Shown here piece by piece: positions 1-64,000 of a stretch of DNA of 64,000 bases. The first letter of the stretch is position 1, and each line of letters starts with the position of its first letter. The notes beneath the pieces are model-generated. The model searched no databases. It was not told where the DNA came from and was given only the letters and a program-made list of their open reading frames with translations. Position numbers and translations under genes: made by a program. Source of the stretch: Actinomycetota bacterium (GTDB lineage Bacteria > Actinomycetota > Thermoleophilia > Solirubrobacterales > Solirubrobacteraceae); the NCBI GenBank assembly GCA_018268595.1, contig JAFDWH010000013.1, positions 186,001 to 250,000 of the forward strand, in the 5' to 3' direction.

Positions 1-196
1 CGAGCTGAACAACCTCACGCGCGTCCCGATCAAGCTCTCGCCGGGCGTGCTGATCGCGCAGCTGTCGTTCATGACGCTCGACCGCCCGGCGCGGAGGCCG
101 TACGGCAGCGCCGAGCTGGGCTCGCACTACCAGGGCCAGCGCGAGGCGACCGAGTCGCGTTACGAAGGTTCCCCCGCCGTTCGGCCGATCGGTTAG
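1..196 (+). CDS. dcd: dCTP deaminase, C-terminal end (partial)
   Basis: The window opens inside a gene read from base 2 to the TAG at 194-196, giving 64 residues. The segment contains LSPGVLIAQLSFMTLD, then PYGSAELGSHYQGQREATES, which is the characteristic C-terminal end of dCTP deaminase (Dcd), where the YGS and YQGQ segments help form the nucleotide-binding pocket. Dcd converts dCTP to dUTP (or directly to dUMP in bifunctional forms) in cytoplasmic thymidylate supply. The start and the catalytic Glu lie outside the window, so mono- or bifunctional status cannot be told. Confidence 0.88.
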   Translation, partial: ELNNLTRVPIKLSPGVLIAQLSFMTLDRPARRPYGSAELGSHYQGQREATESRYEGSPAVRPIG

Positions 197-207
197 GCTC
201 GCGCGCG

Positions 208-420
208 ATGCTTCCCCTGATCGCAGCCGTCGCCGAGCACGGCTCGAAGACGGCCTTCTACGTCGCCGGCGGCGCGCTCGCCTGCTGGGCGGTGCTGATC
301 GGCGTGATCGGCGTGACGCGCCCCGCGTTTCCGCGCGGCGCGGGCGCCGCGCGCGGCGTGATGGCGGTCAGCGGCGTGCTGATGGTCGCCGCGATGGCGA
401 CCGCCGTCATCACCTCGTAG
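208..420 (+). CDS. Small two-helix membrane protein
   Basis: A 70-residue protein beginning 11 bp after the dcd stop. Two hydrophobic stretches are visible (about residues 16-37 and 49-68) separated by a short basic loop (RPAFPRGAGAAR), so it is probably a small integral membrane protein with two transmembrane helices. No recognised motif. The short spacing suggests it is read with dcd. No strong Shine-Dalgarno is seen before ATG 208, so the start is tentative. Function unknown. Confidence 0.55.
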   Translation: MLPLIAAVAEHGSKTAFYVAGGALACWAVLIGVIGVTRPAFPRGAGAARGVMAVSGVLMVAAMATAVITS

Positions 421-522
421 CCCGCGCTCAGCTGAACGCTGGCGTGTTCACAAGCCGCACGTCGGCTGGGCAGCTCGATGCGGTAGAACGGGTAGGAGAC
501 CTTGCACGCATATGGGAGAGCC

Positions 523-1857
<1,335 letters not shown>

Positions 1858-1875
1858 CCGGAGCGGGACCCGCCC

Positions 1876-1904
1876 CCGGCGGCGCGCCGAACGCGCGCCG
1901 CCGG
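1876..1904. terminator. GC-rich hairpin between convergent genes
   Basis: A second perfect 11-bp stem, 1876-1886 with 1894-1904, loop of 7. It lies between the convergent ends of gltA and the sedolisin gene (stop at 1920) and could terminate both directions. It lacks a T-run on either side, as is common in very GC-rich actinobacteria. Confidence 0.5.
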
Positions 1905-1919
1905 AGACCGGCGCCGGAT

Positions 1920-3119
1920 CTAGAAGCCGCCGACGCCGTTCGGCGTGCCGAGGCCGGTCGGTCCGTCGTAGCCGGCGGCGGCGGCGCAGATCGTCGCCCC
2001 GGAGCAGCTCCCGTTCGAGCCGCTCGTGACGTCGTGCAGCGCCGACGCGTTCGCGTACGCGAGTGAGGCCGGGTAGGCGGCCGTCGCGGCGTTGCCCGCG
2101 AGCGCGTAGACGCCCGCGATCAGCGGCGCCGAGAGGCTCGTGCCGCCGACCTTGAACCAGCCGCTGCGCCCCTGGTAGCGCGTCGTGTCGTAGACGGCGG
2201 CGCCGGTGGCCGGGTCCGCGTCGGCCGCGACGTCGGCGATGCCGCGCTGCGTGCCGCAGCCGGTGAGCGACCAGCTCGTGAGGCTCGTCTGCCACGGCTG
2301 CGCGGACAGGTACGCGCTGCAGCCGCTGCCGGCGCCACTCCAGACCGTCTCGCCCGCCCACGCGTTGGCCGTGCCGAGCGTCAGCGTCGTGCCGCCGACC
2401 GCGACGACCGTCGGCGCGGCCGCCGGGAAGCTGCTGCCGTAGCCGCTGTCGCCCGACGACGCCGTGATCGCGATCCCGGGATGGTCGTAGGCCGTGACGG
2501 TCGACTCGCCGGAGTACTCGGAGCCGCCGTAGCTGTTGGAGATCTCGGTGGCGCCCAGTCCCGCGGCCGTGTTGACCGCGGCGGCGAGGTTGGCGAGGCT
2601 GTTCGAGCTGGCCTCGACGAGCAGCAGCTTGCAGTTCGGGCAGATCGCGTGCGCGATCTCGACGTCGAGCGCGATCTCGAGCGCCCAGCCGGCGTTCTTG
2701 CTCGGGTACGAGCCGGCGACGCCGTTCTGGTTGACCTTCTTGAAGCAGCCGTTCGAGGTCGGGCACTGCGGCAGGCCGTAGGCGGTGCTGTAGGCGGCGA
2801 GGTCGCTGGCGACCGTCCCGCTGTCATACGCGTCGACGATCGCGATCGTCTGCGCCGACGGCGCGCCGCTCGGCAGGCCGTACGCGGTGCGGAACTGGGC
2901 GGGGCCGTAGCCGGACGGAGCCGGGGTGACGCTCGGCGTCCCGTGCGCGTCGGTCACGACGTGCGCGTGGCAGAGCGCGGCGCCGCGGTTGGCGGGGCCG
3001 GGGCAGACCGGGCGGTGCGACTGACCGGCGGCGCCGGCGCCCGGGGCCGCGGCGAGGCCGAGCAGCGCGACGGCGCCGGCGGCGGTGAGCGTGCGACGGA
3101 GAGCGTTCATGAGGCGCAT
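1920..3119 (-). CDS. Secreted sedolisin-type (S53) serine-carboxyl protease
   Basis: 399 residues with an N-terminal signal peptide (RR near 8-9, hydrophobic core about 11-30). The S53 catalytic set is present: ALEIALDVE with Glu148 and Asp152 in the E-x3-D spacing, SSGDSGYG with the oxyanion Asp224, and GGTSLSAP with nucleophile Ser328. Sedolisins are acid-active extracellular endopeptidases. Only about 60 residues separate the signal peptide from the catalytic domain, so the usual long activation propeptide is missing. A cysteine-rich pattern (NGC, CPNC, GSGC, TGCG, GSCSG) suggests disulfides outside the cell. ATG 3119 is used; ATG 3110 is equally possible. Confidence 0.88.
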   Translation of the reverse strand: MRLMNALRRTLTAAGAVALLGLAAAPGAGAAGQSHRPVCPGPANRGAALCHAHVVTDAHGTPSVTPAPSGYGPAQFRTAYGLPSGAPSAQTIAIVDAYDSGTVASDLAAYSTAYGLPQCPTSNGCFKKVNQNGVAGSYPSKNAGWALEIALDVEIAHAICPNCKLLLVEASSNSLANLAAAVNTAAGLGATEISNSYGGSEYSGESTVTAYDHPGIAITASSGDSGYGSSFPAAAPTVVAVGGTTLTLGTANAWAGETVWSGAGSGCSAYLSAQPWQTSLTSWSLTGCGTQRGIADVAADADPATGAAVYDTTRYQGRSGWFKVGGTSLSAPLIAGVYALAGNAATAAYPASLAYANASALHDVTSGSNGSCSGATICAAAAGYDGPTGLGTPNGVGGF

Positions 3120-3163
3120 GACTCTAGCGGCCGGAGTGTCGCCGGGGGCTAGGATCGCGGCGG

Positions 3164-3544
3164 ATGGCCCGCTCCTATCGTCTGCTCGTGCGCGAGGGTC
3201 CGCGCGTCACGCGGGCGCGCTTCGGCTCGCTCGACGCGGCGCTCGACGCGCTCGCGGCCGACGTCGTGCGGCTGAGCGCCCGGCCGGAGCGGGCCGCGAT
3301 CGACCTGAAGGTGCGCCGCTTCGAGCCGATCGCGCAGGTCGTCGCACGTACGGAGCTGAGCGGGCCGCAGCGGCTGCTGCCGCGCGTGCGGGCGGGCGTG
3401 GACGTCCGCGGCGACGGCTCGGCCGAGGCGTGGACCGGCCAGGCCAGGCGGCGGGTGGTCGCCCAGCAGGAGGGCGAGTCGGCGGTCGCCGCGCTGCGGC
3501 GGGTGCTGGCCGCTCAGGACGGCGGCGCGCCGAGCGCGAGCTGA
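3164..3544 (+). CDS. Conserved hypothetical protein, 126 aa
   Basis: Soluble, Arg-rich protein of 126 residues starting MARSYRLLVREGPRV, divergent from the sedolisin gene (44 bp apart). No signal peptide or membrane segment. The pattern (short beta-rich start, a helix rich in Ala/Leu, then RAGVDVRGDGSAEAW) resembles a small alpha/beta protein, but I recognise no family. Its last 31 bases overlap the tail of the convergent kinase gene. Kept as real because it has a clear start, normal composition and fills a divergent gap. Confidence 0.55.
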   Translation: MARSYRLLVREGPRVTRARFGSLDAALDALAADVVRLSARPERAAIDLKVRRFEPIAQVVARTELSGPQRLLPRVRAGVDVRGDGSAEAWTGQARRRVVAQQEGESAVAALRRVLAAQDGGAPSAS

Positions 3545-4377
3545 GCGGCGTAGGGCCCGCGGCCGGTCAGGCAGTGGGCACCGCAGCGCGCGGCGAGGTC
3601 GAGCGCGGCCGGCAGCGCCGTCCCGGCGGCGAGCGCGTAGGTGAGCCCGGCGGCGAACGAGTCGCCGCAGCCGTACGCGTCGACCGGCGGGCCGGGCAGC
3701 TCGGCTGCCGGCCACGTCCCGCTCGCGCCGTCCGCGCCCAGCCAGCGCCCGCCGCGCGCGCCGTCGGTGAGGACCGTCGCAAGCGGCGGCGCCGGCAGCG
3801 CAGCGAGGCCGGCGCGCTCCCTCTCGTCGCGGCCGCTGGCGACGAGCACGTCGGGCACGATCCCGCCGTCGAGCAGCGCGTCGGCGGCGCGCGCGGTCGC
3901 GACCAGCACGCGGGCGGCACGCGCCGCGCGGGCGGCCGCGCCGTCGCCGCCGGTCAGGTAGACGCCGTCGCATGCGGCCAGCCGCTCCCACGGCAGCGCG
4001 TCGGCGCCGTGCGGGACGAGCCGCTCGCCGAGCACCGTGATCGTGCGCTCGGCGTGCGCGTCGAGGTGCGTGAAGGCGCGCCGCTGCGGGCGCGGGCGGA
4101 TCGCCGCGTGCAGCTCCAGGCCGTGCGTCCCGCGCAGCTCGGCGCCGGCGCGGCGGGCGCGCTCGTCGACGCCGAGCGCGGTCAGGAAGAGCGCCGCGCC
4201 CGCGAGCTTGCGCAGCTGCACCGCGGCGACCGCGCCGCCGCCGGCCGGCAGCTCGAAGGCGTCGCTCGCGGCGACGATCTCCCCCGGGACCGGCACGTGC
4301 TCGACGAGCGCGAAGTCGAGCCACTCGACGTGCCCGACGACGGCGACGCGCACGCGCTCCGTGCGGGCCCGGCTCAC
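3514..4377 (-). CDS. PfkB-family carbohydrate/nucleoside kinase
   Basis: 287-residue kinase of the ribokinase/PfkB fold. It begins with VAVVGHVEWLDFALVEHVP, has an early glycine-rich segment (ELPAGGGAVAAV) that caps the substrate, and ends with the PfkB signature PVDAYGCGDSFAAGLTYAL, whose GCGDSF holds the anion hole and catalytic Asp. The phosphorylated substrate cannot be assigned. GTG 4377 is chosen because it overlaps the stop of the upstream YgjP-like gene (GTGA), implying translational coupling; a second GTG lies at 4353. The reading frame extends much further upstream but only as an antisense shadow. Confidence 0.85.
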   Translation of the reverse strand: MSRARTERVRVAVVGHVEWLDFALVEHVPVPGEIVAASDAFELPAGGGAVAAVQLRKLAGAALFLTALGVDERARRAGAELRGTHGLELHAAIRPRPQRRAFTHLDAHAERTITVLGERLVPHGADALPWERLAACDGVYLTGGDGAAARAARAARVLVATARAADALLDGGIVPDVLVASGRDERERAGLAALPAPPLATVLTDGARGGRWLGADGASGTWPAAELPGPPVDAYGCGDSFAAGLTYALAAGTALPAALDLAARCGAHCLTGRGPYAAQLALGAPPS

Positions 4378-5042
4378 AGCACGAGCGTCGCGCCGTGGCG
4401 CCGCAGCCAGCCGGCGTGGGCGCGGTAGTCGGGGCAGCGCCCGGCCAGCAGCGCCCAGAAGCGCGGCGAGTGGTCCATCACCTCGAGGTGGCAGACCTCG
4501 TGCCAGACGACGTAGTCGAGCACCGGCGCGGGCGCGAGCAGCAGTCGCCAGTTGAACGACATCGCGCCGGTCGTCGAGCAGCTCGCCCAGCGCGTGCGCT
4601 GGCCGCGGATCGTGAGGCCGCTGTAGGCGGTGCCGGCGGCGGCGGTCGCGGCGTCGAGCCGCGGCGCGATCTCGGCGCGCGCCCGGCGCCGGTACCAGCG
4701 CTCGAGCGCCGGGCGGTGGTCGGCGTCGCCGGGGACCAGCAGCGTCGCGTCGCGGCGGTGCACGCGCGTGCGGTCGCGCTCGCGCACGAGCTGGAGCGTC
4801 TCGCCGAGGTAGGGCACGGTCGCACCGCGCGCGGCGACGGCCGCGCGCGTGCGCTGCAGCTCGGCGACGCGCCGCTCGATCCACGGCCGCAGCTCGCGGA
4901 TCGCCGCCGCCGCCTCGCGCTCGGCCGCGCGGCGCGGCAGCACGACCTCGACGCCGCGCTCCTCGTCGACGCGCACGCGCACGCGGCGGGCGCGGTCCGA
5001 GCGCCGCACGCGGTAGTCGAACGCCGGCTCGTCGTGCGCCAT
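4374..5042 (-). CDS. YgjP/DUF45-like metal-dependent hydrolase
   Basis: 222-residue protein with the RWASCSTTGAMSFNWRLLLAP segment followed by VVWHEVCHLEVMDHSPRFW, the signature of the YgjP/DUF45 (SprT-like minigluzincin) group. HEVCH is the HExxH zinc motif and the His of DHS is the likely third ligand. These enzymes are putative cytoplasmic metallopeptidases of poorly known role. ATG 5042 gives the start MAHDEPAFDYRV. It is the first gene of a two-gene minus-strand unit with the PfkB kinase, and diverges from the gene at 5070 by only 27 bp, so the promoters must overlap. Confidence 0.88.
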   Translation of the reverse strand: MAHDEPAFDYRVRRSDRARRVRVRVDEERGVEVVLPRRAAEREAAAAIRELRPWIERRVAELQRTRAAVAARGATVPYLGETLQLVRERDRTRVHRRDATLLVPGDADHRPALERWYRRRARAEIAPRLDAATAAAGTAYSGLTIRGQRTRWASCSTTGAMSFNWRLLLAPAPVLDYVVWHEVCHLEVMDHSPRFWALLAGRCPDYRAHAGWLRRHGATLVL

Positions 5043-5069
5043 CGCGCGGGAGGGTACGCTGGCGGCGCG

Positions 5070-5372
5070 ATGGAGCGCTGGCGCGTGCCGCTTCCCCCCG
5101 CCGTCCGACCGCCGTTCGAGGTGTTCGTCAACGGCGTGCCCCAGCAGGAGGGCGCCGACTACGAGCTGGCGCCCGGCGGCGACGCGCTGCTGTTCGCACG
5201 CGAGCTGGCGCAGGAGGGCAAGCTCGGCTTCTGGCGCTGGTTCCTCGGCGCCTGGGGGATCGGCACCTACCGCCGCAACGACGTCGTCGACGTGCGCTAC
5301 ACGCTCGACGGCCGCACGCTCGTGGCGCATGCGCTGCCGGTGCATGCGCCGAACGATCAGCCCGCCAGCTGA
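5070..5372 (+). CDS. Conserved hypothetical protein, 100 aa
   Basis: 100 residues. The central part, FEVFVNGVPQQEGADYEL, and the later GFWRWFLGAWGIGTYR look like a beta-rich domain; I have seen this pattern in actinobacterial hypothetical proteins but know no function. ATG 5070 lies 27 bp from the divergent YgjP-like gene. Its stop at 5370-5372 touches the first HipB operator copy (5373), so anything binding there sits right at its 3-prime end. Confidence 0.7.
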   Translation: MERWRVPLPPAVRPPFEVFVNGVPQQEGADYELAPGGDALLFARELAQEGKLGFWRWFLGAWGIGTYRRNDVVDVRYTLDGRTLVAHALPVHAPNDQPAS

Positions 5373-5462
5373 TACCGATCGATCACATATCGGCTTGTTT
5401 TGGCGTCCTGATACCGATCGGTAGCAAAATCCGCCGTGAGGTGATAATGTGATCGATCGGTA
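5373..5462. promoter_or_regulatory. Symmetric three-site operator before hipBA
   Basis: Three related sites: TACCGATCGATCACAT at 5373-5388, the perfect palindrome TACCGATCGGTA at 5412-5423, and the exact reverse complement of the first, ATGTGATCGATCGGTA, at 5447-5462. The outer copies are centred 37 bp to either side of the palindrome centre, so the whole 90-bp block is symmetric. GATAAT at 5443-5448 is a good -10 candidate lying partly in the third site, which would place the start of transcription inside the operator. HipB proteins bind such repeats and autorepress; assignment to this HipB is inferred from position. Confidence 0.72.
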
Positions 5463-5464
5463 CC

Positions 5465-5680
5465 ATGATTGTCTCGGATACCCACGAGTTCGGCCGTGAG
5501 GTCCGCGCCTTGCGCGCCGGGCGCGAGCTGACACAGGAGCAGCTCGCCGACGCCATCGGAGTCAACCGCCGCGTCATTGGAGAGCTCGAGCGCGGCAAGG
5601 GATCGGTGCGTTTGGAGATCGCGCTCGCGGCGGCGCGCGCAGTCGGCCTGGATGTCGAGCTGCGGCGGCGCGGCGGATGA
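5465..5680 (+). CDS. hipB: HipB-like antitoxin, XRE-type repressor
   Basis: 71-residue XRE/Cro-type helix-turn-helix protein: FGREVRALRAGRELTQEQLA, then DAIGVNRRVIGELERGKGS, a canonical HTH_3 with the recognition helix at VNRRVIGELE. In HipBA modules this protein neutralises HipA and represses the operon. Its ATG at 5465 lies only 2 bp after the third operator copy and has no evident Shine-Dalgarno, so the message may have a very short leader. The stop overlaps the hipA start (ATGA). Confidence 0.88.
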   Translation: MIVSDTHEFGREVRALRAGRELTQEQLADAIGVNRRVIGELERGKGSVRLEIALAAARAVGLDVELRRRGG

Positions 5681-6882
5681 GCGAGGAGCTGTTCGCCTAC
5701 CTCGCGAACCGACGAGCGGGCCGCCTCATCCGCAAGGACAACGGCAACCTGCAATTCCGTTACGACGACGGTTACGCCGGACCGCCGTTGTCGCATGCGA
5801 TGCCGCTGCAGGCGGAAGCACATCCCCATGCCGTCTGCCACGCCGTGTTCGGCGGCCTCCTGCCGGAGGGCGACGGGCGCGAGGCGCTGGCGCGGACGCT
5901 CGGCGTCTCGCCTGGCAACGACTACGGCCTGCTCGCGGAAGTCGGCGGCGACTGCGCAGGCGCGATCACGCTGTTGGCGCCCGACGCGACGCTCGACGCG
6001 CAGCCGCGCACGCGCACGCTCGACGACGAGCAGCTCGACACGCTGCTGCGCGCGCTCCCCCAGCGCCCGCTCGGCGCCGACCCGAGTGAGGGCGTGCGCC
6101 TCTCGCTCGCTGGCGCGCAGCCGAAGCTGCCGGTGGTGATCGAGGACGGACGGATCGCGCTACCGCTGAACGCCGCGACGCCCACGACGCACATCCTCAA
6201 GCCGGAGCCCGCGCGCTTCCCGGGGCTCGTCGCGAACGAGGCGTTCTGCATGCGCCTCGCGAGAGCGACAGGACTGCTCGCCGCCGCGGTCGAGACGGCG
6301 ACGAGCGTCTCGGGCTTGCCCTATCTGATCGTCGAGCGCTACGACCGCGACCTCACGAGCGATCCGATCCGACGCCTCCATCAGGAGGACGCCTGCCAAG
6401 CGCTCGGGATCCCGTCAGACCGCAAGTACCAGGCGGAGGGCGGCCCCGGCGTCCGCGAGCTGGCCGAACTGCTCCGCAGCGCCACGGCCGTGCCGGCGCA
6501 GGAGCTGCCGCGCTTCTGGCAAGCGCTCGTGTTCAACTGGCTGGTCGGCAACTGCGACGCGCACGGGAAGAACTTCTCGCTGCTGTACGACGGAGGAGCC
6601 CCCACGCTTGCACCGCTCTATGACCTCGTCAGCACGACGGCCTATCCGGAACTGACAACCCGGCTCGCAATGCGCATCGACGGCGCAGCGCAGATCGAGG
6701 AGGTTGACATGGACGGGTGGGTGCGACTCGCCAGAGAGGTGGGCGTCAGCGAGCGCTTCGCGCGACGGACGACCGCCGCGGTCGTCGAGCGCACCCGAGC
6801 GATGCTCACGGAGGTCGTGGCGAGAGTGCTCGCGAATCCGGCCGTCGAGATCGTCAGACGGATCTTGTCGATCCGCCTCTAG
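5677..6882 (+). CDS. hipA: HipA-like Ser/Thr kinase toxin
   Basis: 401 residues. Order of motifs: N-terminal subdomain (FGGLLPEGDGREAL), the Ser loop RLSLAGAQPKL with Ser143 matching the autophosphorylated Ser150 of E. coli HipA, THILKPE, NEAFCMRLAR, YLIVERYDR, LHQEDACQALG, the catalytic loop GNCDAHGKNF with Asp294, and the metal-binding LYDL with Asp316. HipA kinases phosphorylate an aminoacyl-tRNA synthetase (GltX in E. coli) and cause growth arrest; the target here is unknown. All key residues are present so it should be active. ATGA overlap with hipB. Its stop shares a CTAG with the convergent metF stop. Confidence 0.93.
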   Translation: MSEELFAYLANRRAGRLIRKDNGNLQFRYDDGYAGPPLSHAMPLQAEAHPHAVCHAVFGGLLPEGDGREALARTLGVSPGNDYGLLAEVGGDCAGAITLLAPDATLDAQPRTRTLDDEQLDTLLRALPQRPLGADPSEGVRLSLAGAQPKLPVVIEDGRIALPLNAATPTTHILKPEPARFPGLVANEAFCMRLARATGLLAAAVETATSVSGLPYLIVERYDRDLTSDPIRRLHQEDACQALGIPSDRKYQAEGGPGVRELAELLRSATAVPAQELPRFWQALVFNWLVGNCDAHGKNFSLLYDGGAPTLAPLYDLVSTTAYPELTTRLAMRIDGAAQIEEVDMDGWVRLAREVGVSERFARRTTAAVVERTRAMLTEVVARVLANPAVEIVRRILSIRL

Positions 6883-7799
6883 GCCAACGCACCCAGCGCG
6901 GGCTCGCCGCCGGCGCGGCGCTCCCACGGGCGCTGGAGGCGCAGCGCGGAGAGGATCGCGCGGGTGGCGGGGGAGCGGTTGAGCGTGTAGAAGTGGATGC
7001 CGGGGGCGCCGCATGCGAGCAGCTCGGCGCACTGGAGCGTCGCGTAGGCGACGCCGAGGTCGGCGACCGCCTCCGGGTCGTCGCGGCGCGCGTCGAGCGC
7101 GGCGAGCAGCGGCGCGGGGATCGTCGCGCCGCACAGCTGCGTGAAGCGCTTGATCTGCTCCCCGTTCGTGATCGGCATGATCCCCGGCACGATCGGCGCC
7201 TCGATGCCGGCGGCGCGCGCCTCCTCGACGAAGCGGAAGTACGCCTCGTTGTCGAAGAACAACTGCGTGATCAGCACCTTCACGCCCGCGTCGACCTTCT
7301 CCTTCAGGTGGCGCAGGTCGGTCTCCGGGTCGGACGCCTCCGGGTGCATCTCGGGATAGCAGGCGCCGACGAGGCAGAAGTCGTAGTCGGCCGCCGCGAG
7401 CGTCGCCAGCTCGGTCGCGTGGCTCAGGCCGCCCTCGGTCGCGACGAACGCGCTCTCGCCGCGCGGTGGGTCCCCGCGCAGCGTCAGCACGTTGTCGATG
7501 CCGGCGGCGCGCATCTGGTCGAGCGCGCCGCGCAGGTCCGCGACCGTCGCGCCCACGCAGGTGAAGTGCGCCATCGCCTCCAGCCCGTGCCTCGCGCGGA
7601 TGTTGCTGACGATCTCGATCGTCTTCTCGCGCGTCGAGCCGCCCGCGCCCCAGGTGACCGACACGAACGCCGGCTCCAGCGAGCGCAGCGCCTCGAGCGC
7701 CGCGTACAGGTTGCGCTCGCCCTCCTCGGTCTTCGGCGGGAAGAACTCGAAGGAGAAGACCGGGTCGCCGTCCGCGGCGATGATCTCGTCGATCCGCAT
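6879..7799 (-). CDS. metF: Methylenetetrahydrofolate reductase
   Basis: 306-residue FAD-dependent enzyme reducing 5,10-methylene-THF to 5-methyl-THF for methionine synthesis. It starts MRIDEIIAADGDPVFSFEFF with the family FSFEFFPPKTEEGE segment, VSVTWGAGGSTREKT, LTLRGDPPRGE, FCLVGACYPEMHPE and QLFFDNEAYFRFVEEAR. Full length for a bacterial MetF. It follows the large membrane protein gene by 12 bp, so the two are likely co-transcribed. The stop overlaps that of hipA by 4 bp, tail to tail. Confidence 0.95.
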   Translation of the reverse strand: MRIDEIIAADGDPVFSFEFFPPKTEEGERNLYAALEALRSLEPAFVSVTWGAGGSTREKTIEIVSNIRARHGLEAMAHFTCVGATVADLRGALDQMRAAGIDNVLTLRGDPPRGESAFVATEGGLSHATELATLAAADYDFCLVGACYPEMHPEASDPETDLRHLKEKVDAGVKVLITQLFFDNEAYFRFVEEARAAGIEAPIVPGIMPITNGEQIKRFTQLCGATIPAPLLAALDARRDDPEAVADLGVAYATLQCAELLACGAPGIHFYTLNRSPATRAILSALRLQRPWERRAGGEPALGALA

Positions 7800-7811
7800 C
7801 GTCCTGGCAGT

Positions 7812-9947
7812 CTAGCCGCGCGCCCCGTGCGCGCCCGCCGCGTCGACCCACTTCGAGACGGGCGTCCCGCCCCATTCGGCTTCGCCGGCGGCGCGTCTGA
7901 AGCCCCAGCCTCTGAGCGTGTCGTAGACCTCCTGCGAAGTCTGCGGCAGGTACAGCGTGTCGCCGCCTTCGGCGCGCAGGTCGTCGACGACGGTGTGCAG
8001 CCGCTCGCGGTTCGGCATCGAGTAGAGGCCCGTGTAGCGGGCGACGTCCACGACCCCGAACGCGTGCGCGATCTCGTGCCCGGTCGTCAGCAGGATCGCG
8101 ACCTTCGCGCCTGGCCGCGGCGCGAAGAACGCGCGCGTGGAGGGGTCGGGCAGGAACGCCCTGGAGTAGACGGGCAGCGGCGCTTCGCCTTCGATCAGCG
8201 GCTCGCTCGGCGTCTGCTGGCCGATCCGTTGGAGCTGCGTCCACGGGGCGGGGACCTGCGCGAGCGAGCAGACGGTCAGCGCCGTCGCCGCCAGCACGAG
8301 CGCCGTGCCAAGGCGGGGCCGCGCGCCCGCGCGGCGCTCCAACCGCTCGACGGCCTCCACGCTCAGCAGCGCAAGCGTCAGCGCCCACGTCGGGAACAGC
8401 GCGATCAGCAGTTCGGGATGGGTGCGGCCCATGAAGTACGCGGCCGAGCCGAGCCCGAACACGCCGCACCACGCGAGCATGCCGGTCAGCGCGCGGCTCG
8501 GCGCGCGCTCGAGCGCGCGCACGGTCGCGACGCCGATCGCGGCCACGTAGGTCGCGTACAGGATCAGGTGCACGCCGGGCAGGCGGTGCAGTCGCTGCAG
8601 GCCGAAGCCGCCGACCGAGTAGAGCCTGCCGTAGTCGAGCAGGCGGCCGAGCTGTGGCAGCTCGCCCGCGCGCGCGAGCGTCAGCAGCGCGACGAGCGCG
8701 TAGGCGGCGAGCAGCCCGAGCGCCGCCTCGCCGGCGAGGCGGCCGAGCGCGCGCGGGCTGCGGTCGGGCGTCGCCCACGCGAGCGCCGCGACCGTCGCCG
8801 CGAGCGCGGCCAGCCCGAACTCGGCGTTGTTGAGCACGCACAGCCCGGCGGCGAGGAACAGCCACGCCGCCCGCCGCGGCGCGGCGCCGTCGAGCTGCCG
8901 CGCCAGCAGCCAGGCGAGCAGGAACGGGCCCGCGTAGCGCAGTGGGAAGACGCCGAAGTAGTCGCCGAACGTGTAGCGGCTCGTGCGCGTGCCGCCGACG
9001 ATGAAGAGGCTGCTCGCCAGCACCGGCAGGTACAGCAGCAGCGCCGTGACGCCGTTGCGCGCGATCCGCCGCAGCAGCGCGTAGACGGCCAGCAGCGCGA
9101 CCGCCGTGATCGCGCACATCGCGAGCGAGAAGGTCAGGAACGTCTCCCCGAACAGCGCCAGCGCGGCCGCCGGCAGGTACGGCCACAGCGAGCCGTACTG
9201 GGCGGTGAAGTCGGCCAGCGGCGTGCGCCCGTCGACGATCGCGTACGTCTCGTCGAGCGTGAACTGGGCCGGGCTCCACTCGTGGGAGCTGGTGCCCATG
9301 ATCGAGCCGTCGGTGTTGACGGCGTGCAGCAGCCATATGGCGGTGAGCAGGACAGCGAGCAGCGCCGCGAGCAACCGGCGGCGGTCGCTCTCGCGCAGCC
9401 AGCCGCCGACCCGCGCACGCCATGCCGGGCGGTCGAGCACGACGAACGCGCCCGCCGCCAGCACGGCCGCCGCGACGAGCGTCGCCGGCGTGAAGTAGCG
9501 CCAGCGGTGCGCGACGCCCGGCTGGTATATCGGCACTTCGTAGACGAGCCGCTGCTGCACGACGACGCACACGAGCGCGAGCGCCAGCAGCGCGACCTGT
9601 GCGAGCGGAACGCCGAGCGCGACGACGCGCGCCGGCAGCGCCACGCGGCGCCGAGCGACGCGCGCGAGCGTCCCCGCGAACAGCAGCGGGGCCGCGAGCG
9701 CAAGCAGGAAGCGGCCCTGCTCGGTCGGCTCGGGCACGACCGCCCAGCGCAGGTCGCGCCAGAACGTGTAGGGGTTCCCGCCCGCGTGCAGCAGCCTGCC
9801 GAGCGGCGGCCCGAGCAGCGCGACCAGCGCGACCGAGACGAGCGCGACCGGCACGGCCACCAGCCATGCGAGCGCGTCCGCCTCGACCGTCACGCGCGCA
9901 CGACCGCGCGCCGGGCTGGCGGCCCCGACCCCCTCGACGACCCCCAT
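7812..9947 (-). CDS. Large polytopic membrane protein, possibly a GT-C type glycosyltransferase
   Basis: 711 residues with roughly a dozen hydrophobic helices, beginning at about residue 28 (WLVAVPVALVSVALVALL) and ending with a soluble C-terminal region (about residues 560-711: VYSRAFLPDPSTRAFFAPRPG and following). The layout of many helices then a soluble extracytoplasmic domain fits GT-C-type glycosyltransferases or related O-antigen/arabinan enzymes, but no clear DxD or catalytic motif was found, so the function stays open. It lies 12 bp upstream of metF with no obvious functional link. ATG 9947 gives a 20-residue hydrophilic N-terminus. Confidence 0.68.
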   Translation of the reverse strand: MGVVEGVGAASPARGRARVTVEADALAWLVAVPVALVSVALVALLGPPLGRLLHAGGNPYTFWRDLRWAVVPEPTEQGRFLLALAAPLLFAGTLARVARRRVALPARVVALGVPLAQVALLALALVCVVVQQRLVYEVPIYQPGVAHRWRYFTPATLVAAAVLAAGAFVVLDRPAWRARVGGWLRESDRRRLLAALLAVLLTAIWLLHAVNTDGSIMGTSSHEWSPAQFTLDETYAIVDGRTPLADFTAQYGSLWPYLPAAALALFGETFLTFSLAMCAITAVALLAVYALLRRIARNGVTALLLYLPVLASSLFIVGGTRTSRYTFGDYFGVFPLRYAGPFLLAWLLARQLDGAAPRRAAWLFLAAGLCVLNNAEFGLAALAATVAALAWATPDRSPRALGRLAGEAALGLLAAYALVALLTLARAGELPQLGRLLDYGRLYSVGGFGLQRLHRLPGVHLILYATYVAAIGVATVRALERAPSRALTGMLAWCGVFGLGSAAYFMGRTHPELLIALFPTWALTLALLSVEAVERLERRAGARPRLGTALVLAATALTVCSLAQVPAPWTQLQRIGQQTPSEPLIEGEAPLPVYSRAFLPDPSTRAFFAPRPGAKVAILLTTGHEIAHAFGVVDVARYTGLYSMPNRERLHTVVDDLRAEGGDTLYLPQTSQEVYDTLRGWGFRRAAGEAEWGGTPVSKWVDAAGAHGARG

Positions 9948-9994
9948 GGGGCGACGCTAGCGGATGGCGTGCCGCGCTGCCACAGGGAGGCGGG

Positions 9995-10993
9995 TCAGAC
10001 GGAGACCCAGCGCTCCGGGTCGCCGGGCTCGCGCCGGGCGGCGCCGATCGACTCGAGGTGGCGCAGGTAGCAGAGCGTCTCCGTCAGCAGCCAGGCGGCG
10101 GCGTGGACGGCGTCGTCGCCGTGCACGAGCGGGACGACCTCGTAGGCGGTCAGCGGCCGGCGCTCGATCGCGACGGCGGTCGCCGCGACGCGCTGCGCGA
10201 CCAGCTCGCGGTTCGCCTCGATGTGCGCCTGCACGTCGGTGAAGGGGCGCGCGTGGCCGGCGAGGCACAGGCGCGGCGCCGGGTCGAGCGCCTCGATCGC
10301 GTCGAGCGAGCGCAGGAACTCCCCCACCGGGTCGGGCGTCCAGCCGTAGTCGTAGTAGAGCGAGATGCGGCCGAGCAGGTGGTCGCCGGAGATCAGCAGG
10401 CGGCGCTCCGGCTGGTAGAGGCAGACGTGCGAGGGGGCGTGGCCCGGCGTCTCGATCACGCCCCACATGCCGAGGTCGGTCTCGACCTCGATCCCCGGCA
10501 GCAGCGCGAGCTGCGGGTCGACGACGCGCGCGATGCCGAGCGGCTGGTCCTTCGCCATCTCCGCGTAGCGGCGCAGCACCAGCTCCGGCACGCCGCTCGT
10601 GCGGCCGACCTCGAGGCGCCGCTGGAGCGCATGCTCGGGGTCCTCGAGTCTGTCCGTCGCGTGCCGGTAGCTCGGGTGCATCCACAGCTCGCAGCCCGCC
10701 CGGTCGATGATCGGCCCGGCCTGGCCGTAGTGGTCGGAGTGCGCGTGCGTGCAGACGAGCAGCTTCACGTCCTCGAGGCGCAGTCTGACCATCGCCATCG
10801 CGCGCTCGAGCTGCTCCAGCGAGCCCGGTTCGTGCATGCCGGTGTCGACCAGCACGATCCCGTCGCCGGCTCTGATCGCCCATGCGTTGCAGTGCGGGAC
10901 GCCCGGCCACGGGAGCGGCAGACGCAGGCGCCAGAGGCCGTTCAGCACGCGCTCGCCGCGGCCCTGCTCGCGTCTGCGGGCTCTCTCTGCCAT
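9995..10993 (-). CDS. MBL-fold metallo-hydrolase
   Basis: 332 residues with the metallo-beta-lactamase zinc set: THAHSDHYGQAG (HxHxDH), a later His in ETPGHAPSHV, Asp in LLISGDHLLG, and His in CLAGHARPF. This is the RNase Z/glyoxalase II-like superfamily; the C-terminal region (about 240-330, with ANRELVAQRV and AAWLLTETLCYLRHL) is the helical wHTH-like tail seen in LACTB2-like hydrolases. Substrate unknown. Divergent from the SnoaL-MBL fusion gene (42 bp between starts), which carries a second, different MBL domain. Confidence 0.88.
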   Translation of the reverse strand: MAERARRREQGRGERVLNGLWRLRLPLPWPGVPHCNAWAIRAGDGIVLVDTGMHEPGSLEQLERAMAMVRLRLEDVKLLVCTHAHSDHYGQAGPIIDRAGCELWMHPSYRHATDRLEDPEHALQRRLEVGRTSGVPELVLRRYAEMAKDQPLGIARVVDPQLALLPGIEVETDLGMWGVIETPGHAPSHVCLYQPERRLLISGDHLLGRISLYYDYGWTPDPVGEFLRSLDAIEALDPAPRLCLAGHARPFTDVQAHIEANRELVAQRVAATAVAIERRPLTAYEVVPLVHGDDAVHAAAWLLTETLCYLRHLESIGAARREPGDPERWVSV

Positions 10994-11035
10994 CGAGGTG
11001 GCACCTTATTCGCCTGCGCGGCGTAGGGTGGGCCC

Positions 11036-12226
11036 ATGCCGAGCGCCACGGAGCAGGTCGCGCGCCGCTACTTCGACGCCGTCGCCGCGCGCGACGTCGA
11101 GGCGATGGTCGCCTGCTGGCAGCCCGGCGCGATCGACCGCCTGCACGGCCAGGCGGAGCTCGTCGCCCCGGACGGCGTGCGCGCATGGTTCGAGGAGCTG
11201 TTCGCGGCCGTGCCCGACGCGCGGATGGAGGTGCTGGAGACGACGACGCAGGACGACCGCTGCGCGGTGCGCTGGCGCCTGACCGGCACGTTCGCCGGGC
11301 CGGGCGAGTGGCAGGGGCTCGCGCCGACCGGCGCGCGGCTCGACGTCCAGGGCTGCGACGTCGTGCAGGTCGCCGACGGCCTCGTCGCGGGCAACGAGGC
11401 GTACGTCGACGGGATGACGATCGCGCGCCAGCTCGGCGCGCTGCCGCCGCGCGACTCCGGTCCCGAGCGGGGGCTGATGGCGCTGACGAACCTGCGCACG
11501 CGGCTCGCGCGGCGCTTCGCGGCCGGCGAGCCGGAGGCGATCGCCGACGGCGTGTGGGTCGTGCGCGGCGGCTTCCCCAGACGTGTGATGAACGTGTACT
11601 TCGTCCGCGACGGGGACGGCGTGCTGATGTTCGACGCGGGCGTCAAGTCGATGACGCCCGCGCTCGCGCAGGTCGGCGCGCAGCTCGGCGGGATCACGCG
11701 CGTGCTGCTCGGCCACGCGCACCCGGACCACCGCGGCGCGGCGGCCGGACTGGGCGCGCCCGTGTGGTGCCATCCGGACGAGGTCGCCGACGCCGAGGGC
11801 GACGGCGGCGTCCACTACTTCGACCTCAGCCAGCTCGACGCGCACGGCAAGCTGCTGCTCAGACGGCTGCTGCCGGTCTGGGACGGCGGGCCCGTGCAGG
11901 TCGCCGGCACGGTGACGGAGGGCGACGAGGTCGCCGGCTTCAGCGTGCTGCACCTGCCCGGCCACGCGCCGGGGCTGATCGGGCTGTGGCGCGAGTCCGA
12001 CCGGCTGGCGATCGTGAGCGACTGCTTCTACACGCTCGACCCGCAGACGGGGATGCCGGGCCATCCGCGCGTTCCGCACCGCGCGTTCAACGAGGACACG
12101 GAGCAGGCGCGCGCCTCGATCCGCAAGCTCGCCGCGCTCGCGCCGGCGGTCGCTTGGAACGGGCACGCCGACCCGCTGCGCGGCGACGTCGCGGCCGAGC
12201 TGGAGCGCGCGGCGGCGACGACGTAG
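11036..12226 (+). CDS. SnoaL-like domain fused to an MBL-fold hydrolase
   Basis: 396 residues in two parts. Residues 1-135 are a SnoaL/NTF2-like fold: ATEQVARRYFDAVAARDVEA then DGVRAWFEELFAAVPDARME and WRLTGTFAGPGEW, as in polyketide-cyclase-like proteins. Residues about 150-390 are an MBL hydrolase with LLGHAHPDHRGAAAG (HxHxDH), HLPGHAPGLIGLW, IVSDCFYTLD and NGHADPLRG. SnoaL domains bind small hydrophobic molecules and MBL domains hydrolyse esters, lactones or thioesters; the joint substrate is unknown. No frameshift or internal start separates the halves. Confidence 0.85.
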   Translation: MPSATEQVARRYFDAVAARDVEAMVACWQPGAIDRLHGQAELVAPDGVRAWFEELFAAVPDARMEVLETTTQDDRCAVRWRLTGTFAGPGEWQGLAPTGARLDVQGCDVVQVADGLVAGNEAYVDGMTIARQLGALPPRDSGPERGLMALTNLRTRLARRFAAGEPEAIADGVWVVRGGFPRRVMNVYFVRDGDGVLMFDAGVKSMTPALAQVGAQLGGITRVLLGHAHPDHRGAAAGLGAPVWCHPDEVADAEGDGGVHYFDLSQLDAHGKLLLRRLLPVWDGGPVQVAGTVTEGDEVAGFSVLHLPGHAPGLIGLWRESDRLAIVSDCFYTLDPQTGMPGHPRVPHRAFNEDTEQARASIRKLAALAPAVAWNGHADPLRGDVAAELERAAATT

Positions 12227-12237
12227 CCTTTCGGCGC

Positions 12238-12594
12238 GTGGGTCGCCGCAATCGCCAGCGCTCGCGCGAGCAGCTTCGCGCGCCGAGCACCGACTACGCC
12301 GACGCGGACGGCAACGTGCTGACGCTGCGCGGCGCGATGACGCCCGCGACGCGGCGCGAGTACGCCGCGGTGCGCGCCGGGTCGCCGCTCTCGCAGGAGG
12401 ACGCGTGGCAGCGCAGCGTCGAGTTCCTGTTCGAGCGGCTGGCGGTGCGCTGGGAGATCGCCGGCGCGCCGATCGAGAAGCAGGCCGAGCTGCTCGCGCG
12501 CTACCGCTTCGCGTCGGCCGACGAGCGCGCGTGGATCCGCGGCGTGCTGCGCGAGCACCTGGCCGCGTGGTTCCCCGACGTGGAGGCGCCGTGA
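12238..12594 (+). CDS. Conserved hypothetical protein, 118 aa
   Basis: GTG-started 118-residue protein (GRRNRQRSREQLRAP at the N-terminus) placed 11 bp after the SnoaL-MBL gene and overlapping the aminopeptidase start by 4 bp (GTGA). Largely helical and charged: TRREYAAVRAGSPLSQEDAW, RSVEFLFERLAVRWEIAG and ADERAWIRGVLREHLAAW. No membrane segment. I do not recognise the family; coupling to the aminopeptidase gene supports it being translated. Confidence 0.6.
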   Translation: MGRRNRQRSREQLRAPSTDYADADGNVLTLRGAMTPATRREYAAVRAGSPLSQEDAWQRSVEFLFERLAVRWEIAGAPIEKQAELLARYRFASADERAWIRGVLREHLAAWFPDVEAP

Positions 12595-13691
12595 CCGCCT
12601 GGCGCGACGCCGACACCGAGCGGATGGCGGCGCTGCTGTGCGACTACTGCCTCGACGTGCAGCCGGGTCAGCAGGTGCTCGTGCGCTCGACGACGCTCGC
12701 GGCGCCGCTGCTGCGCGCGCTGCACGCGGCGCTGCTGGAGCGCGACGCCTGGCCGCTGCTGCGCGTCGAGCTGCCGGGCGTCGAGGAGGACTTCCACGCG
12801 CTCGCGCGCGACCGCCAGCTCGACGCGTTCGGCTCGATCGCCGAGGCGGAGGCGGCACAGGCGGACGCGTTCCTGACGATCCAGGCGCCGTTCAACACGC
12901 GCGCGCTGGCGGACGCGGACCCGCAGCGGATCGCGCGCCTCGCGCGCTCGCGCGCGCCGCTGACGGAGCTGCGGATGCGCAAGCGCTGGTGCGGGACGCT
13001 GTGGCCGACGCCGGCCGGCGCGCAGCAGGCGGGGATGAGCGAGGACGCGTTCGCGGCGTTCGTGCGCGGCGCGCTGTTCCTCGACCGCGACGACCCGGCG
13101 GCGGCGTGGCGCGAGCTGGGCGCGTTCCAGGCACGGCTGGCGGAGCGCCTGAGCGCGGCGCGCGAGCTGCGGATCGAGGCGGAGGGCACCGACCTGACGC
13201 TGCGGGTCGACGGGCGCACGTGGGTCAACAGCGACGGCAAGCGCAACATGCCGAGCGGCGAGGTCTTCACCGGGCCGCTCGAGGACAGCGCGAACGGCAC
13301 GATCCGCTTCACGGTGCCGTCCTCCCCGCGCGGCGTGGCGGTCGAGGACGTCGAGCTGACGTTCCGCGACGGCGAGGTCGTCGCGGCGCGCGCCGCGCGC
13401 GGGGACGAGTACCTGCAGCGCACGCTCGCGACCGACGCGGGTGCGCGCCGGCTCGGCGAGATCGGCATCGGCACGAACCGCGGGATCGACCGCCCGATCG
13501 GCGCGATCCTGTTCGACGAGAAGATCGGGGGCACCATCCACCTCGCGCTCGGCCGCTCCTATCCGGAGACCGGCGGCGTGAACCAGTCGGCGGTCCACTG
13601 GGACCTGATCTGCGACCTGCGCGACGGCGGGCGATTGACGGCGGACGGCGAGGTCGTCGAGACCCACTCTGACGCAGGGGCTTTCGAGTAG
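12591..13691 (+). CDS. M29-family aminopeptidase (AmpS-like)
   Basis: 366 residues of the thermophilic M29 metallo-aminopeptidase family. Landmarks: CDYCLDVQPGQQVLVRS at the N-terminus, LTLRVDGRTWVNSDGKRNMP, the metal-binding NMPSGEVFTGP, FDEKIGGTIHLALG, and the C-terminal ETGGVNQSAVHWDLICDL. The Glu, His and Asp of these segments bind the two-metal centre. It releases N-terminal residues from short peptides in the cytoplasm. GTG 12591 is fixed by the GTGA overlap with the previous gene. The last codons (13681-13691) overlap the first copy of the 11-bp repeat set described next. Confidence 0.9.
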   Translation: MTAWRDADTERMAALLCDYCLDVQPGQQVLVRSTTLAAPLLRALHAALLERDAWPLLRVELPGVEEDFHALARDRQLDAFGSIAEAEAAQADAFLTIQAPFNTRALADADPQRIARLARSRAPLTELRMRKRWCGTLWPTPAGAQQAGMSEDAFAAFVRGALFLDRDDPAAAWRELGAFQARLAERLSAARELRIEAEGTDLTLRVDGRTWVNSDGKRNMPSGEVFTGPLEDSANGTIRFTVPSSPRGVAVEDVELTFRDGEVVAARAARGDEYLQRTLATDAGARRLGEIGIGTNRGIDRPIGAILFDEKIGGTIHLALGRSYPETGGVNQSAVHWDLICDLRDGGRLTADGEVVETHSDAGAFE

Positions 13692-13774
13692 GTTTCGAGT
13701 AGCGGCGCCGCGATCGCTTGTGTCATCGGGGATCGTGCCGCTACTTGCAACCTACTCTAAACAGTTTAGAGTAG
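13681..13774. promoter_or_regulatory. Repeated 11-bp half-sites and palindrome before the AlbA_2 regulator
   Basis: Tandem CTTTCGAGTAG (13681-13691) and GTTTCGAGTAG (13692-13702), then a degenerate CTACTTGCAAC (13741-13751) immediately followed by a perfect 23-bp palindrome, CTACTCTAAAC-A-GTTTAGAGTAG (13752-13774), which ends 4 bp before the ATG at 13779. All copies fit one half-site, CTACTCTMAAC or its reverse complement. This looks like the operator of an autoregulated gene; the palindrome would cover the ribosome-binding region. Confidence 0.7.
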
Positions 13775-13778
13775 ATGC

Positions 13779-15200
13779 ATGAGTCCTCCCGGAGTCGTCG
13801 AGCGAGCCCTCGCCGAGCCGACCGCTCGCGTCGCCCGTGAGCTGCTCGCCGCCGAGGAGGACCAGTGGTTCGACCGCAAGTCCGCGCGCATCAAGCCGCG
13901 GGCGCTGGCGGACGCGCTCGTCGCCTTCGCCAACGCGGACGGCGGCGTCATCGTCGTCGGCCTGTCCGACGGACGCGTCGAGGGAACCGACTCGCTCGGT
14001 CGCGCGCGGAACGACCTCGTGCAGGCGGCCTTCGACTTCTGCGTCCCGCCGGTGCGCGCCGACCACCGGCTCGTCCCGTGCATGAACGACGCTGGCAGAC
14101 CGGACCACCTGCTCGTGCTCGACGTGCGGCCGACCGAGGGCGCCGTGCACGCCACCAGACGCGACGAGGTCTTCCTGCGGGTCGGCGACGAGAACCGCAG
14201 ACTGACGTTCGCGCAGCGTCAGGAGCTGACGTTCGACCGCGGCCCCGTGACGTACGAGGCCCGTCCGCTGCCCGGAGCCTCCCGCGACGGCTTCGACGCC
14301 GAGCTGCTCGACCGCTACGTCACGGCCGTCGGCGCCTCGGACGCCGACCGGCTGCTGCAGGCCCGCGGCCTGCTCGCCGGGGACGAGGCCCCGAACGTCG
14401 CCGGGTGGCTCCTGTTCGGGGAGCATCCGCAGGCGCTCCTGCCTGAGGCGCATGTGCGCGTGCTGCGCTACCAGGGGAGCGAACGCGGCGCCGGCGCTCG
14501 GCAGCGACTGCTGTTCGACGAGCGGTGCGAGGGGCCGATCCCGCGAATGCTGGTCGAGGCGCGGGCACGCGTGCGCGAGGTGCAGCCGATGCGTCGCGCA
14601 CTCGGCGGCGAGGGCCGCTTCGAGGACGTCGCGCTCGTCCCCGAGGACGCCTGGCTCGAGGGTCTCGTCAACGCGGTGGTGCACCGGTCCTACAGCCTTG
14701 CCGGCGACCATGTGCGCGTCGAGGTGTTCGACGACCGCATCGAGGTCGCGAGCCCCGGCCGGTTTCCGGGGATCGTCGACCTCGCCGACCCGCTGACGGC
14801 CCCGCGCTTCGCCCGCAACCCGCGCATCGCACGCGTGTGCGCCGACCTCAAGTTCGGGCAGGAGCTGGGCGAGGGCATCCGCCGGATCTACGAGGAGATG
14901 CGACATGCGGGTCTGAACGACCCCGTCTACACGCAGAGCGCAGCCAGCGTGCGCCTGCTGCTGTCGGCGGAGCCGGCCGACCGCCGTCTCGACGCCCGGC
15001 TCACGCCCCAGGCCCGCAAGGTGACCGCGGCGCTCCGGGACGCCGGCCGTCTGAGCACCGGGGAGATCGCCGAGCTGCTGCAACGCTCGCGCCCTGCCGC
15101 GATCAGGGTGCTGAGAAAGCTGGAGGCCGCAGAGCTGATCCGTTGGGTCGGCAAGAGCCCGCAAGATCCGCGTGCGTATTGGGAGGTCGTGCGGCGGTGA
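13779..15200 (+). CDS. AlbA_2 (Schlafen-like) domain transcriptional regulator
   Basis: 473 residues. Residues about 18-135 are an AlbA_2 domain (EEDQWFDRKSARIKPRALAD, then ALVAFANADGGVIVVGLSDG), the COG2865 RecG-like regulators. The middle has an ATP-binding-like C-terminal module (LEGLVNAVVHRSYSLAGDHV, VEVFDDRIEVASPGRFPG, KFGQELGEGIRRIYEEM). The last 70 residues are a winged helix (ARKVTAALRDAGRLSTGEIA ... LLQRSRPAAIRVLRKLEAA). Such proteins are suspected DNA-binding regulators, some linked to defence or stress. Repeats on both sides of the gene suggest self-control and control of the next gene. Confidence 0.85.
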   Translation: MSPPGVVERALAEPTARVARELLAAEEDQWFDRKSARIKPRALADALVAFANADGGVIVVGLSDGRVEGTDSLGRARNDLVQAAFDFCVPPVRADHRLVPCMNDAGRPDHLLVLDVRPTEGAVHATRRDEVFLRVGDENRRLTFAQRQELTFDRGPVTYEARPLPGASRDGFDAELLDRYVTAVGASDADRLLQARGLLAGDEAPNVAGWLLFGEHPQALLPEAHVRVLRYQGSERGAGARQRLLFDERCEGPIPRMLVEARARVREVQPMRRALGGEGRFEDVALVPEDAWLEGLVNAVVHRSYSLAGDHVRVEVFDDRIEVASPGRFPGIVDLADPLTAPRFARNPRIARVCADLKFGQELGEGIRRIYEEMRHAGLNDPVYTQSAASVRLLLSAEPADRRLDARLTPQARKVTAALRDAGRLSTGEIAELLQRSRPAAIRVLRKLEAAELIRWVGKSPQDPRAYWEVVRR

Positions 15201-15215
15201 GGTCGCGGGTGCCTA

Positions 15216-15275
15216 CTACTCTCAACCTACTCTCAACCTGCATTTACAGTTGGCGTTAGAGCTGATTGAGAGTAG
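15216..15275. promoter_or_regulatory. Second cluster of the 11-bp half-sites
   Basis: CTACTCTCAAC occurs twice head to tail (15216-15226 and 15227-15237), followed 27 bp later by the inverted ATTGAGAGTAG (15265-15275, one mismatch). The inverted copy ends 15 bp before the ATG at 15291. The half-site is the same as upstream of the AlbA_2 regulator, so this is probably an operator for the downstream PP-loop gene. Confidence 0.65.
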
Positions 15276-15290
15276 GCCGGGGCCGGCTCG

Positions 15291-15971
15291 ATGACCGCCG
15301 CCGTCCTCTGGTCCGGCGGCAAGGACTGCTTCGCCGCGGGGCTGCGGGCGGGCGCGCTCGACGACGCGCGCACGCGGCTCGTGACGTTCGTCCCCGCCGG
15401 CGAGCGGCCGGCGTTCCGCTGCCATCCGCTCGGCGTGATGCGACGGCAGGCGGCGGGCCTGGGGCTGCGACACGAGCTGGTCGCGATCGAGCGCGCGGAG
15501 TGGGAGGCGGCGTACGCCCGCGCGCTCGCGGCGCTGGCGGCGGACGGCGTGGAGCGGGTCGTCACGGGCGACATCACGCCGCAGCAGTGGCCGTGGCTGG
15601 CGACCGCCTGCGACGCCGCCGGCCTCGCGCTCGAGACGCCGCTCGCGACCGCGGACGACGCGGACGCCGGCGCGCTGCTCGACGAGCTTGCGGACGCGGG
15701 CGTCGAGGCGACGGTCGCGGGGATGCGCGCCGAGCACTACCGCGCGAGCTTCCTCGGCCGGCCGGTCAGCCGCGCGCTGCTCGCCGCGCACGACCTCGAC
15801 GACCCGGCCGCGTTCCACCCGTGCGGCGAGCGCGGCGAGTACCACACCGTCGTCACCGCGTTCCGCGGCAGGCGCTTCATCGCACACGACCCGGCGGCGT
15901 TCCCGCACGTCGAGCGCGACGGCATCTGGGCGCTTGGCTGGCCGCCCACCTACACGTCCGATTTCCACTAG
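15291..15971 (+). CDS. Dph6-like ATP pyrophosphatase (DUF71, PP-loop)
   Basis: 226 residues. The PP-loop SGGKDCFAAG (about 9-18) binds ATP pyrophosphate, and HPCGERGEYHTVV (about 178-190) is the second signature of the diphthine-ammonia ligase/DUF71 family. In eukaryotes and archaea Dph6 amidates diphthine on EF-2; bacteria lack diphthamide, so the bacterial enzyme must amidate or adenylate something else. The gene directly follows the AlbA_2 regulator, with repeated half-sites in the gap, and precedes the Ada-AlkA gene by 21 bp. Confidence 0.85.
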   Translation: MTAAVLWSGGKDCFAAGLRAGALDDARTRLVTFVPAGERPAFRCHPLGVMRRQAAGLGLRHELVAIERAEWEAAYARALAALAADGVERVVTGDITPQQWPWLATACDAAGLALETPLATADDADAGALLDELADAGVEATVAGMRAEHYRASFLGRPVSRALLAAHDLDDPAAFHPCGERGEYHTVVTAFRGRRFIAHDPAAFPHVERDGIWALGWPPTYTSDFH

Positions 15972-15992
15972 TCGAGACCGGCGCGCCGCGCG

Positions 15993-17447
15993 ATGATGCG
16001 GAGCGTGATCGACGACTTCGACCAGTGCTACCGGGCCGTCCGCTCCAAGGACGCCCGCTTCGACGGCTGGTTCGTGACGGCCGTCACCTCGACCGGGATC
16101 TACTGCCGCCCGAGCTGCCCGGCGCTCACGCCCAAGCGCGCGAACGTGCGCTTCCTGCCGAGTGCGGCCGCCGCGCAGCGCGCCGGCTTCCGCGCCTGCA
16201 AGCGCTGCCGCCCCGACGCCTCCCCCGGCTCGCCCGAGTGGAACCTGCGCGCCGACGTCGTCGGTCGCGCGATGCGACTGATCCGCGACGGCGCGGTCGA
16301 GCGCGAGGGCGTCGCCGGGCTGGCGCGCCGACTCGGCTTCAGCGAGCGCCACCTGCACCGCCAGCTCGTCGCCGAGCTGGGCGCCGGGCCGCTCGCGCTC
16401 GCCCGCGCGCAGCGCGCCCAGACCGCACGGCTGCTGATCGAGACGACGACGCTGCCGTTCACCGACGTCGCGTTCGCGGCCGGCTTCCCGAGCATCCGGC
16501 AGTTCAACGAGACCGTGCGCGAGGTGTTCGCGACGACGCCGACCGCGCTGCGGAGCGGAGCGCCGCGCAACGGTCAGCGCGGCGACGCCGCGACCGGCCT
16601 GGCGCTGCGCCTGCGCCACCGGGCGCCGTTCGACGCCGCCGGCCTGCTGGCGTTCCTCGGCACCCGTGCGGTCCCCGGCGTCGAGGCGTGGGACCCGGCG
16701 GCGCAAGCGTACCGGCGCGTGCTGGCGCTGCCGCACGGCCCGGGCGTCGCGCTGCTGGCGCCAGCCGCCGCCGGCCACGTGCGCTGCGAGCTGCGCCTGA
16801 GCGACCTGCGCGACCTCGCCGCCGCCGTGCAGCGCTGCCGCCGCCTGCTCGACCTCGACGCCGACCCGCTCGCGGTGGACGACGCGCTCGCCGCCGACCC
16901 GCTGCTCGCGCCGCTCGTGCAGGCAGCGCCGGGCCGGCGTGTGCCGGGCGCGGTCGACGGCGCCGAGCTGGCCGTCCGCGCCGTGCTCGGCCAGCAGGTG
17001 TCGGTCGCCGGCGCGCGCACGCTGGCCGGCCGGCTCGCCGCCGCGCTCGGCGAGCCGCTGCCCGCGGCGCTGGCGGACGAGCAGCTCACGCACGCCTTCC
17101 CCACCGCGGCGGCGCTCGCCGCCGCCGACCCGGCCGAGCTGCCGCTCACGCGCGCCCGCGCCCACGCGCTGACCGCGCTGAGCCGGGCCGTCGCGGACGG
17201 CTCGCTCGCGCTCGACCCCGGCGCCGACCGCGACGCGACGCGCGAGCGCCTGCTGACGCTGCCGGGCATCGGCCCGTGGACCGCCGAGTACGTCGCGATG
17301 CGCGCGCTCGGCGATCCCGACGCCTTCCCGGTGACCGACCTCGGCGTCAAGAAGGCGCTCGCGCGGCTCGGCCGCGGCGCCGAGCCCGACCGCTGGCGCC
17401 CTTGGCGCGCCTACGCGGTGCAGCACCTGTGGGCAAGCCTCAGCTGA
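15993..17447 (+). CDS. Ada-AlkA fusion: adaptive-response regulator and 3-methyladenine DNA glycosylase
   Basis: 484 residues. Residues 1-75 are the Ada zinc domain (GIYCRPSCP ... FRACKRCRPD) whose four Cys bind zinc and accept a methyl group from phosphotriesters. Residues about 85-180 hold an AraC-type HTH (GVAGLARRLGFSERHLHRQL; FAAGFPSIRQFNETVREVF). From about 195 to the end is an AlkA glycosylase, with LPGIGPWTAEYVAMRALG and PVTDLGVKKAL as the HhH-GPD motif and catalytic Asp. It senses alkylation, activates repair genes and excises alkylated bases. ATG 15993 or 15996; GTG 16005 also possible. Confidence 0.93.
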   Translation: MMRSVIDDFDQCYRAVRSKDARFDGWFVTAVTSTGIYCRPSCPALTPKRANVRFLPSAAAAQRAGFRACKRCRPDASPGSPEWNLRADVVGRAMRLIRDGAVEREGVAGLARRLGFSERHLHRQLVAELGAGPLALARAQRAQTARLLIETTTLPFTDVAFAAGFPSIRQFNETVREVFATTPTALRSGAPRNGQRGDAATGLALRLRHRAPFDAAGLLAFLGTRAVPGVEAWDPAAQAYRRVLALPHGPGVALLAPAAAGHVRCELRLSDLRDLAAAVQRCRRLLDLDADPLAVDDALAADPLLAPLVQAAPGRRVPGAVDGAELAVRAVLGQQVSVAGARTLAGRLAAALGEPLPAALADEQLTHAFPTAAALAAADPAELPLTRARAHALTALSRAVADGSLALDPGADRDATRERLLTLPGIGPWTAEYVAMRALGDPDAFPVTDLGVKKALARLGRGAEPDRWRPWRAYAVQHLWASLS

Positions 17448-17464
17448 AAGGATCGACTCCCACC

Positions 17465-17974
17465 ATGTACACCGCCACGATCGACACGCCCCCCGGCCCG
17501 TTCACGATCCTCGCCTCCGACGACGCCGTCTTCGCGAGCGGCTGGACAGCCGACCCCGAGCGCCTGCGCGCATACGTCGGCGCGCCGCTGCGGCCGGCCG
17601 GCGAGCTGACCGCCCGCCGCGACCTCGGTCCCTTCACCCGCGCCGCGCGGGCGTACTTCGACGGCGATCTCGCCGCGATCGACGCGATCCCGGTCCGCTT
17701 CGCCTCGACGCCGTTCCACGAGCGCGCGTGGGAGCAGTTGCGGCTGATCCCGGCCGGCGCGCCCGAGACGTACGGCCAGCTCGCCGCCAGATGCGAGAGC
17801 CCGAGCGCCGTGCGCGCGGCCGGCACCGCCTGCGGCCGCAACCCGGCGGCGCTGTTCATCCCCTGCCACCGCATCGTGCGCACCGGCGGCGGGCTCGGCG
17901 GCTTCGGCTACGGGCTGCCGGTGAAGCGCTGGCTGCTCGACCACGAGCAGGGCGCCGCCACGCTCGCCGCGTGA
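17465..17974 (+). CDS. ogt: O6-methylguanine-DNA methyltransferase
   Basis: 169-residue suicide methyltransferase. RVRAAGT-like segment SAVRAAGTACGRNPAALF leads into the active-site IPCHRIVRTGGGLGGFGYGL, where the Cys of PCHR takes the alkyl group. It begins 17 bp after the Ada-AlkA stop with GAAAGGA upstream of ATG 17465, and ends in a GTGA overlap with the queuosine-salvage gene, so all three are probably one transcript. It repairs O6-alkylguanine in DNA directly. Confidence 0.95.
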   Translation: MYTATIDTPPGPFTILASDDAVFASGWTADPERLRAYVGAPLRPAGELTARRDLGPFTRAARAYFDGDLAAIDAIPVRFASTPFHERAWEQLRLIPAGAPETYGQLAARCESPSAVRAAGTACGRNPAALFIPCHRIVRTGGGLGGFGYGLPVKRWLLDHEQGAATLAA

Positions 17975-18888
17975 CGCTCGTCGACGAGATCCGCGCGGGC
18001 TGCGAACGGGTCGCCGCGCGCGCGACCCACGTGACGATCGCGCACGATGCGATCCCGGCGTACGCGGCGGCGCTACCCGGTCCCCCGCCGGAGACGGACC
18101 CCGAGGACCGCCTCGTGGACGGACCGCCGGAGCTGCGCGCCGCCTTCCACCTGACGCTCGACGCGATCAACTTCGGCTCGGGCTGGTTCCCGACGCTGCG
18201 CAAGCGCGAGGGGCGCTCCGGCTACTGGACCGTCGCGCTCGGCCTGCGCGACCGCTTCGCGCAGCACGGCGCGTGGAGCGCCGCCGAGCTGCGCATGCTC
18301 GACGCGCGGACGGTCGCGCACGCGCTCGGCCAGGACCCCGCGCACGAGCTGATGGCGTTGTTCGCCCGTTCGCTCAACGACCTCGGCGCGCACGTCGCGG
18401 ACGAGCACGGCGGCAGCTTCCTCGCGGTCGCGCAGGCGGCGGACGGCTCGGCCGTCGCGCTCGCCGAGCGGCTCGCCGCGTGGGACTGCTTCGCGGACGC
18501 CTCGCCGTACGCGGGCCGCCGCGTGCCCTTCTTCAAGCGCGCCCAGATCGCCGCGTCCGACCTCCATCACGCCGGCGTCGTCGCGCTGCACGACCTCGAC
18601 CGGCTCACGCTGTTCGCCGACAACCTCGTGCCGCACGTGCTGCGCCTCGACGGGATCCTCCGCGTCGCGCCCGAGCTGGCCGCGCGCATCGACCGCGAGG
18701 AGCTGATCGCGCACGACAGCGCCGAGGAGGTCGAGCTGCGCGCGTGCGCGGTCCATGCGGTCGAGCTGCTCGTGCGCGAGCGGCCCGACCTGACCGCCCA
18801 GCAGCTCGACCACCTGCTGTGGCGCAAGGGCGGCGGCCCCGACTACAAGGCGGTCCCGCGCCCGCGCTGCCGCTGCACCGCGTACTAG
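17971..18888 (+). CDS. Queuosine salvage glycosylase (Qng1/DUF2419-like)
   Basis: 305 residues; matches the queuosine-salvage (DUF2419) family in size and pattern: DAINFGSGWFPTLRKREGRSGYW near 68-90, FADASPYAGRRVPFFKRAQI near 175-195, LTLFADNLVPHVLRLDGIL, EEVELRACAVHAVELL, and a C-terminal QLDHLLWRKG followed by a basic tail ending in Tyr. Family members hydrolyse queuosine-5-prime-phosphate to release queuine for tRNA modification. GTG 17971 overlaps the ogt stop. Why it sits with alkylation-repair genes is not known; co-regulation by Ada is possible. Confidence 0.85.
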   Translation: MTLVDEIRAGCERVAARATHVTIAHDAIPAYAAALPGPPPETDPEDRLVDGPPELRAAFHLTLDAINFGSGWFPTLRKREGRSGYWTVALGLRDRFAQHGAWSAAELRMLDARTVAHALGQDPAHELMALFARSLNDLGAHVADEHGGSFLAVAQAADGSAVALAERLAAWDCFADASPYAGRRVPFFKRAQIAASDLHHAGVVALHDLDRLTLFADNLVPHVLRLDGILRVAPELAARIDREELIAHDSAEEVELRACAVHAVELLVRERPDLTAQQLDHLLWRKGGGPDYKAVPRPRCRCTAY

Positions 18889-18908
18889 AGGAGCGGAGCG
18901 GCGCGATT

Positions 18909-18971
18909 GCGTGAAGGGTCACCGACCGCAGCGGGCGATCTCTTCGGCCCGCTCGGGGGGTCGCTTCACGC
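18909..18971 (+). terminator. Three-part stem-loop between qng1-like and pyk genes
   Basis: A 63-base region folds as three stacked helices: 18909-18916 with 18964-18971 (GCGTGAAG/CTTCACGC), 18923-18927 with 18959-18963, and 18930-18936 with 18947-18953 (AGCGGGC/GCCCGCT), loop of 10. It starts 20 bp after the queuosine-salvage stop and ends 42 bp before the pyruvate kinase start. Either a terminator for the repair operon or a structured pyk leader; no U-tract. Confidence 0.45.
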
Positions 18972-19013
18972 GCACGCGACACCTCCGGGGCGCGCTCGCG
19001 CTACCGTGGCCGC

Positions 19014-20414
19014 GTGCGCCGGACCAAGATCGTCGCGACCATCGGGCCGGCGTGCCGTGACCCCGAGACGCTGGCTCGCATGGTCGAGGCGGGGCTCGAC
19101 GTCGCGCGGCTGAACTTCTCCCACGGGACGCGCGAGGAGCACGCCGAGAACGTGCGCCGCGTGCGCGAGGCGGCCAGCCGCGCCGGGCGCGCGGTCGCGA
19201 TCCTGCAGGACCTGCCCGGGCCGAAGCTGCGCATCGGGCCGCTGCGCGACGACCTGATCGACCTGCGTCCGGGCGACCAGCTCACGCTCGCGTGCGGCGA
19301 GGAGGAGCCCGGCGACGAGGAGCGCATCTCGATCAGTTGGCCCGGACTGCCGTCCGCCGTCGACGCGAACGACGTGATCTACCTCGCCGACGGCCGCATC
19401 CGCCTGCGCGTCCAGGCGGTGCGCGACGGCGAGGTCGACACGCTCGTCGAGATCGGCGGCGCGCTCGCCTCGCGCCAGGGCCTCAACCTGCCCGGCTCGA
19501 CGCGCGGCCTGCCTGCCGTGCCGCACGAGGACCTGGAGCTGCTGCGCTTCGGCGAGTCGATCGGCGTCGACCTCGTCGCGCTCTCGTTCGTGCGCGAGCC
19601 GGGAGACGTCACCGAGGTGCGCAAGCACACGCGCATCCCGCTGATCGCGAAGATCGAGAAGCCGCAGGCGGTCGCGCAGGCGGAGGAGATCATCCGCGCC
19701 GCCGACTGCGTGATGGTCGCGCGCGGGGACCTCGGCATCGAGCTGCCGATCGAGGACGTGCCGGTCGTGCAGAAGCGCCTGCTGGCGCTCGCCGGCCAGC
19801 TCGCGCGCCCGTCGATCACCGCGACGCAGATGCTCGACTCGATGGTCGCCTCCTCGCGCCCGACGCGTGCGGAGGTGACCGACGTCGCCAACGCGATCCT
19901 CGACGGGACCGACGCGGTGATGCTCTCGCAGGAGACGGCCGTCGGCGCCCACCCGGTCGAGGCGGTCGCGATGCTCGCCTCGATCGCGGAGCGCACCGAG
20001 CGCGAGCTGCCGTACGAGCGCTGGAACGAGGAACGCGTGCGCCGCGACGCGCGCGACCCGGCCTACACCGTCGCGCACAGCGCCTGCGAGGCGGCGCGCG
20101 ACCTCGGGCTCGCCGCGCTGCTCGTGCCGACGCTGTCGGGCCGCTCCGCGCGCCTGATCTCCGCGCACCGGCCGGAGGTGCCGATCTACGCGCTCTCGCC
20201 GGGCAGAGAGACGGTGCGCCGCTGCGGGCTGATGTGGGGCGTGGAGGCCGGCTCGATGCCGCGCTGCGAGGTGACCGAGCAGCTGATCCGCGACGCCGCC
20301 CAGCGCGCGCTCGAGCTCGGCTGGGTCAGACGCGGCGACCGCGTCGGCATCACGGCCGGGCTTCCGAGCGGCCGTCCGGGGACGACGAGCCTCTTCCAGA
20401 TCCAGACCGTCTGA
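19014..20414 (+). CDS. pyk: Pyruvate kinase
   Basis: 466 residues, starting RRTKIVATIGPACRDPETL and carrying LNFSHGTREEH, DLPGPKLRIG, the active-site KIEKPQAVAQAEEI, MVARGDLGIELP, TATQMLDSMVAS and DGTDAVMLSQETAVGAHP. The C-terminal allosteric domain (VAHSACEAARDLGL ... GRPGTTSLFQIQTV) is present. It makes ATP and pyruvate from phosphoenolpyruvate. GTG 19014 is the only sensible start. Its final 65 bases are overlapped on the other strand by the tail of the TVP38-like gene. Confidence 0.97.
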   Translation: MRRTKIVATIGPACRDPETLARMVEAGLDVARLNFSHGTREEHAENVRRVREAASRAGRAVAILQDLPGPKLRIGPLRDDLIDLRPGDQLTLACGEEEPGDEERISISWPGLPSAVDANDVIYLADGRIRLRVQAVRDGEVDTLVEIGGALASRQGLNLPGSTRGLPAVPHEDLELLRFGESIGVDLVALSFVREPGDVTEVRKHTRIPLIAKIEKPQAVAQAEEIIRAADCVMVARGDLGIELPIEDVPVVQKRLLALAGQLARPSITATQMLDSMVASSRPTRAEVTDVANAILDGTDAVMLSQETAVGAHPVEAVAMLASIAERTERELPYERWNEERVRRDARDPAYTVAHSACEAARDLGLAALLVPTLSGRSARLISAHRPEVPIYALSPGRETVRRCGLMWGVEAGSMPRCEVTEQLIRDAAQRALELGWVRRGDRVGITAGLPSGRPGTTSLFQIQTV

Positions 20415-21042
20415 GGGTGACGTCGTCCGAAGGTGGCCGCTCGCGGTCACCGGAGGACGAAAGCTGATTCGGCCGGTTCCGGCTGCCGAAGGACGAAAGC
20501 CGCCTGCGCATCCCCGCGTCCCGCGCGGCCACCGCCAGCCCGCCGACGCCCATCGCGAGCAGCACCGCGAAGGCGGCGATCGCCGCCGGCGAGCCGAGGT
20601 TCGAGAGGTTGCCGCCGAGCGCCGTGTAGGCGAACGCGCGCGGCGCGCAGCCGAGCGCGGTCGCGCCCGCGAAGGTCAGCAGCGGGACGCGCGTCAGGCC
20701 GGCGGCGTAGTTGACGACGTTGTACGGCATCGCCGGCAGGATGCGCGCGTACAGGACGGCGAGGAAGCCGCGCTGCGCGATGAAGTCCTGCACGACGCGC
20801 ACGCGATGACCTGACAGCTCGTCGACCGACCGTGCGCCGAAGCGGCGCGCGAGCGAGAACGCGAGCGACGCGCCGAGCGTCGCCGCGACGACCGAGACGG
20901 GCGTGCCGAGCGCGGTGCCGAACAGCAGCCCGCTCGCGCCCGCCAGCAGCGGGCCGGGGAACATCGCGACCGTCAGCAGCGACGAGATCGCGACGAACGC
21001 GAGCGGCGCGACCGCGCCGACCGCGTCGACCGCGTCCTGCAC
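20350..21042 (-). CDS. TVP38/TMEM64 (DedA-superfamily) membrane protein
   Basis: 230 residues from GTG 21042. Core signatures of the SNARE-associated/VTT domain: LLAGASGLLFGTALGTPVSV, SLARRFGARS, FLAVLYARILPAMPYNVVNY AAGLTRVPLL (as two adjoining parts) and a final helix VLLAMGVGGLAVAA. VTT proteins act in lipid scrambling and polyprenyl-phosphate or lipid carrier transport. A further hydrophobic helix typical of the family N-terminus is encoded in frame just upstream (about 21055-21120) but no ATG/GTG/TTG precedes it. The C-terminal 50 residues are a polar, low-complexity tail overlapping pyk. Confidence 0.82.
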   Translation of the reverse strand: MQDAVDAVGAVAPLAFVAISSLLTVAMFPGPLLAGASGLLFGTALGTPVSVVAATLGASLAFSLARRFGARSVDELSGHRVRVVQDFIAQRGFLAVLYARILPAMPYNVVNYAAGLTRVPLLTFAGATALGCAPRAFAYTALGGNLSNLGSPAAIAAFAVLLAMGVGGLAVAARDAGMRRRLSSFGSRNRPNQLSSSGDRERPPSDDVTLRRSGSGRGSSSPDGRSEARP

Positions 21043-21163
21043 GCGCCGGGCCGACAGGTCGCCCGTCAGCGCGACGGCCGCGAACAGCGCGCCGACGAGC
21101 GCCGCCAGCGCGGCGAGGCGCAGCAGCGCGAGGCGCCGCTCGCGCCGGTGCGGCGCGGCCCCC

Positions 21164-22549
21164 TCAGGCGGCGATGCGCCCGTAGAACTCCTCCTCCAGG
21201 CGACCCAGCTCGGTCACGGCCGGCTCGCCGTACATCCACTCGCGCGCGATGCGGTGCCAGTTGGCTCTTGCGCGCAACTGCCCGAGCACCGCCAGCACCA
21301 GCAGTTGCATGCGCACGGTGAAGAGGTGCTCGGGGCGCATGTCCTGGTGACGCATCGTGCGGAAATGGCTCGAGCGCGGGTCGGAGGACTCGATCGCGAC
21401 GCGCGTCGCGAGCTCCGGCGTGAGCTGCAGCTCGCCGCCCTCGCACGTGTACCAGCCGACCGTGTCCTGCATGAAGGCGAGCAGCTCGTCCGGCTTCATC
21501 CGCTCCGGCGCCGGCAGGAAGCCGTTGCTGGCCAGCAGCGCGTGGACGGCGACCGCGTCGCCCTCGCTGACCGCGCGCCCGACCGCCAGCTCGCTCTCGA
21601 CGTCCTCCGGCACCATCCGCTTGAACAGCCCGAAGTCGAGGAACGCCACGCGCCCGTCGGGCTGCAGCAGGAAGTTGCCGGGATGCGGGTCGCCGGAGAA
21701 CTGGTGATGACGCAGCAGGCAGCCGAAGAAGAAGCGGAAGACGATCTCGCCGAGTCGGTCGCGGTCGGCCTGCGGATAGCCCTTCAGCTCCTCGAAGCCG
21801 ACCCCCTCGACGAACTCGCTGACGATCACGCGCTCGCGCGACAGGCGCGTGACGACGTCGGGCACGTGGATGAACGGGTGGCCGCGGAAGATGCGCGCGA
21901 GCGCGCGCTGGTTCTGCGCCTCCAGCTCGTAGTCGAGCTCCTCGTCGATCCGCAGGCGGATCTCCTCGGTGACGGCCTTCACGTCGAGGCCGGGCGTCAT
22001 GCGCTTGACGACGCGCATGATCAGCCCGAGGTTCTGCATGTCCGCGCGCACGGCGGCGGCGACGCCCGGGTACTGCACCTTCACCGCCACGTCGCGCCCG
22101 TCGTGCAGCGTCGCGCGGTAGACCTGCCCGATCGAGGCGGCCGCGATCGGCTCCTGATCGAACGCGGCGAACAGCTCGGAGAGGTCGTCCTCCAGCTCCT
22201 GCTCGATCACCTTGCGCATGTCCTTGAAGGAGACCTTCGGGGCGGCGTCGCGCAGCGCCGCGAGCTTCGCCTGGAACTCCTCGCGGTGCTCCTCCGGCAC
22301 GAGCCCGACGTCGAGGAACGACAGCACCTGGCCGAGCTTCATCGCGGCGCCCTTCATCGTCCCGAGCGCGGTGACGATCTGCTCCGCCGCCTCGAGGTGG
22401 CGGCGTTCGAGCGCCGCCTGCGCGTCCTCTCTGGAGCGCGCGACGTTCGCCGCGCGCGTGCCCGCCTGCCGTACCGCCTGGCCGGCGGCGAGTCTGCCCA
22501 GCGTCGCGGTGCGGCGCACGCGGGAGGTCGGGATTCTGTCGCGTGCCAT
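21164..22549 (-). CDS. ABC1/AarF-family atypical protein kinase (UbiB-like)
   Basis: 461 residues. Signature elements: the KxGQ motif in AAMKLGQVLSFLD, the Ala-rich loop AAASIGQVYRA, VAVKVQYPGV with the ATP Lys, FSGDPHPGNFLL and VAFLDFGLFKR. UbiB/ABC1 proteins are unorthodox kinase-like ATPases tied to isoprenoid lipid (ubiquinone or menaquinone) and membrane metabolism. Start MARDRIPTSRVRRT is clear. Its end GGAGGAG TTC lies just before the TVP38-like gene and may serve as that gene's ribosome-binding site. Function in this organism is inferred only from family. Confidence 0.92.
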   Translation of the reverse strand: MARDRIPTSRVRRTATLGRLAAGQAVRQAGTRAANVARSREDAQAALERRHLEAAEQIVTALGTMKGAAMKLGQVLSFLDVGLVPEEHREEFQAKLAALRDAAPKVSFKDMRKVIEQELEDDLSELFAAFDQEPIAAASIGQVYRATLHDGRDVAVKVQYPGVAAAVRADMQNLGLIMRVVKRMTPGLDVKAVTEEIRLRIDEELDYELEAQNQRALARIFRGHPFIHVPDVVTRLSRERVIVSEFVEGVGFEELKGYPQADRDRLGEIVFRFFFGCLLRHHQFSGDPHPGNFLLQPDGRVAFLDFGLFKRMVPEDVESELAVGRAVSEGDAVAVHALLASNGFLPAPERMKPDELLAFMQDTVGWYTCEGGELQLTPELATRVAIESSDPRSSHFRTMRHQDMRPEHLFTVRMQLLVLAVLGQLRARANWHRIAREWMYGEPAVTELGRLEEEFYGRIAA

Positions 22550-22586
22550 CGCGACAGATCCTAGGACGCGGCAGAAGCGCCCCGCG

Positions 22587-23339
22587 CTACCCGCGCTCGA
22601 CCTTCGAGCCCGGCACGATGTCGTCCGAGCCGTCGGGCCAGCGCACCCACGCCTTGTGGCCGCCGTCGTAGTCGTCGCCGAGCAGCACCAGCGTCGCCGG
22701 CTCGCCGAGCGCCGTGCAGGGCTCCGAGCCCTCCGGGTCGAGCCCGCGCCAGACGCGCACGAACGCGTTGCCCTCCAGCTCGTCGCCGACGGTCGTCGGG
22801 TCGGTGTGGCCGGGGTGGACCGGCGTCGCGGGCGGCAGCGCGAGCAGCTTGTCCATGATCGAGGACTTGAGGTCCGCGTAGGTCGTGTGGCCGGGCGCGC
22901 GCACGCCGCCGACCGAGCCCTTGAACAGCGTGTCGCCCGTGAACAGCGCCTGCTCGGGGCCTTGCGAGATCAGCAGCGAGACCATGCCGGCGGTGTGGCC
23001 GGGCGTGTGCAGCGGCTCGATCCGCAGCCCGCCGCAGGGGATCGGCTCGCCGGGGACGATCTCGCCGGTCGCCTGCGGGACCAGCTCGCGCTCGAGCGCG
23101 TGGATCAGCACCGGCGTGCCGGGGAAGCGCTCCAGCGTCTCGTCGAGCGCGCACACGTGGTCGTAGTGGTGGTGCGTCAGCAGCACGGCGGTCAGCGTCA
23201 GGTCGTTCGCCTCGAGCGCGTCGAACAGCGGCGCCATCGGGCCGCCGGCGTCGACCAGCACGGCCGCACCGCCTGGCGCGTCGGCGACGAGGTAGGTGTT
23301 CGTGAGGAAGTTGTCGGACATCGAGCGTTCGAGGATCAT
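22587..23339 (-). CDS. MBL-fold hydrolase (glyoxalase II-like)
   Basis: 250 residues, start MILERSMSDNFLTNTYLVAD, typical of a short actinobacterial glyoxalase II-like group. Zinc motif THHHYDHVCALDE (HxHxDH), HTPGHTAGM, LFTGDTLFKGSVGG and HPGHTDPTTV supply the ligands. The C-terminal 45 residues (EPATLVLLGDDYDGGHKAWV) form an extra strand-rich tail. Predicted thioester or lactone hydrolase; substrate unknown. Divergent from the gene at 23380 by 40 bp. Confidence 0.86.
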   Translation of the reverse strand: MILERSMSDNFLTNTYLVADAPGGAAVLVDAGGPMAPLFDALEANDLTLTAVLLTHHHYDHVCALDETLERFPGTPVLIHALERELVPQATGEIVPGEPIPCGGLRIEPLHTPGHTAGMVSLLISQGPEQALFTGDTLFKGSVGGVRAPGHTTYADLKSSIMDKLLALPPATPVHPGHTDPTTVGDELEGNAFVRVWRGLDPEGSEPCTALGEPATLVLLGDDYDGGHKAWVRWPDGSDDIVPGSKVERG

Positions 23340-23379
23340 GCGGCCGAGCTTACCCAGGAGAAGTGCGAAGATCGTCGCG

Positions 23380-24222
23380 ATGGTGCGGCGAGCGATCGCG
23401 TTCTCGGTCCTGCTGGCGGCGCTCGCGCCCGCCGGCGCCGCCGCCGCGCCGCGCGACGACCTCGCGCTCGCGCAGCGGCTCCGCCCCCGGCTGTTCTTCG
23501 ACTCGAAGGAGCGCTGGCGCCCGCTCGACGTCGACCGCTTCCTCGCCGAGCCGGGCCACCAGGCGTGCCCGCCGGCGCCCGCGGCCTGCGTGCCGCTGAC
23601 GAGCGTCGCGCAGCTGACGCCCGCGGTCGACCACCTCGACCTGCGCGGCGACGGCCCGCCCGACCTGCCGGGGCCGTCGGCGATCTACGCGCACGTCGTG
23701 CGCCGGGGAGGGCGGATCGCGATCGACTACTGGTGGTTCCTGCGCTACAACGCCTACTCGCTCGACGTGCACGAGGGCGACTGGGAGGGCGTCACGGTGA
23801 TCGCCGACCGTCGCGGCAGACACGTCCTCGACGTGCACTTCGCCGCGCACGCCGACGCGTGGCGCTACCCGGCCCGCGTCCCGCTCGTGCGCGGCGGACG
23901 TGTCGCGGTGTTCGCCGCGCGCGGCGACCACGCCTCCTATCCGCGCCCGTGTTTGCGCCGCTGCCGCCAGACCGACGGCACGCTGCCCGAGGCCCGCTTC
24001 GACGGGAGGCTGGCGTGGAGCGGCAACACCGCCGCCGGCTGCCGCGACCGCTGCGTGCGGCTGCTGCCGGCGCATGACGGCGCGCCGTCCTCCTGGGACG
24101 CGTGGCCCGGCCGCTGGGGCGTCACGACCGCCCCGGCGTTCGCGGCGCCGCGCTCGCCCGCCTTCCAGACCCGCTTCCGCCATCCGTTCGCGGCGCGCCC
24201 CACCGCGCGCGACTTCTTCTGA
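23380..24222 (+). CDS. Secreted Vps62-related protein
   Basis: 280 residues with a signal peptide (residues 1-23, hydrophobic core IAFSVLLAALAPAGAAAA). The body carries DYWWFLRYNAYSLDVHEGDWEGVTV, written here as DYWWFLRYNAYSL then HEGDWEGV, which is the hallmark of the Vps62 (PF06101) family, and later FAARGDHASYP. Family function is unknown; several bacterial members are secreted. Two Cys pairs late in the sequence (CLRRC, CRDRC) suggest disulfides. ATG 23380 is used. The stop is 12 bp before the glyoxalase start. Confidence 0.8.
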   Translation: MVRRAIAFSVLLAALAPAGAAAAPRDDLALAQRLRPRLFFDSKERWRPLDVDRFLAEPGHQACPPAPAACVPLTSVAQLTPAVDHLDLRGDGPPDLPGPSAIYAHVVRRGGRIAIDYWWFLRYNAYSLDVHEGDWEGVTVIADRRGRHVLDVHFAAHADAWRYPARVPLVRGGRVAVFAARGDHASYPRPCLRRCRQTDGTLPEARFDGRLAWSGNTAAGCRDRCVRLLPAHDGAPSSWDAWPGRWGVTTAPAFAAPRSPAFQTRFRHPFAARPTARDFF

Positions 24223-24234
24223 CAAGGAGCCCGC

Positions 24235-24618
24235 ATGCCCCTGATCCACACCTGCTACCGCATCCTCGAGATCGACCGCTCGATCGCCTTCTACGAGGCG
24301 CTCGGCTTCAGAGAGACGGGCCGCCTCCCGATCCGCGACGAGGCGATCAACGTCTTCATGAACATCCCCGGCGACGGCGACATGCCGCGCCTGGAGCTGA
24401 CGTACAACATCGGCCGCGAGGAGCCCTACGAGATCGGCACCGGCTACGGCCACATCGCGATCACCGCCGACGACCTCGACGCCACGCTCGCGCGCCTCGC
24501 CGAGCAGGGGATCGAGCCGGAGAAGCCGCCGTACTCCGTGCGCGAGGGCGGCTCGCGGCTGTGCTTCGTCAGAGATCCGGACGGTTACCGCATCGAGATC
24601 CTCGAGCGGGCGGGCTGA
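24235..24618 (+). CDS. gloA: Glyoxalase I / VOC-family lyase
   Basis: 127 residues of the vicinal-oxygen-chelate fold. ATG 24235 is preceded by AAGGAG. Metal-binding candidates: His5 (LIHTCYRI), Glu near 60 (RLELTYNIG), His near 78 (GYGHIAI) and Glu near 122 (YRIEILER). The pattern is that of lactoylglutathione lyase, which isomerises the hemithioacetal of methylglyoxal; in a mycothiol-using actinobacterium the thiol could differ. Next to an aldo/keto reductase, which can also remove methylglyoxal. Confidence 0.88.
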   Translation: MPLIHTCYRILEIDRSIAFYEALGFRETGRLPIRDEAINVFMNIPGDGDMPRLELTYNIGREEPYEIGTGYGHIAITADDLDATLARLAEQGIEPEKPPYSVREGGSRLCFVRDPDGYRIEILERAG

Positions 24619-24628
24619 CGCCGCCCGC
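24610..24628. terminator. Hairpin at the gloA/aldo-keto reductase junction
   Basis: GCGGGC (24610-24615) pairs with GCCCGC (24623-24628), loop of 7 containing the gloA stop codon. It lies between two convergent stops, 14 bp apart, so could end both messages. Short and without a T-run. Confidence 0.35.
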
Positions 24629-24631
24629 GCG

Positions 24632-25492
24632 TCAGTCGACGCGGCGCTTGCCGAGTCTGCTGACGGCCTCGGGGTCGCGGTGGTCGAAGAACAGCGACGT
24701 GCCGGTGTCGAGGCCGGCGATGCGCGCCATCTGCGCGTCCGTGAGCTGGAAGTCGAAGATGTCGCTGTTCTCGCGCATCCGCTCGGGCCGGACCGACTTG
24801 GGGATGACGACCACACCGCGCTGGACGAGCCAGCGCAGCACGACCTGAGCGACCGACTTGCCGTGCGCGGCCCCGATCTCGCTCAGCACCGGGTTGGAGA
24901 ACAGGTTGTTCCTGCCCTCGGCGAACGGTCCCCACGACTCAATCTGCACGCCGCGCTCACACATGAAGTCCTGCTCGGCCGCGCGCTGGAAGAACGGGTG
25001 CGTCTCGACCTGGTTGACCGCCGGCGCGATCTCGTTGTGGTCGATCAGATCGACCAGCCGGTCCGGATAGAAGTTGGCGACGCCGATCGCCCGGATCCGG
25101 CCATCGCGATGAAGGTCCTGCATCGCACGCCACGAGCTGTAGTAGTCGCCGAACGGCTGATGGATCAGGTACAGGTCGAGGTAGTCGAGGCCGAGCCGTC
25201 TCAGCGAGCGCTCGAACGCGCGCTTGGCCTCGTCCTCGCCGCCGGACTCCAGCACCCACAGCTTCGTCGTGACGAACAGCTCATCGCGCACGATGCCGCT
25301 GGCGGCGATCGCACGCCCGACGGCCTCCTCGTTGCCGTAGGAGGCGGCGGTGTCAAGCGAGCGGTAACCGGCAGCGAGCGCGTCCGTCACCACCTGCTCC
25401 GTCTGCTCGACGGGAACCTGAAAGACGCCAAAGCCGAGGACCGGCATCTGCACGCCGTTGCTGAGAGTGACTTGAGGTATCGCGTTCGTCAT
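24632..25492 (-). CDS. Aldo/keto reductase
   Basis: 286 residues from ATG 25492 ([20 protein letters not shown]). The AKR tetrad is present: Asp and Tyr in [16 protein letters not shown], Lys in VTTKLWV, and His in [17 protein letters not shown]-binding [12 protein letters not shown] near the C-terminus is typical of AKR5-type reductases (2,5-diketo-D-gluconate reductase-like). It reduces aldehydes or ketones in the cytoplasm. An in-frame upstream ATG at 25537 is less likely. It is flanked on its far side by a scrap of a glyoxalase gene. Confidence 0.92.
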
Positions 25493-25540
25493 GGAGACCA
25501 CTATGCCCATTAGGCTCCTGACCAGTCGGCCCCGCATGCA

Positions 25541-25618
25541 CTCGGGATCTTCTGTGTGCTAGACGGTTACCGCGTGGAGCTGATCGAGCGCCCTGCGAGC
25601 TCATTGCCCGGTACGTAG
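25541..25618 (+). pseudogene. Remnant of a VOC/glyoxalase gene (C-terminal end only)
   Basis: Read from 25541, the frame [20 protein letters not shown] ends in TAG at 25616-25618 after five more residues. DGYRVELIER is the conserved last strand of VOC proteins (the gloA 900 bp away ends DGYRIEILER). There is no start codon and no upstream domain, so it is a decayed fragment, either of a second glyoxalase or of a duplicated gloA broken by insertion of the aldo/keto reductase gene. Confidence 0.65.
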
Positions 25619-25655
25619 GCTCTTCCGTGGGCGGCTAGGCGGGCGCGGCGGCTAT

Positions 25656-25680
25656 GCGCCACGTGTGGCGCGTTCGTTTT
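25656..25680 (+). terminator. Hairpin followed by a T-rich run
   Basis: GCGCCAC (25656-25662) and GTGGCGC (25665-25671) form an inverted repeat, effectively a 6-bp stem with a CGTG loop, followed by GTTCGTTTT. This resembles an intrinsic terminator on the plus strand, which would fit the end of the lost glyoxalase transcript. Confidence 0.4.
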
Positions 25681-25769
25681 CGCAGCTCTCGCGGTTGGGA
25701 AGACCCCGTTGTCTGGGCAGGGCTTGGGATCCCGGTCTCCAGTGGATGAAAACGACCAGGAGGTCCGTC

Positions 25770-25988
25770 ATGCGGATGAAGCGACGCGCGTGGATCGCCG
25801 CGGCGGCGGCGGTCGGCGTCCTTGGCATCGCGCCGGCCGGTGGTGCCGTCGCGAAGATCTCTCCCGCGCAGTGCCAGACGAGCAGCGGCCAGTTGCCGCC
25901 GGGTCAGCAGCCGACCTGCCAGGGCGGTGGCCTGCAGCAGCAGCCGGCGGAGAACCCGGCGGGTCACGCGCCGCCCGGGCAGCAGTAG
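25770..25988 (+). CDS. Small secreted Pro/Gln-rich protein
   Basis: 72 residues. ATG 25770 is selected since AGGAGG (25759-25764) sits at ideal spacing upstream; an in-frame ATG at 25746 lacks such a site. Residues 1-27 form a signal peptide (MRMKRR, then AAAAAVGVLGIAPAGGAVA). The mature part of about 45 residues is low-complexity, with PPGQQ repeated at about 51-55 and at the C-terminus, and two Cys that could pair. No family known; probably an extracellular or wall-associated peptide. Confidence 0.68.
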   Translation: MRMKRRAWIAAAAAVGVLGIAPAGGAVAKISPAQCQTSSGQLPPGQQPTCQGGGLQQQPAENPAGHAPPGQQ

Positions 25989-26122
25989 CGCTCGATACAC
26001 AGTGGTCGTCTGGGCTCGCCCGGTCGAGCCCAGACGAATCACCACCGTCGACGCGGACCTCCTCGACACCCTCGACTCGGTCGAGAGCGTCGCACTCGCG
26101 TCCTCGCGGTACCCTGCGCGGG

Positions 26123-26449
26123 ATGGCCGACACGTCGAAGATCGCGAAGAACCTCGAGCGGTTCGCGCAGGCGATCGCCGCGCACGACCGCGAGAACCCC
26201 ACGCACACCGCGTGGGGGATCGGGCTCGCGCACTTCGACCTCGAGCGACTCGGACTCGAGGAGGGCGAGGAGATCCTGCCGGGCATCGTGATCCAGGCCG
26301 ACGACGGCGTGACCGGCAACTTTCGCGTGCTGTGCGACGGCCAGCACGACGGCGAGCGCGAGGCGGCCGAGGAGGAGGTCGTCGAGGCGGTCGCGACCAC
26401 CACCGTCGGCGGCGAGCGCACCGGCGACCTCGCGCGCCGCTCCTTCTGA
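26123..26449 (+). CDS. Conserved hypothetical protein, 108 aa
   Basis: 108 residues, MADTSKIAKNLERFAQAIAA at the N-terminus, acidic C-terminal half. GIGLAHFDLERLGLEEGEEI then LPGIVIQADDGVTGNFRVLC suggests a small alpha/beta protein. The start ATG 26123 is preceded by GCGCGGG, a weak site. No membrane segment or catalytic motif. I do not recognise a family. Its stop lies 28 bp from the stop of the convergent ArsR gene. Confidence 0.55.
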   Translation: MADTSKIAKNLERFAQAIAAHDRENPTHTAWGIGLAHFDLERLGLEEGEEILPGIVIQADDGVTGNFRVLCDGQHDGEREAAEEEVVEAVATTTVGGERTGDLARRSF

Positions 26450-26477
26450 GCCGAGGCGCCGGCCGCGGCGCCGCGCC

Positions 26478-27086
26478 TCAGTCCTCGTCCACCCCGGGCG
26501 GCAGCTCGAAGCACATGACGGCCGCGACGCAGCGGTGCGCCGGCGGCGCCGGTGGCCGCACGTCGCGCGCGAGGCGCCGCGCGCTGTCGTGGCCGATCCG
26601 CTCGACGGTCGTCTGCCAGTGCCTCAGCAGCCGCTCCAGCTCGGCGCGGGCGCGCGCGTCGAGCGAGAACACGCGCCGGTCGGCGTGCGCCGGCAGCGCG
26701 TCGAAGCCGCCGCGTGCCAGTGCCGCCTGCGCCGTGCGCGTGAGCGCGATCGCCTCCGCGCCGCGACCGGAGGCGGCGCGCGTCGCGGCGCCGCGGCGCA
26801 AGCCGGCGGCGCCGTTGTCCAGCACCTGCCGGGCGCGGTAGTGGTGCTCGACCGCGCCGCGCCGCTGCGTGCGTCGCGCCAGCTCGATGAAGCCGAGCTC
26901 CTCGAGCCGCCGCACGTGGTACCCGACGGTCCCGAGCGGGATCTCCAGCTCAGCCGACAGCTCGACCGGGCTGGCCAGCTCGCGGTCGCGCAGCACGTTC
27001 AGGATCCGCACGCGCGTGGGATGCCCGAGCGCCTTGACGACGCGCGTGTCGACGGGATCCGCTTCGAGCTGCGCGGCCACGCTCAT
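26478..27086 (-). CDS. ArsR-family winged-helix regulator with extended C-terminus
   Basis: 202 residues. Residues about 14-85 form an ArsR-type winged helix: VVKALGHPTRVRILNVLRDR, ASPVELSAELEIPLGTVGYH as recognition helix region, and RRLEELGFIELARRTQRRGA as wing. The C-terminal 110 residues (RQVLDNGAAGLRRG ... ARARAELERLLRHWQTTVER) form a helical domain typical of helix_turn_helix_5-like regulators of efflux or lipid genes. No metal-binding CxC motif is seen. Ligand unknown. A strong inverted repeat lies 26 bp upstream of its start. Confidence 0.85.
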   Translation of the reverse strand: MSVAAQLEADPVDTRVVKALGHPTRVRILNVLRDRELASPVELSAELEIPLGTVGYHVRRLEELGFIELARRTQRRGAVEHHYRARQVLDNGAAGLRRGAATRAASGRGAEAIALTRTAQAALARGGFDALPAHADRRVFSLDARARAELERLLRHWQTTVERIGHDSARRLARDVRPPAPPAHRCVAAVMCFELPPGVDED

Positions 27087-27111
27087 CCCCCCGCACGGCC
27101 GGCGGCGATGA

Positions 27112-27146
27112 GCGGCCCTGGCGGGTTCGAGACCCGCCAGGGCCGC
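27112..27146. repeat. Perfect 15-bp inverted repeat resembling a tRNA minihelix
   Basis: GCGGCCCTGGCGGGT (27112-27126) and its exact complement (27132-27146) around TCGAG. On the plus strand the tip reads GCGGG-TTCGAGA-CCCGC, which is a textbook tRNA T-arm, stacked on GGCCCTG/CAGGGCC like a 7-bp acceptor stem. No D-arm or anticodon arm is present. It sits upstream of the ArsR gene and could be an operator, a leader hairpin or the terminator of something lost. Confidence 0.6.
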
Positions 27147-27489
27147 AGGTCAGCTCGCATGCCGGCTCCCACCCGTAGCTAGCGACGGTCGGCCCACGCG
27201 GGAGGCGAGGCCAGGCCAGCAGCTCCGTGCGCCGGGATGGGGGTGCGCACGGATCGTCCCGGCGTTCGTCGGGGGAAGGACGGTTGCCGGGTTGGGGGAT
27301 CGGATGGGGACGGCGAGCGCGATGCTGTCATCGCGCGCAATGCTTGGCGCAACGGCGCGCTGGGTCAAGCCTATGACCAAAAGTTCCGAACTGAATAAAG
27401 TGCGCCGATCACCGCATATGCAGTGCAGCGTGCGCGATCCGCGTTGCCGTCTGCGACGACCCGCACGCCGCGGCACTACGGTCGGCGCG
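27147..27489. other. Intergenic region upstream of a PadR regulator
   Basis: 343 bp without a credible gene between the divergent ArsR and PadR genes. It turns AT-richer between 27365 and 27420. GGTCA-N6-TGACC at 27363-27378 is an operator-like inverted repeat, and GAATAAAGT (about 27391-27399) looks like a -10 region. Nothing else stands out. Confidence 0.4.
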
Positions 27490-27993
27490 ATGCCGCTGAA
27501 GCACGCCATCCTCGCGCTCGTGCTGGAGCGACGAGGGTACGGCTACGAGCTCGTGCAGCGCTTCGAGGAACGCGTCGGGCCAGGCTGGCGGCTCAACCCG
27601 AGCGCGGTCTACCCGGCGCTCGACCAGCTCGAGCGCGACGGCCTCGTCACGAGCGCCGCACGGCACGACGGCACGCGCCGCAGCCCGCGGATCGTCTACG
27701 CGGGCACGCCCGCCGGCGCGGCGGCGCTCGACGGCTGGCTGGCGGCGACCGACGCGCCGCTCGAGCCGGTGCGCTCCGAGCTGCATCTCGAGGTCGCGTT
27801 CGCGCAGCCCCGGCACCGCGCGGCGCTCGCCGCGCGACTGGCCGCCCGCGAGCGCGCCTGCGGCGAGCTGCTCGGCCGCTACCCGCGGGCGCACGGCGCG
27901 CCGCTCGTCGACGCGGCCGTGGTGGCGCGGCTGCGCGCGGAGCTGGCATGGCTCGCGGACGCGCGCGCGGCGCTCGCGCGCGACGACGGCTGA
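27490..27993 (+). CDS. PadR-like transcriptional regulator
   Basis: 167 residues. The N-terminal winged helix has the PadR signature LKHAILALVLERRGYGYELV, VGPGWRLNPSAVYPALDQLE and RDGLVTSAARHDGTRR. The C-terminal 85 residues form the Vir_act_alpha_C-type helical dimerisation domain (ELHLEVAFAQPRHRAALAAR). PadR proteins repress detoxification or efflux genes and respond to small ligands. Start ATG 27490. No target gene is adjacent on the same strand; the convergent neighbour is ketopantoate reductase, 6 bp away. Confidence 0.88.
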   Translation: MPLKHAILALVLERRGYGYELVQRFEERVGPGWRLNPSAVYPALDQLERDGLVTSAARHDGTRRSPRIVYAGTPAGAAALDGWLAATDAPLEPVRSELHLEVAFAQPRHRAALAARLAARERACGELLGRYPRAHGAPLVDAAVVARLRAELAWLADARAALARDDG

Positions 27994-27999
27994 CCGCGC

Positions 28000-28962
28000 T
28001 CAGGCGGCCGCCGGCGCCGGCACGCCCGCGCGCTCGGCGATCCGCGCGGCGAGCGACGCGACCGTCGGACAGGCGATCCCGTGGCGCGCGCCGGCGCGCA
28101 GCACCGCCCCGGCGATCGCGTCCAGCTCGGGCTCCCGCCCGGCGGCGACGTCGCGCTGCATCGAGGTGCCGAAGCCGTCGTGGATCGCCGCGAACTCGCC
28201 GAACACGACGGCCGGGTCGACCTCGGCCCCTTCGGCGTGCGCGACGGCGACGCCCTCGCGCACGCACGCCTCCAACTCCGCCCAGCGCGCGGGGTCGGAG
28301 CGGATCGCGCCGAACGGCGCGTCGTACGCGGTCGTCATGCACGCGAGCGTGTTGAGCCGCACGAGCTTGCCCCACAGGATGCGCGCCTCGCTCTTGTCGT
28401 CGCTCACGCGCGTCTCGACGCCGGCGTCCGCGAGGGCGGCGCCAAGCGCGGCGAGCGGGGGCCGCAGCGCGGGGTCGTCGCTCGTCAGCTCGACGAACAG
28501 GAATCTGCTCGTCTGCACGACGCGGCCGGCGGCCGGACGGTCCGCCTGCACGCGGATCGTGCCGGCGGCGACGCGGCCGGGGAAGCGCTCGCGCAGCAGC
28601 GCCATGTGGTCGAAGCCGTTGAGCAGCGGCACGACGAGCGCGGGCGCGGCGGACGGGGTCGCGTCCACGCGCGCGAGCGCGTGCTCCAGCGCCGCCGCCT
28701 TCGTCGCCACGATCAGCGCGTCGACCGGCTCGGCCAGCCGCGCGACCGCCTGCGGTCGCGCCGTGAAGTCGCCGAGCACGGCGCTCTCGACGGCGATCCC
28801 CTCGCGCGCGATCAGCGCGGCCGTCTGCTCCCGCGCGACGACCGTCACGCGCGCGCCCGTGCGCGTGACGGTCACGCGCGCGCCCGTGCGCGTGAGCGCG
28901 GCGGCGAGCAGGCCGCCGACGCCGCCGGGCCCGAGGATCGCGATCGAGGGCGCTGCGCTCAC
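28000..28962 (-). CDS. panE: 2-dehydropantoate 2-reductase (ketopantoate reductase) with duplicated segment
   Basis: 320 residues of the ApbA/PanE fold, NADPH-dependent reduction of 2-dehydropantoate in pantothenate synthesis. Rossmann start IAILGPGGVGGLLAAAL, later PLLNGFDHMALLRERFPG and the catalytic-Lys region ARILWGKLVRLNTLACMTT. Oddly, the second strand of the Rossmann fold is doubled: TRTGARVTV occurs twice in a row before VAREQ, owing to a 27-bp tandem duplication. That inserts nine residues beside the NADPH pocket, so activity or cofactor preference may differ. Other PanE-like dehydrogenases share the fold, so the substrate is not certain. Confidence 0.85.
   Translation of the reverse strand: MSAAPSIAILGPGGVGGLLAAALTRTGARVTVTRTGARVTVVAREQTAALIAREGIAVESAVLGDFTARPQAVARLAEPVDALIVATKAAALEHALARVDATPSAAPALVVPLLNGFDHMALLRERFPGRVAAGTIRVQADRPAAGRVVQTSRFLFVELTSDDPALRPPLAALGAALADAGVETRVSDDKSEARILWGKLVRLNTLACMTTAYDAPFGAIRSDPARWAELEACVREGVAVAHAEGAEVDPAVVFGEFAAIHDGFGTSMQRDVAAGREPELDAIAGAVLRAGARHGIACPTVASLAARIAERAGVPAPAAA
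28841..28894. repeat. 27-bp in-frame tandem duplication inside panE
   Basis: Units 28841-28867 and 28868-28894 differ at one base (ACC/ACG at the third position). Each encodes TRTGARVTV on the minus strand. The near identity means the duplication is recent or maintained. Confidence 0.9.
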
Positions 28963-28972
28963 GCCCGGCAGG

Positions 28973-30559
28973 CTAGATCAGCACGCCCGGGTTCAGCAGC
29001 CCCGCCGGGTCGACCGCCGCCTTCGCGCCGCGCAGCGCGGCCGCGAACGGCTCTGGCCGCTGCGCGTCGTACCAGGGGCGGTGGTCGCGCCCGACGGCGT
29101 GATGGTGCGTGATCGTGCCGCCGCCGGCGAGCACCGCTCCGGCCGCGGCGTGCTTGATCGCGTCCCACTGCTCGACCTCCTCGCCGCGGCGGGCCGGCGC
29201 GAGGACGGTGAAGTACGGCGCCGCGCCGTCGGGGTAGGCGTGCGTGACGCGGCAGGTCACGATCCCCTCCACCCCGCAGACCTCGCGCACGACCGCGCGC
29301 GTCGCCGCCTTCACGTCCTCCACGAAGCGGTCGAAGCGCTCCCACGTGATCGCCGTCTCGAACGTCTCGCTCAGCGCGCCCATCGCGACGAGCACGTCGC
29401 GCACATAGGGGGCGCGCAGGAACGCCTCGCGCCACGCGCCGGAGGCACCGCCCCTTGCCCCTTCGACGCGCTCGTCCCACGTCCCGCCCGCCTCGCGGCA
29501 CAGCGCGAGCGCCGATGCCATCCGCTCCGCGACCGGCGCGCCGCTCGACTCGAACCCCAGCACGAGCAACGCGTGCGCGCCGTCGCCCGCGAACGTCAGC
29601 GCGGCCTCGCGCGCGTCGACCAGGCGGCAGTTCGACGGCGCGAGCCCCGCCTGCACGATCGCGCGCACGGCGCCCGCGCCGGCCGCGAAGTCGGCGAAGC
29701 GCACCGCCCGGCCGGCCCGCTCGGCCGGCTTCGGGCGCACGCGCACCCACGCCTCGGTCACGACGCCGAGCGTGCCCTCGGAGCCGAGCAGCAGCCGGTC
29801 GGGGCTCGGCCCGGCGCCGGAGCCGGGCAGCCGGCGCGACTCCCACACGCCGACCGGCGTGATCGCGCGCACCGACTCGACGAGGTCGTCGACGTGCGTC
29901 TCGCCGGTCGCGAAGTGGCCGCCGGCGCGCGTCGCGATCCAGCCGCCGAGCGTCGAGAGCTGGAACGACTGCGGGAAGTGACGCAGCGTGAGGCCGTGGG
30001 GCGCGAGCTGCTCCTCCAACTGCGGACCGAGCGCGCCGGCCTGGATGCGCGCCGCGCGCGAGACCGCGTCGACCTCCAGCACGCGGTCGAGCGCCGCGAG
30101 CGACAGCGTCACGACGCCCGCGAAGCGCTCCGACACACGCGCCTCGACGCCGCCGACGACGCTCGTGCCCCCGCCGAACGGGATCACCGCCGCGCCCACC
30201 TGCGCGGCCCACTCCAGCACCTGCTCGACCTCCGCCTCGTCGCGCGGGCGCGCGACGACGTCGGGGGCGTGCTCGATGCGCCCGCGGAAGGCGCGCACGA
30301 CGTCGCGGTACGCGCGTCCGTAGGCGTGGCGCACGCGCTCGTCGTGGTCGCTCGTGCAGACGCCGGCGAGCGCGGCCGGCGGCGACGGGAGCCGTGCCGG
30401 CGGCAGCTCGATCGCCGCCAGCTCGACCGGCCGCTCGGGCTCCGCGGCGCCGAAGCCGAGGTGCTGCGCGAGCCCCCCGGCGGCCGCCCGCACCTGCTCG
30501 TGGGAGAGCGCCTCGTCGGCCCAGCCCCAGCCCCAATGGTTGCGCGCGCGGCGCGTCAT
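28973..30559 (-). CDS. FAD-linked oxidase, alkyl-DHAP synthase-like
   Basis: 528 residues. Residues about 100-280 are the FAD_binding_4 (PCMH) domain: VVARPRDEAEVEQVLEWAAQ, AAVIPFGGGTSVVGGVEAR, FPQSFQLSTLGGWIATRAGG and LLLGSEGTLGVVTEAW. The C-terminal cap ends GGGTITHHHAVGRDHRPWY, the HHH motif of alkyldihydroxyacetonephosphate synthases, with DPAGLLNPGVLI at the end. Such enzymes form ether lipids in animals; bacterial homologues are often D-lactate or glycolate-type oxidases, so the substrate is open. Start ATG 30559 (MTRRARNHWGWGWADE); the reading frame further upstream is antisense to the Nudix gene. Confidence 0.87.
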   Translation of the reverse strand: MTRRARNHWGWGWADEALSHEQVRAAAGGLAQHLGFGAAEPERPVELAAIELPPARLPSPPAALAGVCTSDHDERVRHAYGRAYRDVVRAFRGRIEHAPDVVARPRDEAEVEQVLEWAAQVGAAVIPFGGGTSVVGGVEARVSERFAGVVTLSLAALDRVLEVDAVSRAARIQAGALGPQLEEQLAPHGLTLRHFPQSFQLSTLGGWIATRAGGHFATGETHVDDLVESVRAITPVGVWESRRLPGSGAGPSPDRLLLGSEGTLGVVTEAWVRVRPKPAERAGRAVRFADFAAGAGAVRAIVQAGLAPSNCRLVDAREAALTFAGDGAHALLVLGFESSGAPVAERMASALALCREAGGTWDERVEGARGGASGAWREAFLRAPYVRDVLVAMGALSETFETAITWERFDRFVEDVKAATRAVVREVCGVEGIVTCRVTHAYPDGAAPYFTVLAPARRGEEVEQWDAIKHAAAGAVLAGGGTITHHHAVGRDHRPWYDAQRPEPFAAALRGAKAAVDPAGLLNPGVLI

Positions 30560-30616
30560 CGCGCGGGAGCGTACGGCGCCGGCGGCGGGCGATGCGCCGG
30601 ATGTAGCCTGTGCCGC

Positions 30617-31267
30617 ATGTCCTCGACGAACGGCCTGTTGCTCGCCCGCGGCCCCTGGTCGCCGGCGCAGGTGACGGCCGCGTGGCAGGAGGAGCCGTTC
30701 GAGCCGAGCGCGGCCGACACCGCCGCCGCCGACGCCGCGCTGGCCGCGCTGCGCGAGCGCGGCTCGCCGAGCCACGACGGGCTCGCCGCGCGCCTCGCCG
30801 GCTTCGAGCATCACGCCGGCGGCCTGCGGCTGGAGCTGCAGCCGGCGCGCTGGTCGCTGCGGCTGGTCGGGAGCGTCGACACGCGCAGCGTCTCGGTGCT
30901 GTGCGTCGTGCGCGACGCCGAAGGCCGCTGGCTCGCCGGCCGCCGCGCGCCGTGGCTCGCCTCGTGGACCGGCCGCTGGACGCTCGGGGCGGCCGGCGCG
31001 GTCGAGGTCGGCGAGCAGCCGGTCGACGCGATGGTGCGCGAGCTGGAGGAGGAGTGGTCGGTCGCGCCCGCCGAGCTGTCGGTCGAGGCGCTCGCCGAGA
31101 CGCCGAACGGGCTCGTGTTCGTGGTCGGGATGGCGTGGCTGGCGTCGGGCGCGGAGGCGGTCCCGGACGACGAGCACGACGCGCACGCCTGGTGGCCGAC
31201 CGACGTCGCGCAGTGGCCGGACGAGGCGGACGAGACCGTGCGGCGGATGGCCGGGCTGCTCGCATGA
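30617..31267 (+). CDS. Nudix hydrolase
   Basis: 216 residues with an N-terminal extension of about 90 residues and a Nudix domain from about 95. The Nudix box is GAVEVGEQPVDAMVRELEEE, fitting Gx5Ex7REUxEE. The neighbouring WLAGRRAPWLASWTGRWTLG precedes it. Nudix enzymes cleave nucleoside diphosphates linked to another group; the substrate here is not predictable. ATG 30617 gives MSSTNGLLLARG. Its stop overlaps the DUF3817 gene start by 4 bp (ATGA). Confidence 0.88.
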   Translation: MSSTNGLLLARGPWSPAQVTAAWQEEPFEPSAADTAAADAALAALRERGSPSHDGLAARLAGFEHHAGGLRLELQPARWSLRLVGSVDTRSVSVLCVVRDAEGRWLAGRRAPWLASWTGRWTLGAAGAVEVGEQPVDAMVRELEEEWSVAPAELSVEALAETPNGLVFVVGMAWLASGAEAVPDDEHDAHAWWPTDVAQWPDEADETVRRMAGLLA

Positions 31268-31614
31268 CGCACACCGCCGTCAGCGCGCCGCCGCGCCGCC
31301 GCCCCGCCGCCGGCGGCTTCCCCTCCTTCCGCCTGCTCGAGGCGCTCTCGTTCACCGCCTCGGCGATCTTCAGCGGGCTGCTGGTCTTCTGGCTGGGACC
31401 CGACGTCCCGGCTGCGACGATGGCGCTCGGCTGGGCGCACGGGCTGCTGTGGATCGCGCTCTCGCTGCTCGCGATCGTCGCCGTGCGCAGAGGAACGATC
31501 CCGTTCTGGCTGGGCGTCACGGTCGCCGTCGTGGGCGGCGTCGGCCCGTTCGCCGGGACACTCGGATTTCTGGTCGAGAGCCGCCGGCGACGCCGTAGCG
31601 GCGCAGTCACCTAG
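31264..31614 (+). CDS. DUF3817 integral membrane protein
   Basis: 116 residues with three hydrophobic helices (about 30-45, 50-71 and 80-102) and basic ends. FRLLEALSFTASAIFSGLLV and GWAHGLLWIALSLLAIVAV match the DUF3817 pattern seen in actinobacterial membrane proteins of unknown role. Translationally coupled to the Nudix gene through an ATGA overlap. It ends 44 bp before the 2-oxoglutarate dehydrogenase fusion. Confidence 0.78.
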   Translation: MTHTAVSAPPRRRPAAGGFPSFRLLEALSFTASAIFSGLLVFWLGPDVPAATMALGWAHGLLWIALSLLAIVAVRRGTIPFWLGVTVAVVGGVGPFAGTLGFLVESRRRRRSGAVT

Positions 31615-31658
31615 CGCAAGTCGGCCTCGAAGGCAAATCGCTATTGTCAGGCGACAGG

Positions 31659-34600
31659 ATGTCAGTCGACACGACGACCCAGGTCGTGATGCCCCAGATG
31701 GGTGATTCCGTCGCCGAGGGGACGATCCTGGAGTGGCACAAGAACGAGGGCGACCACGTCGAGGCTGACGAGACGCTCGTCGAGATCTCGACCGACAAGG
31801 TCGACGCCGAGGTGCCCGCCGGCGTGTCCGGCACCGTCGTCCGCATCCTCGCCGCCGAGGGCGACACGGTCGCGGTCGGCAGCGCGCTCGCCGAGATCGC
31901 GCCGGCCGACGGGGCCGCTCCGACGAACGGCGGCGCACCCGCCGCCGAGGCGCCGGCCGAGCCGGCCGGCGAGCCGCAGACGCTCGAGATCGTGATGCCG
32001 CAGATGGGCGAGTCGGTCACCGAGGGCGTCGTGCTGGAGTGGCACAAGGCCGCCGGCGACGCGATCGCCGCCGACGAGACGCTCGTCGAGATCTCGACCG
32101 ACAAGGTCGACGCCGAGGTGCCTGCGCCCGCGAGCGGGACCGTCACCGAGCTGCTCGTCGAGCCGGGCGACACGGTCACCGTCGGCCAGGTGCTCGCGCG
32201 CATGACCGCCTCCGCCGGGGGTGACACCGCGGTCGCCACAAGCGCGCCCGCGCCCGCGACCGGCAACGGCGCCTCCGCCACACCGGCCGCAGCCCCGAGC
32301 GGCGACCACCCCGCCTCCCCCGTCGCGCGCCGCGCCGCCGCCGCGCACGGCGTCGCGCTCGACCGCGTCGCGGGCAGCGGCCCCGGCGGGCGCATCGTGA
32401 AGGACGACGTGCTGGCCGCCGCGAACGGGACCGCGACGACGAAGCCGGCCGCCGGCAAGCCGGCCGGCGCGCAGCTGCTCAAGGGCGGCGCGGCGATGCT
32501 CGCGAGATACATGGACGACAGCCGCTCGATCCCGACGGCGACCTCGTTCCGCACGATGACGGTGTCGACGCTCGACGCGCGCCGCAAGCAGCTCAAGGAG
32601 GCCGGCCTCAAGGTCTCCTTCACGCACCTGATCGCCTACGCGATCGCGCAGGCCGGCGCGGAGATGCCGGTGATGGCGCACCACTTCGCCGACATCGACG
32701 GCAAGCCGCACCGCGTCGACGACGGCGCCGTGAACCTCGGCCTCGCGGTCGACGTCGAGAAGAAGGACGGCTCGCGCACGCTGATGGTGCCGGTCGTCAG
32801 AGGCGCCGACGCGCTCGACTTCAAGGCCTTCCTCGACGCCTACAACGCGCTCGTCGAGAAGGCCCGCACGAACACGCTCACGGCCGACGACCTGACCGGC
32901 GGCAACATCACGCTGACGAACCCGGGCGGGATCGGCACCGTCGCCTCGGTGCCGCGGCTGATGGTCGGCCAGGGCACGATCGTCGCGACCGGCTCGATCG
33001 CCTACCCCGTCGGGCTCGGCGAGATCGGCGCGCAGATCGGCGCCGAGAGAGTCATGTCGATGACCTCGACGTACGACCATCGCATCATCCAGGGCGCCGA
33101 GTCGGGCCGCTTCCTGCAGCTGATCGAGCGCTACCTGCAGGGCGAGAACGACTTCTACGAGGGCGTCTTCGGCGCGCTCGGCGTCGCGCTCCCGCCGCTG
33201 CCCGAGCGCCCCGCCCCGCAGCTCGCGGCCGCTCCGACCGCGGCGCCGGCCGCGCCGGCCGGCGCGCCGAGCGAGGAGCTGTTGCAGGCGGTCCAGGCCG
33301 CCGACTCGCTGCTGAAGGCCTTCCGCATGCACGGCCACCTCGCCGCCCAGCTCGACCCGCTCGGCTCCGACCCGGTCGGCGACCCGGCGCTCGACCCGGG
33401 CCCGCTCAGACTCACGCCCGAGCTGATGCGGCAGATCCCCGCGCGCATCCTGCGCACCGGGGTCCCCGGCGAGACGTTCGCCGACGCGCTGCCGCACCTG
33501 AGAGAGACCTACTGCGGCACGATCGCGTACGAGATCGAGCACATCTCCAGCCACCGCCAGCGCGTGTGGCTGCGCGAGAAGATCGAGACGGGCGCCTTCC
33601 GCCGGCCGCTCACGAGCGAGGAGCGCAAGACGCTGCTCACGCGCCTGATCGAGGTCGACGCGCTCGAGCGCTTCATGCACAAGGCCTACCTCGGCCAGAA
33701 GCAGTTCTCGATCGAGGGCCTCGACATGACCGTCCCGATGGTCGACGAGCTGATCCGCCTCGCCGGCGCCAACGGCGGCCGCGAGGTCGTGATCGGGATG
33801 GCGCACCGCGGCCGCCTGAACGTGCTGGCGCACAACCTCGGCCGCTCGTACGGCTCGATCTTCGCCGAGTTCGAGGGCCAGACGACGCTCGACGTGATCA
33901 CCTCGATCCCGCAGGGCGGCACCGGCGACGTGAAGTACCACCACGGCGCCCGCGGCACGCAGGAGCTGGCGGACGGCGGCTCGCTGATCGTGCGGCTCGA
34001 GTCGAACCCCAGCCACCTCGAGTACGTCGGGCCGGTCGGCGTCGGCGCGACGCGCGCCGCGCAGACGACGCGCCAGGGCCCGCTCGCGGCGCAGGACACG
34101 AACGCCGCGCTGCCGGTGATCCTGCACGGCGACGCGGCCTTCCCCGGCCAGGGCGTCGTGGCGGAGACGTTCAACCTGCAGGCGCTCGACGGCTACACGG
34201 TCGGCGGCACCGTCCACCTGATCCAGAACAACCAGGTCGGCTTCACGACGGACCCGGACGACGCGCGCTCGACGCGCTGGGCGTCCGACCTCGCGAAGGG
34301 CTTCGACGTGCCGATCATCCACGTCAACGCCGACGACATGGAGGCCTGCGTCTCGGCCGTGCGGCTCGGGCACGCCTACCGCCAGGAGTTCGGCCACGAC
34401 GTGCTGATCGACCTGATCGGCTACCGCCGCTTCGGCCACAACGAGGCCGACGAGCCCGCGTACACGCAGCCGGAGATGTACGCGAGAATCAGAGACCACC
34501 CGACCGCGCCGCAGCTCTACGCGCGCCAGCTGATCGAGGCCGGCGTCGTCAGCCAGAACGACGTCGACGCGCTGACCGACGCGGTCTGGCAGAGACTGAG

Positions 34601-35906
34601 CGAGGAGCACCAGCAGCTGAAGGCGCGCCTGTCGGCCGCGACGCCGGTCGAGCAGGGCACGGGCGAGTACCAGCTCGACCGCACGCCCTCGCCGGACGTC
34701 GCCACCGCTGTCGACGCGGACCGCCTGCGCGAGCTGAACGAGGCGCTGCTGCGGGTGCCGGAGGGCTTCGCCGTGCATCCGAAGCTGAAGCGCCCGCTTG
34801 AGCAGCGCCGCGACGCGCTCGGTGCCGAGGGCGGCATCAACTGGGCGCACGCCGAGTCGCTCGCGTTCGCCTCGCTGCTGACGGAGGGCACGCCCGTCCG
34901 CCTGACCGGCCAGGACGCCGAGCGCGGCACGTTCAGCCAGCGCCACCTCGTGCTGCACGACCCGAAGACCGGGCAGGAGTACTGCCCGATCCAGCACCTG
35001 CCGAACGCGCTCGCGCCGATGGAGCTGCACAACAGCCCGCTGTCGGAGATGGCGGCGCTCGGCTTCGAGTACGGCTACTCGCAGGAGGGCCCCGAGACGC
35101 TCGTGCTGTGGGAGGCGCAGTTCGGCGACTTCGTCAACAGCGCGCAGGTGATCATCGACCAGTTCATCGTCTCCGGGCTGGCGAAGTGGGGCCAGTCGAC
35201 GCGCCTGACGCTGCTGCTGCCGCACGCCTACGAGGGCTCCGGCCCGGAGCACTCCTCCGCGCGCCTGGAGCGCTGGCTGCAGCTCGCCGCGGAGGGCAAC
35301 ATCCGCGTCGCGTACCCCTCCACGCCGGCGCAGTACTTCCACCTGCTGCGGCGCCAGGCGAAGATCGCCAAGCAGCGCCCGCTGGTCGTGATGACGCCGA
35401 AGTCGCTGCTGCGCCTGCCGCAGGCGACGAACCGCATCGAGCACCTCGCCGAGGGGCAGTTCTACCCGGTGCTGGCGGAGCCGCGCGTCGACGAGGCGAA
35501 GGTCACGCGCCTGATCCTGTGCTCCGGCAAGGTCTACTACGACCTCGTCGGCGCCGAGGAGCGCCAGGACAACGAGGGCGTCGCGATCGCGCGCGTCGAG
35601 CTGCTCTACCCGTTCCCGCAGGGCCAGCTGCTCGAGCTGGTCGCCAGCTACCCGAACCTCAGAGAGGTCGTGTGGCTGCAGGAGGAGCCGCGCAACATGG
35701 GCGCCCGCGCGCACATGTCCCCGCGCCTCATGCAGATCCTCCCGCGCGACCTGAAGTTCGGCTACATCGGCCGCCCCGAGCGCGCCTCGACGGCCGAGGG
35801 CTACCCGGCCGCGCACGCGCAGGAGCAGCGCCGCATCGTCCAGACGGCGCTCGACCTGTCGCGGCCGATCGGGATGTATCCGTCGAAGGCGCCGGGCGAT
35901 CGCTGA
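31659..35906 (+). CDS. kgd: 2-oxoglutarate dehydrogenase E2-E1 fusion with two lipoyl domains
   Basis: 1415 residues joining two subunits of the 2-oxoglutarate dehydrogenase complex. Lipoyl domain 1 at about 8-82 (Lys47 in STDKVDAEV), lipoyl domain 2 at 109-184 (Lys149), a peripheral-subunit-binding segment at about 217-253 (ASPVARRAAAAHGV), the E2 succinyltransferase at about 285-500 (active-site YDHRIIQG, His474), a Pro/Ala linker at 515-540, then E1 to the end: MAHRGRLNVLAHNLGRSYGS, GDVKYHHGARG, LHGDAAFPGQGVV, FGHNEADEPAYTQP (thiamine-diphosphate/Mg) and RGTFSQRHLVLHD. It oxidises 2-oxoglutarate to succinyl-CoA in the TCA cycle. Mycobacterial Kgd/OdhA is also E2-E1 but lacks lipoyl domains. 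TTG 31644 is an alternative start. Confidence 0.95.
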   Translation: MSVDTTTQVVMPQMGDSVAEGTILEWHKNEGDHVEADETLVEISTDKVDAEVPAGVSGTVVRILAAEGDTVAVGSALAEIAPADGAAPTNGGAPAAEAPAEPAGEPQTLEIVMPQMGESVTEGVVLEWHKAAGDAIAADETLVEISTDKVDAEVPAPASGTVTELLVEPGDTVTVGQVLARMTASAGGDTAVATSAPAPATGNGASATPAAAPSGDHPASPVARRAAAAHGVALDRVAGSGPGGRIVKDDVLAAANGTATTKPAAGKPAGAQLLKGGAAMLARYMDDSRSIPTATSFRTMTVSTLDARRKQLKEAGLKVSFTHLIAYAIAQAGAEMPVMAHHFADIDGKPHRVDDGAVNLGLAVDVEKKDGSRTLMVPVVRGADALDFKAFLDAYNALVEKARTNTLTADDLTGGNITLTNPGGIGTVASVPRLMVGQGTIVATGSIAYPVGLGEIGAQIGAERVMSMTSTYDHRIIQGAESGRFLQLIERYLQGENDFYEGVFGALGVALPPLPERPAPQLAAAPTAAPAAPAGAPSEELLQAVQAADSLLKAFRMHGHLAAQLDPLGSDPVGDPALDPGPLRLTPELMRQIPARILRTGVPGETFADALPHLRETYCGTIAYEIEHISSHRQRVWLREKIETGAFRRPLTSEERKTLLTRLIEVDALERFMHKAYLGQKQFSIEGLDMTVPMVDELIRLAGANGGREVVIGMAHRGRLNVLAHNLGRSYGSIFAEFEGQTTLDVITSIPQGGTGDVKYHHGARGTQELADGGSLIVRLESNPSHLEYVGPVGVGATRAAQTTRQGPLAAQDTNAALPVILHGDAAFPGQGVVAETFNLQALDGYTVGGTVHLIQNNQVGFTTDPDDARSTRWASDLAKGFDVPIIHVNADDMEACVSAVRLGHAYRQEFGHDVLIDLIGYRRFGHNEADEPAYTQPEMYARIRDHPTAPQLYARQLIEAGVVSQNDVDALTDAVWQRLSEEHQQLKARLSAATPVEQGTGEYQLDRTPSPDVATAVDADRLRELNEALLRVPEGFAVHPKLKRPLEQRRDALGAEGGINWAHAESLAFASLLTEGTPVRLTGQDAERGTFSQRHLVLHDPKTGQEYCPIQHLPNALAPMELHNSPLSEMAALGFEYGYSQEGPETLVLWEAQFGDFVNSAQVIIDQFIVSGLAKWGQSTRLTLLLPHAYEGSGPEHSSARLERWLQLAAEGNIRVAYPSTPAQYFHLLRRQAKIAKQRPLVVMTPKSLLRLPQATNRIEHLAEGQFYPVLAEPRVDEAKVTRLILCSGKVYYDLVGAEERQDNEGVAIARVELLYPFPQGQLLELVASYPNLREVVWLQEEPRNMGARAHMSPRLMQILPRDLKFGYIGRPERASTAEGYPAAHAQEQRRIVQTALDLSRPIGMYPSKAPGDR
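31767..31816 (+). repeat. 50-bp direct repeat, first copy (lipoyl domain 1)
   Basis: Identical over 50 bp to 32073-32122. Each copy encodes the lipoyl-lysine hairpin DETLVEISTDKVDAEVP. Synonymous sites are also identical, which points to a recent duplication or gene conversion between the two lipoyl domains. Confidence 0.85.
32073..32122 (+). repeat. 50-bp direct repeat, second copy (lipoyl domain 2)
   Basis: Second copy of the 50-bp identity described at 31767, holding Lys149. Flanking sequence of the two domains differs at many sites, so identity is confined to the lipoylation hairpin. Confidence 0.85.
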
Positions 35907-35928
35907 CGGCGGTCGCGCGCCGGCGATC

Positions 35929-36174
35929 TTGCAGCGCGTCCGCGCGACGCCGGAGGGCTTCGTGCGCAGCTACGGCGACGTCTCGCCGGGCGCGCCACGC
36001 GTCGCGGGCGCCGTGCTGAGCGCGTGCGACGACCCGAGCGTGCCGTGGCACCGCATCGTGCGCGCGGACGGCTCACTCGCGAAGGGCGCCCGCCAGCGCG
36101 CGTTGCTGGAGGCGGAGGGCGTGCCGTTCCGAGGCGAGCGCGTGGACATGCGCGCGGCGCGGCTGCCGGACTGA
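35929..36174 (+). CDS. Alkyltransferase-like (ATL) DNA-binding protein
   Basis: 81 residues from TTG 35929. It matches the C-terminal domain of O6-alkylguanine methyltransferases (GFVRSYGDVSPGAPRVAGAV) but the active-site Cys is replaced: PWHRIVRADGSLAKGARQRA has Trp where Ogt has PCHR. PWHR is diagnostic of ATL proteins, which bind O6-alkylguanine without removing it and hand it to nucleotide-excision repair. The N-terminus is about ten residues shorter than usual and no better start lies between the previous stop (35906) and 35929, so a rare start codon is possible. Confidence 0.8.
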   Translation: MQRVRATPEGFVRSYGDVSPGAPRVAGAVLSACDDPSVPWHRIVRADGSLAKGARQRALLEAEGVPFRGERVDMRAARLPD

Positions 36175-36197
36175 GCGCGGCGCTAGCCTGCGGGCGC

Positions 36198-36626
36198 ATG
36201 TGGCTCCAGCGCGAGATCCGGCTCGACCCGCGCCCGCGCGGGTTCCACCTCGTCACGCGCGAGGTGGAGGCCGCGCTGCCCGAGCTGGCCGGGATGCGCG
36301 TCGGCCTGCTGCACCTGCACATCCTCCACACGTCGGCGTCGCTGACGCTCAACGAGAACGCGAGCCCGGACGTGCGCCGCGACTTCGCGAGCTGGTTCGA
36401 CCGCGCCGTGCCCGAGCGCGCCGAGTACTGGACGCACACGCTCGAGGGCGACGACGACATGCCGGCGCACGTGAAGGCCTCGTTGCTCGGCCCCTCGCTG
36501 ACGCTGCCGATCGCCGCCGGCCGCCTTGCGCTCGGCACGTGGCAGGGGATCTACCTGTGCGAGCACCGCGACGCGGGCGGCGCCCGCCGGCTCGTCGCGA
36601 CCGCCTGGGGCGAGGCGGGCGGCTAG
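36198..36626 (+). CDS. YjbQ/UPF0047 family protein
   Basis: 142 residues with the UPF0047 pattern: VGLLHLHILHTSASLTLNEN near 34-53, DVRRDFASWFDRAVPE, then EGDDDMPAHVKASLLG with His and Asp that bind metal, and LPIAAGRLALGTWQGIYLCE. E. coli YjbQ has weak thiamine-phosphate-synthase activity; the true role is unsettled. ATG 36198. Its stop TAG overlaps that of the convergent PadR gene in a shared CTAG. Confidence 0.9.
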   Translation: MWLQREIRLDPRPRGFHLVTREVEAALPELAGMRVGLLHLHILHTSASLTLNENASPDVRRDFASWFDRAVPERAEYWTHTLEGDDDMPAHVKASLLGPSLTLPIAAGRLALGTWQGIYLCEHRDAGGARRLVATAWGEAGG

Positions 36627-37195
36627 CGCGCGCCGGCTCGGAGCTCGCCGTCGAGGCGCTCGCCGCGCTCGATCGCACGCTCCATCTCGGCGCGGATCTC
36701 CCGCACCGACTCGATCTGGACCTCGAGCTGCGCGGCCTCCGTGCGGCGCAGCCACGCCTGGCCGACGTCCGGCCAGTCGGCCTCGACGCCTTCGACGCCG
36801 TCGGGGTGCGCGCGCAGCTCGTGCAGCCGCTCGCGGCAGGCGCGCTCCAGCTCGCGCGTCGACTCGGCGAGGTGTGGCAGGTCCTCGGCGCGCGCGAGGG
36901 CGACCTTCAGCCAGAACGGGTCGCGCTGCGGGGCCAGGTCGATCGGCGCGCGCACCCATGCGCGGAACTCCTCGCGGCCGCTGTCGGTCGCCTCGTACCA
37001 GACGACGCCGCGGTGGCCGTCGGCGGCCTCGCGCGCGCGGATCATGCCCTCGGCGCGCAGCGCTCTGAGCGCCGGGTAGACGGCGGTGTCCGACGACCGC
37101 CACCCCTCGATGCGCCGCTCGAGCCGCTGCACCAGCTCGTAGCCGTAGCCAGGGCGCTCGATCACGAGCCCCAGCACCGCGTGCTTCACCGACAT
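36623..37195 (-). CDS. PadR-family transcriptional regulator
   Basis: 190 residues from ATG 37195, chosen since GGAGG lies 5 bp upstream; ATG 37210 is the alternative. Winged helix MSVKHAVLGLVIERPGYGYE, SSDTAVYPALRALRAEGMIR and GVVWYEATDSGREEFRAWV, then the helical Vir_act_alpha_C domain (LKVALARAEDLPHLAESTRE). A separate PadR from the one at 27490; their recognition segments differ. Target and ligand unknown. Confidence 0.88.
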   Translation of the reverse strand: MSVKHAVLGLVIERPGYGYELVQRLERRIEGWRSSDTAVYPALRALRAEGMIRAREAADGHRGVVWYEATDSGREEFRAWVRAPIDLAPQRDPFWLKVALARAEDLPHLAESTRELERACRERLHELRAHPDGVEGVEADWPDVGQAWLRRTEAAQLEVQIESVREIRAEMERAIERGERLDGELRAGAR

Positions 37196-37280
37196 CCAGG
37201 CCTCCTCCATCGCGTCGGCCGCTCGCGCCTAACCGTACACAGCGGCTCGGGCGCGCCGCGCGCGTCGGGGCGCCGGGTCC

Positions 37281-37952
37281 TCAGGCGAACAGCGTGAGGT
37301 CCGGCTCGCGCTCGCCGCGCAGCACCGCGAGGTCGACCTCGACGCACGCGATCCCGCGGCTCTCCGCCAGCACGCGCGCCTGCGGCTTGATCTGCTGCGC
37401 CGCGAGCACGCCACGGCAGTCCGCAATCGCCGGGTCGAGCCGGATGCGCGTCAGGTAGCGGGAGAGCTGCTCGACCGCGTCGATCGTCCCGACGCGCTTG
37501 ATCTCGATCGCGATCCAGCCGTCCTCGTCGTCGCGGCACATCAGGTCGACGGGGCCGATGTCGGTCGCCCACTCGCGCCGCACGAGGCGGAAGCCCTCGC
37601 CGCACCAGTGCGGCTGCTCGGCGAGCAGCTCCTGCAGATGCGCCTCGACGCCGTCCTTCTCCAGCGCGGCGGCTTCCCCCATGTCGTGCGTGACGTCCGA
37701 GACGACCTCCGCGATGCGGATGTCGAGCCGGTCCTCGGTCGCGCCGGCGAACTTGCGGACGACGATGCGGTCCTCCGCCTCCTCGATCACGCACGGCGGC
37801 GTCATCCAGTTGCTCGGCTTGTAGGAGCCGTGGTCGGCGTGCACCATCACCGAGCCGTCCGACTTCACCATGATGAGCCGCAGCGCCTCCGGCAGGAGCG
37901 CGTCGAGCCGCCCGGTGTAGCGGACCTCGCAGCGGGCGACGATCAGGCGCAC
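37281..37952 (-). CDS. nucS: Mismatch endonuclease NucS (EndoMS)
   Basis: 223 residues. The C-terminal nuclease domain has GPVDLMCRDDEDGWIAIEIKR, the RecB-like D-(x)-ExK core with Asp, Glu and Lys, preceded by GEGFRLVRREWATD. The N-terminal DNA-binding domain begins MRLIVARCEVRYTGRLDALL. The last residues, EPDLTLFA, resemble a sliding-clamp-binding tail. NucS cuts both strands at mismatches in actinobacteria and archaea that lack MutS/MutL. Full length for the family. Confidence 0.95.
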   Translation of the reverse strand: MRLIVARCEVRYTGRLDALLPEALRLIMVKSDGSVMVHADHGSYKPSNWMTPPCVIEEAEDRIVVRKFAGATEDRLDIRIAEVVSDVTHDMGEAAALEKDGVEAHLQELLAEQPHWCGEGFRLVRREWATDIGPVDLMCRDDEDGWIAIEIKRVGTIDAVEQLSRYLTRIRLDPAIADCRGVLAAQQIKPQARVLAESRGIACVEVDLAVLRGEREPDLTLFA

Positions 37953-37998
37953 GGACCGGCAGGTTAGGGACGCGCACGGACGAAGGCCGGCAGCCCGC

Positions 37999-38919
37999 TC
38001 AGCGCAGCAGCGCGCCCGCCGCGTACGCCGCGTAGGCGGTCAGCAGCACGACGCCCTCCACGCGCCGCATGCGCCCGCGCGCGAGCAGGCCGCCGGCCAG
38101 CAGCGCGACGAGCGCGAGCGCCGGCAGGTCGTAGCCGGTGACGCTGCCCGGCACCTCGATCGGCCGCACCAGCGCGATCACGCCCAGCGATCCCGTCAGC
38201 AGGAAGATCAGCGTGCCGAGCGCGTTGCCGACGCTCAGCTCGGGAAAGCCGCGGAAGGCCGGCAGCGCCTCCAGCACGACCTCCTCGAAGGACACGGCCG
38301 CGCCGACGACGAGCACCCCGAAGACGCTCTCCGACAGCCCCAGGTCGCCGACGATCCGCCGCGTGCCGAGGACCAGCAGCTCGGCGCCGACCACGAGCCC
38401 GAGCAGCCCGACGACGAGCTTGGGGACGAGCGCCGGCGGCGGCGCCGGCCGCGGCTCGACGGGCGCCGCCGCGGGGCGGCGCAGCACGATCACGGCGACG
38501 AGCGGCACGAACGCGGCGAGCAGGACGGCGCCGTCCAGGCGCGAGACGCGGCCGTCGGCGCACAGCGCCACGCACAGCGCGGTCGCGACGCCGGCGGCCG
38601 CCAGCAGCGTGCCGGGCGGGGCGATCGCGAACGGCGCGACCAGCGCCGCGATCCCCAGGCCGACGGTGAGCAGGAAGATCGCGGCGCCGACCGAGGTGCC
38701 CAGCGCGGTGCCGGGAAGGTTCTGGAGCGCGGCGGCGACGCCCGCCGCGGTCGACTCGACGTCGAAGCCGAGCACGAGCGCGCCGACGAGCACGCCCGAG
38801 AGGCCGGCCGCCAGCGCCCATCCGCGCAGGCGCTCCACGAGCCCCTCGACGGACTCGACCAGCAGCCACAGGCCGCCGCCGAACGCGGCGATGCCGACGA
38901 CGAGGCTCACGGCCGGCAC
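37999..38919 (-). CDS. Cation/Ca2+ exchanger (CaCA family)
   Basis: 306 residues with about ten membrane helices in two homologous halves. The two alpha repeats are visible: LGFDVESTAAGVAAALQNLP with GTALGTSVGAAIFLLTVGLG, and GAAVSFEEVVLEALPAFRG with LSVGNALGTLIFLLTGSLG. The acidic residues (Asp/Glu in the first segment of each) bind cations in Na+/Ca2+ and H+/Ca2+ exchangers such as YrbG. Between halves is a Pro/Ala loop (about 150-165). Cytoplasmic membrane antiporter; ion specificity not predictable. Confidence 0.87.
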   Translation of the reverse strand: MPAVSLVVGIAAFGGGLWLLVESVEGLVERLRGWALAAGLSGVLVGALVLGFDVESTAAGVAAALQNLPGTALGTSVGAAIFLLTVGLGIAALVAPFAIAPPGTLLAAAGVATALCVALCADGRVSRLDGAVLLAAFVPLVAVIVLRRPAAAPVEPRPAPPPALVPKLVVGLLGLVVGAELLVLGTRRIVGDLGLSESVFGVLVVGAAVSFEEVVLEALPAFRGFPELSVGNALGTLIFLLTGSLGVIALVRPIEVPGSVTGYDLPALALVALLAGGLLARGRMRRVEGVVLLTAYAAYAAGALLR

Positions 38920-39007
38920 GCTACCCGGCGGCAGACGCCGGCGGACCAGGCGACGGTGCGCTGACAGCCGGTGCGCGGAATCGGGCGCAACGGGGATAGC
39001 CCTTCAT

Positions 39008-40630
39008 ATGATCGCCGGCATGTCCTATCCGTCCGCGTCCGGCGAGGAAGTGCCGACGGTCGACCGCGAGCGCCTTCAGGCGCTGCAGCGCATCACCGAC
39101 GCGGCGCTCGCGTCGCTGTCGGTCGAGCAGCTGCTGCAAGAGCTGCTGATCCGCGTCTCGGAGGTGCTGGGGACCCACACGGCCGCGATCCTGCTGCTCG
39201 ACGAGACCGGCTCGATGCTGCACGCGCGTGCCGCGAAGGGGATCGAGGAGGAGGTCGAGCAGGGCGTCAAGATCCCCGTCGGCGCCGGCTTCGCGGGTCG
39301 CATCGCGGCGCGCCGCAGAGCGATCGCGATCGAGGACGTCGACCACGCCGACATCCTCAACCCGATCCTGCGCGAGAAGGGCATCCGCTCGCTGCTCGGC
39401 GTCCCGCTCGTGGTCGAGCAGCGCGTGCTGGGCGTGCTGCACGTCGGCAGCCTCGTGCACCGCGTCTTCACGGACGTCGACCGCGACCTGCTCCAGCTCG
39501 CCGCCGACCGCGCGGCGATCGCGATCGAGCACGCGACGCTCTACGAGCAGCGCCGGCTCGCCGAGGTGCTGCAGCGCCGCCTGCTGCCGACGGAGCTGAC
39601 GGTCACCGGCGGGCTCGAGCTGGCGAGCCGCTACCTGCCCGCCAGCCGCGAGAGCCTCGGCGGCGACTGGTACGACGCCTTCACGCTCGGCAGCGGCCAC
39701 GTCGCGGTCGCGATCGGCGACGTCGTCGGCCACGGCGTCGTGGCCGCCGCCGCGATGGCGCAGCTGCGCACCGCGCTGCGCGCCTACGCGGTCGAGGGGC
39801 ACGCGCCCGCGACCGTGGTGGAGCTCGTCAACCGGCTGATGACCGGGCTCGGCCCCAACGCGATGACGACGCTCGCGTACGCCGTGATCGACCCGGAGCG
39901 CGGGACGCTCGAGCTGGTGACGGCGGGCCACCCGCCGCCGCTGCTGATCCGCGGGGACGGCACGACCTTCCTCGACGGCGTGGCCGGGATCCCGCTCGGC
40001 GTCTCGGACGTCGCGCGCTACGACTCGCACACGTTCCCGTTCGAACCGGGCACGATGCTGCTGCTCTACACCGACGGCCTCGTCGAGCGCCGCTCGGAGC
40101 CGATCGACCGCGGACTCGAGCGGCTCGCCGCGCTCGCGGCCGGCAACGACGACGCCGAGATCCTCTGCCGCAAGCTCGTCGCCGAGCTGGTGAGCGGCGA
40201 GCGGCTCGACGACGTCGCGCTGCTGGCGGCGCGCCTGGAGCCGGTGCCGGAGCGCCTCAGCGGCCGCTGGCCGGCCGACCGCAGAGTGCTCGCGGGGGTC
40301 CGCCGCCTGCTGCGTCGCTGGCTCGAGAAGGTCGGGGCGAGCGCCGACGAGGTCTACGACATCGTCGTCGCCTGCCAGGAGGCGTGCGCCAACGCGGTGG
40401 AGCATGCCTACCGTCCCGGGCGTCACTGGTTCGAGCTCGACGCGAGCTACGATCAGGGCCGCGTGCGGGTGACGATCCGCGACGAAGGCCGCTGGCGCCC
40501 GCCGCGCGGCAGCCATCGCGGTCGGGGCGTGATGATGATGAGAGGGCTGATGGACTCGGTCGACATCCAGCACACCGACAGCGGCACGACGGTCGTGCTC
40601 GAGCGCATCCTGGCGCCGGAGTCGGCATGA
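39008..40630 (+). CDS. GAF-SpoIIE phosphatase with anti-sigma kinase domain
   Basis: 540 residues: GAF sensor at about 25-175 (LLQELLIRVSEVLGTHTAAI; GIRSLLGVPLVVEQRVLGV), a PP2C/SpoIIE phosphatase at about 185-410 (ESLGGDWYDAFTLGSGHVAV with metal-binding Asp, VVGHGVVAAAAMAQLRTALR, TAGHPPPLLIRGDG, LYTDGLVERR), and a HATPase_c anti-sigma kinase domain at about 420-535 (ACQEACANAVEHAYRPG, RGVMMMRGLMDSVDI). It would dephosphorylate and rephosphorylate STAS partners in a partner-switch stress response. ATG 39008 used; ATG 39020 possible. ATGA overlap with the STAS gene. Confidence 0.92.
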   Translation: MIAGMSYPSASGEEVPTVDRERLQALQRITDAALASLSVEQLLQELLIRVSEVLGTHTAAILLLDETGSMLHARAAKGIEEEVEQGVKIPVGAGFAGRIAARRRAIAIEDVDHADILNPILREKGIRSLLGVPLVVEQRVLGVLHVGSLVHRVFTDVDRDLLQLAADRAAIAIEHATLYEQRRLAEVLQRRLLPTELTVTGGLELASRYLPASRESLGGDWYDAFTLGSGHVAVAIGDVVGHGVVAAAAMAQLRTALRAYAVEGHAPATVVELVNRLMTGLGPNAMTTLAYAVIDPERGTLELVTAGHPPPLLIRGDGTTFLDGVAGIPLGVSDVARYDSHTFPFEPGTMLLLYTDGLVERRSEPIDRGLERLAALAAGNDDAEILCRKLVAELVSGERLDDVALLAARLEPVPERLSGRWPADRRVLAGVRRLLRRWLEKVGASADEVYDIVVACQEACANAVEHAYRPGRHWFELDASYDQGRVRVTIRDEGRWRPPRGSHRGRGVMMMRGLMDSVDIQHTDSGTTVVLERILAPESA

Positions 40631-40977
40631 GCCTGCTGGCGGACGTGACGGAGGAGCGCCGCGACGACGTCGTCGTCGCCGCCGTCGAAGGCGAGATCGA
40701 CGCCTCGAACGCGCGCGAGATCGGCGAGCGACTCCGCCGCCTGCTCAGCAACCACGACACGCTGCTCGTCGTCGACCTCGCCGCCACGAGCTATCTCGAC
40801 AGCGCCGGCGTCAACCTGCTGTTCGAGCTGTCGAACGAGCTGGCGGCCCGCCAGCAGCGGCTGCGGCTCGTCGTCCCGGCCGGCTCGCCGCTGCTGCGCA
40901 TCTTCACGATCGCCGGCCTGGTCGAGGTGGTCCCGACGCACGCGACGCGCGACGGGGCGCTCGCTCAGACCGCCTGA
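40627..40977 (+). CDS. STAS-domain anti-sigma factor antagonist
   Basis: 116-residue STAS protein: VVVAAVEGEIDASNAREIGE, then VVDLAATSYLDSAGVNLLFE, where Ser in LDSAG is the phosphorylation site of SpoIIAA/RsbV-type antagonists. It is the natural partner of the preceding phosphatase/kinase, translationally coupled to it. Dephosphorylated STAS would sequester an anti-sigma factor; no sigma factor gene lies nearby. Confidence 0.92.
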   Translation: MSLLADVTEERRDDVVVAAVEGEIDASNAREIGERLRRLLSNHDTLLVVDLAATSYLDSAGVNLLFELSNELAARQQRLRLVVPAGSPLLRIFTIAGLVEVVPTHATRDGALAQTA

Positions 40978-41013
40978 GACGCCTTGCCGGTGCGTTGACC
41001 GCTCCTCTACGAT

Positions 41014-41217
41014 GTGGGTATTCGTACGGCGCCTTGGGGGAAGTCGCGCGTAATCGGCTTTAATGCGCGAGTGCCGTATCGGAGTCACACCGTGATCGCC
41101 ACCGCTGACATCGCGGGCCGCAAGGCCGCTCCTGCGCGAAGACGCGCAGTCGCCCCGTCGCGAAGACCCGCGTTCGTCGCGTCTCGAAGACGCACGTCCG
41201 CCGCGTCCGACTCGTGA
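41014..41217 (+). CDS. Possible small Arg-rich repeat peptide
   Basis: A GTG-started 67-residue frame. Its last third consists of three eight-residue repeats, RRRAVAPS, RRPAFVAS and RRRTSAAS (residues 42-65), each beginning with the codon pair CGA-AGA. No Shine-Dalgarno is clear and codon use is unlike neighbours, so translation is uncertain. If real it could be a leader peptide sensing arginyl-tRNA or a precursor with repeated cores for the nearby enzymes. It could equally be non-coding. Confidence 0.35.
   Translation: MGIRTAPWGKSRVIGFNARVPYRSHTVIATADIAGRKAAPARRRAVAPSRRPAFVASRRRTSAASDS
41137..41208 (+). repeat. Three tandem 24-bp repeats
   Basis: Units 41137-41160, 41161-41184 and 41185-41208 each begin CGAAGACSC and share the period of exactly 24 bp, with several differences among them. 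The period is a multiple of three and keeps the frame of the small ORF. Confidence 0.75.
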
Positions 41218-41310
41218 TGGACCCCGCGCCGCTCGCCTCCGCAGGCCGCTGAGCCCGGAGCGAGCGCGCATCGACCGCCCGTCAGCTCTTTCGACTCAGG
41301 AGATCACGCC

Positions 41311-42657
41311 ATGTCCGCCACCGCTTCCAGCACCTCCACCGCCGTCCCCGTGCCCGCGCCGCTGATCTGGCCGGAGCGCGACAACCACACGCTCACCGCC
41401 GTCGACCTCGACCCACAGCTGTCCAAGGGCGTCGAGGCGCTGCTGCCGCAGCTGCGCGAGCTGGCCGCGCTCGGCGACGCGCTGCGCGCGCTGCAGTCGA
41501 TCGACGGCACGTTCGTCAGCGAGACGCGGGCGCGCGCGCTCGCGAAGGCCTCCGCCGAGCTGATGGAGGAGCTCGCCGAAGCTGACGCGATCTCGCCCGA
41601 GCAGGCCGACATGCTGCGCCGCCGCGCCGCCGCACTCGCGGAGCTGCGCCACGACACGGCGATCGCGCACGACGAAGCCGCGCTCACGGCCCCGCAGCCG
41701 CTGACCGTCATCGCCGGGCCGATGTGCACGTTCCGCAACAAGACGCGCACGCCGCTGCACTCGGTCGTCGCGTGCGCCGCGCACGAGCACGGCGACCGGC
41801 TGATCGCAGCGCTCGACGCCTCCGCCGGCGCGGTGCTCGACGAGGTCAACGGCTACTGCGGCACGCCGGACGTCACCGTCGGCGGGATATTCGCGATGCA
41901 GGTGACCGACCTGATCGCGATGGGCGGCGAGAGCAACGCCTTCCCGAAGCACTTCGCCTACTTCCTGCCGGAGGACGAGGGCGCCGGCTACGGCGAGGTC
42001 TTCAACAAGACGGTCCTCTTCCGCAACGTCTACGGGCTGCGCTACCAGTACATCTCCAAGCCGCTCGGCGACGCGCTGCTGAAGGGCTACCGGCCGAACC
42101 CCAGCGTCGACGTGCGCGACGTGCTGATCACGTGGATGCGCGGGCACGACATCGCGCACGCGGTCACGACGCCGCGCGTCGGGCGCGTGGAGCCGAAGGA
42201 CGTCGGCCACGAGCCGTGGTACGCGCTGCAGGAGGCGATAGCGGACGCGTACGGCAGCGCGATGGCGTTCACCGACACGTGGCTCGGGCTCGCCGGCTGC
42301 TCGCTCGACGACATGGTCGCCGTCTACCTCGCGGAGGCGCTGCACTACCTGCGCCGCCACCCGCGCAACTGGGGCGACGCCGGCGCCGCCTCGGTCGAGC
42401 TGAGCTTCCTCGCCACGCACGGCGCGATCGACGTCCACCCGGACGGCACGATCTCGTGGGAGACCGAGCGCGTCGTCGAAGGCGTCCACAAGCTGTGCGC
42501 GGCGCTCGAGCGCGACGTCGTCTCCGCGCCCGAGGGCGCCGCCGTGCAGCGCGTGCTGGACACCTACGGCTGGCGCGAAGACAGCGTCCTCGCGCCGACC
42601 CTGCGCAAGATCCGCGACGAGCTCGGCGGCGTGCCGACCTCGCTCGCGTATCTCTAG
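41311..42657 (+). CDS. Putative zincin-like protein with HDxxH motif
   Basis: 448 residues of a family I cannot name (possibly actinobacterial DUF6421). WMRGHDIAHAVTTPRVGRVE puts HDIAH at 279-283, and ALQEAIADAYGSAMAF puts Glu308 25 residues later. This resembles thermolysin-type gluzincins (HELTHAVT and NEAISDIFG), except that the catalytic Glu of HExxH is Asp. No signal peptide; a helical region spans 30-120. Conserved-looking GGESNAFPKHFAYFLPEDE and NKTVLFRNVYGLRY are between. The gene has AGGAG upstream and shares a CTAG stop with the convergent ATP-grasp gene. Enzyme activity is inference. Confidence 0.75.
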   Translation: MSATASSTSTAVPVPAPLIWPERDNHTLTAVDLDPQLSKGVEALLPQLRELAALGDALRALQSIDGTFVSETRARALAKASAELMEELAEADAISPEQADMLRRRAAALAELRHDTAIAHDEAALTAPQPLTVIAGPMCTFRNKTRTPLHSVVACAAHEHGDRLIAALDASAGAVLDEVNGYCGTPDVTVGGIFAMQVTDLIAMGGESNAFPKHFAYFLPEDEGAGYGEVFNKTVLFRNVYGLRYQYISKPLGDALLKGYRPNPSVDVRDVLITWMRGHDIAHAVTTPRVGRVEPKDVGHEPWYALQEAIADAYGSAMAFTDTWLGLAGCSLDDMVAVYLAEALHYLRRHPRNWGDAGAASVELSFLATHGAIDVHPDGTISWETERVVEGVHKLCAALERDVVSAPEGAAVQRVLDTYGWREDSVLAPTLRKIRDELGGVPTSLAYL

Positions 42658-43937
42658 GCGCCGACCGGCGTCGCGTCCAGCTCGAACATCCCGACCGTCT
42701 CCTCCAGCTCGCGTATGCGCTCGTAGTCGCGCTGGAGGACGGTCCGGTCGGGGTGCACTAGGTAGATGATCCCCGGGCAGGAGAAGAGGTCGACGGTCGG
42801 CGTGATCGTGTCGCCCGGCTCGACCATCGAGATCGTGCCGGCGAACGACTCGAGCTGCTCGACCTCGCGCATGCCGGCCGGCGCGACGACGCGGCCCTCC
42901 TGGTGGGAGATCAGCATCACGCAGTAGGAGGCGGCGTCAAGCGTGTAGCCGCGCTCGGCGCGGCGCGCGACGGAGGCGGGGTCGAGGTAGGCGTCGACCG
43001 TCACCGTCACGTGGCTAGGCGTGCAGCGGTCGATCACGTCGTCGCGCACCGAGCCGTGCATGCGCGCGCCGCACTCGACCAGCACCGGCCCGCTGTCGGT
43101 CAGCATCACCTCGGTGTGCGCCGGCCCGTACGCGACGCCGAGCGCGTCGAGCACCGTGTGCACGTACGGGATCACCTGATCCTGCTGCTCGCCGCGCGGG
43201 TCGAGCAGCTCCTCGTAGTCGTAGACGAACGCGTCGCCGAGGCGGCGCTTGTTGTCGCGCCAGCACTCGGAGACGTGGTGGACGCCGTCCCACGAGATCG
43301 AGTCGGTGAACAGCTGCGTGCCGCGCAGCAACTCCTGCACGAGCAGCTGCTCGTTGGAGCCGTGCAGCGCGTTCGGGCGGCCGAGCGTCTCCGCGAACGC
43401 GGCGCGGATCGCGTCGGGCGTCTCGCACAGCGCGACGCCGTCGGTGCCGGCGCTGTCGCACGGCTTGACGACGACCGGCCAGTCGCCGCGCTTGACGGCC
43501 CATGCGACCGCCTCCTCGGCGTCGCCCGTCTTGCACTCCTCGATCGCGCGCACGCCGGCGCGGCGCAGCGCCTGCGCCATCAGGTGCTTGTCGCGCCGCG
43601 CGGTGCTGAGGCGCGTGCCGTTCGACGGCAGGCCGAGCCGCTCGGACAGCGCGTCGCTGACCAGCACGCCCGGCTCGGAGCCGACGACGACGAAGGCCGG
43701 GTCGAAGCGCGCGACCTGCTCCGCCGTCGCCTCCAGGTCGCCGGCATGCACGACGTTCGCGACGAAGTCGTCGCGCTTGAGCGCGCGCAGGTAGAAGTCG
43801 GGCGGCTGCGGCGAGGACTGCACGTGCACGACGTCGAGGCCGGCCGCGTGGAAGCGCGGCGCGAGTCTCGCGCCGGTCGAGTAGGCGTCGACCACGACGG
43901 CGACGCGCCGGTCGGGCGCCGGCGAGCTGGCCGTCAT
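42654..43937 (-). CDS. ATP-grasp ligase (L-amino-acid ligase-like)
   Basis: 427 residues. N-terminal domain RRVAVVVDAYSTGARLAPRF with DFYLRALKRDDFVANVVHAG; ATP-grasp central and C-terminal parts with KHLMAQALRRAGVRAIEE, WPVVVKPCDSAGTDGVALCE (ATP Lys and Gly loop), EQLLVQELLRGTQLFTDS and the Mg-binding GPVLVECGARMHGS. The layout fits BacD/YwfE-type carboxylate-amine ligases that make amino-acid amides or dipeptides through acyl phosphates. Last gene of the ArgRS-MT-MT-ligase operon; ATGA overlap with the methyltransferase before it. Substrates unknown; the ArgRS-like neighbour suggests arginine or a peptide. Confidence 0.88.
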   Translation of the reverse strand: MTASSPAPDRRVAVVVDAYSTGARLAPRFHAAGLDVVHVQSSPQPPDFYLRALKRDDFVANVVHAGDLEATAEQVARFDPAFVVVGSEPGVLVSDALSERLGLPSNGTRLSTARRDKHLMAQALRRAGVRAIEECKTGDAEEAVAWAVKRGDWPVVVKPCDSAGTDGVALCETPDAIRAAFAETLGRPNALHGSNEQLLVQELLRGTQLFTDSISWDGVHHVSECWRDNKRRLGDAFVYDYEELLDPRGEQQDQVIPYVHTVLDALGVAYGPAHTEVMLTDSGPVLVECGARMHGSVRDDVIDRCTPSHVTVTVDAYLDPASVARRAERGYTLDAASYCVMLISHQEGRVVAPAGMREVEQLESFAGTISMVEPGDTITPTVDLFSCPGIIYLVHPDRTVLQRDYERIRELEETVGMFELDATPVGA

Positions 43938-44680
43938 GCGCGCGCCACCAGCACGAGCCGGTCGGTCGGCTGCTTGGGGTGCGCGTCGAAGCCGCCGTAG
44001 CGCCGCACGTCGCGGAAGCCGGCCTGCTCCACCATCGCCGCCAGCTCGCCCGCCTCATAGAGGCGCGTGTCGACGTCGAGCGTCTGCCCGTTGGCCGTGT
44101 ATCTGACGTGCAGGATGTGCGTCTCGGGGTCGCACCAGAGGTGCTCGTGCACGCCGTCGTCCTCGCGGTCGACGACCGTGCCGAGCGGCCCGAGGCGCGC
44201 TTCCGAGCGCTCGATGTCGCTCAGCTCCATCACGAGCGCGCCGCCGGGCTTCAGCGCGTCGTGCCAGGTGCGCAGCACGGCCGCGTCGTCCTCCACCGTC
44301 TCGCCGTAGCCGAACGACGAGTAGACGTTGACGACCGCGTCGAAGCGCGCGACATCCGCCGGCAGCGGCTGCGTCAGGTCGTGGACGAGGTAGGCGGGGC
44401 CGGGGTTGCGCCGCTCGGCCTCCGCGATCACCGCGGGCGAGATGTCGACGCCGACCGCGTCGAAGCCCAGCTCGTGAAGGACGCCGACCGTGCGGCCGAA
44501 GCCGCAGCCGGCGTCGAGGATGCGCGCGCCCGGCGCCAGCTCGAGCAGCGCGGCGATCTGCTCGCACTCGCTGCGCGTCTCCTCGTAGCGGCCGAGCTTG
44601 TCCGACATCGCGATGAACGCCCCGCCCATCGCGTCGACGTCGTTGAGGTTGCCCACGTCCCCGGCTCCCCCGTGCGTCAC
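43934..44680 (-). CDS. SAM-dependent methyltransferase (second of a pair)
   Basis: 248 residues, class I Rossmann methyltransferase: motif I ARILDAGCGFGRTVGVLHEL, motif II VGVDISPAVIAEAERR, then VVNVYSSFGYGETVEDDAAV and LKPGGALVMELSD. It is a close sister of the next gene upstream; both contain YLVHDLTQPLP and end in DRLVLVARA. GTG 44680 overlaps the preceding stop (GTGA). Internal ATGs near 44630 and 44608 are less likely. Acceptor unknown: N-, O- or C-methylation of an amino-acid-like substrate is plausible. Confidence 0.87.
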   Translation of the reverse strand: MTHGGAGDVGNLNDVDAMGGAFIAMSDKLGRYEETRSECEQIAALLELAPGARILDAGCGFGRTVGVLHELGFDAVGVDISPAVIAEAERRNPGPAYLVHDLTQPLPADVARFDAVVNVYSSFGYGETVEDDAAVLRTWHDALKPGGALVMELSDIERSEARLGPLGTVVDREDDGVHEHLWCDPETHILHVRYTANGQTLDVDTRLYEAGELAAMVEQAGFRDVRRYGGFDAHPKQPTDRLVLVARA

Positions 44681-45435
44681 GCGCGCGCCACCAGCACGAG
44701 CCGGTCGGCGGGCTCCTTCGGCTTGCCGGTGAAGTCGCCGTACATGCTGACGTCGCCGAAGCCCGCCTCTTCGAGCATGCGCACGAGGTCCTCCTTCTCG
44801 TACATGCGGATGCGCGAGTGGACCTCGTCGCCGTCGAGCTCGTATCTGACGTGCAGTCTGCCGCTCGAGAAGTCGACCGTGAGCGTTTCCTTCACCCCGT
44901 TCGTCCAGCGGACCACGGGCTCGGCGTCGCTTCTCAGGCGATGCCGCGAGCGCTCCAGGTCGCTGAGCTGCATCACGATCCAGCCGCCCGGCCGCAGCGC
45001 GCGGTGGAAGCAGGCGAGCATCTCCTGGTCTTCGGACTCGGTGATGCCGTAGCCGAACGACGAGTAGACGTTCACGAGCGCGTCGAACGGGCCGACGCCG
45101 TCGGGCAGCGGCTGCGTCAGGTCGTGCACGAGATAGCGCGGGCCCGGGCATCTGCGCTGCGCTTCCGCGATCGCGGCCGGGGAGATGTCGATCCCGACCG
45201 CTTCGATCCCGTGCCGTGACAGCGCTTCCGCGAAGCGGCCGAAGCCGCATGCGGCGTCGAGCACGAGGTCGCCCTCCTGCAGGCCGAGCAGCTCGATCAC
45301 CTGCTCCGCCTCCTGCGCGGTCTCCTCGTAGCCGCCGAGCGCCTCGGCGATGCGCATGTAGGCGGGACCGTAGGTGTCGAGCTCGTTGAGGACGCGCTCG
45401 TCGGTGGCGGTGGCTCGGGCCTGTGGGGGGTTCAT
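44677..45435 (-). CDS. SAM-dependent methyltransferase (first of a pair)
   Basis: 252 residues, ATG 45435 overlapping the ArgRS-like stop. Motif I LVLDAACGFGRFAEALSRHG, VGIDISPAAIAEAQRR, LVNVYSSFGYGITESEDQEM and LRPGGWIVMQLSDLERS. About half identical by eye to its downstream sister, so the pair arose by tandem duplication and probably methylates successive or related positions. N-terminal 30 residues (ATATDERVLNELDTYGPAYM) are helical. The final DRLVLVARA is shared with the sister protein. Confidence 0.88.
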   Translation of the reverse strand: MNPPQARATATDERVLNELDTYGPAYMRIAEALGGYEETAQEAEQVIELLGLQEGDLVLDAACGFGRFAEALSRHGIEAVGIDISPAAIAEAQRRCPGPRYLVHDLTQPLPDGVGPFDALVNVYSSFGYGITESEDQEMLACFHRALRPGGWIVMQLSDLERSRHRLRSDAEPVVRWTNGVKETLTVDFSSGRLHVRYELDGDEVHSRIRMYEKEDLVRMLEEAGFGDVSMYGDFTGKPKEPADRLVLVARA

Positions 45436-47162
45436 GGCGTCGCGGCTCCTGTCGTCGTCTGGGCGCGGCGCAGCGTCTCGGCGCGGGCGGCGTCCAAGCC
45501 GGCGCGCACGAGCCCGAGCGTCCCGAGCCCGCAGACAAGGATGGCACGCATCACGCGTCCGACGCGCGCGTCGCGCTCGCGCTCGAGGTACCAGCCGCTG
45601 AGGTGGCCGGCGTAGCGCACGTACTTGAGCAGGTCGAGATCGTCCAGCGCGACCGCGAGGTTGCGGCGGTGGACCTGCGACTGCAGCACGATGTGGCGGT
45701 AGTCGGGGTCGTCCGGCGCCGGGTCCGGCGCGCCGTCGTTCGCGGCCTCCCACGCCTTCGCCCACGCGAGCGCGACGCGCCAGCCGGTGTTGTGGTCGGG
45801 GTCGAGGAAGTGCTCGACCGAGGGCATCACGAGGCCCTTGTGGACCGGCTTGTCGAGGCAGTAGCCAAGCACCGCGATCGCGACGAGGTCGTCGGCGCCG
45901 ACGAGCGGCTCGCCCTCGCGCGCGAGCGCCTGCACCTCCGGCCTGGCGGCCAGCTCGTCGAGCAGCCGGTCGACGAGCTGGGCGGTGCCCTTCGAGGAGG
46001 ACAGCTCGCCGTCGACCTCCGAGGAGACCATGCCGTGGACGATGTGCCGGCTCGGCAACACGCGCAGGTCGGGCTCCAATCTGGTGAGCAGCTCCTCGGC
46101 GTGGATCACGTGGGCCTTCCACTCGTCGCCGGACAGGTGGATCAGCTCGGAGCCCTGCTCGGCGAGCATCATGTCGCGCCACATCGCGACGACGCGCAGG
46201 TGATGCGTCGGGAAGCCGTCGGCGCGCGTGAGCGGCATCACCGGGTAGCTGTCGTCGCCGGTCAGGTAGGCGATCGTGCCGCGCGGCTCCTTGATGAACA
46301 CGCCGCGCTCGATCCCGAGCTGCGCGACCGCCTTGCTCGTCTGGGTGCGCTGCGAGTCGTAGATGATCCGCTCGAAGCGCAGGCCGAGGCGCGCGAGCGT
46401 CTCGTTCTGGCCCTCGACCGCCCAGTCGCGCACGGTGCGCCACAGCGCGAGCGCCTGCGGGTCCTCCTGCTCGACGCCGGTCAGGAGCTGTTGGGCGAGG
46501 TCGTCGCGCTCGTCGAGGTCGCGCGCGACCGGCGCGTCGCCGTCGGCGACGTCGGCCGGCGGGCCCTCCTCGCGCGCGTAGCGCGCGTACAGCTCGCCGA
46601 CGAACTGGTCGCCCTTGAGGCCGGCTTCCTGCGGGGTTTGCGGCGCCGCATAGCGCTGGTAGCCCGCCATCGCCTCGCCCATCGAGCGGCCCGCGTCGCC
46701 GATGTGCGACTGGCGCTCGACGTCGGCGCCGGCGGCGCGCAGCGCCATCGAGACGGCCTGACCGAGCGCGATGTTGCGCAGGTGCCCGACGTGCAGCGCC
46801 TTCGTCGCGTTCGGGTCGCAGAAGTCGACGATCGCCCGCGTGCCGGCGGCGAGGTCGTCGGTCTCCATGCCGGTGAAGCGGCCGGCCTCCAGGCCGGCGC
46901 CGGTCTCGGCGATGCGCTCGTCGGCGAAGCGCATCAGGAAGCGCTGGCCCTGCCGCTCGACGGACGCGATCGCGGGGTCGGCCTCCAGCGCCGCCTGCGC
47001 GGCGGGCGCCGCCTCCTCCCGCAGCGCGATCGCGCTCACGTCCGCCGGCTGACCCTCTCTGAGGATCGGGACGACGCGGAAGGCGGCCGGGTCGACGGCG
47101 CGCAGCGTCGCCTCGACGGCGTCGAGCAGGTTGTCCGTGCGCAGCGGTGCCACTTCATCCAT
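45432..47162 (-). CDS. Divergent arginyl-tRNA synthetase-like protein
   Basis: 576 residues of the class I ArgRS family. HIGH-type motif KALHVGHLRNIALGQAVSMA near 119-138, then SHIGDAGRSMGEAMAGYQRY, VSSEVDGELSSSKGTAQLVD in place of KMSKS (the first Lys is Glu), and a C-terminal helical part DLLKYVRYAGHLSGWYLERE resembling the anticodon-binding DALR domain. ArgRS charges tRNA-Arg. ATG 47162 lies 27 bp downstream of a tRNA-Arg gene on the same strand and the stop overlaps a methyltransferase gene, so it heads a biosynthetic-looking operon. It may be a paralogue adapted for amino-acid activation, or the only ArgRS; the window cannot decide. Confidence 0.85.
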   Translation of the reverse strand: MDEVAPLRTDNLLDAVEATLRAVDPAAFRVVPILREGQPADVSAIALREEAAPAAQAALEADPAIASVERQGQRFLMRFADERIAETGAGLEAGRFTGMETDDLAAGTRAIVDFCDPNATKALHVGHLRNIALGQAVSMALRAAGADVERQSHIGDAGRSMGEAMAGYQRYAAPQTPQEAGLKGDQFVGELYARYAREEGPPADVADGDAPVARDLDERDDLAQQLLTGVEQEDPQALALWRTVRDWAVEGQNETLARLGLRFERIIYDSQRTQTSKAVAQLGIERGVFIKEPRGTIAYLTGDDSYPVMPLTRADGFPTHHLRVVAMWRDMMLAEQGSELIHLSGDEWKAHVIHAEELLTRLEPDLRVLPSRHIVHGMVSSEVDGELSSSKGTAQLVDRLLDELAARPEVQALAREGEPLVGADDLVAIAVLGYCLDKPVHKGLVMPSVEHFLDPDHNTGWRVALAWAKAWEAANDGAPDPAPDDPDYRHIVLQSQVHRRNLAVALDDLDLLKYVRYAGHLSGWYLERERDARVGRVMRAILVCGLGTLGLVRAGLDAARAETLRRAQTTTGAATP

Positions 47163-47189
47163 GCGTGTGCTCCCCCCCGGGCGACTCAG

Positions 47190-47262
47190 CACGCGAGACG
47201 GGGCTCGAACCCGCAACCATCGGCTTAGAAGGCCGGTGCTCTACCAATTGAGCTACTCGCGC
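47190..47262 (-). tRNA. tRNA-Arg (anticodon TCT)
   Basis: 73-base cloverleaf on the minus strand. Acceptor GCGCGAG (47262-47256) pairs with CTCGCGT (47197-47191, one G-U), D-stem GCTC/GAGC, anticodon stem with loop CTTCTAA (anticodon TCT; the outermost pair is a C-A mismatch), T-arm GCGGG-TTCGAGC-CCCGT, discriminator G. CCA is not encoded. It reads AGA (and AGG) codons and is located directly upstream of the ArgRS-like gene. Confidence 0.93.
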
Positions 47263-47327
47263 ATGTGGCTCGCGGATGGCTCCCGAGCTTCGCTGGAGTC
47301 TAGTCGACGCGCAGCGAGACGCGCCCC

Positions 47328-48584
47328 TCACGACGCAATGCTCTCGGCCGGCAGGACGCGCGGCGCGCGCTCTCGCAGCGCGCCCAGCAGCGACAGCACC
47401 TCGGGGTCGCGCGCGAGCGTGAGCGCATGCTCGCAGACCTCGATCGCGTCGCTCACGCGGTCGGTGCGCGCGAGCGCGTGCGCGTAGCGCGACCAGGCGG
47501 CCGCAGAGGCCGGCGCGAGCAGCGTCGCGGCCTCGCACGCGGTCACCTCGGCGCCGACGTCGCCGGACAGCTGGTGCACGAGCGCGAGGTCGAGCAGCCC
47601 CTCGACGGTCGGCGCGATGCCCCGCGCGCGCTCCAACGCGTCCTGCGCGCCGGCGCGGTCGCCGAGGCGCATCCGCAGGCGCCCGAGGCGCTCCCACGCG
47701 GAGGCGTCGCCGGGCGCGGCGGTCGTCTCTCTGAGCGCTGCGTCGCGCGCGAGGTCGAACGCGCGCATGTCCTCGTAGATGCGCGCGGCGAAGCGGTGCG
47801 GCGTCGGGCGGTCCGGCTCGGCGCGCGCCCAGTCGCGCACCGCGCGGCCGGCGGCGGCGAGGTTCCCCGCCTGCCAGAAGGCGACCGTCAGCTGGCGCAA
47901 CACGACCGGGTTGCGCGGGTCCGCGTCGCGCGCGTAGACGAGCCGCTGCGCCGCCAGCTCCGGGTCGCCCTCCGCGAGCGCGTGACGCGCCGCCGTCATG
48001 AAGCGCTCGACGCGCTCCGCCGCCGGATCGGGCTTCGAGAAGTCGACGAAGTGGAGCGTGCCGGCCGGAACCGTGCGGATGCCGTGCTGGAACCTCACGC
48101 GCGCCCACTGCTGCGTGTCGTCGCCGTCGCCGGAGAAGTAGATGCCCGTCACCGAGCCGACGCCCCACTCCGGGTAGGCGTTGCAGCGCGCGTAGCGGTG
48201 GACGACCGAGTGGTCCGGCACGCGCGCGCCGAACGGGTCGTGTCTGGCGCGGGCCTCGGCCTCCTGCTGGGCGCGCTGCTGCTCGGCGTAGGCGCGCGCG
48301 CCCTCCTCGGCGCGGCGCTTGCGCGCGGCCGCGGCGGCGACCTTGACGGCGTTGTTCGAGACTCTGCCGCCGCGGGAGGTCTCGGCGAGCTGCTCGAGCT
48401 GGTCGGCCGCCTCGTTGATCGCCTGCAGGTGGCGCTGGTGCTCGTGCTGACGCCCCGGCGGGGCGATGTCCGGGTGCCAGCGCTTCGCCATCTTGCGGCG
48501 CGCGAGCTGGACCGCCCGCTTGTCGAAGGGCGGCTCGAGCTCCAGCAGCAGGATGGCCTGCTCGACGTCGAAGACGGTTGCCAT
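47328..48584 (-). CDS. J-domain protein with TPR repeats
   Basis: 418 residues. N-terminal J domain (about 1-75) with [19 protein letters not shown] is the DnaK-contacting motif. A basic Arg/Ala-rich helix (about 90-125) and a small domain ([18 protein letters not shown]) follow. Residues about 205-400 hold several TPR-like pairs ([55 protein letters not shown]-type). Such proteins act as co-chaperones or scaffolds for DnaK. ATG 48584; divergent from ettA by 57 bp. Confidence 0.85.
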
Positions 48585-48641
48585 GACTCGTGCGAGGGTA
48601 GCGGCGGCGCACGGCGCACGCTGGCTATCCTCCGCGGCTCG

Positions 48642-50297
48642 ATGTCCGCCCAGTACGTCTTCACGATGCACCGCCTGTCGCGGTCGTTCCCGCCCGACAA
48701 GGAGGTCTTGAGAGAGGTCTCGCTGTCGTTCTACCCGGGCGCGAAGATCGGCGTGCTGGGCTACAACGGCGCCGGCAAGTCGACGCTGCTGCGGATCATG
48801 GCCGGGACCGACACCGAGTACCGCGGCCAGGCCCAGCTCGCGCCGGGCGCGACGGTGGGGCTGCTGGAGCAGGAGCCCCAGCTCGACCCCGAGAAGGACG
48901 TGCGCGGCAACGTCGAGGACGGCGTCGCCGAGCTGCGCGGCCTGCTCGACCGCTTCAACGAGCTGGCGGCCAACTACTCCGACGAGACCGCTGACGAGTT
49001 CGCGCGGCTGCAGGAGCGAATCGACGCGGCCGACGCCTGGAACCTCGACACGATGCTCGACACGGCGATGGACGCGTTGCGGCTGCCGCCGGGCGACGCC
49101 GACGTGACGAAGCTGTCCGGCGGCGAGCGGCGCCGCGTCGCTTTGTGTCGCCTGCTGCTGAGAGCGCCCGATCTGCTGCTGCTCGACGAGCCGACGAACC
49201 ACCTCGACGCCGAGTCGGTCGCGTGGCTGGAGCAGCATCTGCAGGAGTACAGAGGCACGATCGTCGCGATCACCCACGACCGCTACTTCCTCGACAACGT
49301 AGCCGGCTGGATCCTCGAGCTGGACCGCGGGCGCGGGATCCCCTACGAGGGCAACTACAGTGGCTGGCTCGTGCAGAAGCAGGAGCGCCTCGAGCAGGAG
49401 GAGCGCTCGGACAAGGCGCGCAGACGCACGATCGCCAAGGAGCTGGAGTGGGTGCGGATGAACGCGTCCGCGCGGCGCGCGAAGCCGAAGGCGCGCCTGA
49501 ACGCCTACGAGCAGCTCCTCGCCGAGGAGCGCAACGTCAAATTGGACTCCGTGCAGATCCACATCCCGCCCGGTCCACGTCTGGGCGAGGTCGTGATCGA
49601 GGCGGACGGGCTGTCGAAGGGCTACGGCGAGCAGCTGTTGATCGAGGACCTCTCGTTCAAGCTGCCGCGCTCCGGGATCGTCGGCGTGATCGGGCCGAAC
49701 GGCGCCGGCAAGACGACGCTGTTCCGCATGCTGACGGGGCAGGAGCAGCCCGACGCGGGGTCGTTGAAGCTGGGCGAGACGGTCGAGCTGGCGTACGTCG
49801 ACCAGTCGCGCGACGCGCTCGATCCCGACAAGTCCGTATGGGAGGAGATCTCCGGCGGAGACGACCAGATCATGGTCGGCGACCGCAAGATGTCCTCGCG
49901 CGCGTACGTGAGCGGCTTCAACTTCAAGGGCACCGACCAGCAGGCGAAGGTGGGGAAGCTGAGCGGCGGCGAGCGCAACCGCGTGCACCTCGCGAAGCTG
50001 CTGCGGTCAGGCGGCAACGTGCTGCTGCTGGACGAGCCGACGAACGACCTCGACGTCGACACACTGCGCGCGCTGGAGGAGGCGCTGCTGGCCTTCCCCG
50101 GCTGCGCGGTCGTGATCTCCCACGACCGCTGGTTCCTCGACCGCATCGCGACGCACGTGCTCGCGTTCGAGGGCGACTCGCAGGTGCGCTGGTTCGAGGG
50201 CAACTTCGAGGCGTACGAGTCCGAGCGCCGCGAGCGGCTCGGCGACGCGGCCGACCGGCCGCACCGCATCCAGTACAAGAGACTCGTGCGCTCGTAG
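48642..50297 (+). CDS. ettA: Energy-dependent translational throttle protein EttA (ABC-F)
   Basis: 551 residues, two ABC domains: Walker [17 protein letters not shown] and [16 protein letters not shown], signatures [19 protein letters not shown] and [19 protein letters not shown], Walker [13 protein letters not shown] and [12 protein letters not shown]. The charged interdomain linker (about 230-320, [20 protein letters not shown]) contacts the ribosomal E site. Start [20 protein letters not shown] is close to E. coli EttA. It gates translation elongation according to ATP/ADP ratio. No membrane domain, so not a transporter. Confidence 0.96.
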
Positions 50298-50314
50298 CGG
50301 CGCGCTGTGCGGCG

Positions 50315-50542
50315 TCAGTCGCCCAGGATGCGCCTCTTGGCGTCTTCGGCGCTCGCCTGAGTCGCCTTGCGGCTGTCCCGCGCGAGGAACACGTAGGCCA
50401 GGAAGACCGGCCAGAAGACCATCGCGAAGCCGGTCTTGTATCGACGCAGGATGTAGTTGTCCGCGGTGGTGGAGTACTTGAACCAGTACAGGCAACCGGT
50501 GCCGATGGCCCCAGCCCACATGACGGCGACAAAGACTCCCAT
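50315..50542 (-). CDS. Small membrane protein, 75 aa
   Basis: 75 residues with two hydrophobic segments (about 2-18 and 37-54) and a basic C-terminal tail RDSRKATQASAEDAKRRILG. Aromatic-rich middle YWFKYSTTADNYILRRYKTG. Probably a two-helix membrane protein. Start ATG 50542 with a GGACCGAGC upstream, weak. It is followed by nothing on its strand before ettA's end (18 bp). No family recognised. Confidence 0.6.
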   Translation of the reverse strand: MGVFVAVMWAGAIGTGCLYWFKYSTTADNYILRRYKTGFAMVFWPVFLAYVFLARDSRKATQASAEDAKRRILGD

Positions 50543-50557
50543 GCTCGGTCCTTTGCT

Positions 50558-50992
50558 CTAGAGGCGGACGCCGGCTTGCGCGGCGGTCTGTTGCATCGCG
50601 GGAACGATCGCGTTCTCCTCGACGAAGTCCATGAGGTGCTCGAGGCGGTCCATGCTCTCCTGGCTGGTCAGGCCGATCGTGCCCCATCCGCTCGCATACT
50701 TCGCTCCCACCAGGTCGTAGCCGACGAGCAGCGCCGTCCCGATCGGGCGCGCGAAATGAAGACTCGGAAAATGCTTGAGACGCGACTCGGTCGGTGTCAG
50801 CACGAGTCGTGTCTCATGCTGCGCCCGCGGCCCGCTCGTGAGCGGGATTGCTTTGACATCGAGTGCGCACGGCGCCTGACATGCACGCAGCTGCTTCGCC
50901 AGCAACGTCAAGTAGAGCTCGCCGTGAGGCGCACACGACGGAATCTGCTCGCTCCGGCGGTCGAGAAGGTTGTCTTCGTTGAGAATCGTCAC
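50558..50992 (-). CDS. Hypothetical protein, 144 aa
   Basis: 144 residues. The N-terminal 30 residues resemble no signal peptide (MTILNEDNLLDRRSEQIPSC). Four Cys or so cluster early (PSCAPHG, LRACQAPCAL), and the C-terminal half has FARPIGTALLVGYDLVGAKY with small residues. G+C is visibly lower than in neighbours and codons such as CTT, TTG and AAA occur, hinting at acquired DNA. Stop is 15 bp from the small membrane protein start, so both may be one operon. No function can be named. Confidence 0.5.
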   Translation of the reverse strand: MTILNEDNLLDRRSEQIPSCAPHGELYLTLLAKQLRACQAPCALDVKAIPLTSGPRAQHETRLVLTPTESRLKHFPSLHFARPIGTALLVGYDLVGAKYASGWGTIGLTSQESMDRLEHLMDFVEENAIVPAMQQTAAQAGVRL

Positions 50993-51125
50993 GACGGGGG
51001 ACCCAGGGCTGCGAGCGGCGACAACCTACCGAAGACCTGCTTATCGACGCAACTTGAAGCGGCGGGCTGACGGGACATGTGAGAGCCTGGCTCCGCAGCC
51101 AGTCGGACGCGCTAGGGTCCGCTGC

Positions 51126-52025
51126 ATGGGAGACGTCTCGAAGGCGGTGCTGATCACCGGCTGCTCGTCCGGGATCGGACGGGCGACGGCGCGACGGCTC
51201 GCCGCCAGCGGCTGGACGGTCTACGCGACCGCACGGCGGCTCGAGTCGATCGCGGAGCTGGAGGCGGCCGGCTGCCGCACGCTCGCGCTCGACGTGACCG
51301 ACGAGGACTCGATGGTCGCCGCGGTGCGGCAGGTCGAGGAGACGCACGGCGCGGTCGGCGTGCTGATCAACAACGCCGGCTACTCGCAGAGCGGCGCGAT
51401 CGAGACGGTGCCGCTGGAGGCGGTGCGCAGGCAGTTCGAGACGAACGTCTTCGGGCTCGCGCGCCTCACGCAGCTCGTGCTGCCGAAGATGCGCGACCAG
51501 CGCTGGGGCAAGATCGTGATGTTGGGGTCGATGGGCGGACGGCTCGTGTTCCCCGGCGGCGGCTGGTACCACGCGACGAAGCACGCGCTGGAGGCGGTCA
51601 GCGACGCGCTGCGCTTCGAGGTGCGCGGCTTCGGGGTCGACGTGATCCTGCTCGAGCCGGGGCTGATCACGACCGAGTTCGGCAACGCCGCCGTCGCGAG
51701 CATGAGCGACGTCGGGGCGGACGCGGGCGCCGCGCCCGCGGCCGGCGCCGGCGCCGCGGGCGCTGCACCGTCAGGCGACCCGTACGCGGCGTTCAACGCC
51801 ACCGTCGGGAGCGCGACGCAGGGCGCCTACGAGGGCCCGCTGCGGCTGCTCGGCGCGGGCCCCGATCGCGTCGCGAAGGTGATCGAGAAGTCGCTGCGCA
51901 AGCGCCGGGCGCCCACGCGCGTGACGATCACGCCCTCGGCGAAGCTGTCGATCCCCTCGCGGCGGCTGATGCCCGACCGCGTGTGGGACGCGATGATGCG
52001 CGCGCAGTTCCCGACGCCGAAGTGA
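51126..52025 (+). CDS. Short-chain dehydrogenase/reductase
   Basis: 299 residues, classical SDR. Nucleotide-binding TGCSSGIGRATARRLA, NNAGYSQSGA, catalytic Ser in IVMLGSMGGR and the YHATKHAL motif with Tyr and Lys. Residues about 195-225 form an Ala/Gly/Pro-rich insert (VGADAGAAPAAGAGAAGAAP), unusual for the family and probably a disordered loop near the substrate pocket. NAD(P)H-dependent oxidoreductase; substrate unknown. ATG 51126. Confidence 0.9.
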   Translation: MGDVSKAVLITGCSSGIGRATARRLAASGWTVYATARRLESIAELEAAGCRTLALDVTDEDSMVAAVRQVEETHGAVGVLINNAGYSQSGAIETVPLEAVRRQFETNVFGLARLTQLVLPKMRDQRWGKIVMLGSMGGRLVFPGGGWYHATKHALEAVSDALRFEVRGFGVDVILLEPGLITTEFGNAAVASMSDVGADAGAAPAAGAGAAGAAPSGDPYAAFNATVGSATQGAYEGPLRLLGAGPDRVAKVIEKSLRKRRAPTRVTITPSAKLSIPSRRLMPDRVWDAMMRAQFPTPK

Positions 52026-52056
52026 CGCTGCGGGCGCGCCGCGCGCGCGGCGCCGC

Positions 52057-53112
52057 TCAGCGCACGAACGACGTGTCGGCGGCGAGCCGCAGCGCGAAGG
52101 CCGCGATCAGCTTCGCGGCGTTCTCGACGTCGTCGAGCTGACACAGCTCGACGGGCGAGTGCATGTAGCGCAGGGGCACGGACACGAGCGCGGTCGGGAT
52201 GCCGGCGCGCGAGAGGTGGATCGCGTCGGCGTCGGTGCCGGTCCCGCGACCGGCCGCGGCGACGGTGAAGGGGATCGCCTCGGCCTCGGCCGCCTCGTGC
52301 AGCAGCTCGAACACGCGTGGGTGGATCGTCGAGCCGCGCGTCAGCGAGGGGCCGGAGCCGAGCGGGTGCTTCGTCAGCTCGCCCAGCTCGACGCCGGGCT
52401 GGTCGGTCGCGAACGTGACGTCGACCGCGACGGCGAGGTCGGGCGCGAGCGAGAAGGCGGTCGTGCGCGAGCCCGCGAACGTGATCTCCTCCTGCACGAC
52501 CGCGACGGCGGCGACGTCGCCGGCCGCGCCGCCGGCCTGCGCGACGAGCCGCGCGGCCTCCAGCGCCACGTAGCAGCCGATGCGGTTGTCGAGCGCGCGC
52601 GAGGCGATGCGGCCGTTCGGCAGCTCGACCGGCTCGCCGGCGATGACCGCGACGTCGCCGACGCGGACCATCGCGCGCGCGTCGTCGCCGTCCTTCGCGC
52701 CGATGTCGATGTGCAGGTCCTTCAGCTCCGGGACGCGCTTGCGGTCGTCGTCCTTCATCAGGTGGATCGGCTTCTTGCCGATCACGCCGGGGATCGGGCC
52801 CTCGCGCGTGACGAGCGTGACGCGCTGCCCGACGAGGATGATCGGGTCCCAGCCGCCGACCGAGCCGAAGCGCAGGAAGCCGTCGTCGTCGATGTGCGAG
52901 ACGTGCACGCCGATCTCGTCGATGTGGCCGACGATCGCCAGCAGCGGCCCGTCGCCGGTGCCGCCGACGCGCGCGACCGACGAGCCGAGCGCATCGGCGC
53001 TGACGTCGGCGAACTCGGCAGCGGCAGCGCGCCATGCGGCTGCCGCGTCGCCCTCGTATCCGGAGGGCCCGGGCGTGGTCAGGAGCGTCTGCAGGAGCGG
53101 CGGCGTCGGCAC
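52057..53112 (-). CDS. M42-family aminopeptidase (glutamyl aminopeptidase/endoglucanase-like)
   Basis: 351 residues with M42 metal ligands: IVGHIDEIGVHVSHI, SRALDNRIGCYVALEA, VVQEEITFAGSRT (catalytic and metal Glu), VDVTFATDQPGVE and the C-terminal RYMHSPVELCQLDD. These form a large tetrahedral aminopeptidase complex (TET) that digests peptides released by the proteasome. GTG 53112 is used; an upstream start (to 53181) would add 23 residues of low conservation. Confidence 0.88.
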   Translation of the reverse strand: MPTPPLLQTLLTTPGPSGYEGDAAAAWRAAAAEFADVSADALGSSVARVGGTGDGPLLAIVGHIDEIGVHVSHIDDDGFLRFGSVGGWDPIILVGQRVTLVTREGPIPGVIGKKPIHLMKDDDRKRVPELKDLHIDIGAKDGDDARAMVRVGDVAVIAGEPVELPNGRIASRALDNRIGCYVALEAARLVAQAGGAAGDVAAVAVVQEEITFAGSRTTAFSLAPDLAVAVDVTFATDQPGVELGELTKHPLGSGPSLTRGSTIHPRVFELLHEAAEAEAIPFTVAAAGRGTGTDADAIHLSRAGIPTALVSVPLRYMHSPVELCQLDDVENAAKLIAAFALRLAADTSFVR

Positions 53113-53221
53113 GGGCGCAAGCCTAGCGAGCGCCCCTTCGGCGGAGCGCCGTCCCGTTCTGGAGACGCTTGTGGCTCTCATGCCGCTAGTCCGACGACCC
53201 TCTGCTCATGCTTTTGGCACG

Positions 53222-53250
53222 TTGACCTCCATATTTTCTGTCCCTAGACT
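53222..53250 (+). promoter_or_regulatory. Sigma-70-type promoter
   Basis: TTGACC (53222-53227), a 17-bp spacer, TAGACT (53245-53250). The spacer is AT-rich. It points toward the two secreted paralogues and would give a leader of roughly 230 bases before ATG 53485. Confidence 0.55.
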
Positions 53251-53484
53251 GTCGCCGCGTCTCGTCGCGGGGGAGCCGACGAACGCTCCCGCGCGGGCGC
53301 ATGTGGGGAATCGCCGCGCCTGGGCGACGCTGCAGCGCGGCCGTCGAGACGGGAGGTGAGGCACTCATCGCGCGCGGTTCTCGCGCGCTCGCGAATCGTT
53401 CGGCGCGGCTGCCGCGAGCCCCCGCGGCCTCGGCTTGCCCGACGACCCCGCAAACCGACGAACCACTCCGAGGGGAGATCTTCG
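53251..53484 (+). other. Long untranslated leader before the secreted paralogues
   Basis: About 230 bp with no credible gene between the promoter and ATG 53485. GC-rich, with AGGGGAG at about 53471 as ribosome-binding site. No clear terminator hairpin. It may hold RNA structure. Confidence 0.4.
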
Positions 53485-54132
53485 ATGCGCACACGCAGCA
53501 AGCTGCTAACCCTGCTCGCCGCCGTGGCGGTGCTGGCCGTCGCGGTGGGCACAGCTAACGCCGGCCGCTTCTCCACGAGCGAACAGAGATTCAGAATAAC
53601 CTGGTCGTCGTTCGAACTAGGCGGCTTCACCGAGCTGATCAGGTGCAGAGTGACGCTCGAAGGCAGCTTTCACAGCAGAAGCTTCGCGAAGGTCGCGGAA
53701 GCGCTAGTCGGCTACATCACCGGCGGCACGATCGCCCATCCGTGCACGGGCGGCGAACAGTGGCTGTTCAACGGCAGAGAAGTGCAGAACGGCACGACGC
53801 TCGCGAACACGCTGCCGTGGCACCTGCGGTACGAATCGTTCAGCGGTTCGCTACCGAACATAACGGAACTCTCGTTCAAGGTAGTCGGCATGAGACTCCT
53901 AAGAGAATCCGAACTGTTCGGCATTCGCCTAAGGTGCACCTACACCACCACGGCGGCAGAACCCTTCAGAGGCCCGTGGAGGCGGAACACCACGTCGAGG
54001 GTCGTGACGGAATTCGAACTCGGGGGAGCGGTGAGGTCCGAAAGCGGCGGCGGCTGCCCGACGAGCAACTTCATCGGCACCGGTCCGATCACAACGCCCG
54101 CCGGCGGGTCGATCACCGTCACCCTAATATAA
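53485..54132 (+). CDS. Secreted protein of a tandem family, copy 1
   Basis: 215 residues with a signal peptide (MRTRSKLLTLLAAVAVLAVAVG, cleavage after ANA). The mature protein has RFRITWSSFELGGF, RCRVTLEGSFHSRSFAKVAE, IAHPCTGGEQWLFNGRE, TLPWHLRYESFSGSLPNITE and a C-terminal GGSITVTLI, with several Cys. Probably beta-rich and extracellular. Codon use is odd for this genome (many AGA, ATA, CTA, GAA). No known function; sister copy follows 10 bp downstream. Confidence 0.8.
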   Translation: MRTRSKLLTLLAAVAVLAVAVGTANAGRFSTSEQRFRITWSSFELGGFTELIRCRVTLEGSFHSRSFAKVAEALVGYITGGTIAHPCTGGEQWLFNGREVQNGTTLANTLPWHLRYESFSGSLPNITELSFKVVGMRLLRESELFGIRLRCTYTTTAAEPFRGPWRRNTTSRVVTEFELGGAVRSESGGGCPTSNFIGTGPITTPAGGSITVTLI

Positions 54133-54142
54133 GGAGACCGGG

Positions 54143-54790
54143 ATGCGAACACGCAGCAAGCTCCTGCTCGCGGCTCTGGCTGTAAGCGTCGCCATGGCTG
54201 CTGCCACGGCGACGTCGGACGCCGGCCGTCTGTCGGTGAGCGAACAGAGGTTCAGAATAACGTGGGCGATCATGGAATTGTCGGGATTCTCTGTCGTCGT
54301 CAGATGTAGCGTGACGCTCGAAGGCTCATACCACAGCAGGACATCAGCGAAGACCGCGGAAGCGCTAGTGGGCTACATCACATCTGCGTCGCTGGGCCAA
54401 CCGTGCACCGGCGGCGAAGCGTGGATCTACAACGGGAGAGAAGTCCTAGAAGGAACCACGATCGCTAGCACGTTGCCGTGGCATATTCGCTATGGATCGT
54501 TCGGCGGGACGCTACCAAACATAACTGAAATAAGCGACCATCTGATCGGTGCGAGATTCCTAATCCGGGCGCTGTTGCTTGGGATCTCGATCAGGTGCAA
54601 CTACACCACCACTGCAACGGAACCGGCGAATGGCGAGGCAAGGCGGAACACCGTTACGAGGGCTGCTACGGAACTGGAATCGGAAGGAAGCATAAGGTCC
54701 GAAAACATGGGATGTCCCATAGTTAGGTTCAGCGGGCTCGGAACGATCGCCACGCCGGGCGGGAGATCGCTCACCGTCACCCTAATATGA
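54143..54790 (+). CDS. Secreted protein of a tandem family, copy 2
   Basis: 215 residues, same length as the previous protein and clearly paralogous: MRTRSKLLLAALAVSV signal peptide, then RFRITWAIMELSGF, CSVTLEGSYHSRT, TLPWHIRYGSFGGTLPNITE and GGRSLTVTLI. ATG 54143 has AAGGAG upstream. It also carries many AGA, ATA, CTA and GAA codons. Its end overlaps the alpha/beta hydrolase tail by 9 bp. Role unknown; likely cell-surface or secreted. Confidence 0.8.
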   Translation: MRTRSKLLLAALAVSVAMAAATATSDAGRLSVSEQRFRITWAIMELSGFSVVVRCSVTLEGSYHSRTSAKTAEALVGYITSASLGQPCTGGEAWIYNGREVLEGTTIASTLPWHIRYGSFGGTLPNITEISDHLIGARFLIRALLLGISIRCNYTTTATEPANGEARRNTVTRAATELESEGSIRSENMGCPIVRFSGLGTIATPGGRSLTVTLI

Positions 54791-56698
54791 GAAGGGCCTG
54801 AACGCGATGGGGGTCGCGGTGGGCCGCGGCCCCCTCGCAGCGGCGGCGGCGATCGCAGCGCCGATCGAGCGGCCGCGCAGCACGCGCGCCGGCAAGTCGA
54901 TCCGCTGGCCGCCCAGCACGCCGGTCACGCCGCGGCGTGAGATGATCAGGCGCCCGTGCGCGGCGGCGCGGCCGCCGACGAGCAGCGTGAAGCGCGAGGC
55001 TCTGGTCGGCAGCCGACCGCTCACCAGCACGCCCGGCACGTAGGCGTACCCGCGCAGGCGCAGCGAGCCGTCGCGCCCGATTGCGGCGCTGCCCGCGCGC
55101 AGGCCGCCGACGGACATCGCGCGCCCGCCGCCGCTCAGCAGCTCGATCAGCTGCTGCGTGGCGTCGTCGAGCGTCTCCAGGACGGCGGTGACGGTCCGCC
55201 CGGGCCGACCGGCCAGCCGCGGCGCGGACGGCACGGCCGCCAGCCGGCGCGGCGCCAGCGGCGAGGCGGCCACCAGGTTCGGATGCGGCGAGCAGGCTCG
55301 CACCGCCGCGCCCCCGGCGAACGCGACGAGCGCGTTCGCCGTGCAGTCGGTGGGATCGGAGAAGAGGGCGCCGTGCCCCGCGTCCGGCACCTCCAGCAGC
55401 TGCGCGCCCGGCAGCCGGCCGGCCAGCGCGACGGCGTCCGCGCGCGGGGTGCGCAGATCCTCGTCGCCCGACATGACCAGCGTCGGCGTCGGGGGCAGCG
55501 GCGGCAGCGGCTGCGGGATCGGCGACTCCGGCCAGCCGCGACACAGGTCGGCCGTGCCGAGCGTCCGCACGGTCGCGCGGTCGAACGGCAGGAACGCGCG
55601 CGACGGGATCGCCGCCGCGGCGGCGTCCACGGCCGCGCGGCGTGCCCCCAACGGGGTCCCGGGCGCCCACGGGACCTGCCCGTCCTGACACGTCGTCGCG
55701 ACGTAGACGGCGTCGCTGTCCGAGCCGGCGTTGAGCGTGTCCGCCGCGTCGCTCCGCACCGCCAGGCGCAGCAGCGGCGCGGCATCGCCCCGCAGCGCGC
55801 CGCGCACGGCGGCCGGCAGCGACGCACGCAGGTAGCGGTCGAAGTCGCCGTCCAACAGCAGGCTCAGCAGGTCGACCTCCGACACGCGCGCGCGATGCGG
55901 ATGCCCACGCCCGTCGAGCACCGGCCCGTGCAGCGCGCGGCGGCCGAGCCGGCGCGCGAGCGCCGCGAGGTCGGCGCCGGGACTGCGCGTGAAGTGGCAG
56001 GCGCGCTGGCACGTCGCGCGCAGCACGCGCGGGATCGACGCGAGCGTGCTGCGTTCGAACGGGTCGATCCCTTCGGGCAGCACGACCGAGTCCAGCACGA
56101 GCCGCTCGACGTGCTGCGGATACGCGGCCGCGTAGGAGAGCGCGACCTTCGTCCCGTACGAGGCCGCGTAGAGCGTCAGCCGGTCGACCCCGAGCGCGGC
56201 GCGCACCGCCTCGACGTCCTGCACCGAGGCCGCCGTCGTGTACGTCGTGCGGCGCGGGCCCAGCTCGCTCGCGCAACGCTCGATCACGCTCGAGAGCGTC
56301 CCGCGCCCCGACAGCGCCGCGCAGCGCAGGCGGCCCGAGCCGCCGGTGCCGCGCTGGTCGAACGTCACCAGCTCGCGCGTGCGCAGGATCGGCCGCAGCG
56401 CACTCGCGAACGCGTCGAGCAGCGGCACCGCCGCCTGCCCCGGACCGCCGGCGAGCGCGAGCACCGCGCCGCCCGCCGCCCCGCTCCCGCCGGCCGGCGG
56501 GAGCGCCTTCACGCGCAGGCTGACCGTCCCGGGCACGACGCCCGTGCGGTCGAGCGGGACCGTCACGCGACCGCACAGCGTCCGGTCGCCCGCCGTGGTC
56601 GTGCAGCGCGCCAACGGCGCAGCCTGCGCGCTCGTCGCCGTCGAGGCCGCCGCGCTCGCGGCGAGCAGGGCGAGGATGAGCCGACGGGCACGCACCAC
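54782..56698 (-). CDS. Secreted alpha/beta hydrolase, tripeptidyl-aminopeptidase-like
   Basis: 638 residues with a signal peptide (residues 1-27). The hydrolase has VLALAGGPGQAAVPL (oxyanion loop), ELVTFDQRGTGGSGRLRC, the nucleophile elbow AASYGTKVALSY, Asp in VMSGDEDLRTP and His in DAGHGALF, as in secreted prolyl or tripeptidyl aminopeptidases of actinomycetes. The last 120 residues (VTAVLETLDDATQQL onward) are an extra domain of unknown role, rich in Gly/Arg. Likely degrades peptides outside the cell. Three Cys pairs suggest disulfides. Confidence 0.88.
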   Translation of the reverse strand: MVRARRLILALLAASAAASTATSAQAAPLARCTTTAGDRTLCGRVTVPLDRTGVVPGTVSLRVKALPPAGGSGAAGGAVLALAGGPGQAAVPLLDAFASALRPILRTRELVTFDQRGTGGSGRLRCAALSGRGTLSSVIERCASELGPRRTTYTTAASVQDVEAVRAALGVDRLTLYAASYGTKVALSYAAAYPQHVERLVLDSVVLPEGIDPFERSTLASIPRVLRATCQRACHFTRSPGADLAALARRLGRRALHGPVLDGRGHPHRARVSEVDLLSLLLDGDFDRYLRASLPAAVRGALRGDAAPLLRLAVRSDAADTLNAGSDSDAVYVATTCQDGQVPWAPGTPLGARRAAVDAAAAAIPSRAFLPFDRATVRTLGTADLCRGWPESPIPQPLPPLPPTPTLVMSGDEDLRTPRADAVALAGRLPGAQLLEVPDAGHGALFSDPTDCTANALVAFAGGAAVRACSPHPNLVAASPLAPRRLAAVPSAPRLAGRPGRTVTAVLETLDDATQQLIELLSGGGRAMSVGGLRAGSAAIGRDGSLRLRGYAYVPGVLVSGRLPTRASRFTLLVGGRAAAHGRLIISRRGVTGVLGGQRIDLPARVLRGRSIGAAIAAAAARGPRPTATPIAFRPFSY

Positions 56699-56836
56699 GA
56701 CTACTGTGACACGCCGCGCCGGCCGGCAGCCGCGAGCGACGGGGCGCCGAGACGGCGCGGCCAGGCTCCTCCCATGCGAGAGGAGTCTGACCGTTCGATT
56801 CGGGCGTTGCGTCGCCAGAGCGGCGGCGCGCCAGCG

Positions 56837-59638
56837 TCAGCCGCGCGCCAGCAGCTCGCGCAGCACGTACGGCAGGATGCCGCCGTTGCGGTAGTAGCGC
56901 TGCTCCTTCGGCGTGTCGATCCGCACGGTGACGGTGAACTGCTTGTCGTCGGCCTTGACGGTCAGCTCGCGGGGGACCTCGTCGCCGCCCGCGATTCCCT
57001 CGATCGTGAACGTCTCGCGGCCGCTGAGGCCGAGCGAGGCGGCCGACTCGCCGTCCTTGAACTGGAGCGGCAGGACGCCCATGCCGACGAGGTTCGAGCG
57101 GTGGATGCGCTCGAAGCTCTCGGCGATCACGGCGCGCACGCCGAGCAGGTTCGTGCCCTTCGCGGCCCAGTCGCGCGAGGAGCCGGAGCCGTACTCCTTG
57201 CCGCCGATCACGACGAGCGGGACGCCCTCCTGCGCGTACTGCATCGCGGCGTCGTAGATCGCCATCTGCTCGCCGTCCGGAAGGTGGAGCGTGACCCCGC
57301 CCTCCGTGCCCGGAGCCAGCAGGTTCCGCAGGCGGATGTTCGCGAACGTGCCGCGCATCATCACCTCGTGGTTGCCGCGCCGTGCGCCGTAGGAGTTGAA
57401 GTCCTTGCGCTCGACGCCGCGGGTCTGGAGGTAGCGACCGGCCGGCGAGTCCGGCTTGATCGCGCCCGCGGGCGAGATGTGGTCGGTCGTGACGCTGTCC
57501 CCGAGCAGCGCCAGCACGCGAGCCCCGATGATGTCCGTGACGGGCGTGGGCTGCGCAGGCATGTCCCTGAAATAGGGCGGGTTCTGCACGTACGTCGACT
57601 CGTCGTCCCACGCGAACGTCTCGCCGGTCGGCACGTCCAGCCCGCGCCAGCGCTCGTCGCCCGCGTACACGCCGTCGTAGGACTTGACGAACATGTCGGA
57701 TTGGACCGCCTGCTCGATCGTGCGCGCGACCTCCGCGGCGCTCGGCCAGATGTCGCGCAGGTAGACCGGCTCGCCGTTCGCGTCCTCGCCGAGCGGGTCG
57801 CTCTGCAGGTCGACGTCCATCGTGCCGGCCAGCGCGTACGCCACCACCAGCGGCGGCGAGGCGAGGTAGTTCATCTTCACGTCGGGATTGATGCGGCCCT
57901 CGAAGTTGCGGTTGCCGGACAGCACCGAGCAGACCGCCAGGTCGTTGTCGTTGACCGCCTTCGAGATCTCCTCCGGCAGCGGGCCCGAGTTGCCGATGCA
58001 GGTCGTGCAGCCGTAGCCGACGAGGTTGAAGCCGAGCTGGTCGAGCGAATCCGTCAGGCCGGCGCGCTCGTAGTACTCGGTCACGACCTTGGAGCCGGGT
58101 GCGAGCGACGTCTTCACCCACGGCTTCGCTCTCAGCCCGCGCTGCACCGCGTTGCGCGCGAGCAGCCCGGCGCCGAGCATCACCGACGGGTTCGACGTGT
58201 TCGTGCAGCTCGTGATCGCGGCGATCACGACGTGCCCGTGGTCGAGCGTCGTCTCGGTCCCGTCGGCGAGCGTGACGGGGACCTCGCTGTGCGTCAGCGC
58301 GGGCGCCGCGACCATCCCGACGGGAGCGCCCGCCGGCTGGACGTGCGGCTCGCGCGCGCCCTCGCCGTTCGACGGGTCCTGCGCCGCCGTCGGGTCGCTC
58401 GCCGGGAACGTGTCGGCGACCGCGTCGTCGTCCCCGTCCACCTCGGGCAGGTAGCCGGCGAGCGCCTGGCGGAACGCCTCCTGCGCGTCGGTCAGCGCGA
58501 TGCGGTCCTGCGGGCGCTTCGGGCCGGCGATGCTCGGCACGACCTCGGACAGGTCCAGCTCGAGCGTCTCGCTGTAGGTCGGCTCCTCGGACTGCTCGTC
58601 GTGCCACAGCCCCTGCGCCTTCGCGTACGCCTCCACGAGCGCGATCTGCTCGGGCGCGCGGCCCGTGAACTCCATGTAGCGCAGCGTCTCGGCGTCGATC
58701 GGGAAGATCGCGCAGGTCGAGCCGAACTCCGGCGACATGTTGCCGATCGTCGCGCGGTCGGCAAGCGGCAGGCGCGACACGCCGGCGCCGAAGAACTCGA
58801 CGAACTTGCCGACGACGCCGTGTCTGCGCAGCAGCTCCGTGACGGTCAGGACGAGGTCGGTCGCGGTCGCGCCCTCGCGCAGCTCGCCCGTCAGCTTGAA
58901 GCCGATCACCTGCGGGATCAGCATCGACATCGGCTGGCCGAGCATCGCCGCCTCGGCCTCGATCCCGCCGACGCCCCAGCCGAGCACGCCGAGGCCGTTG
59001 ACCATCGTCGTGTGCGAGTCGGTGCCGACGAGCGTGTCGGGGTAGGCGGCGCCGTCGTCGTTCACGAACACGACGCGCGACAGGTACTCCAGGTTCACCT
59101 GGTGCACGATGCCGGTGTCCGGCGGGACGACCTTGAAGCCCTCGAACGCGCCCTGGCCCCAGCGCAGGAACGCGTAGCGCTCCTGGTTGCGCTCGAACTC
59201 GAGTCTCGCGTTCGTGTCGAACGCGTAGCGGGTGCCGAACTCGTCGACCTGCACCGAGTGGTCGATCACCAGCTCGGCGGGGACGAGCGGGTTGATCTTG
59301 GACGGGTCGCCGCCCATCGCGGTCATCGCGTCGCGCATCGCGGCGAGGTCGACGACGGCCGGCACGCCGGTGAAGTCCTGCATCACGACGCGCGCGGGCG
59401 TGAACGCGATCTCCTTGCTCGGCTGGGCTCTCGCGTCCCAGCGCGCGAGCGCGATCACGTCCTCGGCGCGGATCGTCTCGCCGTCCTCGTTGCGCAGCAG
59501 GTTCTCGAGCAGGATCTTCAGCGAGAACGGCAGGCGCGCGACGTCGTGCTCGGCCTGCAGCGCGTCGAGCCGGTAGATCTCGTAGTCGCGATCACCGACC
59601 GACAGCGTCGCCTTCGCGTCGAAGCTGTTGGTGGACAT
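56837..59638 (-). CDS. acnA: Aconitate hydratase A
   Basis: 933 residues, AcnA/IRP type. Fe-S cluster cysteines appear in [17 protein letters not shown] and [12 protein letters not shown]. Other landmarks: [20 protein letters not shown]-type segment near 115, [20 protein letters not shown], the swivel [18 protein letters not shown] and [15 protein letters not shown]. It interconverts citrate and isocitrate. ATG 59638 with AGGAG upstream is chosen over the ATG at 59671. An acidic insert at about 390-430 ([20 protein letters not shown]) is longer than in many AcnA. Confidence 0.95.
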
Positions 59639-59754
59639 GGTCAATCTCCTGGTTTCACGTCGTCCCCGCACGCGGGCGCGCGGAGACGGTTCAGGTCTGC
59701 GGTTGAACCAGGGAGTCTGTCACTCGCCGTGGCGCGGCGGCGGACGGCGCCCGC

Positions 59755-60168
59755 TCAGCGGGCCCTGCCGCGCTTGCGGCGTCTGCGCTCGTCCGCGCTC
59801 AGCTTGCGGCTTCTGCGCGACGCGCGCGTGGCGCTGCCGCCGCGGCCGGTGCTGGCCTCGCCGTCACGCGCGGGCAGGCGACCGGCGGTGACGCGCTTCG
59901 CGTCGCGCGAGATCGCCACCCAGATGCCGCCGATCAGCACGACGATCCCGATCGCGATCAGCAGCGTCTCGCGCGCGCCGATCGAGCCGCTGTTGACTTC
60001 CACCTGCGTGGGCGCCGTCTGCGTCGGCGCCGGCGTGGTCTGCGCGGGCGGCGGCGCCTGCTGCGGGGCGGTGTTCTGCAGCAGGCCCTGCCCCCCGGAC
60101 GCCGCCAGCGCCGCCGCGGGCGTCGCGGCGAGCACCGCGACGACGATCAGCGCGACGATGCGGGCCAT
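59755..60168 (-). CDS. Membrane-anchored protein with basic C-terminus
   Basis: 137 residues: signal peptide (1-23), a Pro/Gln/Thr-rich extracellular stretch (about 33-56), one transmembrane helix (TLLIAIGIVVLIGGIWVAIS, about 68-88), and a strongly basic cytoplasmic tail ending RRRRKRGRAR. Topology: N-terminus outside, C-terminus inside. No enzymatic motif. Start 42 bp from the mobile element at 60210. Function unknown. Confidence 0.7.
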   Translation of the reverse strand: MARIVALIVVAVLAATPAAALAASGGQGLLQNTAPQQAPPPAQTTPAPTQTAPTQVEVNSGSIGARETLLIAIGIVVLIGGIWVAISRDAKRVTAGRLPARDGEASTGRGGSATRASRRSRKLSADERRRRKRGRAR

Positions 60169-60209
60169 GCGCCGACATTAGCGCCGGCGCATGGCGGGGG
60201 CGACACTTA

Positions 60210-60370
60210 GAACCTGTTTCAAAATGACTGACGGCCGGCTGGCACCGTCTCGCGGCGCCGGTTCGCCACCCGCGATGTTCGACGCAGCATTGCTGCGCCT
60301 TCACATCGCGTGCGGCGCCCGGCATCCACGATCCGACGCCATACGACTCGCCTCATTTTGAAACAGGTTC
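60210..60370. mobile_element. MITE-like element, 161 bp, at a stop codon
   Basis: Terminal inverted repeats GAACCTGTTTCAAAATGA (60210-60227) and its exact complement (60353-60370) bound a GC-rich core with no gene. The 3-bp TTA occurs on both sides (60207-60209 and 60371-60373), a target duplication of the TNA type used by some IS5-family (IS1031 group) elements. The core contains further self-complementary parts (CGCGATGT 60271-60278 with ACATCGCG 60303-60310; CGCAGC/GCTGCG at the tip), so it can fold into one long hairpin. It needs a transposase elsewhere in the genome. Confidence 0.82.
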
Positions 60371-61873
60371 TTAGGACGCCGCGGCCTGCTCGGCGGCGGT
60401 CTCCGGAGGCGCGTCCTTGTACGGGTAGGGGTTGGCCTCCTCCTCCCCGTGGTCCTCCTCGTGGTACACGCTCTCGGCGTTGACCGCCCAGATGTCGTGC
60501 CGCGCGCCGTCGCAGAGGTTGTCGACCGCCCGCATCGCCGTCAGCATCGAGTGGTCGGAGTTGTTGTAGCGATGCAGGCCGTTGCGGCCGACCTGGATGA
60601 AGTTCTCCAGCTCGTCGAGCCACGTGCGCACCGTCGCCAGGCGATCGCCGTACTCGGCGTCGTAGACCGGGTAGGCCTTGTTGACGCGCACGACGAAGCC
60701 CTTCTTCACTCTCGTCGGATCGGCGAGGCCGGTCTGCCCCAGCTCGCGCGTGGCGAACTCGACGAGCTTCTCGTCCTCCATCGTCCACAGTCTGTCGCCG
60801 GCGAAGCAGAAGTACTCCATGCCGATCGAGGTCTCGTGATCGTTCGGGACCATCCAGGGGCTCCACGAGCGGAAGTTCTGGATGCGGCCGACCTCGACGT
60901 CCGGCTCGTGGATGTAGATCCACGTGTCGGGGAACAGGTCCGGCCCGTCGATCACGAGCGAGACGGTCAGGAAGTCGCGGTAGCGCAGCCCGCGGCCGGC
61001 GTCGCGCACGTCGACCGGCAGCTCCGGGTCGGCGATCTTCGTGGTCACCGAGATCGGCAGCGAGGAGATCACCGCGCGGCACTCGATCGTCTCGCCGCCG
61101 GCCACCACGCGCACCGCGCGGTTGCCCTCGAACTCGACCTTCGTGACGGGCGCGTTCATGCGCACCTCGCCGCCTGTGGCCTCGATGTCGGCCTTCATTC
61201 TCTCCCACATCTGGCCGGGGCCGAATCTGGGGTAGTGGAACTCCTCGATCAGCGATCTGATCTTGTTGCCTCTGTTGCCGAGGAAGGCGGCCTTCGCGGC
61301 GGCGAAGAAGGACAGGCCCTTGATCCGCTGCGCGGCCCAGTCGGCGCGCAGCTCGGTGCACGGCACGCCCCACACCTTCTCGGTGTAGGTCTTGAAGAAC
61401 TGCTCGTAGAGGTAGCGGCCGAAGCGGTTCGAGACCCACTGCTCGAGCGTGTCCTCGCGCTGGTTGGGGCGCAGCTTCATCTTCAGCGCCGCCCACAGGT
61501 ACGAGGTGCCGGCCTTCACGAGGTTGACCGGGCCGAGCTTCTTCAGCACGTCCATGCCCTCGAGCGGGTACTGGAGGTACTTGCGGTGCCAGTAGATGCG
61601 CGAGAGGCGCGGCCGCAGCAGGAACTCGCCTCTCATGATCTCGTGCCAGAGGTCGTCGACCTCTCTCACCTTCGTGAAGAAGCGGTGGCCGCCGAGGTCG
61701 AAGCGGTAGCCGTCGCGCTCCTCGGTGCGGGCGATGCCGCCGACCATGTCGGTCGACTCGCAGACGATCACGGGCTCGCCGCGCTTGGCGAGCAGATAGC
61801 CGGCGGTGAGGCCGGCGGGGCCGCCGCCGAGGACGACGTACGGCTTGGAGTCCTGCGGAGCGTTCTCGGTCAT
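60371..61873 (-). CDS. FAD-dependent oxidoreductase, UDP-galactopyranose mutase-like
   Basis: 500 residues, ATG 61873. N-terminal FAD-binding VVLGGGPAGLTAGYLLAKRG and GIARTEERDGYRFDLGGHRF, then RPRLSRIYWHRKYLQYPLEG and FFKTYTEKVWGVPCTELRAD, HRYNNSDHSMLTAMRAVDN at the C-terminal FAD contact. The fold and the sugar-like KYLQYPL segment resemble UDP-galactopyranose mutases and amine-oxidase-like surface-polysaccharide enzymes. The acidic tail (HEEDHGEEEANPYPYKD) is unusual. The stop codon TAA (60371-60373 reversed) coincides with the target duplication of the mobile element. Located with a GT39-like gene, suggesting glycan synthesis. Confidence 0.85.
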   Translation of the reverse strand: MTENAPQDSKPYVVLGGGPAGLTAGYLLAKRGEPVIVCESTDMVGGIARTEERDGYRFDLGGHRFFTKVREVDDLWHEIMRGEFLLRPRLSRIYWHRKYLQYPLEGMDVLKKLGPVNLVKAGTSYLWAALKMKLRPNQREDTLEQWVSNRFGRYLYEQFFKTYTEKVWGVPCTELRADWAAQRIKGLSFFAAAKAAFLGNRGNKIRSLIEEFHYPRFGPGQMWERMKADIEATGGEVRMNAPVTKVEFEGNRAVRVVAGGETIECRAVISSLPISVTTKIADPELPVDVRDAGRGLRYRDFLTVSLVIDGPDLFPDTWIYIHEPDVEVGRIQNFRSWSPWMVPNDHETSIGMEYFCFAGDRLWTMEDEKLVEFATRELGQTGLADPTRVKKGFVVRVNKAYPVYDAEYGDRLATVRTWLDELENFIQVGRNGLHRYNNSDHSMLTAMRAVDNLCDGARHDIWAVNAESVYHEEDHGEEEANPYPYKDAPPETAAEQAAAS

Positions 61874-61883
61874 GTGCGTGGGA

Positions 61884-63470
61884 TCAGGGGAGTTGGGCTC
61901 TGGACGTCTTCTCGTACAGCACGGCGCTGTTGCCGACGGTCGATGCGCCGCGATAGAACTGCGGCGCGACCTGAATCTGCCGCAGCGTCGGATCGCCCGC
62001 AAGGATGGCACCCCACTGGGCCGACCGGCGCCGCACGAGTTGCGTCCACGGGGCCTTCCAGTTCTGGACCCCCTCGGTGAGCGGGCGCACGAACAGGACC
62101 TTCTGGCCGGGCCGCAGGTTAGCAAGCAGCCCCGGCAGCACCTGCACCGGCTGGGCCGCCTCGAGCCGGTCGAGCGCGTCGACCCAGTTCATGTGACGCG
62201 GGTCGGCGACGGCGCCGATCGGGTCCGCGTAGCGCAGCCCGCCGGGCATGTAGTACCAGACGAGCGGCGTCTGCTCGGGCTGTCCGACGAGGACGAGGTC
62301 GCCGCTTCTCATCTGCCCGCCGACCTCAGCGCCGATGTCGCGCACGTCGCTCTTGTAGCCGTCGACGTACTGCGTCGGCTTGATCCAGAACAGGCACACG
62401 ACGGCGATCGCGACGATCCCCAGCCGCCCGGCGCGCGCCATCCCGAGCGCGAGCAGCAGCAGCAGCGGCCCGACCATCGCCGCGAAGTAGCGCGAGGCCC
62501 ACGCCGGCGAGACCTGCGACAGCAGCCACGCGAGCGCGAGCGTCACGACCGCGATCCCAGCCAGCACGAAGATCGACTGGCGCTGGCGGTCGCCGCGCGT
62601 GCGTCTGGCGCCGAGCAGCAGCGCGAGCCCGAAGCCGCCGACGAGCACCAGCGCGACGGCGGGCCCGTAGCCGCCCAGCACGTCTCTGGCGATCTGGATC
62701 GGCACGCCGAAGCGCGGCTTGTTCGCCCACGGCGCCCCCGTGTGGGAGCTCTGGTAGAGCAGCGTCGGCACCCACGGCAGGTACAGCAGCGCGGCGCCGC
62801 CGAACGCGAGCGCGCCGTCGCGCAGCAGGCCGCGACGCTCCTGCCGCGGCGCGATCCACCACAGGTAGGCGAGCGCGAGGAACGCGCCGACGCCGAAGAA
62901 GATCCCCCAGCTGTGCGTGTAGAGCATCAGCGCCTGGCCGACCGCGTACGCCGCGATGTAGCCGCGGCGGCGGTAGACGAAGGCATGCAGGAAGCACGCG
63001 CTCGTGAGCAGCCCCAGCAGCGCCATCAGCGAGTACATGCGCGCCTCCTCGCCGTAGGCGGTGAGGAACGGCACGAGCGTGCAGAGGGTCGCGCCCATGT
63101 AGCCGGCGCGCCGGCCCCACAGGCTCCAGCCGGCCCACATCGCCGACGGGATCGTCAGCAGCGCCGCCGTCAGCGAGAGCCAGTGGACCGCCGTCTCGCT
63201 GCGACCGAAGGCGTCCATCCAGACGTGCAGCAGCATGTAGTAGAGCGGCGGCGAGCCGTCCTGTCTCAGCACGCCCGGGATGTCCGTCAGCGCGTGCGAG
63301 GAGATGCCGACCGAGAGGCCCTCGTCCATCCAGAAGGAGCCGCCGATCGCACGCGTGCGCACGTAGGCGGAGAGCGCGATCAGGACGACGAGCGTCGCAC
63401 CGGCGAGCAGCGCGTCGGACGCGCGCAAGCTCGCGAGGCGCCTGGAACGGGGGACGGCGACCGTGGCCAT
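61884..63470 (-). CDS. GT39-like membrane glycosyltransferase
   Basis: 528 residues from ATG 63470. About 11 membrane helices; an early acidic-motif loop WMDEGLSVGISSHAL follows the first helix, with PPLYYMLLHVWMDAFGRSE, the standard position of catalytic acidic residues in the GT39/ArnT/PMT group. C-terminal soluble part (about 400-528, GDLVLVGQPEQTPLVWYYMP) lies outside. Likely transfers a sugar from a polyprenyl-phosphate donor to a surface acceptor. Follows the partial membrane protein by 14 bp and precedes the UGM-like gene by 10 bp: one operon. Confidence 0.87.
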   Translation of the reverse strand: MATVAVPRSRRLASLRASDALLAGATLVVLIALSAYVRTRAIGGSFWMDEGLSVGISSHALTDIPGVLRQDGSPPLYYMLLHVWMDAFGRSETAVHWLSLTAALLTIPSAMWAGWSLWGRRAGYMGATLCTLVPFLTAYGEEARMYSLMALLGLLTSACFLHAFVYRRRGYIAAYAVGQALMLYTHSWGIFFGVGAFLALAYLWWIAPRQERRGLLRDGALAFGGAALLYLPWVPTLLYQSSHTGAPWANKPRFGVPIQIARDVLGGYGPAVALVLVGGFGLALLLGARRTRGDRQRQSIFVLAGIAVVTLALAWLLSQVSPAWASRYFAAMVGPLLLLLALGMARAGRLGIVAIAVVCLFWIKPTQYVDGYKSDVRDIGAEVGGQMRSGDLVLVGQPEQTPLVWYYMPGGLRYADPIGAVADPRHMNWVDALDRLEAAQPVQVLPGLLANLRPGQKVLFVRPLTEGVQNWKAPWTQLVRRRSAQWGAILAGDPTLRQIQVAPQFYRGASTVGNSAVLYEKTSRAQLP

Positions 63471-63484
63471 TGCGCGGTCGAAGG

Positions 63485-64000
63485 CTACTGCCCGCTCGGG
63501 CAGGTCGAGAACAGGGTCGTGGTGCGGACCGTCTGCACGGGCGCGTAGCCCGGCGGGTACGGCTGCTGCGGCTGCGGCTTGAGGCTCAGCTTGTTGGTCG
63601 TGCGCGCGGCGACGATCACGCCTCTCGGCTCCGGCGTGAGCCCGACGTCGAGCGTGTGCTCGTGCAGGTACCAGGCGACGAGCGGGACGCTGAACTTGCC
63701 GGCCGTCGCCTTGCCGCACGCCTTGAACGCGGTCGCGCCGCCGGCCTTCGCGAGCGCGTCGCGCAGGTCGAAGCGCAGCTCCGCCTGGTAGCGCAGCGCC
63801 TTGTCGAGCTTGCCGAAGTTCTTGAAGCGCGGCGCGGCCCAGTGCACGGTCGCGAGCGACAGCAGCGCGAACGCGAGGACGCCGGCGGCGAGCGCGAGGC
63901 GGGGGCGCGTCGGGCCGAAGGCGCGCTGCACGAGCGCGCCGGCGAACTGCACGACGCGGCCGAAGCCGACGCCGCCGCAGACCGCCAGCAGCGAGGTGCC
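63485..64000 (-). CDS. Membrane protein, C-terminal part (5-prime end beyond window)
   Basis: The frame is open from 64000 to the stop at 63485 (172 residues seen). It contains a hydrophobic helix (LALAAGVLAFALLSLATVHW) followed by a soluble region with two Cys (FKACGKA, STCPSG) and a Pro/Gln stretch QPQQPYPPGYAP. In the likely extracellular tail an exporter or glycosyltransferase fragment is possible, but I cannot name it. First gene of the visible minus-strand glycan group. An internal ATG at 63952 could be taken as start but the frame continues upstream without a stop. Confidence 0.6.
   Translation of the reverse strand, partial: GTSLLAVCGGVGFGRVVQFAGALVQRAFGPTRPRLALAAGVLAFALLSLATVHWAAPRFKNFGKLDKALRYQAELRFDLRDALAKAGGATAFKACGKATAGKFSVPLVAWYLHEHTLDVGLTPEPRGVIVAARTTNKLSLKPQPQQPYPPGYAPVQTVRTTTLFSTCPSGQ

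What the first reader, a model, noticed from the sequence alone, without database searches (positions are those of the whole stretch)
13681..15275. AlbA_2 regulator gene framed by a shared 11-bp motif
CTACTCTMAAC or its complement occurs at least seven times, only in the 94 bp before the gene and the 60 bp after it. Upstream copies include a 23-bp palindrome at the start codon; downstream copies sit before the Dph6-like gene. This predicts autoregulation plus control of the PP-loop gene and gives a possible DNA target for a regulator family whose binding sites are poorly known.
Basis: partly seen in the sequence, partly recalled or inferred. Interest (0 to 1): 0.55.

Follow-up and report, generated by a model that had tools for sequence, protein, structure and literature searches.

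The report
Schlafen-type gene framed by repeat arrays
A bacterial gene of a probable phage-defence family carries predicted DNA binding sites on both sides, these sites stay with the gene at unrelated genome positions, and this makes its control and possible mobility directly testable.

Summary
The motif array is real and unique in its genome: all 7 matches to CTACTYKMAAY in 3.57 Mb lie here. Strictly, CTACTCTMAAC occurs four times; the rest are variants. In 80 homologous loci, half-sites lie upstream in 77 and downstream in 40 (4.6% of control windows), and the palindrome form upstream in 53. Upstream and downstream variants match within a locus (0 of 5000 permutations reach it), as expected if one protein reads both. 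The palindrome lies just before the start codon, so autorepression is likely but unproven. Control of the Dph6-like gene is not supported: the sites stay with the regulator, and in one relative the M29 and Dph6-like genes abut without it. The protein is SLFN_AlbA_2 + GHKL-type ATPase + MarR-like wHTH, an architecture described in print as a defence RNase. In 17 of 20 Corynebacterium loci the gene sits between long direct repeats. Distant relatives in Streptococcus and Fusobacterium have 10-11-bp arrays right after the gene. Best reading: an autoregulated, island- and prophage-borne Schlafen effector with iteron-like arrays. What the downstream array does, and whether the unit moves itself, is open.

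The parts
13681..13702 (-). two tandem half-sites, CTACTCGAAAC and CTACTCGAAAG, the latter overlapping the stop codon of the M29 peptidase gene
13741..13762 (+). two tandem half-sites 11 bp apart, CTACTTGCAAC and CTACTCTAAAC
13752..13774 (.). perfect 23-bp palindrome CTACTCTAAAC-A-GTTTAGAGTAG, predicted operator; the form is conserved upstream of homologues
13767..13772 (+). TAGAGT, -10-like hexamer inside the palindrome, 6 bases before the ATG (leaderless start predicted)
   Evidence: sequence; TANNNT at the right arm in 46 of 50 palindromic loci (no control run); inference
13779..15200 (+). SLFN_AlbA_2 (27-142) + HATPase_c_4 (309-394) + MarR-like wHTH (about 405-472) protein, 473 aa
15216..15237 (+). 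two tandem half-sites CTACTCTCAAC, 11 bp apart
15265..15275 (-). half-site CTACTCTCAAT
12600..13691 (+). M29-type aminopeptidase gene, left neighbour (start not settled)
15291..15971 (+). Dph6-like PP-loop gene, right neighbour; abuts M29 in one relative without the unit

Best explanation
The gene encodes a sequence-specific DNA-binding Schlafen-type protein that controls itself. Its C-terminal winged helix, as a dimer, reads CTACTNNAA half-sites. Bound to the 23-bp palindrome it covers the -10 region of its own leaderless promoter and keeps the gene off. The tandem half-sites on both sides, phased at about one helical turn, let more dimers load next to each other and perhaps bridge the two flanks around the gene, tightening repression or storing the protein. 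The AlbA_2 and GHKL-type domains are the effector and ATP switch, most likely a defence RNase as proposed for this architecture. Gene plus sites are inherited and transferred as one unit by prophages and genomic islands and have landed between unrelated host genes, here between M29 and the Dph6-like gene. Shown by computation: conservation, co-variation of the two flanks, one empty site, phage carriage. Inferred: binding by this protein, repression, looping, RNase activity, defence.
For: TACT-N13-AGTA upstream in 53 of 80 homologous loci and downstream in 12, against 3 hits in 587,919 control bases of the same loci. Half-sites upstream 77 of 80, downstream 40 of 80, control windows 104 of 2246. 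Up and down half-site variants agree within loci: overlap 0.513 against 0.176 permuted, 0 of 5000, n = 37. Residues 442 and 444, in the predicted recognition helix 438-450, rank 2nd and 3rd for association with half-site class. The first in-frame start lies 5 nt after the AGTA of the palindrome in 33 of 49 loci, and TANNNT overlaps or abuts its right arm in 46 of 50. MarR-like wHTH fold at 407-473, Z 11.2, rmsd 2.6, 66 aligned. Arrays directly follow distant homologues: 20 perfect 10-bp repeats in S. dysgalactiae, 15.6 in S. respiraculi. Phased pairs in 0 of 24 outer homologues of the same class. Phage carriage next to the integrase (Nymphadora) or a few genes from it (Squirty), and behind a LexA-type repressor, before an integrase, in S. 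respiraculi. Same architecture named as Schlafen RNase in BREX loci (PMC12839542, passages).
Against: No binding or expression data exist. Forty of 80 loci show no downstream half-site (a few are cut at contig ends), so the downstream array is not needed everywhere. The association of residues 442/444 with site class is confounded by phylogeny; residue 73, outside the wHTH, ranks first, and only 4 of the top 20 columns lie in the wHTH, which holds 14% of columns. No control was run for the TANNNT count. One Schlafen catalytic acid was not placed. PADLOC gives no match to a defence system of this architecture. A 30% homologue in Azospirillum has no visible array. The empty site rests on one genome.
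Confidence: 0.62

Rival explanations
1. The unit repeat-gene-repeat is itself a single-gene mobile element: the protein binds the arrays at both ends and promotes its own excision or integration, or is moved by a helper integrase.
For: Direct repeats of 44-208 bp flank the gene in 20 of 79 flank pairs, five of them (L037, L048, L050, L059, L064) target-derived rather than array. At some shared sites the two repeats of a genome are more alike than those of a relative, e.g. 77 of 77 within L187 against 86 of 104 (up) and 126 of 176 (down) between L186 and L187. At least 10 different neighbourhoods among 20 Corynebacterium loci by tblastx of flanks. Target-derived duplications enclose only this gene, with no room for an integrase: L050 46 bp, L037 61 bp and L047 38 bp of tRNA genes, L048 71 bp of tRNA end and terminator, L064 44 bp. 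Empty site in the same genus.
Against: No recombinase or transposase domain. Repeats are mostly direct, not inverted as in insertion sequences. No paired half-sites in the 400 bases after mutY in 29 relatives without the unit there; five had one weak half-site. No IMG/VR relative on a contig under 9.8 kb (five contigs). L189-L191 lack the downstream repeat. Over all 20 Corynebacterium loci the own downstream repeat is the best match in 10 only. tRNA-flanked cases also fit ordinary islands whose integrase was lost or acts in trans.
Confidence: 0.12
2. An iteron-type replication or partition module left over from phage-plasmids: arrays are origin or centromere repeats, the protein their binding protein.
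For: Helically phased tandem repeats plus an inverted-repeat operator is the layout of iteron Rep genes (recalled). Relatives on Streptococcus plasmids, one with phage genes. One of the lower wHTH matches is the pNOB8 centromere-binding protein (rank 23).
Against: No Rep or Par family in the Pfam scan. In Corynebacterium the copies lie between ordinary chromosomal genes.
Confidence: 0.1
3. A conventional regulator whose purpose is control of the adjacent Dph6-like gene.
For: Three half-sites lie in the 75 bp before that gene.
Against: Neighbours vary while sites stay; M29 and the Dph6-like gene abut without them in one relative.
Confidence: 0.06
4. The sites are bound by another, unlinked factor.
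For: Binding by this protein is not shown.
Against: Sites occur only at this gene in the genome and their variants agree on both flanks of the gene.
Confidence: 0.05

Closest known systems
Schlafen-family RNase fused to a minimal histidine kinase (GHKL) and wHTH, reported widely in BREX loci (PMC12839542, passages seen)
   Same: domain order SLFN_AlbA_2 - GHKL-type ATPase - wHTH
   Different: here a solitary gene between M29 and Dph6-like genes with its own flanking arrays; arrays are not mentioned in the passages seen
DIP2311 of Corynebacterium diphtheriae (PDB 3LMM)
   Same: best solved structural match, Z 23.5, rmsd 13.6, 340 residues aligned
   Different: 23% identity; function unknown in print (PMC8780604, one passage)
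MarR-family autorepressors
   Same: wHTH fold; palindrome near own start codon
   Different: extra AlbA_2 and ATPase domains, extra tandem arrays on both sides of the gene
Iteron-regulated plasmid rep genes (recalled)
   Same: phased direct repeats plus inverted-repeat operator
   Different: no Rep domain, chromosomal, arrays on both sides
Cluster N mycobacteriophage central variable region defence genes (PMC7542560, passages)
   Same: phage Squirty gene 31, 53% identical over 94% of the query, lies in the corresponding interval near a RelA/SpoT-like gene
   Different: no phenotype of this gene was found; that Squirty groups with cluster N is inferred

Membership tests
Schlafen-GHKL-wHTH defence RNase | SLFN_AlbA_2 domain | tested here: met
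   PF04326 E 3.9e-14; Schlafen structures match residues 1-152
Schlafen-GHKL-wHTH defence RNase | GHKL-type ATPase domain | tested here: met
   PF13749 E 4.1e-21
Schlafen-GHKL-wHTH defence RNase | C-terminal wHTH | tested here: met
   PF01047 24.8 bits, cut-off 24.6; fold
Schlafen-GHKL-wHTH defence RNase | catalytic acids of the Schlafen RNase | tested here: inconclusive
   E27 and K34 invariant in 68 sequences; D or E at 32 in the four of A1; third acid not placed; SLFN13 positions recalled
Schlafen-GHKL-wHTH defence RNase | RNase activity and phage defence | not testable with these tools
   needs assay
MarR-type autorepressor | palindromic operator over own promoter | tested here: inconclusive
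   palindrome near the start and -10-like hexamer conserved; promoter itself not mapped
MarR-type autorepressor | binding to the operator | not testable with these tools
   needs EMSA
Insertion sequence or transposon | terminal inverted repeats | tested here: not met
   flanking similarity mostly direct: above threshold 29 of 79 direct, 13 of 79 inverted, the motif itself being palindromic
Insertion sequence or transposon | known recombinase domain | tested here: not met
   Pfam scan
Iteron Rep / partition system | phased tandem repeats | tested here: met
Iteron Rep / partition system | Rep or Par family domain | tested here: not met
   Pfam scan

The most novel reading that the evidence does not exclude
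A self-contained mobile unit of about 1.6-2 kb, array-gene-array, whose Schlafen-ATPase-winged-helix protein binds the arrays at both ends, keeps them homogenised and drives its own movement into intergenic sites, tRNA genes and terminators, using no known recombinase fold; the same array-protein pairing is found in Actinomycetota, Bacillota and Fusobacteriota.
Probability: 0.12. Interest if true: 0.9.

Novelty: new variant of a known kind. Interest (0 to 1): 0.6.

Why it matters
It gives a predicted, lineage-matched DNA target for a widespread Schlafen-ATPase-wHTH family whose regulation I found nowhere described, and links it to array-forming sites that stay with the gene. A gel shift and a reporter test would show whether these effectors are held silent by their own operators, and the array-gene-array unit offers a concrete test of single-gene mobility.

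Tried and rejected
Plain regulation of the PP-loop gene: rejected as the reason for the downstream sites. Of 41 genomes searched for the Dph6-like protein, own included, 5 had a match; only G005 was seen with M29 next to it, and in G003 M29 was not found beside it (the other two weaker matches were not examined), so the empty site is one genome. Genome-wide regulon: no site elsewhere by the exact pattern. Insertion sequence: no transposase domain, repeats mostly direct. Solo repeats as scars: no paired half-sites in 400 bases after mutY in 29 relatives, five with one weak half-site; the TetR neighbour gave no close relative without the unit. Small viral contigs: none under 9.8 kb among five found. 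Known-defence assignment: PADLOC gives pAgo, Aga and CARF/CasR/Csa3 profiles only. A CTGACC[TA]G box is enriched (up 11, down 6 of 72 against 0.8% of 2094 control windows) but unexplained; shorter forms are weaker. tRNA-Ser case in Amycolatopsis: of 80 genomes searched 28 had some match; the 11 relatives read (L265-L275) hold the segment once in the stretch read, beside a tRNA-Ser call in 10 of 11; the right-hand copy could also be an older island junction.

Literature: searches with AlbA_2, Schlafen, COG2865, PF04326, HATPase_c_4, DIP2311, AAA_4/iteron and Squirty listed no paper on binding sites or flanking arrays of this family. Papers: passages of PMC7542560, PMC12839542 and PMC8780604; listings otherwise. 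bioRxiv is not held; a preprint on bacterial Schlafens is known to me only from a reference list.

Rows and caps: the 80 loci are the best 80 of 107 confirmed; one is titled Gemmatimonadetes, several only 'bacterium'. In the permutation test 41 loci (window included) had sites on both sides and 4 near-identical ones were dropped; 8 of 80 were dropped for the box and promoter counts. A2 holds 67 of 80 loci plus the window. Neighbours: 90 of 132 picks scanned, first 25 of 122 families shown. One search used 79 of 81 core loci; its outer set has start codons unset, so its upstream count is weak. The 20 Corynebacterium loci are 20 of the 30 returned. VIA-align listed no other near-full-length relative than DIP2311.

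Full report
Observation. Before the gene at 13779-15200 lie two tandem half-sites on the minus strand (13681-13702), one on the plus strand (13741-13751) and a perfect 23-bp palindrome (13752-13774); three half-sites lie between its stop and the Dph6-like gene. CTACTCTMAAC is exact four times; six with up to one mismatch, 0.26 expected. CTACTYKMAAY has seven matches in the 3.57-Mb genome, all here; in three relatives with close homologues, matches at the gene are 2 of 2 (G056), 2 of 3 (G054) and 1 of 2 (G002).

Protein. Pfam gives SLFN_AlbA_2, HATPase_c_4 and MarR. A model from a 68-row alignment (mean pLDDT 87.5) matches the uncharacterised DIP2311 (Z 23.5, rmsd 13.6, 340 aligned), Schlafens over residues 1-152 (Z about 10, rmsd 3.0-4.5, 122-135 aligned), and MarR-like wHTH at 407-473 (Z 11.2, rmsd 2.6, 66 aligned).

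Conservation. A scan of GTDB contigs kept the best 80 of 107 homologous loci, 68 to 44% identity, one 70% but cut short. TACT-N13-AGTA lies upstream (210 bases) in 53 of 80 and downstream (250 bases) in 12 of 80, with 3 hits in 587,919 control bases. Half-sites lie upstream in 77 and downstream in 40 of 80; 104 of 2246 control windows have one. Some loci are cut at contig ends (for example L031), so the downstream count is a lower bound. Half-site variants agree between the two flanks of a locus far beyond permutation (0.513 against 0.176; 0 of 5000; n = 37). Two recognition-helix positions, 442 and 444, are 2nd and 3rd in association with the variant; residue 73, outside the wHTH, is first, 4 of the top 20 columns lie in the wHTH (14% of columns), and shared ancestry is not removed.

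Promoter. Of 50 palindromic loci (from 72 loci left after dropping near-identical ones, plus the window), 49 have an in-frame start after the palindrome, in 33 of them 5 bases after its AGTA; in 46 of 50 a TANNNT overlaps or abuts its right arm, a count without a control. In the window this is TAGAGT at 13767-13772. A protein on the palindrome would cover the -10 region of a leaderless promoter. This is inference.

Context. In same-genus genome G005 the M29 gene (80% identical) runs into the Dph6-like gene (64%) with no AlbA_2 gene and no motif, so the unit was gained here or lost there; this is one genome, and G003 has the Dph6-like gene without M29 found beside it. Ninety immediate neighbours of homologues match 122 Pfam families, of which the 25 shown include Phage_integrase in four members. 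The family is carried by Mycobacterium phage Squirty and Gordonia phages such as Nymphadora, at 53 and 52% identity, next to the integrase in Nymphadora and a few genes from it in Squirty, with a palindrome kept upstream in both. The Squirty gene lies in the lysis-integrase interval near a RelA/SpoT-like gene; in cluster N phages that region carries prophage defence genes (PMC7542560, passages). That Squirty belongs with these phages is my inference.

Array-gene-array. Of 20 Corynebacterium loci examined, 17 have long direct repeats on both sides, built of tandem half-sites, often a TGACCTG-like box, and the palindrome; L189, L190 and L191 lack the downstream one. By tblastx of flanks they lie in at least ten different neighbourhoods. 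In six of 11 genomes that matched one repeat query, it occurred only at the gene; the other five gave no match. Within-genome repeats are more alike than those of relatives at some shared sites (L187 77 of 77 against 86 of 104 and 126 of 176; L196 96 of 101 and L197 102 of 106 against 162 of 182 and 172 of 189), but over the 20 loci the own downstream repeat is the best match in 10 only. Across 79 flank pairs direct similarity passes the shuffle threshold in 29 and inverted in 13; 20 have direct repeats of 44-208 bp. Duplications of target sequence (tRNA parts in L037, L047, L050; tRNA end and terminator in L048; gene end in L064) enclose just this gene.

Distant relatives. Homologues of about 30-33% identity in Streptococcus and Fusobacterium have arrays right after the stop codon: TAGGATACAG x 20 and TTTATTGTAG x 15.6 without a mismatch, CTAGTAACTTT x 3.6 at 82%. 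Of three viral contigs found with the Streptococcus protein, two show 10-bp arrays and one AGTAG remnants by eye. By a strict count that needs TACT or AGTA, phased pairs occur downstream in 4 of 9 further loci (four of the six Streptococcus, Fusobacterium and viral ones, none of three actinophage-type ones; S. respiraculi fails because its unit lacks that core), in 17 (up) and 20 (down) of 79 core loci, in 3 of 2548 control windows, and in 0 of 24 outer homologues of the same class. A 30% homologue in Azospirillum shows none.

Verdict. The best reading is an autoregulated Schlafen-type effector with its own iteron-like arrays, spread by prophages and islands. The architecture is described in print as a defence RNase (PMC12839542, passages); the flanking arrays were not found in print by the searches listed under Tried and rejected.

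Noticed in passing
L277 3908-4107; L276 3890-4045: Perfect 10-bp tandem arrays (20 and 15.6 copies) directly after the Schlafen-type gene on Streptococcus plasmids; perfect identity suggests recent expansion or active homogenisation.
   Followed up: partly
L034, about 840-1050 bases upstream of the gene: Two further 50-56-bp copies of the operator-like array upstream of the gene in one genome.
   Followed up: no
L037, L047, L050, L048 flanks: Parts of tRNA genes or a terminator duplicated on both sides of a stretch that has room only for this gene and no integrase.
   Followed up: partly
L061 and L067 flanks: Longer direct duplications (1.1 kb at 76%, 0.56 kb at 81%) flank the gene.
   Followed up: no
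flanks of L051, L053, L054, L095-L099, L104: Conserved TGACCTG-like box near the arrays, role unknown.
   Followed up: partly
G000:C31:12775-13347: Second, 36% identical Dph6-like paralogue elsewhere in the window's genome.
   Followed up: no

What the first reader, a model, noticed from the sequence alone, without database searches (positions are those of the whole stretch)
60207..60373. MITE inserted exactly at a stop codon, with the target duplication supplying the stop
The element has 18-bp perfect ends. The duplicated TTA reads TAA on the minus strand, which is the stop of the flavoprotein gene. Insertion therefore left the protein length unchanged and placed a long hairpin just after the stop, possibly creating a new terminator between this gene and the one at 59755-60168.
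Basis: partly seen in the sequence, partly recalled or inferred. Interest (0 to 1): 0.58.

Follow-up and report, generated by a model that had tools for sequence, protein, structure and literature searches.

The report
Mobile stop-codon hairpin with conserved core
The 161-bp insert at a gene's stop codon is one copy of a family of mobile DNA hairpins in soil bacteria that share a folded core which evolution preserves on one strand only, while their outer ends differ and match the ends of different resident transposons.

Summary
A 161-bp element (60210-60370) with perfect 18-bp ends and a TTA target duplication lies exactly at the TAA stop of a flavoprotein gene; a congener has the same gene pair about 35 bp apart without it. 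The stop-codon placement needs no special explanation: all four TNA triplets (TAA, TGA, TTA, TCA) are stops on one strand. It is a family trait: 29 of 47 copies with paired ends have a gene stop at an edge, against 80 of 2106 other target-like sites. Relatives carry autonomous IS elements of two kinds (TNA-type with DUF4096, CTAG-type IS5-like) with such ends, so this is a MITE.

The unexpected part is inside. Elements with different ends share a conserved, oriented core not seen in the IS ends examined. In this genome two copies are 98% identical inside but have different ends. Pairing is kept by widespread compensatory change, and one-sided departures are G·U rather than A·C (281 to 12 overall; 23 to 1 between 15 pairs of close copies), with no such bias at unpaired sites. 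Selection therefore keeps one strand folded, as RNA or single-stranded DNA. A terminator role is not supported by a simple scan. Mechanism and transcription are untested.

The parts
60207..60209 (.). left copy of the 3-bp target duplication TTA
   Evidence: sequence
60210..60370 (-). the 161-bp element (MITE); the strand with the stable fold and the oriented core is the minus strand
   Evidence: orientation from covariance-model hit G000:C4:246226-246352 minus
60210..60227 (+). terminal inverted repeat, 18 bp, GAACCTGTTTCAAAATGA
60353..60370 (-). terminal inverted repeat, 18 bp, the same sequence on the minus strand
60226..60352 (-). conserved hairpin region matched by covariance model R1 (positions 1-126, 86.5 bits)
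60321..60334 (-). 5' half of the most conserved core motif, GGATCGTGGATGCC on the minus strand
60245..60259 (-). 3' half of the most conserved core motif, GGCGCCGCGAGACGG on the minus strand; pairs with the 5' half with a bulged A, U.G wobbles and a tandem G.A mismatch
   Evidence: fold
60371..60373 (-). right copy of the target duplication; reads TAA, the stop of the flavoprotein gene
60374..61870 (-). flavoprotein gene region (FAD-dependent amine-oxidase fold, Pfam PF01593/PF13450) whose stop codon is the insertion site
59755..60168 (-). next gene downstream on the same strand, 137 aa, no Pfam match; a gene with a similar N-terminus follows the flavoprotein gene about 33 nt after its stop in G001

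Best explanation
The element is a non-autonomous transposon (MITE) moved in trans by an IS5-type DDE transposase of the TNA-target kind. It inserted at TTA, the stop codon of the flavoprotein gene read on the minus strand, and the 3-bp duplication restored the stop. It belongs to a family of about 160-bp hairpins, found in the order Solirubrobacterales, in which an oriented hairpin core is combined with ends of several different kinds that match different IS elements. The core, and with it nearly the whole length, is under selection to fold as a single strand in one fixed orientation, most likely as RNA and possibly as single-stranded DNA. That fold probably serves the element itself (propagation, or an RNA of its own), because its signature does not depend on how the neighbouring genes are oriented. 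Shown: the anatomy, an empty site, copies, the target-duplication excess, matching IS ends, covariation, and G.U excess. Inferred: mobilisation in trans, selection as the cause of the excess, RNA rather than ssDNA, and any function.
For: Ends and TTA duplication. In G001 (same genus, flavoprotein about 78% identical) the TAG stop is followed 33 nt later by a gene whose start resembles the small gene; in the window the gap without the element would be 38 nt. Among 47 copies with recognisable paired ends, lengths are 157-166 bp; 15 of 30 copies of the two TNA-type end classes have identical 3-bp flanks; 29 of 47 have a gene stop at an edge against 80 of 2106 target-like sites in the same loci, or 80 of 415 sites outside or at the end of coding frames. 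Autonomous elements of about 0.9-1.0 kb with a DUF4096 transposase have ends of the same type with TNA on both sides (L292, L293, L299; one degenerate copy in G011 carries the exact GAACCTGTTTC end, L203/L224), and DDE_Tnp_1 elements carry CTAGATGGTTGATTCC ends, 22 nt identical to a MITE of the same genome G009 (L241 vs L160). Core: this copy and C22 of the same genome are 98% identical over query 23-147 with different ends. Structure: on 56 aligned copies 93.8% of cells pair (35-46% when slid), 37 of 42 pairs have changes on both sides. Strand asymmetry: 281 G.U against 12 A.C without the two invariant wobbles; 54 of 55 sequences; 31 pairs G.U>A.C, 2 the reverse, 9 equal. In 15 independent close pairs: 23 G.U, 1 A.C, 21 compensated double changes against 3 not compensated; unpaired columns show C/T 11 and A/G 10, so no strand bias of mutation. 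Modelled strand folds better than its complement in 55 of 55. G.U excess is the same in all gene contexts.
Against: No autonomous IS with these ends was found in the window's own genome: no PF13340 match there, and the one own IS whose ends were read has other ends. 15 of 30 TNA-type copies do not have identical flanks, and many of the matches are within the four TNA triplets, so chance alone would give about a quarter. 16 one-sided mismatches that are neither G.U nor A.C occur in the close pairs, so pairing is not strictly kept. The modelled strand is not preferentially on the transcript of neighbours: gene to the left points to the element in 49 of 81 and gene to the right in 62 of 80, so read-through RNA is often the badly folding strand; this weakens an mRNA role. 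The terminal G.U excess (36 to 3) partly repeats a few inherited differences between left and right ends.
Confidence: 0.66

Rival explanations
1. Ordinary MITE only: a deletion derivative of an IS5-type element with a palindromic inside. Core similarity is shared descent, and the stop-codon position is target choice plus purifying selection; no RNA or ssDNA function.
For: Ends, size, TSD and matching autonomous ISs fit. All TNA triplets and CTAG contain a stop on one strand or the other.
Against: The core was not seen in the first 150 bp of either end of 10 autonomous ISs read. It is shared across ends of different kinds. Compensatory and G.U-biased change between close copies is not expected of neutral copies.
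Confidence: 0.2
2. REPIN-like element: the hairpin is recognised as single-stranded DNA by a Y1/HUH (RAYT-type) transposase, and the DDE-type ends are secondary.
For: Strand-specific folding and compensatory change suit ssDNA recognition; the REPIN paper reports hairpins in ssDNA or mRNA and common compensatory changes (passages of PMC3116915). T.G is less harmful than A.C in DNA too; modelled strand is also the more stable one with DNA energies, 55 of 55.
Against: Target duplications and end identity to DDE elements are not what Y1 transposition gives (general knowledge). No search for a Y1 transposase was made.
Confidence: 0.12
3. Mobile bidirectional transcription terminator that hosts retain between convergent genes.
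For: 34 of 75 copies with both neighbours called lie between convergent genes; gene stops sit at the edges or at fixed places in the arms; copies without recognisable ends keep the hairpin.
Against: No U-tract and no significant terminator-like site in the window copy. Only one strand is kept foldable, whereas a bidirectional terminator needs both. The pairing signature is the same next to co-directional and divergent genes.
Confidence: 0.15
4. A fixed host terminator or regulatory hairpin, not an insertion.
For: It lies exactly between two genes.
Against: Empty site in G001; other family copies at unrelated loci; target duplications.
Confidence: 0.02

Closest known systems
IS5-family MITEs (for example MITEAba12 as a well-studied bacterial MITE of another IS; passages read, PMC6382973)
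   Same: Short, no coding capacity, terminal inverted repeats identical to those of autonomous ISs, target duplications, uniform length.
   Different: Here one conserved core is combined with several kinds of ends, and the inside evolves by compensatory, strand-biased change.
REPINs / GTAG-tagged REPs (PMC3116915 and PMC3733652, passages read)
   Same: Hairpins with compensatory changes; [quoted passage not shown]
   Different: REPs are 20-40 bp and tied to Y1 transposases (RAYTs); these are about 160 bp with DDE-type ends and target duplications. RAYT presence was not tested.
Correia/NEMIS and related small mobile repeats with RNA-level roles (PMC2229807, passages read)
   Same: Mobile repeats whose transcribed hairpins are proposed to affect adjacent mRNAs.
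   Different: No sequence link was tested; here the folded strand is selected irrespective of neighbouring gene direction.
Rfam structured RNA families
   Same: Covarying stem with conserved non-canonical core.
   Different: No Rfam match reached a gathering score in three copies with flanks at an E-value limit of 5.

Membership tests
MITE (non-autonomous DDE transposon) | terminal inverted repeats | tested here: met
   18 bp perfect in the window copy; paired ends in 47 of 86 non-redundant copies by the script's patterns
MITE (non-autonomous DDE transposon) | target site duplication | tested here: met
   TTA/TTA here; identical 3-bp flanks in 15 of 30 TNA-type copies
MITE (non-autonomous DDE transposon) | no coding capacity | tested here: met
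   161 bp; no ORF of 60 aa or more lies inside the element
MITE (non-autonomous DDE transposon) | autonomous partner with the same ends | tested here: met
   met in relatives (L241/L160 22 nt in the same genome G009; DUF4096 ISs); not found in the window's own genome
MITE (non-autonomous DDE transposon) | movement demonstrated in trans | not testable with these tools
   needs a transposition assay
IS5 family, TNA-target subgroup, as source of the ends | TNA target and DUF4096 transposase between matching ends | tested here: met
   L292, L293, L299 with both ends and TNA flanks; L203/L224 degenerate with the exact GAACCTGTTTC left end only
REPIN / RAYT system | GTAG or CGTC tag beside a 20-40 bp palindrome | tested here: not met
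   ends read in 86 copies show other sequences
REPIN / RAYT system | associated Y1 tyrosine transposase | not tested
intrinsic terminator | GC-rich stem followed by a T-run, above chance | tested here: not met
   one weak site, 0.5 expected in shuffles
any Rfam family | score at or above the gathering threshold | tested here: not met
   three loci searched, four matches at E up to 5, all below gathering scores and none on the element's core

The most novel reading that the evidence does not exclude
A mobile structured-RNA (or ssDNA) element: one folded, oriented core that has spread through an order of bacteria by taking on the ends of unrelated resident transposons, with the single-strand fold required for the element's own propagation. 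Stop codons are its normal landing place because its borrowed ends target stop-like triplets.
Probability: 0.35. Interest if true: 0.8.

Novelty: new variant of a known kind. Interest (0 to 1): 0.6.

Why it matters
MITEs are usually taken as passive leftovers of their parent IS. A family in which the inside is the conserved, folded part and the ends are interchangeable would mean that the passenger, not the transposon, is the unit that persists. It would give a directly testable case of a structured RNA or DNA hairpin that rides on several transposases. It also explains simply why such insertions sit at stop codons in GC-rich genomes.

Tried and rejected
A fixed terminator was rejected on the empty site and the scan. 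An exact-end search suggested a single copy; this was misleading, because copies differ in their ends. A search for a full-length IS with two exact GAACCTGTTTC ends in 12 genomes gave only pairs about 55-171 bp apart and single ends. These include shortened copies of 55-113 bp, taken as deletions of the palindrome tip. The automatic arm extension ran into GC-rich flanks and its lengths are not used. A biased mutation of one strand was considered for the G.U excess and rejected on unpaired columns (C/T 11, A/G 10). A role in the mRNA of the left-hand gene was weakened by gene orientations. Plasmid and phage collections gave no match.

Rows dropped. In one search, 16 of 54 loci were left out by eye because of their host and lack of arms. 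One of them, L101 on a contig filed under Fibrobacterota, is probably a true member (48.3 bits), so that judgement was wrong for it; the best of the others scored 24.5 bits. Eight loci were skipped there for weak core matches, 13 as near-duplicates, and L049, L050, L052, L093 were left out of alignment A3. In one search, 39 of the 86 copies had no paired ends by the patterns used, or too little flank. In some searches and the pair count, one of 56 rows of A4 (the reverse-strand hit of L164) was dropped. A4 was made from 55 loci chosen to leave out most loci of the exact-pattern scan, though some are the same copies seen through other searches. Model R1 was trained in part on exact-pattern hits, so conservation of those 21 bases in A3 is partly by construction.

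Literature: 8 searches on MITEs with stop codons and terminators, Conexibacter transposable elements, Solirubrobacter repeats, structured RNA with MITEs, MITEs with different ends, and IS5 CTAG. None of the titles or abstracts listed describes this family. Subscription journals are not in that library.

Full report
OBSERVATION. The window lies in genome G000, contig C4, 186001-250000. At 60210-60370 there is a 161-bp element with perfect 18-bp inverted ends, flanked by TTA on both sides. The right TTA is, on the minus strand, the TAA stop of the ORF 60371-62125, a flavoprotein with amine-oxidase and NAD-binding Pfam matches. As RNA of the minus strand the element folds into one long hairpin of -117.6 kcal/mol, z -12.7.

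EMPTY SITE. In the same-genus genome G001 the orthologous flavoprotein (77.7% identical over 489 aa in the alignment) ends in TAG and is followed 33 nt later by an ATG whose first residues resemble those of the window's next gene (MSRLAALIVVLALAATPAAALA against MARIVALIVVAVLAATPAAALA, read). Without the element and one TTA, the window gap would be 38 nt. Orthology of the small gene rests on position and this N-terminus only: a tblastn search of the small protein found only itself in the 20 loci given to that call. In the four other same-genus loci read (G003-G006) something else follows.

WHY A STOP CODON. Every TNA triplet (TAA, TGA, TTA, TCA) is a stop on one strand, and CTAG holds TAG on both. 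A TNA-target element that hits a stop therefore always regenerates it. Of 86 non-redundant copies, 47 have ends recognised as a pair; 29 of these 47 have the stop of a frame with coding-type GC3 at an edge. In the flanks of the same loci 80 of 2106 target-like sites, or 80 of 415 sites outside or at the end of coding frames, do so. The coding call is a simple GC3-minus-GC2 rule, not a gene finder. Identical 3-bp flanks occur in 15 of 30 copies with the two TNA-type ends and identical 2-bp flanks in 5 of 17 of the CTAG type. Many flanks are TNA on both sides, so the fair chance level for a 3-bp match is about one in four, not one in 64.

PARTNER TRANSPOSONS. In 12 genomes PF13340 and PF01609 searches, and in 146 family genomes a PF13340 search (18 of 146 positive), gave loci whose ends were read. 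DUF4096 elements L292 (942 bp), L293 (931 bp) and L299 (973 bp) have ends GGACCTATCCCGG, GGGCCTATCCCGG and GAGCCTGTCTCAG, with TAA or TTA flanks on both sides. L288, L301 and L303-L306 show GAAGCTGTTTCGG or GAAGCTGTCTCAA ends. A degenerate DUF4096 element in G011 starts with TTA then GAACCTGTTTC. IS5-like DDE_Tnp_1 elements of about 1 kb (L228, L233, L235, L241, L242) have CTAGATGGTTGATTCC ends; L241 and the MITE L160, both of G009, share 22 nt. In the 150 bp read at each end of ten of these ISs I did not see the hairpin core (by eye).

THE FAMILY. From this copy, similarity searches found matches in 17 of 61 relatives. An exact pattern scan of GTDB contigs gave 54 stretches, of which I kept 38, all from records named as Solirubrobacterales or genera of that order; L101 was wrongly left out. 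Model R1 (from 42 sequences) finds 68 of 146 family genomes positive at E<=0.001 and 9 places at E<=4.5e-5 in the window's genome. Of 396 genomes drawn across the phylum, 6 are positive at E<=1e-6, all in this order: 5 in the window's family and 1 in another family. Only 8-24 candidates a genome were scored there, so counts are lower bounds.

DIFFERENT ENDS, ONE CORE. Ends fall into GAACCTGTTTC-like, GGGTCCGTCC-like and GATGGTTGATTCC-like groups; others, in G066, begin CTAGG(T/C)CGATT close to the core; and many Conexibacter copies have only short arms with GTGAGCG. The clearest case is in this genome: C4 (this element) and C22 are 98% identical over query 23-147 while their ends are 50-55% identical, at background level. 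The C22 ends resemble the GGGTC group and show no target duplication. How ends and core are exchanged is unknown; gene conversion between copies would do it.

STRAND-SPECIFIC FOLD. On alignment A3, 33 of 42 predicted pairs have compensated changes. On A4, 56 rows, 93.8% of cells pair, 542 cells have both sides changed, and sliding the partner by 1-3 columns drops pairing to 35-46%. A4 was fitted to the model, so pairing percentages lean towards it. The test that does not follow from fitting is the kind of one-sided change. On 55 rows, without two invariant wobbles, there are 1765 Watson-Crick, 281 G.U, 12 A.C and 127 other cells, and 54 of 55 rows have more G.U than A.C. By pair, 31 favour G.U, 2 favour A.C and 9 are equal. 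The complementary strand would see each G.U as A.C. In the last 13 bp of the ends, which are outside the model, the count is 36 to 3, partly through inherited left-right differences. In 15 independent pairs of close copies, one-sided departures were 23 G.U, 1 A.C and 16 others; 21 double changes kept pairing and 3 did not (sign test p about 3e-6). G.U arose through both C/T (16) and A/G (7) differences, and unpaired columns show C/T 11 and A/G 10, so a strand bias of mutation is not the cause. One U.G wobble is kept in 55 of 55 rows and another in 46 of 55. Predicted RNA energies are lower for the modelled strand in 55 of 55 rows (means -128.1 and -95.4 kcal/mol), and so are DNA energies.

WHAT THE FOLD IS FOR. 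If it served the upstream gene's mRNA, the modelled strand should be the transcribed one. It is not preferred: the left gene points to the element in 49 of 81 called cases and the right gene in 62 of 80; co-directional cases are 24 with genes against the modelled strand and 10 with it. The G.U to A.C ratio does not depend on context. I therefore favour a role for the element itself, as RNA because G.U is a true pair in RNA, with ssDNA recognition as the main alternative. The window copy happens to have the modelled strand on the sense strand of its operon-like neighbours. No promoter-like site and no terminator above chance were found around it.

NOVELTY. The ends make it a MITE; the stop-codon habit has a precedent in GTAG REPs, and compensatory change has one in REPINs (passages). 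In the papers seen (search listings; passages) I found no description of this family, of a MITE core shared across different transposon ends, or of a G.U-biased strand signature in a MITE. The library lacks most subscription journals. I rate it a new variant of a known kind.

Noticed in passing
L101:3446-3572 (minus): A probable family member (48.3 bits) on a contig filed under a Fibrobacterota MAG; either misbinned or a copy outside the order.
   Followed up: partly
L206, L207, L208, L210, L212 (G009, G152, G013): Shortened copies of about 55-113 bp that keep both GAACCTGTTTC ends but have lost the hairpin tip, as if by deletion within a palindrome.
   Followed up: partly
L289:940-1839: A DUF4096 IS whose left end reads GAACTCGAATCACAATGAGGCGAGTCGTC; AATGAGGCGAGTCGT is also in the window element just inside its end. 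Shared origin or coincidence.
   Followed up: no
L119-L123 (window's genome, C11, C7, C13, C10): Copies with GATGGTTGATTCC-type ends carry the GTGGATGC / GCGCCGC motif twice along the stem.
   Followed up: no
L067, L076, L077, L089, L090, L092, L094, L112, L164, L165: Conexibacter copies without recognisable transposon ends but with the hairpin intact; gene stops lie at fixed places inside the arms. Possibly old copies kept by the host.
   Followed up: partly
L156, L127, L171, L078, L174: Copies flanked by two different TNA triplets, often with a stop for the gene on at least one side, instead of a matching duplication.
   Followed up: no
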